A stretch of DNA of 27,335 nucleotides, from positions 1-27,335 of the IMG/VR virus record IMGVR_UViG_3300025418_001194, one strand, 5' to 3'. Made by a program: the position numbers and the translations under genes. Shown here piece by piece: positions 1 through 27,335 of this stretch. The stretch comes from a virus. The notes under the pieces were generated by a model, which ran no database searches, had not been told where the DNA came from, and worked only from the letters and a program-made list of their open reading frames with translations. Within the stretch, counting starts at the first letter, position 1. The number at the start of each line of letters is the position of its first letter.

Positions 1-575
1 TTGTTGAACATGACGATGGCATTGTCATATGCCTGTCCGTTCGACAGCGTGCCTTGAGCTCCCGGCGGATCGTTGATGACACCAACAATCTTAAATGGGT
101 AGTTCGCAAGCGTGCCAGTCAGCAACGTGGAGGTATCGAGATAAGCGCCAGAAATACCATTTGAAGTATTGCCTGTGCCAATCAAGAAGCCGATTGTTGC
201 GTTTACGTCAGCAAGAGCAATGCCCGTGCTGTCGGACTGAACAACGAACTTAGCGTTAGGGTCGTTTACGATGTAGGCGTAGATCGAACCAGAAACTGGA
301 TCGGTGCCGCCCGGATAGTAGTTCGACCAAACAGTTCTTTTCTGAACCGTTGAAAGATATTTACAGCCAACGAATACGCCAGTGATGCCGAGAGCAGCTG
401 GTGTGCTGGTGCTGGCAGACTGAGTAACCGTGCCATCGCTGACGGCTGTTACTGGGTCGCCAAAAAAGATATTGGTAGAGTTGTATGCGATAGGATACTG
501 AACTTGCTCGTAAGTAGGAGCAGAACCGTTTCCTGCATATTGACGGAATCCAAAGGGGCTGCTAGTGTTGGCCAC
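1..575 (-). CDS. Phage virion protein, C-terminus beyond window (head-decoration or capsid-associated type)
   Basis: The frame is open from a GTG at 575 to the left edge, giving 191 residues and no stop. The GTG follows an AAGGAG ribosome site 9 nt upstream, and no in-frame ATG lies near it. The product begins VANTSSPFGFRQYAG and contains FFGDPV, FVGCKYLS and YIVNDPNAKF. It is rich in Gly, Thr, Ser and Asn and has almost no charged helices, as in beta-rich virion proteins. From memory, similar proteins occur next to capsid genes in rhizobial and marine phages. Its place after the scaffold gene supports a capsid or decoration role. It could instead be the major capsid protein, but it looks short for that, and the missing end prevents a decision. 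A TATAAT-like hexamer at 628-623 has no convincing -35 partner. Confidence 0.72.
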   Translation of the reverse strand, partial: MANTSSPFGFRQYAGNGSAPTYEQVQYPIAYNSTNIFFGDPVTAVSDGTVTQSASTSTPAALGITGVFVGCKYLSTVQKRTVWSNYYPGGTDPVSGSIYAYIVNDPNAKFVVQSDSTGIALADVNATIGFLIGTGNTSNGISGAYLDTSTLLTGTLANYPFKIVGVINDPPGAQGTLSNGQAYDNAIVMFN

Positions 576-583
576 GATGGTTT

Positions 584-599
584 CTCCTTTTTACAGGAG
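584..599 (-). promoter_or_regulatory. RBS hairpin before the partial virion gene
   Basis: On the minus strand CTCCT and AGGAG pair as a 5-bp stem around a 6-nt loop. The AGGAG arm is the Shine-Dalgarno sequence of the GTG-initiated virion gene, so initiation could be damped by folding. The pairing is seen directly; the regulatory effect is inference. Confidence 0.35.
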
Positions 600-719
600 T
601 TCCTTCATCGCGCACCGGGGCGATTATACGGAACAGAGAAAGCTAATGCCTCACGCCGAGGAGGCCCAAGCCGATTACCGGCCTGTCGCCAATATAATGC
701 AATAAAGTAATTAAATCAA

Positions 720-1232
720 ATGCCTATTGTCGCATCAAAATTACCCTCTGTTGAAGAGTTAAATTCACAAATAAATTATAACCCTAATACTGGCTTATTT
801 ACTTGGAAAATAAACAAAAAAGGACCTATTAAAGCAGGAATGAAGGCTGGAACACGACATTCAAAGGGATATACAACAATTAGGATAAATGGAGTTGATT
901 ATCTTGCTCATAGATTAGCTTGGATAATTTTTTATGGTTCTTTAGAAGAAAATGAACAAATCGACCATATAAATTTGGATAGAACAGACAATAAAATATG
1001 TAATTTAAGAAAAGCGACTCACTCAGAAAATTGTCGAAACACAAAATCAAGATCTCATAATCTGAGCGGTTTAAAGGGAGCTCATTTAGATAAAAGGAAT
1101 GGTAAATATAGAGCTAGGATATCAATAGAAGGAAAACAAAAATGGATTGGATATTTTAAAACTCCAGAAGAAGCCCACGAGGCATACAAGAAAAAAGCGG
1201 AAGAACTATATGGAGAGTTCTTCCGCCCATAA
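720..1232 (+). CDS. HNH homing endonuclease with C-terminal AP2-like DNA-binding domain
   Basis: This is a 170-aa free-standing HNH_3-type nuclease. The N-terminal part (about 10-75) holds the usual NPNTGLFTWK and YLAHRLAW motifs. The catalytic HNH core is IDHIN at 81-85 with DNKICNLR (90-97) and the downstream Asn residues. An AP2-like domain at about 117-165 includes GKYRARI, GYFKTPEEAHEAY and a final GEFFRP. Such proteins cut DNA at specific sites and spread their own gene. It lies on the opposite strand to the late operon, and its stop is 7 nt from the 3' end of the 191-aa gene. It is clearly more AT-rich than its neighbours, which suggests recent arrival. The ribosome site is weak. No flanking gene appears split, so it is not obviously inside an intron. 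Confidence 0.88.
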   Translation: MPIVASKLPSVEELNSQINYNPNTGLFTWKINKKGPIKAGMKAGTRHSKGYTTIRINGVDYLAHRLAWIIFYGSLEENEQIDHINLDRTDNKICNLRKATHSENCRNTKSRSHNLSGLKGAHLDKRNGKYRARISIEGKQKWIGYFKTPEEAHEAYKKKAEELYGEFFRP

Positions 1233-1239
1233 TTGTTGA

Positions 1240-1815
1240 CTATTCTTTCGGTATTTCCATAGCGACGTAAGACTTCTTAATCTGAGGACGTGCCTGAGCG
1301 TGATCTCTTGTAAGTGTGCCATCAGGTGTGCCGGCCAGCTGTTGCTCTTTGGCGCGAACCTGTAAGCGAGCCTTACGCTGTTCCGCATCTTTGCGCTCGT
1401 CAATAATTTCTTTCGGGCACTCCATAAGGATCATGCCTTTACGGAGAATTGTGCGGCTTTCCGTATTATGCGGCATCATCTCCGGGTGACGTGTTGCAGG
1501 AACAGCTGTCCAACCTGAACGCGCAAGAGCAACCTGATAGGTTGGATCTTCAGCGCCGTAAGTTGTGTGGCGTTTCCACTCATAGGTCCACCCATCAGGG
1601 ATGACGTCTGCAGAAATGTAGAAGTCATCAGTGCCGTCTACTACGTCACCAAGATGGCCACGGAGCTCATCGGCACGCTGTTTGGCTCGTGCCCTTGGGT
1701 CGTCCTCTCTTACGGGTGGACGCAACTCATCAGTTGCCTCTGTGGCTACAGTTGCCTTTGCAAGCCCAGAGAATTTACCTCCGCGTATGCCGCGGCCTTC
1801 AGTCGTCGTGTTCAT
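1240..1815 (-). CDS. Conserved phage head-module protein, unknown function
   Basis: This 191-aa protein starts 10 nt after the scaffold gene with an AAGGA site 7 nt before the ATG. The N-terminus (1-60) is basic and probably disordered. The centre has DGWTYEWKR (about 74-82) and DPTYQVALARSGWTAVPATRHPEMMP-like segments. A basic and acidic helical C-terminus includes KGMILMECPKEI and ends KKSYVAMEIPKE. I recall proteins with GWxYEWKR and ATRHPEMMP in the same place between scaffold and capsid genes of other alphaproteobacterial phages, always without a function. It may be a minor head or completion protein. It shares a transcript with the scaffold gene. Confidence 0.75.
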   Translation of the reverse strand: MNTTTEGRGIRGGKFSGLAKATVATEATDELRPPVREDDPRARAKQRADELRGHLGDVVDGTDDFYISADVIPDGWTYEWKRHTTYGAEDPTYQVALARSGWTAVPATRHPEMMPHNTESRTILRKGMILMECPKEIIDERKDAEQRKARLQVRAKEQQLAGTPDGTLTRDHAQARPQIKKSYVAMEIPKE

Positions 1816-1825
1816 AGATCAATCC

Positions 1826-2746
1826 TTAATGGCCGTAGCGGCCTTCTTTCATAGCAAGTGCTTTGTTCTTTGCGTATTCTTCAGGCGACATACCCAAAGA
1901 TGACGCCATATCTGCCTCTGCAGCCGTTAGCCGCATGACGTTAGGGCGCTGCGTGCTACGAGATACAGGTGCTGGCGGTGGCTGTGGTGCCTTCTTAGGA
2001 GCAGGGGCAGAGGCTGCGGAAAGAGGATTATCTACTGTTTCAGATCTCTCCAGCCTATTTCGCATTCCAAGACGACCTTCGATGAACTCGAAATATTCGT
2101 CTGTGTCTGGAGCAATGCCATCATCAATTGCATCCTCATGAGCGCGAAACATTTTGCGAATATCTCTCTCGCTCTTTAGATAATCTCGAGATTCACGCAA
2201 CCAAGATGCAGACTTGTCAGATACGTTCTCTGCAAGCTGATCAACAAGGTCTCCTTTAGGTTGAGGAGCAGCCGGAGCATTTTCAGCATCCTTTAGCTGC
2301 TTCTTCATTGCTTTTTTGCCGTCCTTCAGCTTTTCCATCTGATGAGCATTAACGGCCATAGCATTTTGTATCTCTGCAGCTTTGGCGTAGTCGCCAACCT
2401 GCATTGATTCAGCATAAGCAGCCTTCAAAGTCTCGGCGCGCTCCTTAACTGTCTCAAGAGCATTAGAGACAAGTTGATATTGTGCCTCAGCAGTGTTCTC
2501 TTTTTCTTCAACAATCTGCTTTTGAGCCGCAATAGCGCGCTTTTCTGCCTCTAATCGTGCTTGCTTCTCGCGCTCAAGGCTCTTTTTAAGCTCAGAAATG
2601 CCTTCATCAGGCGTAATTTCATGTTTTTCAGCTTTTTTAGGCGTTTTTTCAGAAGCTTCACTTATTATTTCCACTTCTGGCGTGTCATCATCAGCCTTTT
2701 TTGGCTCTTCAAGCACGACTTCAATACCATTATCCTCGTCCGACAT
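1826..2746 (-). CDS. Capsid scaffold-like protein
   Basis: This 306-aa product is highly charged. It has an acidic N-terminal region (1-55), a long Glu/Lys/Ala coiled coil (about 50-155), then a Pro/Ala linker (about 240-265). The C-terminus is a compact helical tail, LTAAEADMASSLGMSPEEY, ending KEGRYGH. This is the usual design of a phage scaffold, where the C-terminal helix-turn-helix binds the coat protein inside the procapsid. The gene lies between the GroES-like gene and the 191-aa and virion genes, which fits a head-assembly role. No protease domain is visible. Its start is set by the 15-nt module ATGGAGATTTAA+ATG at 2758-2744. I am fairly sure of the role from composition and position, not from a signature motif. 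Confidence 0.72.
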   Translation of the reverse strand: MSDEDNGIEVVLEEPKKADDDTPEVEIISEASEKTPKKAEKHEITPDEGISELKKSLEREKQARLEAEKRAIAAQKQIVEEKENTAEAQYQLVSNALETVKERAETLKAAYAESMQVGDYAKAAEIQNAMAVNAHQMEKLKDGKKAMKKQLKDAENAPAAPQPKGDLVDQLAENVSDKSASWLRESRDYLKSERDIRKMFRAHEDAIDDGIAPDTDEYFEFIEGRLGMRNRLERSETVDNPLSAASAPAPKKAPQPPPAPVSRSTQRPNVMRLTAAEADMASSLGMSPEEYAKNKALAMKEGRYGH

Positions 2747-2758
2747 TTAAATCTCCAT
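2744..2758 (-). promoter_or_regulatory. 15-nt start module of the scaffold gene
   Basis: The sequence ATGGAGATTTAA directly precedes the ATG. GGAG is the ribosome site. The upstream in-frame ATG reads M-E-I-stop. It is one of eight near-identical modules in the window. Confidence 0.6.
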
Positions 2759-3151
2759 TTACCAAGCCACGTCAGGTGCAGGAACACGCATTTTTACCTG
2801 CGTATCCGATAGCATTCGGCACAGCACGCCGTTGATGGTTATGTTCCAACCATCTGAAGGCCTGAAAACAAGCCAGTCGTGCATGTTGAATGCTGCCTGA
2901 TCGAACCATTGACCGCTTTCATCATGAAAAGCGGATGGTCCCATACCAACTAACAGACCAACTTTTCCTTGGTATCGGTCTTCGTCGATAGTTCTGTCGG
3001 CCAAGTAAAGGCCACTCTTAGTTTTTGTCGGCCTAATGTATACTGCAACAAGTATCTGATTGTTGAAAATTTCAATATTAGATAAGTCACCTAGATCTTG
3101 TAACAGCTTCTGCTTTGGGTCTACATCGTGTTCCATAAGCATAGCTGGCAT
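2759..3151 (-). CDS. GroES-like co-chaperonin (Cpn10 fold)
   Basis: The product is 130 aa when started at MPAMLMEHDVDP, where AGGAAGGGGA precedes the ATG. A longer frame reaching 3241 overlaps the 69-aa gene and is less likely. Residues 28-90 look like a GroES barrel: NNQILVAVYIRPTKTKSG, a mobile-loop-like LYLADRTIDEDRYQGKVG and LLVGMGPSAF. These are followed by HDWLVFRPSDGW, NITINGVLCRML and an unusual PAPDVAW tail. GroES proteins cap GroEL so that capsid proteins can fold. T4 gp31 is the classic phage case. No GroEL partner is visible here, so it would use the host chaperonin. The position beside scaffold and capsid genes supports this. Confidence 0.8.
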   Translation of the reverse strand: MPAMLMEHDVDPKQKLLQDLGDLSNIEIFNNQILVAVYIRPTKTKSGLYLADRTIDEDRYQGKVGLLVGMGPSAFHDESGQWFDQAAFNMHDWLVFRPSDGWNITINGVLCRMLSDTQVKMRVPAPDVAW

Positions 3152-3170
3152 TTTATTTTCCCCTTCCTCG

Positions 3171-3380
3171 TTAACGATACTTCTCCGCACATATCCGGTC
3201 TGCTTCACCGAGATATTCATCTGCAAGGCGTAAGCCCGCAATCTTACCCGCTAAATATTTGTATTCAGCGTAATTTTCCAAGTGTCCATTTGAAAGAACT
3301 TCCATCAACCTCTCGATCTCAAGCTCAATCAAAATAAATAATTCACGTCGGTAGACGTGCTGTGGCGTCAGCGCAGTCAT
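3171..3380 (-). CDS. Small conserved helical phage protein
   Basis: This 69-aa, mostly alpha-helical product contains ELEIERLMEVL and YAEYKYLAGKIAGLRLADEY. Proteins with a YAEYKxLxGxIxGL core are common as small ORFs in head modules of alphaproteobacterial phages, without assigned function. The AAGGGG ribosome site sits 9 nt before the ATG, inside a loop flanked by GCCAG and CTGGT. It ends 19 nt before the GroES-like start and is probably translated on the same message. A helical packing or adaptor protein is possible, but I cannot assign a role. Confidence 0.7.
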   Translation of the reverse strand: MTALTPQHVYRRELFILIELEIERLMEVLSNGHLENYAEYKYLAGKIAGLRLADEYLGEADRICAEKYR

Positions 3381-3421
3381 AACCAGCCCCTTCTAACTGG
3401 CCTTCCTCATGTATAATTTAA

Positions 3422-3459
3422 GGGCGGATCTACCGAGGAAGGGGATGTAGAAACCGCCC
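3422..3459 (-). terminator. Two-part hairpin between HNH gene and 69-aa gene
   Basis: GGGCGG pairs with CCGCCC and, after a small internal loop, TCTAC pairs with GTAGA, giving 11 bp in total. On the minus strand it is followed by TTAAATTATAC rather than a pure T-run. It could be a weak terminator or an RNA processing or stability element. Confidence 0.4.
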
Positions 3460-3460
3460 A

Positions 3461-3477
3461 GCTATTACAAAAATAGC
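3461..3477 (-). other. Small hairpin just after the HNH stop codon
   Basis: GCTATT and AATAGC form a 6-bp stem with a 5-nt loop, next to the larger hairpin at 3422-3459. The pair of stem-loops may protect or end the HNH message. Confidence 0.35.
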
Positions 3478-3480
3478 CAT

Positions 3481-3972
3481 TTATACTCTAGCATATATTC
3501 CTTGTAATTGGATAGCCGCCTGTTTATAAGCTTCATAAGCTTCCTTGGGTGTATCAAATTTACCTAATTCAAATCTTTTCCCATTTTTAACTATACGGGC
3601 TCTATATTTTTTAGTTTGATTATGGAACCCAACTCCCTTATATCCAGTCTTATTGTCAATTCGTATTCCAACATTTGCTTGATTGTTAGATTGATTTGCT
3701 TCCCTTAAATTTTTTATTCTATTATCATATTTTATTGTATTTATATGATCTAAGTCGCCAACGGGCCATTTGCCGTAAATATATAACCAAGCTATCCTAT
3801 GCGCTAAATAACATTTACCTTTAATTGATATCCTAATATATTCATTTTTATTATCTTTTGCTTTTGTTCCTGCTATTAAATTATTTTCTTTAAATATGAA
3901 CATTCCAGTATCAGGATTATAATACAATATTGATTTAACAAACTTTGACGTGATATCGTTGCGATATTTCAT
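3481..3972 (-). CDS. HNH homing endonuclease with C-terminal AP2-like domain
   Basis: This 163-aa product has the same architecture as the HNH genes at 720 and 15926. It has an N-terminal YYNPDTGMFIFK segment, CYLAHRIAW, the catalytic core LDHIN (74-78) with YDNRIKNLREAN, and an AP2-like domain at about 109-155 (GYKGVGF, KKYRARI, GKFDTPKEAYEAYK). It is very AT-rich. It lies in the same orientation as the late operon, just downstream of a strong terminator (3998-4032). Expression may therefore depend on read-through or its own signals. Its ribosome site AGGTGA lies in the loop of a 6-bp hairpin. It most likely moves by cutting vacant sites in related phages. Confidence 0.88.
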   Translation of the reverse strand: MKYRNDITSKFVKSILYYNPDTGMFIFKENNLIAGTKAKDNKNEYIRISIKGKCYLAHRIAWLYIYGKWPVGDLDHINTIKYDNRIKNLREANQSNNQANVGIRIDNKTGYKGVGFHNQTKKYRARIVKNGKRFELGKFDTPKEAYEAYKQAAIQLQGIYARV

Positions 3973-3990
3973 AATCAGTCACCTCTGATT
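3973..3990 (-). promoter_or_regulatory. RBS presented in a hairpin loop directly before the HNH ATG
   Basis: On the minus strand AATCAG and CTGATT form a perfect 6-bp stem. The 6-nt loop is exactly AGGTGA, the Shine-Dalgarno sequence, and the ATG follows the stem with no gap. The fold could limit or tune translation of a toxic endonuclease. The structure is direct; the function is inferred. Confidence 0.5.
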
Positions 3991-3997
3991 GTGGATA

Positions 3998-4032
3998 AAA
4001 ACCCTACGTCGTTACGAGCGTCGTAGGGTTTT
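3998..4032 (-). terminator. Strong bidirectional hairpin terminator after the Lys/Gly-rich gene
   Basis: AAAACCCTACG pairs perfectly with CGTAGGGTTTT. A further CG/CG pair lies across a T:T mismatch, and the loop is 7 nt. A and T runs flank both sides, so it can act in either direction. It ends transcription from the gene at 5187-4048. Confidence 0.75.
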
Positions 4033-4047
4033 GTTTTTACATAACAA

Positions 4048-5187
4048 TTACTTGCCGCGAACCTTCCCACCAGACTTACGAGCTGGAGCATCTTTATGCA
4101 GCTTAGCGATATCTTCTTTCTGCAAGCGACCTTCGCCTGAACCTGAGCCAGCCTCCATGTCCTTATAGGACTTGGCAACCTTGGTGATACGACCGCCAGC
4201 CTTACGTCCGGGAACTGCACCCATAGGAATTGCGGGAGGAGCTCCAGCCGCGCCAGCAAGGGCAGGAGGTAACTGTGGAGGAGCTGCAGGGGGCGCTGGT
4301 GGCATCATGCCAGCAGGCATTTGTTGGCGCTGTGGAGCAGCCGACAGAATGTTAATCTTAATGTCTGTCTTACCCTTACGGGCGCGACCACCAGTTGCGC
4401 GGGCCATGCGGCTTTTAGCTTCGCCGCCCTCTTTCTTGCCGGTCAAGGCTTCTTTCTTGACCATCTTACGGACGAGCGCCTTGTCCTCTTTGACGTCGGG
4501 ATGTTCAGCCTTGCCGCCCTTGGCGTGGGCCTTACGCTTCACCATGCCGCCGCGCTTGTCGCCCGTGCGTGCTGCTGATTCCGCAGCCTCATCTGGCGAT
4601 GGCAGGGAATCGTCGCCACGAATTGCGCGGTCGAGTGCGCCCTTTTCTTCTTGGCTGTAACGCTGCGTCTGGTCCTTGCCAACTTCACTCAAGTCGCTGC
4701 CGGTCTTTGGCTTGCCGACCATCTTCTCCAGCCAGCTGCCGCCGCCGCCTGCCTTTTTAACTTTGCCACCTTTTTTGTAGTGCTCAACAGCTGAACGCTT
4801 TGGCGACGGATCGATAGCTCCAAGGGCTTTCTTGTCTTTGATGCCGCCGCCGTCTTTATAGCCGCCGATGTGCTTTACGCCTTCTCGGTCTTTATTGGCT
4901 GCACGCATGTCTTTATTGGCCATTCCGACGCCAATGTCTTTCTCAACGGTGCGGCCACCAGACTTGCGGGCCATACGGTCGGCGCGTGGCTTAGGTGCCT
5001 TACCATCAACCTTGCCGCCCTTCTTATACTGGCGCTGGGAAATTGGGCGCAGACCCGTCTTTGCTTCCGCATTCAAAGGAGAAGCAGGGGTCCAGTCGCT
5101 TGAATCGACTTTACGATCTTTTTCGCCTGCGAGAGACTTGGCCTTGGCCTTCATCTTCTCACGGGCTGTCTTTGCCATCTCATACAT
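4048..5187 (-). CDS. Lys/Gly-rich basic repeat protein, probable internal virion protein
   Basis: This 379-aa product is built from short basic double-glycine motifs: KKGGKV (55-60, 138-143), ARKSGGR (73-79), RGGMVKRK (212-219), AKGGKA (222-227), TGGRARKGK (265-273), RKAGGR (328-333) and ARKSGGK (369-375). A Pro/Ala/Met-rich stretch lies at about 290-325. No enzyme domain is seen and the protein should be largely disordered and strongly cationic. It follows the polyvalent protein and ends at a strong terminator. Similar KGG-type proteins occur after portal genes in rhizobial and marine phages. DNA binding inside the capsid or ejection with the genome are reasonable guesses. The first ATG is chosen because GGAGAG lies 6 nt upstream. 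Confidence 0.7.
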   Translation of the reverse strand: MYEMAKTAREKMKAKAKSLAGEKDRKVDSSDWTPASPLNAEAKTGLRPISQRQYKKGGKVDGKAPKPRADRMARKSGGRTVEKDIGVGMANKDMRAANKDREGVKHIGGYKDGGGIKDKKALGAIDPSPKRSAVEHYKKGGKVKKAGGGGSWLEKMVGKPKTGSDLSEVGKDQTQRYSQEEKGALDRAIRGDDSLPSPDEAAESAARTGDKRGGMVKRKAHAKGGKAEHPDVKEDKALVRKMVKKEALTGKKEGGEAKSRMARATGGRARKGKTDIKINILSAAPQRQQMPAGMMPPAPPAAPPQLPPALAGAAGAPPAIPMGAVPGRKAGGRITKVAKSYKDMEAGSGSGEGRLQKEDIAKLHKDAPARKSGGKVRGK

Positions 5188-5195
5188 TATTTCTC

Positions 5196-5228
5196 TCCGG
5201 CCGGATTAAACGGGGCGTCCCCCGACGC
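5196..5228 (-). other. Palindrome and small hairpin in the 43-nt gap between two virion genes
   Basis: TCCGGCCGGA (5196-5205) is a perfect 10-bp palindrome next to the ribosome site of the basic repeat protein. GCGTC/GACGC (5215-5228) forms a short stem right after the previous stop. Either may slow or process the message; there is no T-run. Confidence 0.3.
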
Positions 5229-5230
5229 AA

Positions 5231-7855
5231 TTATTTGCGGTGTTTAGATAATACCTCAAGTGCGTGGTCTACGATAGAGCCGCCACGCTCATAAGCAGGC
5301 AATCCTTCAAGAATGCGCTTGCGGAGTTCTGGGGTGATGTGAAGGACGTGGGCGTTTACATCGTTACCTTTTTTGCCTTTTAGATTATGCCCACCCATTT
5401 CAATCTTGGCATTAGGGTCAAGCTTTTTTATCAATTTGCTTAATTGAGTCGGAACGATCTTATCGTAAAAAGATTGCATACCTTCTCCGCCCATTCTTAG
5501 ATCCTCACCTTCTAATGAATGATTGCCACTTAAAGGATGAGGTTCTGTTGCAAGAAGTCTTTCGGCGGCTTCTTTGCCAATATGTTCTTCTATTTCATGC
5601 GGCTCAATATCTCCCGCAACATCTTCCATTTTTTCATATCCGGGTTTTCCATGTTGCATATAAGAAAGAGTTTTTTCTTCTGGGTCATACCAAATCTTTT
5701 TAAAATGCTTACTCAAATCATACCTTGCCGCCTGCTCTGCGCCCGGCGTCCATATCATTTTGTCGTAACCACCTTCAGCAGCCTCACGCAATGCGCGCTT
5801 TAGGCCAAGGTCTGTCCAGTTTTGGGTGTTGGTGACATAGGGAGCAGAAGGAATAATACTTTTTGTTGGTTGCTGCCTATTATTTCTATCAACTATTCTT
5901 TGAGCTTCATTTTCACTATCAACATGAGACCATTGAGTTCCATTACTATCTTGGACAATAAATGATCCATCCGGTTGTCTTACATAAGAAAATTTTGACT
6001 CTTCTGGTAAAGAATTAAAACCCTTTTTTCTCCCCTCTTGACCCCAATCACTTTGCAGCTCCTCAAGGTGCAATATCTTTTCACCCTCTGGTCCAGTGCG
6101 GTCAGACATGCGGAGGTGGCCGAGGACATTGGGTTCGTCCCAGTGGGAGGATTTGTAGTTATTTGCACGATCCTGAAGTATAGAAGCTGTCTTTGCAGCA
6201 TTTCTATCCTCCCTCACATACATCTCATATTTGTCTACTTCAGATGGAGAAAGCTTGTTATAAACGGAAGTAAAAGAATTTCCACCGTATTTCTCCATCA
6301 TATCTTTTTCAAACAATGACGTTGCCGGAGACTTCCCGAAATCAATCGCCGCATTTTGTTTTTCCGGCAAATGCATCAACACCTCGCGGTAGTTCTCACC
6401 GCCGGGTATGGTGTAGCTATGATACTTTGTTGTAGAACCAATATCTGAAGATCTGTTGATATATTCTCTAGCTTCATCAACAGTAGCAAAATTATGCCTA
6501 GAAAGCCCCGGAACATTAACCGTATATCTACCGGCAGGATTTTGAACTATTTCACCAACTTGTCCATAATGCTGTCCCTCTGGATCGCCAGCATGATAAA
6601 CCTCAAAAATATGAGGCTCCTCTTCGTTTTGAACTAAATTTATTCTATCTCTGCCAAGCGTCGTCTCTTTAACCTGCGGCAAATTCTCATGCAGATAATC
6701 CATGATCTGCTGGCGCGTTACAGTCTCGCTAGGCTGAAATGCACCTTCAATACCTGACCATTTCAATTCTTCTGGTTTAACACCCGGCAGGTTTTTCAAC
6801 GCGCCAAGCATCTGTGAGGCAGGTCCTTTCTCCTGCTTTAATGATGCCACTGCTTCTGCGGCAGGGCTGTAATGACCAAGATCTGTCAATCGACGAGCGA
6901 CATTAACTGCAGTTTCTGCAGCCTTCTTTTCAGTAGGGCCAACCATTGGCAATGCACCAAGAGACGCTAATGCCATCTCTCCATAGCTGCCACGCTCTCC
7001 GGCGCGCTTGGCTTCTTGCGCCGCCATCACGTTGCCTAGTCCGGGCGTAAGACCAGCAAGCTCACTCACACCCTCTGCAAAGCGACGACGCTCAGGAGAC
7101 GGACGCTCACTGCCAAGACCAGCAACGGCTCCATAAATCTTCTCGCCAATCGTTGGCTCATATGCTGATAGCGTAGCCTCGCGCTTTTCTGGCAAGCTCT
7201 TTGCCGCCTCAAGCGCCGCACGAATTGATTCCTGCGGGTTTTGCTGCGCAAACGTCGGCAGGCTTGGCGTGTTTTCTTCAGGCGCAAATTGGACGTCGCC
7301 CTCAACTTCGCCACCGTCGGCACGGTTTAGCCGTGGGTGAGAGAACAACGGCGCGACTGCAAAGCTCCATGCAATTAACTTGCGGAATGCCGCATTGGGG
7401 TCGTGGTCTTCGAGCGGCAAGTGCGCCGCATTGACTTGACCGCCAGAGGCGCGCTCCTTGCGCAGCTCCTCTTCGATCTTCCCAACCTTGGAGCCCCTTT
7501 GGCTTACAGAGTGAACGCCTTTCATCTTTTTCAAGCCACTCTCCCTGTAGTCAATGACGGGCACTTCCTTAATGCCGATTTCTTCCGCCGCAGTCGCCCT
7601 GTGGCGCCCGTCGGCTTGGTTGTGCCCAAGGAGCTTTAAGGGTTTAAACTTTTTTCCCTTCTGCATCCTTGACTTAAATGCTTCGATAAGGAGCCTGTCC
7701 TCTTTTGTGTCCGGCAGACGCTTTGCGTGTTTAAGATATTGCTTTGGAGACATGACGGCGACACTGCCCGTCTTACTGCCAGCCTCAAGCGCCGCATCAA
7801 GTTTCTTCGACTTCTTCAGTGGGTAGTCGAGGCCCTTGATCGTCTTCTTGCCCAT
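5231..7855 (-). CDS. Large polyvalent phage protein with ParB-like N-terminus
   Basis: This 874-aa product is set at the ATG that overlaps the portal stop (TGATG); a GTG one codon earlier is possible. Residues about 70-105 form a ParB/sulfiredoxin-like fold with the signature HNQADGRHRATAAEE. SGG and DGG motifs follow near 139 and 182. Residues about 345-400 match a segment common in phage polyproteins (QMLGALKNLPGVKPEEL then VTRQQIMDYLHEN). Residues about 575-715 carry HLRMSDRTG, LHLEELQSDWGQEGRKKGF and WTDLGLKRALREAAEGGYD. The C-terminus YERGGSIVDHALEVL repeats the double-glycine theme. Placement between portal and internal basic protein suggests a virion protein delivered with the DNA. The ParB-like part could bind or nick DNA. 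This is not a plasmid partition protein. Confidence 0.75.
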   Translation of the reverse strand: MGKKTIKGLDYPLKKSKKLDAALEAGSKTGSVAVMSPKQYLKHAKRLPDTKEDRLLIEAFKSRMQKGKKFKPLKLLGHNQADGRHRATAAEEIGIKEVPVIDYRESGLKKMKGVHSVSQRGSKVGKIEEELRKERASGGQVNAAHLPLEDHDPNAAFRKLIAWSFAVAPLFSHPRLNRADGGEVEGDVQFAPEENTPSLPTFAQQNPQESIRAALEAAKSLPEKREATLSAYEPTIGEKIYGAVAGLGSERPSPERRRFAEGVSELAGLTPGLGNVMAAQEAKRAGERGSYGEMALASLGALPMVGPTEKKAAETAVNVARRLTDLGHYSPAAEAVASLKQEKGPASQMLGALKNLPGVKPEELKWSGIEGAFQPSETVTRQQIMDYLHENLPQVKETTLGRDRINLVQNEEEPHIFEVYHAGDPEGQHYGQVGEIVQNPAGRYTVNVPGLSRHNFATVDEAREYINRSSDIGSTTKYHSYTIPGGENYREVLMHLPEKQNAAIDFGKSPATSLFEKDMMEKYGGNSFTSVYNKLSPSEVDKYEMYVREDRNAAKTASILQDRANNYKSSHWDEPNVLGHLRMSDRTGPEGEKILHLEELQSDWGQEGRKKGFNSLPEESKFSYVRQPDGSFIVQDSNGTQWSHVDSENEAQRIVDRNNRQQPTKSIIPSAPYVTNTQNWTDLGLKRALREAAEGGYDKMIWTPGAEQAARYDLSKHFKKIWYDPEEKTLSYMQHGKPGYEKMEDVAGDIEPHEIEEHIGKEAAERLLATEPHPLSGNHSLEGEDLRMGGEGMQSFYDKIVPTQLSKLIKKLDPNAKIEMGGHNLKGKKGNDVNAHVLHITPELRKRILEGLPAYERGGSIVDHALEVLSKHRK

Positions 7856-10254
7856 CACTGGTTCTCTATCGGTGGCTCGTTAGACTCAAGGCGCTGCAGC
7901 ATGTCAGGCGTCAAAAACTTATCAATCACCTTTAATGTCTCAGGGTTCTTTGCAATGTCAGCCGCAAGCTTAACAGCCGCCAGACGCTCTTTGCTTTCTC
8001 TGTCGCGCTGACGGTTTGCGGCCTCAAAGCGGTCGTCCTGATTTTTCATCATGGCTTCACGCATACGGGCATCAGTATCGGCCCTATCGCTCTCGGCCTG
8101 CATCATTGCCTCGCGCATGCGCGCCTGCGTCTCCATCTGCTTTTGTTGCAGGTCTTGCTGCTTAAGCTTCAGGTCGATCAACTTGTTCTGATCAAGCGGC
8201 GCGGCCTGCTGGCCGTTCTGCTGTATCTTTGCTTGTGTGTCCGCCATCTTTGCTTGAGCCGTCAACATCTGCGCGTCGGCAGACTTGTTGGCGACCTTTA
8301 GCATTTCAACTTCCTTCATCATCTCTGGCGGCATCTGACCCGGAGGTGGAGGTGGAGCAAGGAATTGTTCTGGGTTGCTCCAACCCATCGCCTTCATTGC
8401 CGCAAGGTCGATAGCCTTGGCGTCATACATGCCGGGGTTAGCAGCCTGAAGTTGCTTCAACGCCATGATCTTCATCAGGCGCTGCGTCTGGCTTGCAGTG
8501 TTTGGATCTGCCTGTGGGACTAATTCGCAATCATCAAGCGCGGCAATGAATGTTGCCTCATCCCATTTGTAATGAGGCTTCTTGTTTTTACCCCAGAAAG
8601 ATGTTGGGTGTTCGCGGAAGCAACGAACGAGCAGATCGAACTCTTCAGCCTGTGAAACATGCAGTCTCTTGTGAACTGCATTCAAAATCTTCGTAGCTTG
8701 GTCGATCAAAGCCAATGTAGTGCCAACGGGTGCGTTGTCCCGTCCCTCGCCTACTTGCAGTTCGCTTGTCGTGCCGACGCGCTGTCCAGTCTCGACCATG
8801 TTGAGAACAAGGTTCATCAGGGCTTGCCCCGGCTCTTTGTATGGCAAAGGCATGATCGCTTGATTGATCGGCAAGCCTCCCGTCTTCACCAACGCTCCGC
8901 CGCCCGGAGGCACTCTGAAGATGTTTGTATTTTGGCGAGCGCCCGTGTCGGCCATCAGGAAGCCGGGGAAGTTGGCATACATACCTGCGTCCAACATTTC
9001 GCGCCAAGCAGCAGTCACCGCGTTAGTAGTGTTACCAAGGATGTGCAGTAGACCAATATCGTAAAAGCCCATACCGGGGACGAACGTATATTTAACAAAG
9101 TTGTTTCGCGCTTCAGGTAGTTCGTCGCCTTCTTCGCCAGTCGGTTCATCGTAGTTTCTTACAATGGAAAGAATCTCTTTCGAGCTCTTGTCGATTGTAA
9201 CACGATATGGAATTTCTAAACCCGTCTCTTTGCCTTTATATTTGTGCTCAAAGCCAAATATATCTAGCTCACAATAGATCTCATACACTTCCCTGTCACG
9301 ATCTTCAGGGTTGCGTGCATCAAGACTGATTCCTTGTTGCTCCATCTTCTCACGCTGAACGGCGTCGTAGTTTTCTGGAGCCGGCGTTGAAAGATTTACA
9401 TCGCGATACACGCCAAGGATCTGCAGGCGCTTAACAGTTGAAGGCCGCATCATAACGCGGTGCGTGATACGCTTTGCCGTGCTTAGGTCTGTGGCAGCGT
9501 TGTTAACGATAAGATCGTCAGCGTCGACACTTTCACTAACCGGCCTTCCGCGAAGAGGGCAGAAATAGACTTTCTTGAAAGCGGTCCCTCCAAAACCAAG
9601 CATGAATAGCATTCGGTCGGTGTCGGGATAATACTCTCTTGCGATGGCTGTGAGGTAATGGTTGAGGTCGGTTTCGAGCGCATGAGCCAGTTCATCCTCT
9701 TGAAGAGTATCACCGTCTGTCTCGCTCCGAACCTTCACCGGCCCATCAGTCGGAAGCATCTCGCTGCGGGCGTTAGCCTGAAAGCGTAAGACTGCCTCAA
9801 GTAGGAGCGGGTGGCGCACTTTGCTCATGCCCTCCACAGGCGCTCCGTCGGATGCGCCCTGAAGGCCCGGAATTTCGATCTTGAGGCCAAGCAACTTAAT
9901 GCCCTGCGCTCTGTCTTCAATCCAGTCGCCGCGGCTGTCCAAGTCGTCTTGAACGCCACGAAGTAAGTCATAAGAAATACGCTGCAGCTCGCCTTGGTCG
10001 ATGTCGTCGACTAGGTTCGCAAACCACTCTTGTGCTCTCTCTGCATCACTTGGACCGTCCACTGGACGGCCATCAAGTGATACACTGATGGAGCCATCAT
10101 CATGCTCAATTCTCAGAATGTTACCGTTGTCGTCGGTTTCTGGTTTGTCGACGCCATCGTCGATCTCAACCATTACATCCTGTGCGCCACCGAGGCCTAG
10201 CGGCTCTCCCTGTTCTTGACGAATATTAGGATTAAGCCCCGGCGTCATTGGCAT
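7855..10254 (-). CDS. Portal protein (P22 type)
   Basis: The product is 799 aa from the ATG at 10254, which has AAAGGA 8 nt upstream. A TTG two codons earlier is too close to that site. The body has the features of P22-like portals: LLLEAVLRFQANARSEMLPTDGPVKV-type wing and stem segments, YPDTDRMLFMLGFGGTAFKK, and VPGMGFYDIGLLHILGNTTNAVTAAWREMLDAG. The clip and crown-like part is NQAIMPLPYKEPGQALMNLV. The last 150 residues are a Met/Gln-rich coiled coil. Twelve copies would form the DNA channel at one capsid vertex and dock the terminase. It lies just after the terminase and overlaps the polyvalent gene by one base, so the two are probably coupled. Confidence 0.93.
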   Translation of the reverse strand: MPMTPGLNPNIRQEQGEPLGLGGAQDVMVEIDDGVDKPETDDNGNILRIEHDDGSISVSLDGRPVDGPSDAERAQEWFANLVDDIDQGELQRISYDLLRGVQDDLDSRGDWIEDRAQGIKLLGLKIEIPGLQGASDGAPVEGMSKVRHPLLLEAVLRFQANARSEMLPTDGPVKVRSETDGDTLQEDELAHALETDLNHYLTAIAREYYPDTDRMLFMLGFGGTAFKKVYFCPLRGRPVSESVDADDLIVNNAATDLSTAKRITHRVMMRPSTVKRLQILGVYRDVNLSTPAPENYDAVQREKMEQQGISLDARNPEDRDREVYEIYCELDIFGFEHKYKGKETGLEIPYRVTIDKSSKEILSIVRNYDEPTGEEGDELPEARNNFVKYTFVPGMGFYDIGLLHILGNTTNAVTAAWREMLDAGMYANFPGFLMADTGARQNTNIFRVPPGGGALVKTGGLPINQAIMPLPYKEPGQALMNLVLNMVETGQRVGTTSELQVGEGRDNAPVGTTLALIDQATKILNAVHKRLHVSQAEEFDLLVRCFREHPTSFWGKNKKPHYKWDEATFIAALDDCELVPQADPNTASQTQRLMKIMALKQLQAANPGMYDAKAIDLAAMKAMGWSNPEQFLAPPPPPGQMPPEMMKEVEMLKVANKSADAQMLTAQAKMADTQAKIQQNGQQAAPLDQNKLIDLKLKQQDLQQKQMETQARMREAMMQAESDRADTDARMREAMMKNQDDRFEAANRQRDRESKERLAAVKLAADIAKNPETLKVIDKFLTPDMLQRLESNEPPIENQ

Positions 10255-10256
10255 GA

Positions 10257-10475
10257 TCAATGTCCTTTGGCGTCAATAAGAAGACGCGAAATCTCTTCAA
10301 CGAAACGGTCTAAGCCCTCTCGAGCCGCCATATTATCATCTTTAACCTGTATATGGTAGGTGCGCACATAGTCGTGCGGCTCCTTCCCCCAGACAGTCAC
10401 TTTAAACTTGCCGAGGCCTTGGCCGTGGGCTGGCGGCCTTTCGATGACGTCAACGACTGCGCTTGCAGGTATCAT
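10257..10475 (-). CDS. Small conserved phage protein between terminase and portal
   Basis: This 72-aa product contains GKFKVTVWGKEPHDYVRTYHIQVKDDNMAAREGLDRFVEEI. It has a beta-strand-like first half and an amphipathic C-terminal helix. Small ORFs with DYVRxYxIxxKxDxxAAxEGxxRFVEE are recurrent between terminase large subunit and portal genes in alphaproteobacterial phages, without known function. GGAAAG precedes the ATG. It starts 14 nt after the terminase stop and its stop is 2 nt from the portal ATG, so the three genes should share a message. A role in packaging or connector assembly is plausible from position only. Confidence 0.75.
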   Translation of the reverse strand: MIPASAVVDVIERPPAHGQGLGKFKVTVWGKEPHDYVRTYHIQVKDDNMAAREGLDRFVEEISRLLIDAKGH

Positions 10476-10489
10476 TATTCTTTCCTTAA

Positions 10490-12145
10490 TTATCCGGGGT
10501 AAAGTGGCTCATCGTTCGAGCCGATATGTAGCCTGTCTTGGTCTAGTTGCGCTGTGTATTCTGCGCCCCTGACCAGCAGGCCAATGTCGCGTAAGTGTTT
10601 TAACGCCATACTGGTCGTATCGACAAGGTCGTCGTGCTTCGCTTTTGGAAATACCGCCAGCTGATTGATGACCATATCTGACCACGTCGTCTCAGGCATA
10701 TGGATTATGCCCTCGGCAAATAGGTGCTGAACGCTATAGAGACGGGAAAGCTTGTCCTGTCCCTTGGGATCGATGAGCTGCACCGCAAACTCCTCGTGCC
10801 CATACATGCGACGGAGCTCTTGCGCCACGCTGTAGCCGGAGGCTTTGTTCTCTACGAGCAGCTTGAGGACGCCGTATCGGTCCATCGTTTCTTGGACCTT
10901 CTCGACGAGCTCGTGCAGCTCGAGCCTCTCCGCCCACGCATACATGAGCATGACCTTTGGTCGCTCTTCGCGGTATTGCCTGTCGAGCGCAGTTAGCGAA
11001 CCATCGTAAGCAGTCGTGCGGTTGGCTTGCGCCATCCCCTCGCCGCTCGACCACACGCCCCATACCGTCATCGCTGACGGGTCGTTGGAGGTCTTGGTCG
11101 TGTAAGCCGTATCGATTGCCGCGATAACGTAATCAAAAGCCGGATAGGTTGGACGGTCCCACGTTGGAATCCACTCGCGCCGAATCACGCCGCCACCTCG
11201 AGGCGATGGCATCTGCTGGAACTGAGCTGCCGCGGCCCACGGTCCCATAATGATCTCGTCGCGCTCAACGACTTCTTCCGGAAATCTATCCGGAAATAAC
11301 AGCTCGCCCTCTTCCGTCCGATGGTCCTCGAGGCCAAGCATTGTCGGCTGCGCCCTCGACGGGTCAAAGCGCATTGGCAGGGAGATGTAGTCGTAAGGCA
11401 GGCCGCGGTCTAACACCGAGCCAATGATGTCGTCTTCCGCTAACCTCTGTTGAATGATTATGATCGCAGACTTTTTGGGGTTCACGAGACGTGTCGGGAT
11501 CGCCTCAAAGAATTGCTGGTTGGTTGTGTCTTTGATCTGCTGCGAGGCAGCGTCAGAAACTGACAGGATGTCGTCGCATATGATTCGATCTGCGCGAGCG
11601 CCGGTTATTGAGTTGATGGCGCAGCACTGGCGAAAGCCCATCGCCGTGTTCTCGAACTTCTGTTTTTGGTTCTGATCTTTCTGCAGGACGACATGCGGCC
11701 ACCTGTCGCGATACCAATCTGATTCGATAAGACGGCGCATCTTGATGCCGTCTCGAATCGCCAGTTCTTGGCTGTGCGAGATACAGATGTAACGCATGTG
11801 GGGTTTATACATCGGCCCCCACTCAAAGCTAGGCATGAAGACGTTGACGAGTAGCGACTTCATGAATCCGGGTGGAATCGCTATCATTAAACGATTATAG
11901 ATGGAGCCGTCATCGAACTCCTCCTCATTCATTATCGCCAGCAAATGGTCTGCGATGAAATCGATATGCCAGTTGTGGACATAGTCAGATCCGGGCTCTA
12001 TGACGTGCCACGCCTGCCTGACAAACTCTGCGAAGCTTTCTTCGCACTCAGCTCTCGTGATGTCGATATAGCCTTGGCGTGCGTCTACACGCTTTCCAAA
12101 TGCTTCAACTATTACCGGCTTCAGGCTCATCAAATATTGCTTCAC
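10490..12145 (-). CDS. terL: Terminase large subunit
   Basis: This 551-aa product is the DNA-packaging motor. The N-terminal ATPase has a Walker A variant IPPGFMKS (90-97), Walker B RIICDD (187-192), and a C-motif-like stretch SAIIIIQQRL. The C-terminal RNase H-like nuclease starts with the metal-binding Asp in IAAIDTAYT (about 345) and has a second acidic cluster in KAKHDDLVDTT near 505. It works with the small subunit to cut concatemers and pump DNA through the portal. The start used is a GTG inside the preceding 58-aa gene; an ATG five codons later (12130) is an alternative. Neither has a good ribosome site, which suggests coupling to the upstream gene. Confidence 0.95.
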   Translation of the reverse strand: MKQYLMSLKPVIVEAFGKRVDARQGYIDITRAECEESFAEFVRQAWHVIEPGSDYVHNWHIDFIADHLLAIMNEEEFDDGSIYNRLMIAIPPGFMKSLLVNVFMPSFEWGPMYKPHMRYICISHSQELAIRDGIKMRRLIESDWYRDRWPHVVLQKDQNQKQKFENTAMGFRQCCAINSITGARADRIICDDILSVSDAASQQIKDTTNQQFFEAIPTRLVNPKKSAIIIIQQRLAEDDIIGSVLDRGLPYDYISLPMRFDPSRAQPTMLGLEDHRTEEGELLFPDRFPEEVVERDEIIMGPWAAAAQFQQMPSPRGGGVIRREWIPTWDRPTYPAFDYVIAAIDTAYTTKTSNDPSAMTVWGVWSSGEGMAQANRTTAYDGSLTALDRQYREERPKVMLMYAWAERLELHELVEKVQETMDRYGVLKLLVENKASGYSVAQELRRMYGHEEFAVQLIDPKGQDKLSRLYSVQHLFAEGIIHMPETTWSDMVINQLAVFPKAKHDDLVDTTSMALKHLRDIGLLVRGAEYTAQLDQDRLHIGSNDEPLYPG

Positions 12146-12281
12146 TGTCCATTGGTATCATTATATAGCCGTCGTCGAGCATATTTTTAAGATACATCAT
12201 TATTGCTTTCTCTACATCAACCTCAGACTTCGCGGCGGTTAATGCATCGTTGTGTGCCACGATGATTGTCTTCAACGCCAT
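12105..12281 (-). CDS. Small ORF overlapping the terminase start
   Basis: This 58-aa product begins MALKTIIVAHNDALTAAKS and includes VEKAIMMYLKNMLDDGYIMIP before ending DEPEAGNS. GAGGAG lies 7 nt before the ATG, a good site. It overlaps the end of the 81-aa gene before it and the first 41 nt of the terminase gene, which fits a tightly packed, coupled operon. It looks like a short helical protein with an acidic tail. I do not recognise a family. The clear ribosome site and perfect fit between neighbours are the main support. Confidence 0.6.
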   Translation of the reverse strand: MALKTIIVAHNDALTAAKSEVDVEKAIMMYLKNMLDDGYIMIPMDSEAIFDEPEAGNS

Positions 12282-12468
12282 TCATGATCTCCTCAATAAT
12301 ATCGCGCTTGCGTTGTTCGACCTTATGCTTCTCGACAATGTATGGCGTGTATGCGTCATAGTCTCTTACAATGCCGGCGGCGCGCTCGCGCTCCTCGAGT
12401 CTTATGCGCTTCTCCAAAAAGTATAGGTCATCGATTAAAGCTTCGATGTGCTTCTCTGTCTGTGTCAA
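12223..12468 (-). CDS. Small coiled-coil phage protein
   Basis: The product is 81 aa when started at TTG 12468, which overlaps the previous stop and has GAGGGG 8 nt upstream. A GTG at 12489 would add seven residues but has no ribosome site. The sequence is strongly helical and charged (HIEALIDDLYFLEKRIRLEE, then VEKHKVEQRKRDIIEEIMNG). It is part of the run of small genes between the two terminase subunits. Function unknown; a structural or adaptor role in packaging would fit the position. Confidence 0.62.
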   Translation of the reverse strand: MTQTEKHIEALIDDLYFLEKRIRLEERERAAGIVRDYDAYTPYIVEKHKVEQRKRDIIEEIMNGVEDNHRGTQRCINRREV

Positions 12469-12731
12469 TGCGTTGTCCCCTCGGTCCACATTGCCATACC
12501 GTTTGATGATGCGGCGTTAACAGTCTCTGTTACGATATTAGAAAAGTTCTCTAACGCCCGTGTCGCGTCGTCTGCTGATGCTAGATCATTGCATAAGATG
12601 TAAGATACAGTAGACGCCATAACTTGAAATGCGGCTTCTAAGCTTTGCATTTCATATAACATGCCGAGGACTTGAGAAACAGTTTCAGCGACCTCTCTCA
12701 TTTCTTCATGTGAGAGCTCGACCTCTTTCAT
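12465..12731 (-). CDS. Small helical phage protein, unknown
   Basis: This 88-aa product, MKEVELSHEEMREVAETVSQ at the N-terminus, is almost wholly alpha-helical with alternating hydrophobic positions. Its start overlaps the stop of the terminase small subunit by four bases (ATGA), so it is likely coupled to it. The gene is in the same operon as the packaging genes. I see no catalytic motif or membrane span. It might be a packaging accessory or a small regulator. Confidence 0.62.
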   Translation of the reverse strand: MKEVELSHEEMREVAETVSQVLGMLYEMQSLEAAFQVMASTVSYILCNDLASADDATRALENFSNIVTETVNAASSNGMAMWTEGTTH

Positions 12732-13216
12732 TTATCTGCAGTCTTTAAAGCCGACAGAAAGATGGTCTTGAGAACATCGCGCTGCTCAGGCTCAAGCTGG
12801 TCCGCATCAATCTTGTGTGCCGTCTCCGTTTTTATGGCTCCGCCATCGGCTCCTGTATGTTCAATCATTTGCTTTTCGCTATATCTCTTAGGAGCAAGAC
12901 GAGCGGCGTGCCACTGCCACGCTGCAAGCTTTACGCGATCAGCGTTGGCTGTGTCATTTGTGGTTTTATCTGCCATATCTAAGATCTTCCACGCGACAAA
13001 ATCACCGAGACCCTCGCGGGCGCGCGTTAAACGTGTCCATAATTCTGGGCGCTCATCCATCCACTTATAAACGGTAGACCTAGCTGGCATTGTCTCATCT
13101 AAGCAAATAGCGACAAGATCTTCGCCGTTGATCATGCGCTCACAAATTTTATCTATCACCTCTTCCGAATAGTTAGAAGGGCGACCAACTGGCTTTCCTG
13201 TTGGTTTAGTAGCCAT
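12728..13216 (-). CDS. terS: Terminase small subunit
   Basis: The product is 162 aa from the ATG giving MATKPTGKPVGRPSNYSEEV. Longer starts upstream run into the lipoprotein gene. The N-terminus has the KPVGRPSxY pattern and a helix-turn-helix (about 18-55, ICERMINGEDLVAIC then ARSTVYKWMDERPEL) typical of DNA-recognising small terminase subunits. The middle (WTRLTRAREGLGDFVAWKIL, WQWHAARLAPKRYSEK) is the oligomerisation region. It recognises the pac or cos site and loads the large subunit. It lies three small genes upstream of terL in one operon. The start has little Shine-Dalgarno sequence and follows the previous stop by one base, so coupling is likely. Confidence 0.88.
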   Translation of the reverse strand: MATKPTGKPVGRPSNYSEEVIDKICERMINGEDLVAICLDETMPARSTVYKWMDERPELWTRLTRAREGLGDFVAWKILDMADKTTNDTANADRVKLAAWQWHAARLAPKRYSEKQMIEHTGADGGAIKTETAHKIDADQLEPEQRDVLKTIFLSALKTADK

Positions 13217-13217
13217 C

Positions 13218-13379
13218 TCAATTACAATTCTTTGGTTGGACAACGGTGCAGTCAAAAACATATTTAACGGGAACGCTGCACCCAACAAGGAATGCAAAGC
13301 CAAACAGCGCGAAGCTGTAGATCGCCGCTAAAACTAAAAACCGCATCGTTTCCTGTTTCATTGTTTCAGACCGCAGCAT
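13218..13379 (-). CDS. Small lipoprotein-like membrane protein
   Basis: The product is 53 aa from the ATG preceded by AAGGGG; an upstream GTG is less likely. After a short charged N-terminus there is one hydrophobic segment (about 13-34, LVLAAIYSFALFGFAF) ending in LVGC, a good lipobox. It would be an exported lipoprotein of about 20 residues with two more Cys. Outer-membrane spanin subunits are small lipoproteins, but no inner-membrane spanin is near. Membrane superinfection factors are another option. The lipobox is visible; the role is open. Confidence 0.6.
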   Translation of the reverse strand: MLRSETMKQETMRFLVLAAIYSFALFGFAFLVGCSVPVKYVFDCTVVQPKNCN

Positions 13380-13420
13380 GACATCCCCTTCAATATAGCA
13401 CACTGCGGCCTGAATTTCAC

Positions 13421-13729
13421 TCAGTCAAAGTCGCCTAGATCATCATCTAGTTCTTCAACTTTGAACGAAGCCATTGCTGCTTGGCCCAAGGGGGTGTTCG
13501 CCAACATCCCCAAAGCGTCCATATACACAGCCAAAAGAGCCTGCTCCTCAGCACGTTTCTTTGCATCCTGCTTACGCAGTGCAATGATTTTCTTAATAAT
13601 CTTAGGATCAAACCCGCTCCCCTTTGCCTCGGAATATACCTCTTTGATATCCTCGGCAATGACGGCTTTCTCTTCCTCGAGCTTTTCGATTCGCTCGACA
13701 AGAGCCTTGATCTGATTGTTCGTCGTCAT
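13421..13729 (-). CDS. GapR-like (DUF2312) nucleoid-associated protein
   Basis: This 102-aa protein clearly matches the GapR/DUF2312 family. It has a long N-terminal coiled coil (about 5-40, [20 protein letters not shown]), the signature [20 protein letters not shown] (about 30-49), then [20 protein letters not shown]. The C-terminus is longer than the usual family end and finishes with an acidic tail (DDDLGDFD). Caulobacter GapR forms a clamp on overtwisted AT-rich DNA ahead of forks and stimulates topoisomerases. A phage copy could support phage replication or transcription, or interfere with host chromosome handling. GAGGAA lies 3-4 nt before the ATG. It is the first late-orientation gene after the HNH gene. 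Confidence 0.9.
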
Positions 13730-13829
13730 GACTTCCTCTTGGGAGATTGAGGCTACCTGCTGATACGAATCATCAATCTCAATGCTTGAACTGTTGCGGT
13801 AGCTGATACAATGTCGCCCATAATTATTT

Positions 13830-14180
13830 TTAAGTCAACTTCCACTTTTCTTTCATTTTTTGTATATGTTTCAATTGTTCGGCTCTCCTTTTTTGCTTAC
13901 GGCTTCTTGTATTTTTCATATTCTCGGCTTGTGTAACATCCCTCAAATTAGCAATCCTGTTGTCATTTCTTATTCCGTTTATATGATCTATCACTCCTTC
14001 CGGGTCTTTCCCTGTTTCAAGCTTCCATATCAATCTATGGAATGCATACTGTTTACCATCGACATAAACATACATATATCCATCTGAATTTGAACAACCC
14101 ACCTTTTTGTAAATAAATCCTGTTTCTGGATCATGAATAAAAATCTCATTTAATCTTTCAATATCTGGTAGTTTTTTCAT
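13830..14180 (-). CDS. HNH endonuclease lacking the AP2 domain
   Basis: This 116-aa product has the same N-terminal layout as the longer HNH genes: [21 protein letters not shown], and the core [18 protein letters not shown] (63-80). The AP2-like C-terminus is absent, replaced by a Lys/Arg-rich helix ending [14 protein letters not shown] lies 6 nt before the ATG, a much better site than in the other HNH genes. It sits first in the late orientation, next to the divergent control region, so a leftward promoter at 14202-14231 would transcribe it. It is probably an active solo HNH nuclease, or a shortened relative of the other three. Confidence 0.85.
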
Positions 14181-14201
14181 GTCTGCCTCCTCAATGTTTT
14201 T

Positions 14202-14231
14202 ATTTTAACCATAACCATACATGAAAAGCAA
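14202..14231 (-). promoter_or_regulatory. Candidate leftward promoter of the late block
   Basis: On the minus strand TTGCTT and TAAAAT are separated by 18 nt, upstream of the HNH and GapR genes. The -10 is good (5/6) and the -35 weak (3/6). It is the only reasonable sigma-70-like promoter seen before the late operon. Confidence 0.35.
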
Positions 14232-14235
14232 TAAC

Positions 14236-14252
14236 ATGAAAAAATGTTTCAT
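14236..14252. promoter_or_regulatory. Inverted repeat in the divergent control region
   Basis: ATGAAA and TTTCAT are separated by 5 nt. A third ATGAAA lies at 14221-14226, inside the candidate leftward promoter. A small operator is possible. Confidence 0.3.
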
Positions 14253-14259
14253 AAACCTG

Positions 14260-14287
14260 TTGACTAGTGCGAAAATCGCACTATACT
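14260..14287 (+). promoter_or_regulatory. Rightward promoter with built-in operator
   Basis: TTGACT (-35, 14260-14265) and TATACT (-10, 14282-14287) are 16 nt apart. A perfect inverted repeat, AGTGCGA-AAA-TCGCACT (14266-14282), fills the spacer and runs into the -10. A dimeric repressor bound there would block RNA polymerase. The Cro-like protein at the end of this operon is an obvious candidate ligand. Promoter confidence is high, regulator identity is inferred. Confidence 0.7.
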
Positions 14288-14310
14288 CCTACTCATTGAA
14301 CAACACACTT

Positions 14311-14325
14311 ATGGAGATCGACATG
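14311..14325 (+). promoter_or_regulatory. 15-nt start module of the 107-aa gene
   Basis: ATGGAGATCGAC precedes the chosen ATG. GGAG is spaced 6 nt from it, so the second ATG is taken as the start. Same design as seven other genes here. Confidence 0.6.
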
Positions 14326-14646
14326 ACAAACTTTACCGCCGCCGAGAAAGCCGCTTCTGCCGACGCTTACGCAGCTCTTAAATACGAGCAAAAAGCAATC
14401 AACGACCGTGTTGACGCAGCCAAGGAAGACCTTGTTCTCAAGGCCGGCAATGACAAGGAGCTGATTGGTGACACCATCATCGTATCGCTCGTTGCTAAGG
14501 CTGGTCCTAAGACCTTCAACAAAGAAGCAGCTATTGCTCTTCTTAAAGAGCTCGGCGCTACTCCTGACCAGATTGCCAAGCTCGAAGGCGTTGGCAAGCC
14601 AACAACGGCAATCACCCTGAAGCCAAAGCTTGCTCTGGCCGTCTAA
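14323..14646 (+). CDS. Small conserved phage protein, first gene of rightward operon
   Basis: The product is 107 aa starting MTNFTAAEKAASADAYAALK. A helical N-terminal half is followed by IGDTIIVSLVAKAGPKTFNK and ELGATPDQIAKLEGVGKPTT. Many phages carry a small protein with a K-x-L-x-x-x-G-x-x-I/V-x-x-(I/V)-S-V pattern, a DxxA helix and a final Thr-rich strand. This looks like a distant member, with no known function. It follows the operator-bearing promoter with a 35-nt leader, so it is probably the most strongly expressed early gene of the operon. A stable hairpin lies just after its stop. Confidence 0.68.
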   Translation: MTNFTAAEKAASADAYAALKYEQKAINDRVDAAKEDLVLKAGNDKELIGDTIIVSLVAKAGPKTFNKEAAIALLKELGATPDQIAKLEGVGKPTTAITLKPKLALAV

Positions 14647-14650
14647 TAAC

Positions 14651-14666
14651 AGGGGCTCCGGCCCCT
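14651..14666 (+). terminator. Attenuator-like hairpin after the first operon gene
   Basis: AGGGGC and GCCCCT form a 6-bp GC-rich stem with a TCCG tetraloop 5 nt after the stop codon. The following sequence is C/T-rich but has no T-run. It would give partial termination or stabilise the 3' end of the first cistron. Confidence 0.45.
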
Positions 14667-14678
14667 TCCCTTACCTTT

Positions 14679-14693
14679 ATGGAGATTGACATG
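14679..14693 (+). promoter_or_regulatory. 15-nt start module of the 90-aa gene
   Basis: ATGGAGATTGAC precedes the ATG, repeating the module at 14311 except for one base. Confidence 0.6.
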
Positions 14694-14963
14694 TATCGCT
14701 ATAAAACGACCTCGTATTTCGACATGATGGGCCACGACTGGACCGTTACCATTGAATACGACAATGTAACCAAAGGCTGTCCAGCAACATACTGGGAACC
14801 AGCAGAACCACCCGGATACGACATAGGTCGGATTTGGTTATCACGAGATGAATATAAATATAGTGGCCCAGATTGGGAGCTAACTGGAGAGATGTATTGG
14901 CTTGTTTCAAATTTAGATAAAATACACGACGCTGTTATTTCAGATATAAACTATGGAGATTGA
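14691..14963 (+). CDS. Small phage protein (DWTVTIEYD type), unknown
   Basis: The product is 90 aa: MYRYKTTSYFDMMGHDWTVT at the start, then CPATYWEPAEPPGYDIG, IWLSRDE and a C-terminal AVISDINYGD. Proteins with WTVTIEYDxxxGCPATYWEPxxPPxxxIG are frequent small early ORFs in phages, without function. The final codons, Tyr-Gly-Asp-stop, also form the ribosome site of the next gene, so the two are physically interlocked. The second half is more AT-rich than the first. Confidence 0.68.
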   Translation: MYRYKTTSYFDMMGHDWTVTIEYDNVTKGCPATYWEPAEPPGYDIGRIWLSRDEYKYSGPDWELTGEMYWLVSNLDKIHDAVISDINYGD

Positions 14964-14967
14964 TATG
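14953..14967 (+). promoter_or_regulatory. 15-nt start module overlapping the end of the 90-aa gene
   Basis: ATGGAGATTGAT+ATG supplies the last codons and stop of the upstream gene and the ribosome site of the 71-aa gene. Confidence 0.6.
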
Positions 14968-15180
14968 AAAATCATCACGCATCAATGCACCTACACCAAC
15001 ACTTGGTTTGCTTACGACGACAACTATGCCGACGAGTATACGCCCCACGGTGTTGGTGACAGCCGTCAGGAGGCGGTCGAGAACCTCAAAGAGGCGATGG
15101 AAATATATTTTGAGAAGCATGACATGTTGGCGGATTGGAATCTTTGGGTATCTGAAATCAACAGAATTGAAAGGTATTGA
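14965..15180 (+). CDS. Small protein with HicB-like motif
   Basis: The product is 71 aa: MKIITHQCTYTNTWFAYDDN at the start, then YTPHGVGDSRQEAVENLKEA and a helical C-terminus. The strand-turn-helix GVGDSRQEAVENLKEAMEIY resembles the HicB antitoxin fold, in which a small beta-alpha domain uses G-x-G-D/x-T-x-E-E-A-x-x-N. No HicA toxin is adjacent, so the likeness may be structural only. The start is fixed by the module at 14953. The next gene begins 2 nt after the stop. Confidence 0.6.
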   Translation: MKIITHQCTYTNTWFAYDDNYADEYTPHGVGDSRQEAVENLKEAMEIYFEKHDMLADWNLWVSEINRIERY

Positions 15181-15181
15181 T

Positions 15182-15502
15182 ATGACACGCGCCTACGTCT
15201 TTGGCTCACTCGAGCCTTGCTATGAGCATAACCCAAAGCTGTGGAATGTTTTCTGCGCTTTGACAAACCGCCCGCTTGCGCAACCAAACTACAATTGGAC
15301 AGAGCAGGATGTAATCAACTTCATTATCTCAAGGGCCAGTATCTATGACGCCGGAACATCTAAAGACAATCATGCAGAATCAAAACCTGTCCGTTATGGA
15401 TTTGGTGACGATAGTGAACGGCTCAAAGAGACAAGTGATAGCGTGGAGGATGGGGGAATCTCCGGTGCCGCAGATACTATCTTTTCTTCTTCAGGCTCTT
15501 GA
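15182..15502 (+). CDS. Small early phage protein; 3' half overlaps an HTH gene out of frame
   Basis: The product is 106 aa, MTRAYVFGSLEPCYEHNPKL at the N-terminus. The first 55 residues look like a normal folded protein (WNVFCALTNRPLAQPNYNW, EQDVINFIISRASIYDA). From about 55 onward it turns Ser/Asp/Gly-rich and lies in the +1-shifted frame of the HTH gene at 15345. The tail may be a genuine disordered end or just the open shadow of the overlapping gene. The start follows the previous stop by one base. Family unknown. Confidence 0.55.
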   Translation: MTRAYVFGSLEPCYEHNPKLWNVFCALTNRPLAQPNYNWTEQDVINFIISRASIYDAGTSKDNHAESKPVRYGFGDDSERLKETSDSVEDGGISGAADTIFSSSGS

Positions 15503-15569
15503 AGCTGGGATGATAACGCAAGACTGGCTTGTAGAAGTTTTACAAAAAGAACTAAGACAACAAACATAA
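15345..15569 (+). CDS. Cro/XRE-like HTH transcription regulator
   Basis: The product is 74 aa starting MTPEHLKTIMQNQNLSVMDL. It has the five-helix Cro-like layout: LKTIMQNQNLSVMDLVTIVN (helices 1-2), GSKRQVIAWRMGESPVPQ (recognition helix and turn), then FLLQALEAG and a final helix. It would bind a short palindrome as a dimer. The operon promoter contains such a site (14266-14282), so self-regulation of the operon is a natural hypothesis. AAGGG lies 9-10 nt upstream of the ATG. It is the last gene before a bidirectional terminator. I am confident of the HTH class, less so of the target. Confidence 0.78.
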   Translation: MTPEHLKTIMQNQNLSVMDLVTIVNGSKRQVIAWRMGESPVPQILSFLLQALEAGMITQDWLVEVLQKELRQQT

Positions 15570-15574
15570 AAAAT

Positions 15575-15600
15575 GGGGGAGGCGATGAAACTCCCCCTTT
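15575..15600. terminator. Bidirectional terminator between convergent operons
   Basis: GGGGGAG and CTCCCCC pair around a 9-nt loop. On the minus strand an ATTTTTT tract follows; on the plus strand TTT follows. It separates the HTH operon from the leftward replication block. Confidence 0.8.
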
Positions 15601-15666
15601 GTCACGCAATGTGTGTGTTTCTTGTATTCGATGGCGACTCCTGAGTTTGTTTACGACACAAGATTA

Positions 15667-15696
15667 CAGGGATGTTGGCAGACTTTATTATCCCTG
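15667..15696 (-). other. Long-loop hairpin after the last gene of the leftward block
   Basis: CAGGGAT and ATCCCTG can pair across a 16-nt loop 7 nt beyond the stop of the 73-aa gene. It may add to the terminator at 15575-15600. Confidence 0.3.
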
Positions 15697-15702
15697 CAAT
15701 TC

Positions 15703-15924
15703 CTAAAAATCCGTTTCGTATCTCTCTCCAAGGTCCATCATTATTTCAAATGACCTAAGATTAGAGCTTAGATATTTAACTTTCTGACGTGCTTCTGCGC
15801 GCTCCTCTTCACTAAGGTCTGGCGCTTCCGCCTCAAACTCCGCGGCATTTAACTCGCGTGTGATTCTGTTTACAAGCCGTGCGATGCTGACTGCATTGTA
15901 GAGGTATGCGTCTTTGACTTTCAT
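15703..15924 (-). CDS. Small helical protein, end of leftward replication block
   Basis: The product is 73 aa from the ATG in the module at 15936-15922, MKVKDAYLYNAVSIARLVNR onward. The rest is a charged helix pair (ELNAAEFEAEAPDLSEEERA, then a second helix ending DLGERYETDF). The HNH gene upstream ends inside this start module: its last codons Asn-Gly-Asp and stop overlap the ribosome site. The HNH gene therefore appears to have landed without destroying it. Function unknown. Confidence 0.6.
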   Translation of the reverse strand: MKVKDAYLYNAVSIARLVNRITRELNAAEFEAEAPDLSEEERAEARQKVKYLSSNLRSFEIMMDLGERYETDF

Positions 15925-15936
15925 TTTAATCTCCAT
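15922..15936 (-). promoter_or_regulatory. 15-nt start module overlapping the HNH stop
   Basis: ATGGAGATTAAA+ATG contains the stop codon TAA of the HNH gene in one frame and the ribosome site and start of the 73-aa gene in another. Confidence 0.6.
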
Positions 15937-16426
15937 TTCTAAAGTATTCACCGTGATATTTTTTGGCTTCTCTAATATAAGCTGCGTGTGCATCATCTGG
16001 AGTATCATAAACTCCTAAATATTTATATTTTCCTTTTATTGTTATAAACGCCTCATATCTACAACCTTTATTTATTACTCTTACACCTTTCATTTTAAAT
16101 TTATTTTTTGTTTTAGAATTTGCATTATTTTGTGAGTTATTTGCTTCTCTTAAATTGCAAATTCTATTATCAGATCTATTTCTATTTATGTGATCAATTA
16201 AATTTGCAGGCTCTACACCATAAAACATTTTCCATATTATCCTATGGGCGCGATAACTAATATTATCTATTCCTATATTGATGTATCCATAAGATTTTGC
16301 CCCTGCAATACTGCCAGCCGTAGCTGTGGGGCTTTTGTTTATTTTCCAATATAGAAATCCAGTCTCTAAATCGTAATTAAGAATTTGACGAAGATAAAAA
16401 GTATTTGGTAAATAGTTTTTAGCCAT
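15926..16426 (-). CDS. HNH homing endonuclease with C-terminal AP2-like domain
   Basis: This 166-aa product has the N-terminal NYDLETGFLYWKIN, SYRAHRIIWKMFYG, and the catalytic LIDHINRNRSDNRICNLREA (77-96). The AP2-like domain at about 108-160 includes KMKGVRVI, CRYEAFITIKGKYKYLG and DTPDDAHAAYIREA, ending GEYFRNGD. The architecture equals that of the HNH genes at 720 and 3481. It is AT-rich and, like the 3481 gene, lies just downstream of a strong hairpin terminator (16455-16489). Its ribosome site is poor, so expression is probably low. Its 3' end supplies part of the next gene's start module. Confidence 0.88.
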   Translation of the reverse strand: MAKNYLPNTFYLRQILNYDLETGFLYWKINKSPTATAGSIAGAKSYGYINIGIDNISYRAHRIIWKMFYGVEPANLIDHINRNRSDNRICNLREANNSQNNANSKTKNKFKMKGVRVINKGCRYEAFITIKGKYKYLGVYDTPDDAHAAYIREAKKYHGEYFRNGD

Positions 16427-16454
16427 TGCCCATCGCCGTTGGGTTAGAGGTTAG

Positions 16455-16489
16455 AAAGCCCGGAGCTGTTAGCGCAGCGTCGGGCTTTT
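16455..16489. terminator. Hairpin terminator before the HNH gene
   Basis: AAAGCCCG pairs with CGGGCTTT, and inside it GCTG pairs with CAGC around a 6-nt loop. TTTTGTTT follows on the plus strand, a shorter T-tract on the minus strand. It would end the leftward transcript after the 227-aa gene. Confidence 0.7.
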
Positions 16490-16502
16490 GTTTATAGCAC
16501 AA

Positions 16503-17186
16503 TCAAAATGGGATGTCTTTATCTCCATATTCCCAATCAAATGCAGAAACCCCATCAATCGGAGCAGAAGCATCAAATATTCCCTCTTCTGTTCCTACAG
16601 GAGTTTCTAATGGATTAGATACTCTTAATTTTGTTTTTGTTACTTCCGCCCCGGGGAAGTGTTTTTTAATTTCAGCAATCTCCGGAAAAGCGGAAATCAT
16701 GTTTCCTATTTCTTCAAGGGTATAGATGTTTATCCGACGGCCCTCAGCCAAAACCCTATTGACCAACTGAGGTTCTTTAACAATTGTAGCCACCGTCCCA
16801 TCTTTAAGCGTAACTTCCCATATCGCTGGGTCCAGCACCTGTGCACCTGATTCGGTTGCCGCCTTGTCGAGCGCATTCCAAGCCTTGACCATTCTTCTTG
16901 CTTCTCGCCTGACGTCTTCAAGGCTTCCGTCCCATCTTGCTTGGCTTGTTAAATACTTTTGTCTATCAAACTTTTCCCGCAACTCTGTAGACACTAATAA
17001 ACGCAGCCTATCACGTCCCCATTTTATTTCCAAAGACACCTCAAGGGCGTCTGCCTCATCTAACTCCGCCCTGCCCGCAATATACGTGCCGGGGGTCTGC
17101 ATCCACTCAGCGGGCTTGTATCCTGAAACAACGACGCCCCTGTCACTCGGGGGTGGCTTCCTCTTCGACCTCGGTTTTACCGCCAT
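16503..17186 (-). CDS. Conserved phage protein with SSB-like C-terminal tip
   Basis: This 227-aa protein has a basic N-terminus (MAVKPRSKRKPPPSDRG), then KWGRDRLRLLVSTELREKFD and QKYLTSQARWDG (about 55-87), a helical middle (EARRMVKAWNALDKAA) and a C-terminal part with YTLEEIGNMISAFPEI and KKHFPGAEV. Similar proteins of unknown function are common in rhizobial phages. The last six residues, DKDIPF, closely match the DDDIPF tip through which bacterial SSB recruits repair and replication proteins. No OB fold is evident. It may mimic or compete for SSB-tip binding, or simply converge. Its start is set by the module at 17198-17184. Confidence 0.72.
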   Translation of the reverse strand: MAVKPRSKRKPPPSDRGVVVSGYKPAEWMQTPGTYIAGRAELDEADALEVSLEIKWGRDRLRLLVSTELREKFDRQKYLTSQARWDGSLEDVRREARRMVKAWNALDKAATESGAQVLDPAIWEVTLKDGTVATIVKEPQLVNRVLAEGRRINIYTLEEIGNMISAFPEIAEIKKHFPGAEVTKTKLRVSNPLETPVGTEEGIFDASAPIDGVSAFDWEYGDKDIPF

Positions 17187-17352
17187 TTAAGTCTCCATCA
17201 ATATCAATCGAATCTCTTGCTGCCATTGCAGCCACTATCGCATTTTTGAACGCCGTTTCTCCATCAATGCAGTCACAGTCGGGCAACCTTGGCGTATTCG
17301 TAAACGCATCAAGAGCAGCCTTAAATATTTTCTCAAAGTCATTTGCCTTCAC
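17143..17352 (-). CDS. Small acidic protein overlapping the 227-aa gene
   Basis: The product is 69 aa from a GTG with AAAGG 7 nt upstream: a helical start (MKANDFEKIFKAALDAFTNT), then CDCIDGETAFKNAIVAAMAA and an acidic tail ending EVEEEATPE. It overlaps the upstream tiny membrane gene and the downstream 227-aa gene, typical of a coupled early operon. No family recognised. Two Cys separated by one residue are the only notable motif. Confidence 0.6.
   Translation of the reverse strand: MKANDFEKIFKAALDAFTNTPRLPDCDCIDGETAFKNAIVAAMAARDSIDIDGDLNGGKTEVEEEATPE
17184..17198 (-). promoter_or_regulatory. 15-nt start module of the 227-aa gene
   Basis: ATGGAGACTTAA+ATG. The upstream in-frame ATG reads M-E-T-stop, like the scaffold module. 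Confidence 0.55.
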
Positions 17353-17473
17353 GACGAAACCTTTTGTTGATCTCCATTTGGACGATCAATCCAACGACGA
17401 GCAAAAACACGACGGCAAATGCTATGCCCATCCCGATGAAATTGGCAACCGATTTTAATGCGCCGTTAATCAT
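17339..17473 (-). CDS. Tiny single-span membrane protein
   Basis: The product is 44 aa: MINGALKSVANFIGMGIAFA then a continuous hydrophobic stretch (about 12-32) and a basic end (NKRFRREGK). The positive-inside rule would place the C-terminus in the cytoplasm. It overlaps the upstream 34-aa gene by 8 nt and the downstream 69-aa gene. Candidates are holin-like, anti-holin-like or a membrane anchor for replication; nothing in the sequence decides. Confidence 0.55.
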   Translation of the reverse strand: MINGALKSVANFIGMGIAFAVVFLLVVGLIVQMEINKRFRREGK

Positions 17474-17570
17474 CTAACTGGTCCAGCAATAGCGAGAACA
17501 CAAAAGCCACGAAGCCAGCTACCGTGACTGATACCAATATCGCCGTTATGTCGTCAGCCGTGAGGTTCAT
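17466..17570 (-). CDS. Tiny single-span membrane protein
   Basis: The product is 34 aa, MNLTADDITAILVSVTVAGF followed by more hydrophobic residues and an acidic end (LLLDQLDD). It has one transmembrane helix (about 9-29) with negative charges at both ends, opposite in charge to the 44-aa neighbour. The two genes overlap by 8 nt and may act as a pair. A GAG-rich site lies just upstream. Family unknown. Confidence 0.5.
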   Translation of the reverse strand: MNLTADDITAILVSVTVAGFVAFVFSLLLDQLDD

Positions 17571-17585
17571 CGCATCATCTCAATC

Positions 17586-17828
17586 TCAATTCGCCGTGAA
17601 GATTACAACGTCGCCGTGGTCGAAGTCAACGCCCGTCGCTCGGCGCAGCAAGCGGCGCAGCACCAGCGCAGCCGCGCAGCGGAGCGGGGTGGGGATTATA
17701 AGGGGAGGGGGCAGGCTTCCGTAACAGCTTCCGTGAGTTTTAACAACAAAATCAACGCTCTTGTTACGGAAGCCTATACGGAAGCCTACGCTCCGGAAGC
17801 CTCGTGCTTCCGTAAACATATACATCAT
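17586..17828 (-). CDS. Possible 80-aa ORF carrying the 10-mer repeats
   Basis: An ATG overlapping the primase-helicase stop (ATGATG) opens 80 codons that fill the gap exactly up to the next tiny gene. That spacing argues for a real, coupled cistron. The first 25 codons are made of the DNA repeats and read ARGFRSVGFRIGFRN. The middle reads through the G-quadruplex as LPPPLIIPTPL. Only the end (RRATGVDFDHGDVVIFTAN) looks like ordinary protein, with GC-rich third positions. It may instead be noncoding origin-type DNA that happens to be open, or an older gene whose N-terminus was invaded by repeats. Confidence 0.4.
   Translation of the reverse strand: MMYMFTEARGFRSVGFRIGFRNKSVDFVVKTHGSCYGSLPPPLIIPTPLRCAAALVLRRLLRRATGVDFDHGDVVIFTAN
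17643..17680. repeat. Four GCGCAGC direct repeats
   Basis: Copies begin at 17643, 17655, 17666 and 17674, spaced 12, 11 and 8 nt. They lie beside the G-quadruplex motif and the 10-mer cluster. They could be iteron-like protein sites; within the overlapping ORF they would encode a Leu/Arg-rich segment. Confidence 0.5.
17686..17711 (+). other. Canonical G-quadruplex motif
   Basis: Four G-tracts of 4, 4, 4 and 5 bases are separated by loops of 1, 7 and 1 nt. This is a strong match to the intramolecular quadruplex rule. The G-rich strand is plus, the non-template strand for the leftward operon is minus, so the leftward transcript would carry the C-rich form. Confidence 0.75.
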
Positions 17829-17886
17829 TGATTTTGCTCCACATTTTCACGGAAGCTACCTATTGGGCTTCCGGGAGGCTTCCGTA
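17714..17886. repeat. Cluster of nine GGCTTCCGTA-type 10-mers in both orientations
   Basis: Forward copies begin at 17714, 17726, 17805, 17866 and 17877. Reverse copies (TACGGAAGCC type) begin at 17765, 17777, 17792 and 17848. The heptamer core GCTTCCG is intact in all nine. The copies at 17714-17726 and 17762-17774 extend to a perfect 13-bp inverted repeat, and 17764-17773 with 17806-17815 form a perfect 10-bp one. The cluster crosses the end of the primase-helicase gene. A binding array, origin or recombination-prone repeat is likely; it is not a CRISPR array. Confidence 0.8.
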
Positions 17887-20056
17887 AAAAATGTGTGCCA
17901 TTTCGGAACATTTCTGATATTTGCAGGCCTTTTAATTTTGTATCTTTATTTCTCGTCTTCACGCTCCACCACCCCCTTTCGACGAAATCCTGAGCAAACA
18001 GAATCGCGTGCTTGTCATCCTTGATTCGCCTTTTAAGGATCTTCGTAAGGGCCACCTTGATATGGCGCTCAGTGAATTTCTGATTGGTGGAGATGGACCA
18101 AGGCTCCTGCTTGTTCCAAGCATCATTGGCTGCATTTAAGATCTGGTCTCTTTCCTCTTCCGTCATTTTTACACCCGCAGCATAAACGAGGCCCGTCTCC
18201 TGCTTGCCGCCGAACCCAGCATCAGGAGCCTTCTTAGGGGCCTCAGTAATGGCCAGTGTAGACTTCAAAGGCTCGACCTCCACATCTTCCAGCCTGAACT
18301 CCATCTCCCACCCGTCGGGCGCAGACTTCATTTTAGCCGCCCTGATAATTCCTATGCTTTCTCCCTTATCTCGCTCCAAGACGACGCAAGTATCCGCCGA
18401 ACCCTCCAACACCGTAGAGCCGCGCATATTGCCAGCGCCAGACCGACTGAGATGGTGGACGAGGCCAGTCGTCGTATTAAATGCGTGCTGGACCTCATTC
18501 TCTGATTTAACGAATAGGCTCATTTCCTTTTGATTGTTTTCGTCAGCTCCGGGAATCACACGAGACAGTGTATCAAAGACCACATAGACGGGTGGATCCT
18601 TCATGCGGCTGATGTTCCAGTCGATAGTCTTGAGGAGCCGCATCCTGTCCCCGTTCTCTAAAAGGTTCATAGCGTCAGGGATGACCAGATAACGCTCCTC
18701 GTCCACGTCCACGTCGTGATACATCTCATATGCTTTCATGCGCGTATAATGGTCGTGGAGGCCCTCTGTGGTGACGTAGACTATGGGGCCGTGGACATTG
18801 ACCTTGCGCCCCAGAAACCTCTCCTGACCCGTCGCAATGGCGATGCAGGAGCCTATGGTATAGAAGCTCTTACCGCACCCCGGCCAACCCGTAATGTAGT
18901 TTGATCCATATCTCTGCAAGAGCCCCTCAATAATAAACTCTGCAGGTGGAAGGGCCTTAAGATCTGACTTTCTAAAGACGCGAAAAAGGCCTTCTGGTGG
19001 TTCCTGTGGTTGTGAAGGCTTTTCTCCATTAAACTCTTCAGGCTTAATTATCTTTGCGTATACAGGCTGGAAGGTCTCATGAGCTGGAGGTATCCAAGGC
19101 TTCTGCGCCTCCTCGGATATCTTTGTATCCCAGCCGCGCATTGTTGAGCGCCACTTCTGGTCGAACAATGTCTTGCCACGACCTTCGCGCTCAAGAAGGA
19201 CATGCTTGGGTGTGCCGAGCTCTTTTAGTCTTGTCTCGACCTCATCAACATAACTGTTGAAGCAATGTATCTTTGCTTTTTCTTCTTCTTCTTTACTGAC
19301 AAATGGACACTCTCTGTATAGGTCCAATACAGCCCTGAAGACAATTTTATACATGCGCTCTTCACGGCCATCTGTGATTTTTCCCCATTCATTTGTTGTA
19401 AATTCTGGTGTTGGAGTTTTTATTCGTTGTCCTGTTATTGCATCAACTGCAGATGTGCCGAGCATATCAATCTCGTCGCACATCCACTTTGGCATTTCTT
19501 CAATTTCAATTGTCCAAGGCTCTTTATCCTCGACCCATCCGTATGTTTTTCCTGATTCATGATTTGATGGAGGCAGCATTGCAAAGCCGCCGACACCTCT
19601 GATGTCAACGCCTAGTTCACTATTCTTGCAGGTGGGACAAGACCATCCTTCAGGCGAAAGGAAAAACATTTGGAAGCCGCCACCGCCTGTTCGCTGGGTG
19701 GGACATTCGGACATGACACCTGCGTTATGTTCAGCATGAACTCCATCCCACCAAATTTGGGCTCTGGGGTTTTTGTGGGTGTCGAGATCAACAACAACGA
19801 TGCGCCGAGGATGCACGCCAGTAATGAGACCCATATTACTGCGAGCGGAATATCTCCCTGTCTTCCCATACCACTCATCAAACTGCTCCTGTGTTGAAAG
19901 CTCATGTGTAAATTGTTTCCAGTTTTCAAGATGAGGTCTTTTCCAGTTTTTTGTTTCCTTGTGCGTGTAAGCAGGAACAACCTGCATACCTATTGAGCGA
20001 TAATATTTTGCGTAGTCTGCCGGCGAGGCAAACTCTTCATCAAATTCGGGTAACAT
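17825..20056 (-). CDS. Prim-pol / RecA-like helicase replication protein
   Basis: This 743-aa fusion begins with a bifunctional primase-polymerase (AEP) domain at about 10-185. Motif I is IVVVDLDTH (86-94), motif II RTGGGGFQMFF (122-132), and ELGVDIRGVGGFAMLPPSNH (147-166) follows. A C-terminal AAA_25/RepA-type ATPase has Walker A GWPGCGKS (390-397), Walker B VVFD (492-495), then HHLSRSG and RGST. It would prime and unwind DNA at phage forks. Motif II normally ends in GG-x-H; here Gln replaces the His. TGAGG lies 6 nt before the ATG. Its last codons are built from the 10-mer repeats (LRKPPGSPIGSFRE). Operon neighbours upstream are RuvC-like and zinc proteins. Confidence 0.93.
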   Translation of the reverse strand: MLPEFDEEFASPADYAKYYRSIGMQVVPAYTHKETKNWKRPHLENWKQFTHELSTQEQFDEWYGKTGRYSARSNMGLITGVHPRRIVVVDLDTHKNPRAQIWWDGVHAEHNAGVMSECPTQRTGGGGFQMFFLSPEGWSCPTCKNSELGVDIRGVGGFAMLPPSNHESGKTYGWVEDKEPWTIEIEEMPKWMCDEIDMLGTSAVDAITGQRIKTPTPEFTTNEWGKITDGREERMYKIVFRAVLDLYRECPFVSKEEEEKAKIHCFNSYVDEVETRLKELGTPKHVLLEREGRGKTLFDQKWRSTMRGWDTKISEEAQKPWIPPAHETFQPVYAKIIKPEEFNGEKPSQPQEPPEGLFRVFRKSDLKALPPAEFIIEGLLQRYGSNYITGWPGCGKSFYTIGSCIAIATGQERFLGRKVNVHGPIVYVTTEGLHDHYTRMKAYEMYHDVDVDEERYLVIPDAMNLLENGDRMRLLKTIDWNISRMKDPPVYVVFDTLSRVIPGADENNQKEMSLFVKSENEVQHAFNTTTGLVHHLSRSGAGNMRGSTVLEGSADTCVVLERDKGESIGIIRAAKMKSAPDGWEMEFRLEDVEVEPLKSTLAITEAPKKAPDAGFGGKQETGLVYAAGVKMTEEERDQILNAANDAWNKQEPWSISTNQKFTERHIKVALTKILKRRIKDDKHAILFAQDFVERGWWSVKTRNKDTKLKGLQISEMFRNGTHFLRKPPGSPIGSFRENVEQNQ

Positions 20057-20077
20057 GAGGGGCCTCAGTTATATCTA

Positions 20078-20104
20078 TTGACGTGAGATTTAATAATTAT
20101 TAAA
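20078..20104. promoter_or_regulatory. AT-rich palindrome with TTGACG upstream of the primase gene
   Basis: TTTAATAATTATTAAA (20089-20104) is a perfect 16-bp palindrome. On the plus strand TTGACG lies just upstream and TATTAA within it, a possible promoter for the RNA at 20106. On the minus strand it lies in the leader of the primase-helicase gene. It could be an operator or melt easily. Confidence 0.4.
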
Positions 20105-20105
20105 A

Positions 20106-20179
20106 GTGAGGAGTTCGTAATTTAGACATGACGGACCTCCACAACTTAACGCCGCGACTCACACCCGCGGCGTTTTTTT
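20106..20179 (+). ncRNA. Candidate structured plus-strand small RNA
   Basis: The plus strand folds into a 9-bp stem with one bulge (GGAG-TTCGT with ACGGA-C-CTCC, 20110-20118 with 20131-20140). Then comes a perfect 9-bp terminator stem and a T7 run. GTGAG at 20106-20110 can also pair with CTCAC in the terminator loop. No plus-strand gene precedes it for thousands of bases, so the terminator should serve a short antisense-side transcript. On the minus strand the same bases give a GGAGG site and a 9-codon ORF (MSKLRTPHF) in the primase leader. Expression is not shown. Confidence 0.4.
20148..20179 (+). terminator. Strong intrinsic terminator, plus strand
   Basis: AACGCCGCG and CGCGGCGTT form a perfect 9-bp GC-rich stem with a 9-nt loop followed by seven T residues. 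Read leftward it is a hairpin without a T-run, just after the zinc-protein stop, so it may only attenuate that direction. Confidence 0.8.
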
Positions 20180-20420
20180 ATTTGTAGCTAACCTCGTTGT
20201 TGCAAATATCACAAAATGGTCCTGTTTCTATTGTTTCGTAACCCTTTAAATAAATTTCTTCGTAAACAGGCTCAATTGTTTTTTTGATATGAAAACCATT
20301 TGGTAATTCCCACCAATCCTTTCCTTTTCCCCAATATGCGTTTCCACCTTCGTCTTCATGTAAAATAGCATCACCAGAAGTTTTACACTGATGGCAAAAA
20401 ATTTTTTGATCCCACTTCAT
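20178..20420 (-). CDS. Small zinc-ribbon-like protein
   Basis: This 80-aa product has a CHQC pair at 9-12 and a CDIC pair near 70-73, the arrangement of a small zinc ribbon. Between them lie WGKGKDWWELPNGFHIKK and TIEPVYEEIYLKGYETIE. Such proteins bind nucleic acid or partner proteins in replication and transcription. AGGAGAAT precedes the ATG. It lies one base after the RuvC-like gene and before the primase-helicase, so a replication accessory role is reasonable. The exact family is not recognised. Confidence 0.7.
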   Translation of the reverse strand: MKWDQKIFCHQCKTSGDAILHEDEGGNAYWGKGKDWWELPNGFHIKKTIEPVYEEIYLKGYETIETGPFCDICNNEVSYK

Positions 20421-20421
20421 A

Positions 20422-20895
20422 TCAATTCTCCTTCACATCAAATTGAGACTTATATCCATATATTGCGATAAGAGCTGCTTCCGCTCTACCATCATCTTTG
20501 CGGCGTTTGAATTTATCGCTTTCTGGCCACATCATACGCGCCATCTCCAGTGATTGGTTTTTGTCTTTGCTTAACTCTAATGCGCGTTTCCATTTTTGTG
20601 GACTTACAAGTATAGTCGGGACTGAGCACGCTGCCACTACTCCTCTAACCACGCCGTATGAGCACCCAAAATTAAATGAGCTGGTTACTCCTTGGCCACT
20701 GAAAGAGTGAACCGCCTCGATGAAAGCAACGTCGGGATTATACTGGCGAATGATTTTAGCAATTTCATACCCATCGACTGTTTTCCCGTCTATTGGCATG
20801 TCATGTATTCCCACCAGCATTGGGTGTGATGGAAAATAAAAAGAAAGAGCGCCTGTGATTCCGGGGTCAACGCCCATTACACATTTATAGGTCAT
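20422..20895 (-). CDS. RuvC-like Holliday junction resolvase
   Basis: The 157-aa product shows the RuvC RNase H fold. The first catalytic Asp is in MGVDPGITGAL (10), the Glu in VAFIEAVHS (60), and the C-terminal acidic cluster is KDDGRAEAALIAIYG (133-147), followed by a basic end. GVTSSFNFGCSYGVVRGVV is the usual second helix pair. It would cut branched DNA made during replication and recombination so that the genome can be packaged. The start overlaps the previous stop by four bases. The order with primase-helicase and zinc protein is typical of a replication block. Confidence 0.9.
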   Translation of the reverse strand: MTYKCVMGVDPGITGALSFYFPSHPMLVGIHDMPIDGKTVDGYEIAKIIRQYNPDVAFIEAVHSFSGQGVTSSFNFGCSYGVVRGVVAACSVPTILVSPQKWKRALELSKDKNQSLEMARMMWPESDKFKRRKDDGRAEAALIAIYGYKSQFDVKEN

Positions 20896-21665
20896 GCTGC
20901 TTTAACCACATACGCCTTGCGTTGATCTGCAATCCATCCTTCGTCGGCGTTAACGAATACGGGTTGTATAAATATCTTCTTTATTTCTTTGTTGCCTACA
21001 CCGTAATGCTGGGTGCGTATATGGCCGCGGCGGAGATGTGGCTTTGGAGAAGAATGAGAGCCACCCTTACTTTCGTAATTTTCTGTTATTTTCCCAATAT
21101 TAATTGTCGTAATATATCTATATTTTTTAGGTTTTTTTCTACTATTTATACCGGGTTGTTTAAATTCTACTGTGCTTTTTTTTATGTTTTTTGTAGCAAG
21201 AATTACAAGCAACGTATAATAAAATCTTTGTGAAATATTTAATTGACCCTTTACATATTTATCGCAATTGGTGTCTCTTAACACCCCATAATAATTCCTT
21301 TTTAAATAATAATCATCCTCAAAAGTATTGAAAGTGTAATTATTTTTTTTATCTACTTCCGAGCCAACAAGGATTTCACACTTGTCAGTATCCATATCTT
21401 GAAAAGAAAATCTAAAACAAAATGTTACGTCATCTAACGAGGATAAACCATTTATTTCTAATTTTTCTTTCGAGGGTTCTGTGCCATACATCCACGCCGA
21501 CAGTTTATTGACATTGCCCGTTATTCTAAGATCAAATTTTTTTACTGGAGGTTTAAGCAATCCTACCTCTACCATTTGGTCAACGGTTTCCATTACATCT
21601 TGAAAATCAATAGCGTTCCATATTTCATTAGGCAAAATAAAAAGCTGTCTATCGTGCTCAATCAT
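20892..21665 (-). CDS. Conserved phage protein with PHLRRGH C-terminal motif
   Basis: The product is 257 aa from the ATG in the module at 21677-21663. The N-terminus is acidic and helical (DRQLFILPNEIWNAIDFQDV). The middle has FRFSFQDMDTDKCEILVG and many Lys, Asn and Tyr residues. The C-terminus has SSPKPHLRRGHIRTQHYG and FIQPVFVNADEGWIA. The PHLRRGHxR...P..V motif is widespread in phages and mobile elements without a settled function. DNA composition shifts inside the gene: about 21080-21400 is far more AT-rich than both ends, suggesting a mosaic. It is the first gene of the leftward replication operon. Confidence 0.72.
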   Translation of the reverse strand: MIEHDRQLFILPNEIWNAIDFQDVMETVDQMVEVGLLKPPVKKFDLRITGNVNKLSAWMYGTEPSKEKLEINGLSSLDDVTFCFRFSFQDMDTDKCEILVGSEVDKKNNYTFNTFEDDYYLKRNYYGVLRDTNCDKYVKGQLNISQRFYYTLLVILATKNIKKSTVEFKQPGINSRKKPKKYRYITTINIGKITENYESKGGSHSSPKPHLRRGHIRTQHYGVGNKEIKKIFIQPVFVNADEGWIADQRKAYVVKAA

Positions 21666-21677
21666 CTCAATCTCCAT
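21663..21677 (-). promoter_or_regulatory. 15-nt start module of the 257-aa gene
   Basis: ATGGAGATTGAG+ATG. The second ATG is chosen because GGAG then has normal spacing. Confidence 0.6.
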
Positions 21678-21745
21678 AAGTTTCCGCAGCGCGGTATATA
21701 GACGCTAACCCCAAACCTAAATTTTTGTCAATGTTCATTTTTTAG

Positions 21746-21773
21746 TTGACCAGACCAACGACTTCTATATGTT
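21746..21773 (+). promoter_or_regulatory. Candidate rightward promoter of the second early operon
   Basis: TTGACC and TATGTT are 16 nt apart, 40 nt before the nuclease start. The spacer begins with a loose GTTG/CAAC repeat. TTGACA on the minus strand at 21731-21726 may belong to a leftward promoter, but no good -10 follows it. Confidence 0.5.
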
Positions 21774-21812
21774 GTGATGACGAATCGATATTGATCTACA
21801 CATAGAGGTCTT

Positions 21813-22568
21813 GTGAAAAACAATCCTTTCTCTGCTCACGGTATTGAACATTTATCTCCGTCGACCTGTAACCTTTTTACGGGGTCTCCGGCAATGTTTG
21901 TCTTGGACAAGTGCCTGAAGCGCAAGGGCCCGGTGGGTTGCGCCGCATATCGAGGGAGTGCGACCGAGAAGGGTATTGAGCACGGGCTCGTAACCGGCGC
22001 ACCCGTGGAAGAATGCATTAAGGTTGCTGAAGAAGAATTTTGGCGTCTGTCTGCCCTATCCGGCGACCCGTCCCGTGAGAAGGAGCGAGACGCCGTGCCA
22101 GAGATGGTTAAGATTGGGTATAAGGAGCTCATGCCTTATGGAAAGCCAACAAGCTATCAGGGAGCTATAGAGCATTGGTTTGAGGGTATTGCGGTGCCCT
22201 TCATTGGCTACTATGACTTCGAGTGGTCCAACCATAAGATACTAATAGATCTAAAGACGACACATGCGCTCCCTTCTAAGATCAGCACAAACCACGCGAG
22301 ACAGGTTGCTTTGTATACTGCTGCCCGTGGCAATGAGAATGACCCAAGACTTACTTATGTCACGACGAAGAAGTGTGCGACTTATCGGCTTGAAAATGTA
22401 TCTGAACATGTCAAGAGTTTGGAGCGAATCGGTCTTGCGATCCAACGGTTTCTATCGATAAGCGAAGACCCTATGGAGCTGGCGCAACACGTCATCCCAG
22501 AGGTCGATCACTTTTATTTTAAAGACGCAATGGTGCGTCAGTCAGTGTTTGAAGTTTGGGGAATCTAG
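21813..22568 (+). CDS. PD-(D/E)XK nuclease (RecB/Cas4-like exonuclease)
   Basis: The 251-aa product starts at a GTG with AGAGG 4 nt upstream. It has the RecB-family layout: SPSTCNLFTGSPAMFVL at the N-terminus, RGSATEKGIEHGL with the conserved His (57), IGYYDFEW (Asp 135), the catalytic LIDLKTT (Asp 146, Lys 148), and the Q-motif RQVALYTAA (163-171). Members chew double-stranded ends or flaps, and in phages pair with an SSB or annealing protein. An SSB-like gene follows two genes later, so this may be a recombination module. It is the first gene of the rightward operon. Confidence 0.87.
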   Translation: MKNNPFSAHGIEHLSPSTCNLFTGSPAMFVLDKCLKRKGPVGCAAYRGSATEKGIEHGLVTGAPVEECIKVAEEEFWRLSALSGDPSREKERDAVPEMVKIGYKELMPYGKPTSYQGAIEHWFEGIAVPFIGYYDFEWSNHKILIDLKTTHALPSKISTNHARQVALYTAARGNENDPRLTYVTTKKCATYRLENVSEHVKSLERIGLAIQRFLSISEDPMELAQHVIPEVDHFYFKDAMVRQSVFEVWGI

Positions 22569-22570
22569 TC

Positions 22571-22807
22571 ATGAGCAGCGCAATTCCAGCATGTCAGTTT
22601 GGTTATCTCTCTCTACGCGAGATAATGGATAATAGAGACGTTCTTATCAAAGCAAATAAAATTAATGCAATATGTGAGCCTCTTGACGGGATGCCGGAGG
22701 AAGTTGGTTGTGTAGTATATACGAGTATTGATGAGGTGTTTTACTTCAGTGAAACAATAGATCAGGTTTTACAAAAGTTAGAAAGCATTCATCCGTCTTT
22801 GCGCTAA
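22571..22807 (+). CDS. Small hypothetical early protein
   Basis: The product is 78 aa from the ATG 3 nt after the nuclease stop; a longer frame from 22556 is less likely. It reads MSSAIPACQFGYLSLREIMD, then KANKINAICEPLDGM and CVVYTSIDEVFYFSETIDQV. The gene lacks a strong ribosome site and is probably coupled to the nuclease. No family recognised. Confidence 0.55.
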   Translation: MSSAIPACQFGYLSLREIMDNRDVLIKANKINAICEPLDGMPEEVGCVVYTSIDEVFYFSETIDQVLQKLESIHPSLR

Positions 22808-22821
22808 ATGTAGGAAGGGAT

Positions 22822-22863
22822 TCCCCATAATGGGGAGAGGTAAGTGCTAGACCAGATTAGCAC
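22822..22863 (+). other. Two hairpins in the leader of the SSB-like gene
   Basis: TCCCCAT-A-ATGGGGA (22822-22836) is a near-perfect odd palindrome. GTGCTA/TAGCAC (22844-22863) is a 6-bp stem with an 8-nt loop. AAGGAG follows before the ATG. The leader may be a binding site for a translational regulator. Confidence 0.45.
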
Positions 22864-22879
22864 ATCAAGGAGTAGTAAT

Positions 22880-23527
22880 ATGTCTTTCAATGGCTTTTTT
22901 GATAATACTGGTGAAGGTATAACCTTTTTGCCAATCGTTAAATATGATGCGCGCTCAGGCCGTATCACGAGACGTGACCGTGAAAACGGTGAAAGCAATG
23001 ACGTCGATATTACGCGTAGCTTCAAAGCTATTATGGATTTCGAGAATGTTGAGATTGGCTGGTCTGATTTCACTAACGGTCCTCCTGATTTCCGTCTCGT
23101 TCGCTTCGCTGACGGCGGCTCCATACCAAAGCCATCAGAGGGGAACTTCAAACGCTGTGTGCGCTTTGTTGTTAAACTTTCCAAGGAGTGCGGCGGGGAC
23201 GTTCGCGAGTTCGCCTCAAACGCAGGTGCCTGCCTCGACGGCATCAAGAAGCTCAAGGACGAATACGATGCGGGCGTTAAGTCTAATCCCGGCAAACTGC
23301 CAGTAGTATCACTCACTGATACAATTGCTAAGACTTCAAGCGGAGGGGCTTTGAAGACAACGAACTACGTTCCTGTATTCGAGATTACGGGCTGGGTAAA
23401 GCGTCCCGATGATCTGGTATATCAGTCACGTAGTTCGTCTGCCCCTTCTGCGGCACCTTCAGCGCCACCTGCAACGGGATCTACTAAGGTATCTGCTCCA
23501 GCCGGTGGAGATGATGATTTTGGTTGA
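22880..23527 (+). CDS. Phage single-stranded DNA-binding-like protein
   Basis: The product is 215 aa from the ATG preceded by AAGGAG. It begins MSFNGFFDNTGEGITFLPIV and has RSGRITRRDRENGES and FVVKLSKECGGDVREFASNA. A Ser/Ala/Pro linker (about 180-205) ends in an acidic tail, GGDDDFG. A beta-rich core, flexible linker and acidic tail is the standard SSB plan, and the location after a RecB-like nuclease fits. I recall homologs in rhizobial phages annotated as hypothetical or SSB. Two strong hairpins follow the stop, and two more lie in the leader. Confidence 0.72.
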   Translation: MSFNGFFDNTGEGITFLPIVKYDARSGRITRRDRENGESNDVDITRSFKAIMDFENVEIGWSDFTNGPPDFRLVRFADGGSIPKPSEGNFKRCVRFVVKLSKECGGDVREFASNAGACLDGIKKLKDEYDAGVKSNPGKLPVVSLTDTIAKTSSGGALKTTNYVPVFEITGWVKRPDDLVYQSRSSSAPSAAPSAPPATGSTKVSAPAGGDDDFG

Positions 23528-23530
23528 TAA

Positions 23531-23596
23531 TTAGATGGGCGCTTAAGCCCTCTAATACGGGGTGTGGTGTTACCTGCAAAGCCGCACCACACCTCG
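23531..23596 (+). other. Two strong hairpins between the SSB-like gene and the next ORF
   Basis: TTAGA-GGGC pairs with GCCC-TCTAA (23531-23555) around a 6-nt loop with one bulge. Then a 12-bp stem, GGTGTGGTG with CACCACACC plus extensions, spans 23558-23596 with a 15-nt loop. There is no T-run, so partial termination, RNase barrier or processing is more likely than full termination. Confidence 0.55.
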
Positions 23597-23614
23597 ATTA
23601 CACAAGGAACGGAC

Positions 23615-23878
23615 ATGAGGTTTTTAGTAACGATGAATATGCCAAGCTTTAATGGCAATCTTGTTCATCAAGTAAATGTAGAACATCCATCAAATAGTTT
23701 AGAAGAGTTTGTCGATACTTTAACGACAAATGACTTCGTTGTTGTTGAGGAGTTCTACAGAGAATCTCAAACTGGAACTGAAGTAAGCCGCGGGTTGCTT
23801 GCTTTAAACTATCGCTTTGTTGGTAAAATTAAAGTGATGAACGGTGAATCTTATCTAGCAAACAGAGGAAATAGATAA
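23615..23878 (+). CDS. Small hypothetical early protein
   Basis: The product is 87 aa, MRFLVTMNMPSFNGNLVHQV, with AAGGA 6 nt before the ATG. It has a strand-rich start, an acidic helix (SNSLEEFVDTLTTND) and FVVVEEFYR. Its stop overlaps the next start by one base. Family unknown. It is the first gene after the double hairpin and may be expressed at a different level from the SSB-like gene. Confidence 0.62.
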   Translation: MRFLVTMNMPSFNGNLVHQVNVEHPSNSLEEFVDTLTTNDFVVVEEFYRESQTGTEVSRGLLALNYRFVGKIKVMNGESYLANRGNR

Positions 23879-24276
23879 TGAAATATACAGAGATATTGAC
23901 ATCATCTGCTGCTGCAATTTCAGATCGTAGCAATAAATACGGAACGCCAGACGAGTGCTTCAAGGCTATTGCCGAGATTACCGGCGCTCTTCTTGGTCGT
24001 GAAGTGACAGAGTATGAAGTCGCTGCATTCCAGCTCGGGACAAAGCTTGGCCGTCATCGTATGAATAAAGACTATTCAGACAACTATGTTGATGGCGCAA
24101 GCTACATAGGATTTTTGGGTCACTTTGCTATGAAAGAACAAAAGAGCGAAGGCCCATCATTCACTATACCGTCGTCAAATATTGAGTCTCTACGCTCAAA
24201 GAGAAAAACATTTACACCTCCTACAGGGACAGTAAATCTAGACGCTCTTGAAGATGAGATCATCTCGTCATTGTAA
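23878..24276 (+). CDS. DUF6378-like phage protein
   Basis: This 132-aa product matches the DUF6378 pattern: DRSNKYGTPDECFKAIAEIT near the start, ALLGREVTEYEVAAFQLGTK, then KLGRHRMNKDYSDNYVDGAS and a second helix. In this family the helical bundle around R-x-x-K-Y-G and D-N-Y-V-D is shared with a group of nucleotide pyrophosphohydrolase-like phage proteins; activity is unproven here. The last 45 residues are a Ser/Thr/Pro-rich extension with an acidic end. It is coupled to the previous gene by a TAATG overlap. Confidence 0.77.
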   Translation: MKYTEILTSSAAAISDRSNKYGTPDECFKAIAEITGALLGREVTEYEVAAFQLGTKLGRHRMNKDYSDNYVDGASYIGFLGHFAMKEQKSEGPSFTIPSSNIESLRSKRKTFTPPTGTVNLDALEDEIISSL

Positions 24277-24295
24277 TTAATAATTGGTGTGGGAC

Positions 24296-24493
24296 ATGTC
24301 TAAAGAAAAGTTTTACAAATATGTCCCGCACCATCAACAGAAGCTATGGGAAGAACTAGGTTGGACTTTCCATTGCGACTTGGGACCACCTCACGCCGCA
24401 TATAGCAGTCTTTATATTTGGGCTGGCAATGGAGATCCTGTTACTCCTAATGTAGAAATCAAAATAGTGAAGGAAAAAACAAATGAACAATGA
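24296..24493 (+). CDS. Small hypothetical early protein
   Basis: The product is 65 aa from the first ATG, MSKEKFYKYVPHHQQKLWEE onward. Aromatic and His-rich (HHQQKLWEELGWTFHC, YSSLYIWAG) with a basic end. It overlaps the next gene by 11 nt. No ribosome site is clear. No family recognised. Confidence 0.5.
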   Translation: MSKEKFYKYVPHHQQKLWEELGWTFHCDLGPPHAAYSSLYIWAGNGDPVTPNVEIKIVKEKTNEQ

Positions 24494-24680
24494 TCCAGAT
24501 TATCAAACAGGCGTAACAGACGAGCGCGCTCGTTGCGTTGTTATTTGCGAGTTTTGGAAACGCCCGTCTTACATTGCCACGCATTACGGGCCAATTGACG
24601 CCGTTGGTATGGCTGTGTTGCAGAAGGTAGTGGCAGGCATAGAGGCCGACATACGCAGCGGCAATCAGCCTAACGGCTAA
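24483..24680 (+). CDS. Small hypothetical early protein
   Basis: The product is 65 aa: MNNDPDYQTGVTDERARCVV, then CEFWKRPSYIATHYG and a C-terminal helix (GMAVLQKVVAGIEADIRSG). The pattern of a short polar start, RARC-V-I-C and a final helix is common in small phage early proteins. AAGGA lies about 8 nt upstream. Function unknown. Confidence 0.55.
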   Translation: MNNDPDYQTGVTDERARCVVICEFWKRPSYIATHYGPIDAVGMAVLQKVVAGIEADIRSGNQPNG

Positions 24681-24698
24681 TAATTTATTTTTATTGAT

Positions 24699-24713
24699 AT
24701 GGAGATAAGCATG
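24699..24713 (+). promoter_or_regulatory. 15-nt start module of the methyltransferase gene
   Basis: ATGGAGATAAGC+ATG, the most divergent of the eight modules at positions 9-12. Confidence 0.55.
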
Positions 24714-25343
24714 AGGTCGGCTGGAATATACGCCGTTGCGGCTCAACGATATGGGTCTAAGGATGGTTTGGACGACTTCCCAACTCCTCCTTGGGCAACA
24801 CGCGCATTGATTGAATATGTGATCGGAAAAGATCGCGTAAGAGATCAAAACGTATGGGAACCAGCCGCCAATCGCGGGTTTATGGCTAGGCCATTGCAGG
24901 AGTATTTTAAGACCGTCGCTGAATCTGACATCCACGATTACACGGGCGAAGGAAACGTCTGCGACTTTCTTAATTCGAATAATATGGATGGAATATTTAA
25001 CTGGGTAATAACAAACCCGCCCTTTAATAAGGCGCAGCAGTTCATAGAGAAGGCCCAGACAATAGCAACAGACGGCGTGGCTATGCTTGTCAGGACGTCG
25101 TTCTTAGAGGGCTGCATGAGATACAATACTTTGTATATGCACAACCCTCCAGACATTGTTGCGCAGTTTGCTGGACGTGTTCCTATGGTTAAGGGCCGTA
25201 TGGATAAGCACGCCTCAACAGCCACCAGCTATGCGTGGCTTGTTTGGTATATCGACAATTTGCACGACCTAGAAAAGGTAACTGTATTGAGATGGATACC
25301 GCCATGCCGCAAGGAGCTTGAGAGACATGAAGATTATGCATGA
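24711..25343 (+). CDS. DNA N6-adenine methyltransferase-like protein
   Basis: The 210-aa product has DDFPTPPWATRALI (21-34), the SAM-binding-like VWEPAANRGFMARPL (48-62), an acidic SDIHDY after the next strand, and the catalytic VITNPPFNKAQ (99-109). NPPF is the hallmark of amino-methyltransferases acting on adenine N6 or cytosine N4. LVRTSFLEG and a C-terminal Trp-rich segment complete the fold. A phage orphan enzyme of this kind could protect its DNA against host restriction or mark it. No restriction enzyme partner is evident, though a PD-(D/E)XK gene lies three genes downstream. Confidence 0.82.
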   Translation: MRSAGIYAVAAQRYGSKDGLDDFPTPPWATRALIEYVIGKDRVRDQNVWEPAANRGFMARPLQEYFKTVAESDIHDYTGEGNVCDFLNSNNMDGIFNWVITNPPFNKAQQFIEKAQTIATDGVAMLVRTSFLEGCMRYNTLYMHNPPDIVAQFAGRVPMVKGRMDKHASTATSYAWLVWYIDNLHDLEKVTVLRWIPPCRKELERHEDYA

Positions 25344-25530
25344 CACACAGTCTCGCAGGTTTAAAGATCCTGCTGATTTGACTGATTACGAAAAGACCCT
25401 TCTGGATTTAAGAAGGCAGGGGCTTAGTCATAAGAAAATAGCTCAGAATTATAACGCAAGTGAAAATACAATCTCAAATAAGTTCACTGTAATTAATCAA
25501 AAGTTGAGACTTTTGGAGATGGAAAAATGA
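25327..25530 (+). CDS. Small HTH (LuxR / sigma region 4-like) protein
   Basis: The product is 67 aa, MKIMHDTQSRRFKDPADLTD at the start. The C-terminal half reads YEKTLLDLRRQGLSHKKIAQ then NYNASENTISNKFTVINQKL. This is the layout of a GerE or sigma-region-4 helix-turn-helix: tri-helical, with the recognition helix after a S/N-x-x-T-I-S turn. The N-terminus is charged. It overlaps the methyltransferase end by 17 nt and the next gene by four bases. It is probably a small transcription factor; its target is unknown. Confidence 0.7.
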   Translation: MKIMHDTQSRRFKDPADLTDYEKTLLDLRRQGLSHKKIAQNYNASENTISNKFTVINQKLRLLEMEK

Positions 25531-26126
25531 CGATCTTTGTTCCTGCTTATTGGCCGCTATTCAAGACGCATGAGCTACGTCGTTTTGATTATACAGCTCC
25601 TAACGCACCCAACTTCACATCCGTCTTTTCATACGACGTCGGCTCAGATTCGATGTTGTATAACAACTATGACGCCAATCTTACTTGGTTAAATCGTTGG
25701 TATTACCAATACCGCACTGGGTTTGGAATTGCGGAATACAGAGATGATTATCCCGGTGGGAAGAAAGTTGTAATGTCGCCCCCTATTGGATGGGGAGAGT
25801 TTACAGAAATTGGCGGCACTTATGAGAACAAGCCAAAGTTTGATTTTTTTAAATGCTCGCCGCCGGCAATGGGCTCAGGAGAGCAGATTGTTGCATTTGA
25901 AGATCGACTAGCTGTTATGGGAATAAATGGCGTCTACTACAACGACGTCATTATATTTAGTTACCTGCAGTCGTGGGGAGGCAAGCCCGCTATTGGAGCC
26001 CGCTACTGGATGGCGCTTGGAATAGGCCCTGTTGCAACTCAATTCCTTACGCAAGATGCCAATGATCCAACAAAGGTAACGGAATCTGTTCGCTGGGATG
26101 CGCACGTCACCAGAGTTAATGCGTGA
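25527..26126 (+). CDS. Unrecognised aromatic-rich protein
   Basis: This 199-aa product starts MTIFVPAYWPLFKTHELRRF. It is unusually rich in Tyr, Trp, Phe, Pro and Gly (NLTWLNRWYYQYRTGFG, VMSPPIGWGEFTEIGGTYEN, FSYLQSWGGKPAIGARYWMA) and has almost no long charged helix, suggesting a compact beta-rich domain. I recognise no family and no catalytic signature. Neighbours are a small HTH gene and a PD-(D/E)XK nuclease, with four-base and one-base overlaps, so all three are likely translated together. Possible roles include an inhibitor, a DNA- or sugar-binding protein, or a transplanted virion protein. Confidence 0.6.
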   Translation: MTIFVPAYWPLFKTHELRRFDYTAPNAPNFTSVFSYDVGSDSMLYNNYDANLTWLNRWYYQYRTGFGIAEYRDDYPGGKKVVMSPPIGWGEFTEIGGTYENKPKFDFFKCSPPAMGSGEQIVAFEDRLAVMGINGVYYNDVIIFSYLQSWGGKPAIGARYWMALGIGPVATQFLTQDANDPTKVTESVRWDAHVTRVNA

Positions 26127-26566
26127 TGGCACGCCCGTTTTATGAGAGCTCTGATGACCGTATTCGCGAGCTTTCGGCAATAAATCGTCTGCTTAGTGGG
26201 ACAGAGAAGACAGTAAGAAAGCTACCAATAAGATACGGCGTAGACTTCGCCATTATAAAAGATGGAGAGATAACGGCGTGGGTAGAGGTTAAGTGTAGAT
26301 TTAATGAGAGCGACAAATACCCAACATTAATGATTAGTGCCGCCAAGATATGGCAGGGAGTTTATACATCTATCAACACTGGCAAGCCTTTCTTTGTTGT
26401 TGCGGAATGGACAGACAAAATAGGATTTACAAAAATAGAGACAGTAGAAGGATTAAGTCTCGGCTTTGGCGGAAGGACAGATAGGAATGATGCTCAGGAC
26501 GTAGAGCCTGTTTATTTTATTCCCATCAAAATATTCACGATGAAGGAGATTAAAAATGAAAATTGA
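26126..26566 (+). CDS. PD-(D/E)XK nuclease-like protein
   Basis: The product is 146 aa from the ATG overlapping the previous stop (TGATGG). The motif is RYGVDFAIIKDGEITAWVEV followed by KCR: Asp 40, then Glu 54-Val-Lys 56, the core of the PD-(D/E)XK fold. An upstream helix has a Glu (DRIRELSAINRL) and a downstream strand FFVVAEW. This is the size of small phage nucleases and holliday-type or VRR-like enzymes. It could process phage DNA or attack competitor DNA. The operon context is a methyltransferase and two unknowns. Confidence 0.72.
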   Translation: MARPFYESSDDRIRELSAINRLLSGTEKTVRKLPIRYGVDFAIIKDGEITAWVEVKCRFNESDKYPTLMISAAKIWQGVYTSINTGKPFFVVAEWTDKIGFTKIETVEGLSLGFGGRTDRNDAQDVEPVYFIPIKIFTMKEIKNEN

Positions 26567-26678
26567 CGCAATATTATGCATTGGAATTTTATCTATGTGG
26601 GCCTTGGCTGTTATGTCTGCAAATGCATCAGTCGTGGAATCCAAGTCTTTAATTGTTTCTTATGAGACAAGACAATGA
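26556..26678 (+). CDS. Tiny secreted or membrane protein
   Basis: This 40-aa product, MKIDAILCIGILSMWALAVM at the start, has a hydrophobic segment at about 5-22 and a possible signal cleavage after SANA. AAGGAG lies 7 nt before the ATG, a strong site. It overlaps the nuclease stop by 11 nt and the next gene by four bases. The mature part would be only about 16 residues. It may be a small inner-membrane regulator or exported peptide; no family recognised. Confidence 0.55.
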   Translation: MKIDAILCIGILSMWALAVMSANASVVESKSLIVSYETRQ

Positions 26679-26824
26679 GCAAAGACGACACATCAAAAGA
26701 TCCGACGAAAGTTGAATACTCTGAAGAGGAGCAAAAAGATCCAATTGTTGGTCTGGCTAAAGAGATAAAGAAGCTGCGAAAAAAGATTAAGAAATTACGC
26801 AACGCCGTAAGGGGTGTGAAATGA
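26675..26824 (+). CDS. Tiny Lys-rich helical protein
   Basis: This 49-aa product is acidic at the start (MSKDDTSKDPTKVEYSEEEQ) and strongly basic at the end (AKEIKKLRKKIKKLRNAVRG). The second half should form an amphipathic coiled coil. The start and stop both overlap neighbours by four bases. It could bind nucleic acid or a phage protein. Function unknown. Confidence 0.5.
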   Translation: MSKDDTSKDPTKVEYSEEEQKDPIVGLAKEIKKLRKKIKKLRNAVRGVK

Positions 26825-27117
26825 ATGACTATTTAGATCTTATTAAACGACTGCGTGAAGATGAAGTTATCATCAATGGGCCAAACGATCACATCAACGG
26901 CAGGACTGAAGTTAGAAAACCTACGGCAACGGAACTTGAAGCCGCAGAAGTTATTGAAGAACAGGAAAATTTAATAAAAGCACAAGATAAAGTAATCGAA
27001 GATTGTGATGCAAGAATTGCTGAGTTAGAGAAAGCGTTGGATGATCTTATCAAGGCAAAAGAAAAATGGATGTTTACTCAGCGTTTATTATCTCAGGAGC
27101 CATTAAAAGATGTCTGA
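26821..27117 (+). CDS. Small coiled-coil phage protein, paralog A
   Basis: This 98-aa product begins MNDYLDLIKRLREDEVIING, has a short loop, then a helix with TATELEAAEVIEEQENLIKA and a coiled coil (DARIAELEKALDDLIKAKEK). The layout (M-x-D-Y-x-D-L-x-x-R-L-R, then E-A-A-x-x-I/L-E, then coiled coil) is common among accessory phage ORFs. The next gene has the same design, so the two are tandem paralogs. It overlaps the previous gene by four bases and the next by eight. Function unknown. Confidence 0.65.
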   Translation: MNDYLDLIKRLREDEVIINGPNDHINGRTEVRKPTATELEAAEVIEEQENLIKAQDKVIEDCDARIAELEKALDDLIKAKEKWMFTQRLLSQEPLKDV

Positions 27118-27335
27118 TTATGGAGACCTTGTTGAAAGATTGCGTGGCAACCCTGTCAGGTGGAGCGACAGCAAAGAAGCCGCCGACGCATTAGAGGCGC
27201 AAGCAAAATGCATTGCTGAACTAGAACATCAAATGAAATTTGAGTGTGACACTTTTCTATGGAAACGCAAACAAATGTCGAGACGTATTGCGTTCTTAGA
27301 GGGATGGATGGAGAAATTGTTTAAATACGGCAGTT
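27110..27335 (+). CDS. Small coiled-coil phage protein, paralog B (cut by window end)
   Basis: The frame is open from the ATG at 27110 to the right edge, giving 75 residues: MSDYGDLVERLRGNPVRWSD, then SKEAADALEAQAKCIAELEH and a Lys/Trp-rich region. The N-terminus aligns with paralog A (DYxDLxxRLR) and then follows the same EAAxxxE and coiled-coil order with a shorter loop. The gene continues outside the window. Its start lies inside the end of paralog A. Confidence 0.62.
   Translation, partial: MSDYGDLVERLRGNPVRWSDSKEAADALEAQAKCIAELEHQMKFECDTFLWKRKQMSRRIAFLEGWMEKLFKYGS

Follow-up and report, generated by a model that had tools for sequence, protein, structure and literature searches.

A repeat array at the end of a primase-helicase gene

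What does the dense cluster of short repeats across the 3' end of a primase-helicase gene do for the phage that carries it? Gene and cluster lie in a viral contig of 27,335 nt (IMG/VR record IMGVR_UViG_3300025418_001194, positions 1 to 27,335; "the window" below), and a first-pass annotation read the cluster as origin-like from three ingredients: GCTTCCG-core repeats, GCGCAGC repeats and a G-quadruplex motif. The gene (17825..20056, minus strand) encodes a 743 amino acid protein, our proposed initiator, in which Pfam recognizes a Prim-Pol domain (PF09250) and an AAA_25, RepA-like helicase domain. An AlphaFold2 model of its C-terminal domain (residues 629-713; 17918..18172, minus strand) has a winged-helix topology with a pLDDT of about 90, and Foldseek matches this domain mostly, although weakly (best E 0.59), to winged helices.

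The GCTTCCG repeats are real: between 17715 and 17885 the window sequence has nine exact CGGAAGC/GCTTCCG words in both orientations, and the most frequent 7-mer of the 245-nt region has 9 copies, compared with at most 3 in 2000 dinucleotide shuffles and at most 3 in every other 245-nt window of the contig. The word is best extended to eight letters, reading NCGGAAGC in the window and NCGGARGT in most relatives. The array of nine 8-mers (17713..17888, no strand assigned), whose layout and position are kept in relatives, has plus-strand copies at 17766-17773, 17778-17785, 17793-17800 and 17849-17856 and minus-strand copies at 17715-17722, 17727-17734, 17806-17813, 17867-17874 and 17878-17885, so that the order on the gene strand is ++-+---++. 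Perfect inverted repeats, also reported earlier, are present and measure 14, 11 and 10 nt. Given the limits of the helicase gene, three of the words lie within its 3' end and six past it, as the earlier placement across the gene end implied. The 8-mer ACGGAAGC has one copy elsewhere in the contig, at 16923. Iteron origins have multiple copies of a short word adjoining the initiator gene, and here nine copies adjoin the proposed initiator gene at a conserved position.

What of the other two ingredients? Four GCGCAGC copies (at 17643, 17655, 17666 and 17674) and a canonical G-quadruplex motif are indeed in the sequence, within a C-rich stretch with small hairpins that follows the array and has no terminator-like T-run in the window. 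The GCGCAGC copies are the arms of a GC-rich hairpin (17637..17686, minus strand); close relatives keep a hairpin there but not the GCGCAGC copies, which are unrepeated in relatives, and we rejected them as iterons. The potential G-quadruplex, a four-tract motif of G-rich tracts (C-rich on the gene strand; 17686..17711, plus strand), is limited to close relatives in the window's own clade, and it was likewise rejected as a core part of the element or as the mark of a G-quadruplex origin. Thus only the GCTTCCG words survive as general iterons. GC skew, proposed earlier as a check, follows gene direction; neither the window nor a 57-kb relative shows a flip at the array, and skew was rejected as an origin marker.

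Two neighboring reading frames were considered. An 80-aa ORF (17586-17828, minus strand) runs through the array from a start in the helicase stop codon; it is open because the array words are poor in stop codons, and it was rejected as a gene since it has no codon-level constraint and its frame is lost in two relatives (L012 and L015). About 55 related loci keep, downstream of the array, a 227-aa gene whose family is unassigned (16503-17186 in the window, minus strand). Nothing in the PDB convincingly matched its AlphaFold2 model (pLDDT 77), and it was rejected as the array's partner because Rhizobium loci and most prophage loci with arrays showed no copy of it.

Other genes of the region include a RuvC-like Holliday junction resolvase (phrog_1770; 20422-20895, minus strand) just upstream of the helicase and, near the replication module, one for an HNH endonuclease of typical homing type, which matches AP2 weakly (15926-16426, minus strand). 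In a related contig (L017, 4872-6065) a window-type N-terminal Prim-Pol (65% identical) is fused to an apparently different helicase type, a combination that suggests module swapping.

An IHF-like site between the words

Sites for a host DNA-bending protein are common, although not universal, in iteron origins, and the window has one by consensus match: AATCAATGATGTA (17821..17833, minus strand), which overlaps the helicase stop codon and agrees at 12 of 13 positions with WATCARNNNNTTR. A close relative (L027) has a perfect IHF-consensus site at the same offset. Of 58 type-A arrays, 19 have a perfect consensus site, compared with 32 of 1567 control windows. The near-consensus TTTCAR-N4-TT is present in 31 of the 58 arrays and in 35 of 978 controls, with only the 4-nt spacing strongly enriched. 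Many arrays have TAAGTCATTGAAATCATT or part of it between word groups, and this sequence fits the IHF consensus when read on the other strand. The factor acting at these sites would, from this agreement, be an IHF-like host protein.

The array in relatives of the helicase

Relatives of the helicase were gathered from viral contigs (mostly metagenomic) and bacterial genomes. At least 6 copies of one 7-mer are present in a 400-nt window at the gene stop in 37 of 94 distinct Prim-Pol/RepA-type helicase loci, compared with 1 of 1369 upstream windows that served as controls for post-stop arrays. When more distant arrays are counted, an array of 5 or more copies is present downstream of the helicase in 66 of 95 loci, and 29 have none within the sequence covered; in freshwater-type contigs the array may sit 0.3-3.6 kb downstream with, for example, DNA methyltransferase genes between. 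Arrays lie directly at the helicase stop in the named phages 16-3, RHph_X2_25, RHph_N65 and EBPR siphovirus 5. They have the same position in three complete, circular phage-plasmids, recorded as plasmids but with phage genes: Caenibius p1, Methylobacterium currus unnamed4 and pMRAD08. No array follows the gene in Bas73, Phelemich, GB2A or Madraxi in spite of their homologous helicases, and a Dhillonvirus with a homologous helicase has GCGGGAC copies. A DNA search of named phages gave no match, and helicase-profile searches of prokaryote genomes gave only a handful of hits. Repeats that were absent or randomly placed in relatives would have spoken against an origin; instead, the array stays at the helicase gene.

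In close relatives, whose helicases are about 50-60% identical, the array is in the same place with nearly the same layout but has a different word (ACGGAAGT in L010, L013, L015 and L027; GCGGAAGT in L011 and L012). The copies within one array change word together, inside and outside the gene (ACGGAAGC, ACGGAAGT or GCGGAAGT), and the in-gene word is spelled with a CGG arginine codon in 6 of 6 close relatives examined, the window included, even though CGG is a rare arginine codon in these helicase genes (1-4 of about 40). The retention of CGG at the in-gene word and the concerted change of the copies show selection on the DNA word itself.

Some loci have arrays of other kinds. L039, L041 and L204-L237 have another C-terminal domain type and other words (CGTGACA, CGGGACA, CCGGACA), and may follow a separate recognition rule. 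Xenorhabdus prophages (L213, L214, L219 and L229) have GTGAGGA arrays right after a RepA-like helicase gene, and in Burkholderia phage BcepGomr the RepA helicase gene is followed directly by AT-rich AAAAATAAAT repeats (L449, 4248-4450).

The word covaries with the wing of the helicase

If the word changes from phage to phage, does the protein that reads it change accordingly? All C-terminal columns were compared with all word positions in 46 loci with the window-type C-terminal domain, and three of the four top column-word pairings involve wing residues, namely 704, 706 and 708, matched to bases 1, 4 and 6 respectively (D704-K708 in the window; codons at 17933..17947, minus strand). Lysine at 706 accompanies G at base 4 in 37 of 37 loci, and other residues there accompany A, T or C in 8 of 9; K or R at 708 is mostly found with A at base 6 (19 of 23) and Q or S with G (19 of 19); and D at 704 is paired only with A at base 1 (7 loci), never G.

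The recognition rule was fixed in writing before further loci were fetched, and only loci with a confidently framed word were scored. Base 4 was predicted correctly in 11 of 12 of these held-out loci (the sole miss, L302, has a wing one residue shorter) and base 6 in all 8 cases that were informative. The base-1 rule, which is post hoc in that it was fitted after looking at the data, was unchallenged by the held-out loci because none has D or V at 704. Independent pairs were also taken from a tree that left out the C-terminal domain; they gave 6 for and 0 against for 706 and base 4 (p 0.03), 7 for and 0 against for 704 and base 1 (p 0.016), and 3 for and 0 against for 708 and base 6, which is not significant (p 0.25); swapped controls were not significant. 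The sister loci L124 and L125, with words ACGGAAGT and GCGAGGGT respectively, are unlike each other in every one of the three residues and three bases, and the later case of Caenibius p1 also conforms to the rule. By these comparisons the word is covariant with the helicase's own C-terminal wing, and the evidence, drawn from dozens of related phages, points to the helicase itself as the reader of the word.

A candidate replication origin and its alternatives

Comparison of the relatives thus ties the array to the helicase gene, shows selection on its word and couples that word to the wing. Since the helicase appears to read a word at its own gene, the cluster is most likely the phage's replication start; we put the probability that the array is an iteron-type origin, with the adjacent primase-helicase as the initiator whose winged helix binds the 8-bp words, at about 0.8. 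We infer the following steps: the C-terminal winged helix would bind the 8-bp words, with the wing determining which bases fit; between word groups the DNA would be bent by a host protein resembling IHF; the helicase would assemble as a ring and open the duplex toward the C-rich and hairpin segment, where priming by the Prim-Pol domain would initiate replication. The first-pass reading of the cluster as origin-like therefore holds up as the best explanation of its conserved position, the wing covariation and the IHF-like site, with initiation itself inferred, although the skew flip that might have accompanied it is missing.

Could the helicase bind the array for another purpose, as a control or incompatibility site (titration, handcuffing or a downstream operator), while synthesis starts elsewhere? 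The lack of a GC skew flip at the array would fit this, as would the arrays that sit 0.3-3.6 kb downstream in some relatives, nearer the conserved 227-aa gene, but Rhizobium and prophage loci carry the array without that gene. Phage P4 requires two repeat sites, which also favors a separate start; the window has one combined site with no second found in the contig, and no second array was found in the upstream flanks. In addition, because the array is downstream of the helicase, the usual action of such a site on the helicase promoter is not possible. We consider this alternative unlikely.

It is very improbable that the array acts as RNA, its paired transcript repeats forming a regulatory structure or a terminator. 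The region does fold better than shuffles (z -6.0 as RNA and -5.4 as DNA) and both partners have changed in 14 of 56 predicted pairs, but inverted copies of a changing word will fold and covary in any role. Some stems have lost pairing with no compensating change (the long stem has a G-G in 2 of 5 relatives), many relatives have words in one orientation only, which makes these stems impossible, there is no Rfam match or terminator, and the covariation with a protein wing would be left unexplained. Least probable of all is a DNA packaging site, a partition site or a repeat-type mobile element: short-repeat clusters are known at such sites and terminase genes on the same strand lie about 4 kb off, but the array tracks the helicase gene across differing genome contexts, its word tracks the helicase wing, and the contig has a lone ACGGAAGC copy outside the array.

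Relation to known replicons

Iterons beside a primase-helicase initiator are an arrangement of a known kind, to which P4, pRN1 and RSF1010 are the nearest systems. The alpha protein of satellite phage P4 is a single primase-helicase initiator with a winged-helix domain that binds origin repeats (ori/crr) (PMC4234260), and the window protein shares this plan of a primase-helicase with a winged-helix origin-binding domain, predicted in its case from the AlphaFold2 model and weak Foldseek matches. The P4 primase is of the Toprim type, whereas that of the window is a Prim-Pol (PF09250), and the words differ. ORF904 of pRN1 has Prim-Pol, helicase and C-terminal winged-helix domains in the same order as the window protein, and a 100-bp stem-loop just downstream of its gene is an origin candidate needed for replication; similar stem-loops have been proposed in phages such as BIP-1, and specific binding could not be demonstrated for pRN1 (PMC4234260). 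Its helicase belongs to SF3, unlike the RepA/AAA_25 helicase of the window, and its single large stem-loop lacks iterons, whereas the conserved element here is a word array; no single large stem can form from the one-orientation words of many relatives. RSF1010 (IncQ) oriV has iterons, the helicase RepA and a primase that acts at hairpins (PMC4234260), but it divides among three proteins (RepC, RepA and RepB') tasks that would fall to one fused protein in the window.

Among other iteron origins, the window shares with R6K and pSC101 the combination of iterons and an IHF site (here a consensus match). It differs from them in iteron length and in type of binder, since iterons of the R6K/pSC101 type are about 20 bp and are bound by Rep proteins that are not helicases.

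The pairing of an AEP primase with a RepA-family helicase is also known from the RepA-helicase-fused archaeo-eukaryotic primases of mobile elements (PMC5862659). The available part of that survey describes the proteins, and neither origin repeats nor wing-word covariation are reported in it. A literature search that lay largely outside the subscription journals returned papers on pRN1, SCCmec, PLE and AEP primases but none on this array. The first-pass statement that the combination is not described is thus too broad as regards iterons beside a primase-helicase initiator; for the variant with a Prim-Pol-helicase, for the way it recognizes its word and for how widely it occurs, we found no description in the literature searched, which was mostly other than subscription journals.

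Implications

With slightly better than even confidence we propose that these loci represent a class of replicon, widespread among phages and phage-plasmids, whose fused Prim-Pol-helicase-winged-helix protein acts as its own origin-recognition factor. The alternate wing residues 704, 706 and 708 would read bases 1, 4 and 6 of an 8-bp iteron beside the protein's own gene, and protein and word copies would switch specificity together, giving many distinct replicons on one scaffold. As to how Prim-Pol-helicase replicators find their origins, the comparison here points to a word, a domain and three specificity positions. It also offers a sequence-based way to locate candidate origins in many environmental phages, prophages and phage-plasmids, and naturally occurring pairs of initiators that are close relatives yet have different words may serve in the study of how replicons become mutually independent.
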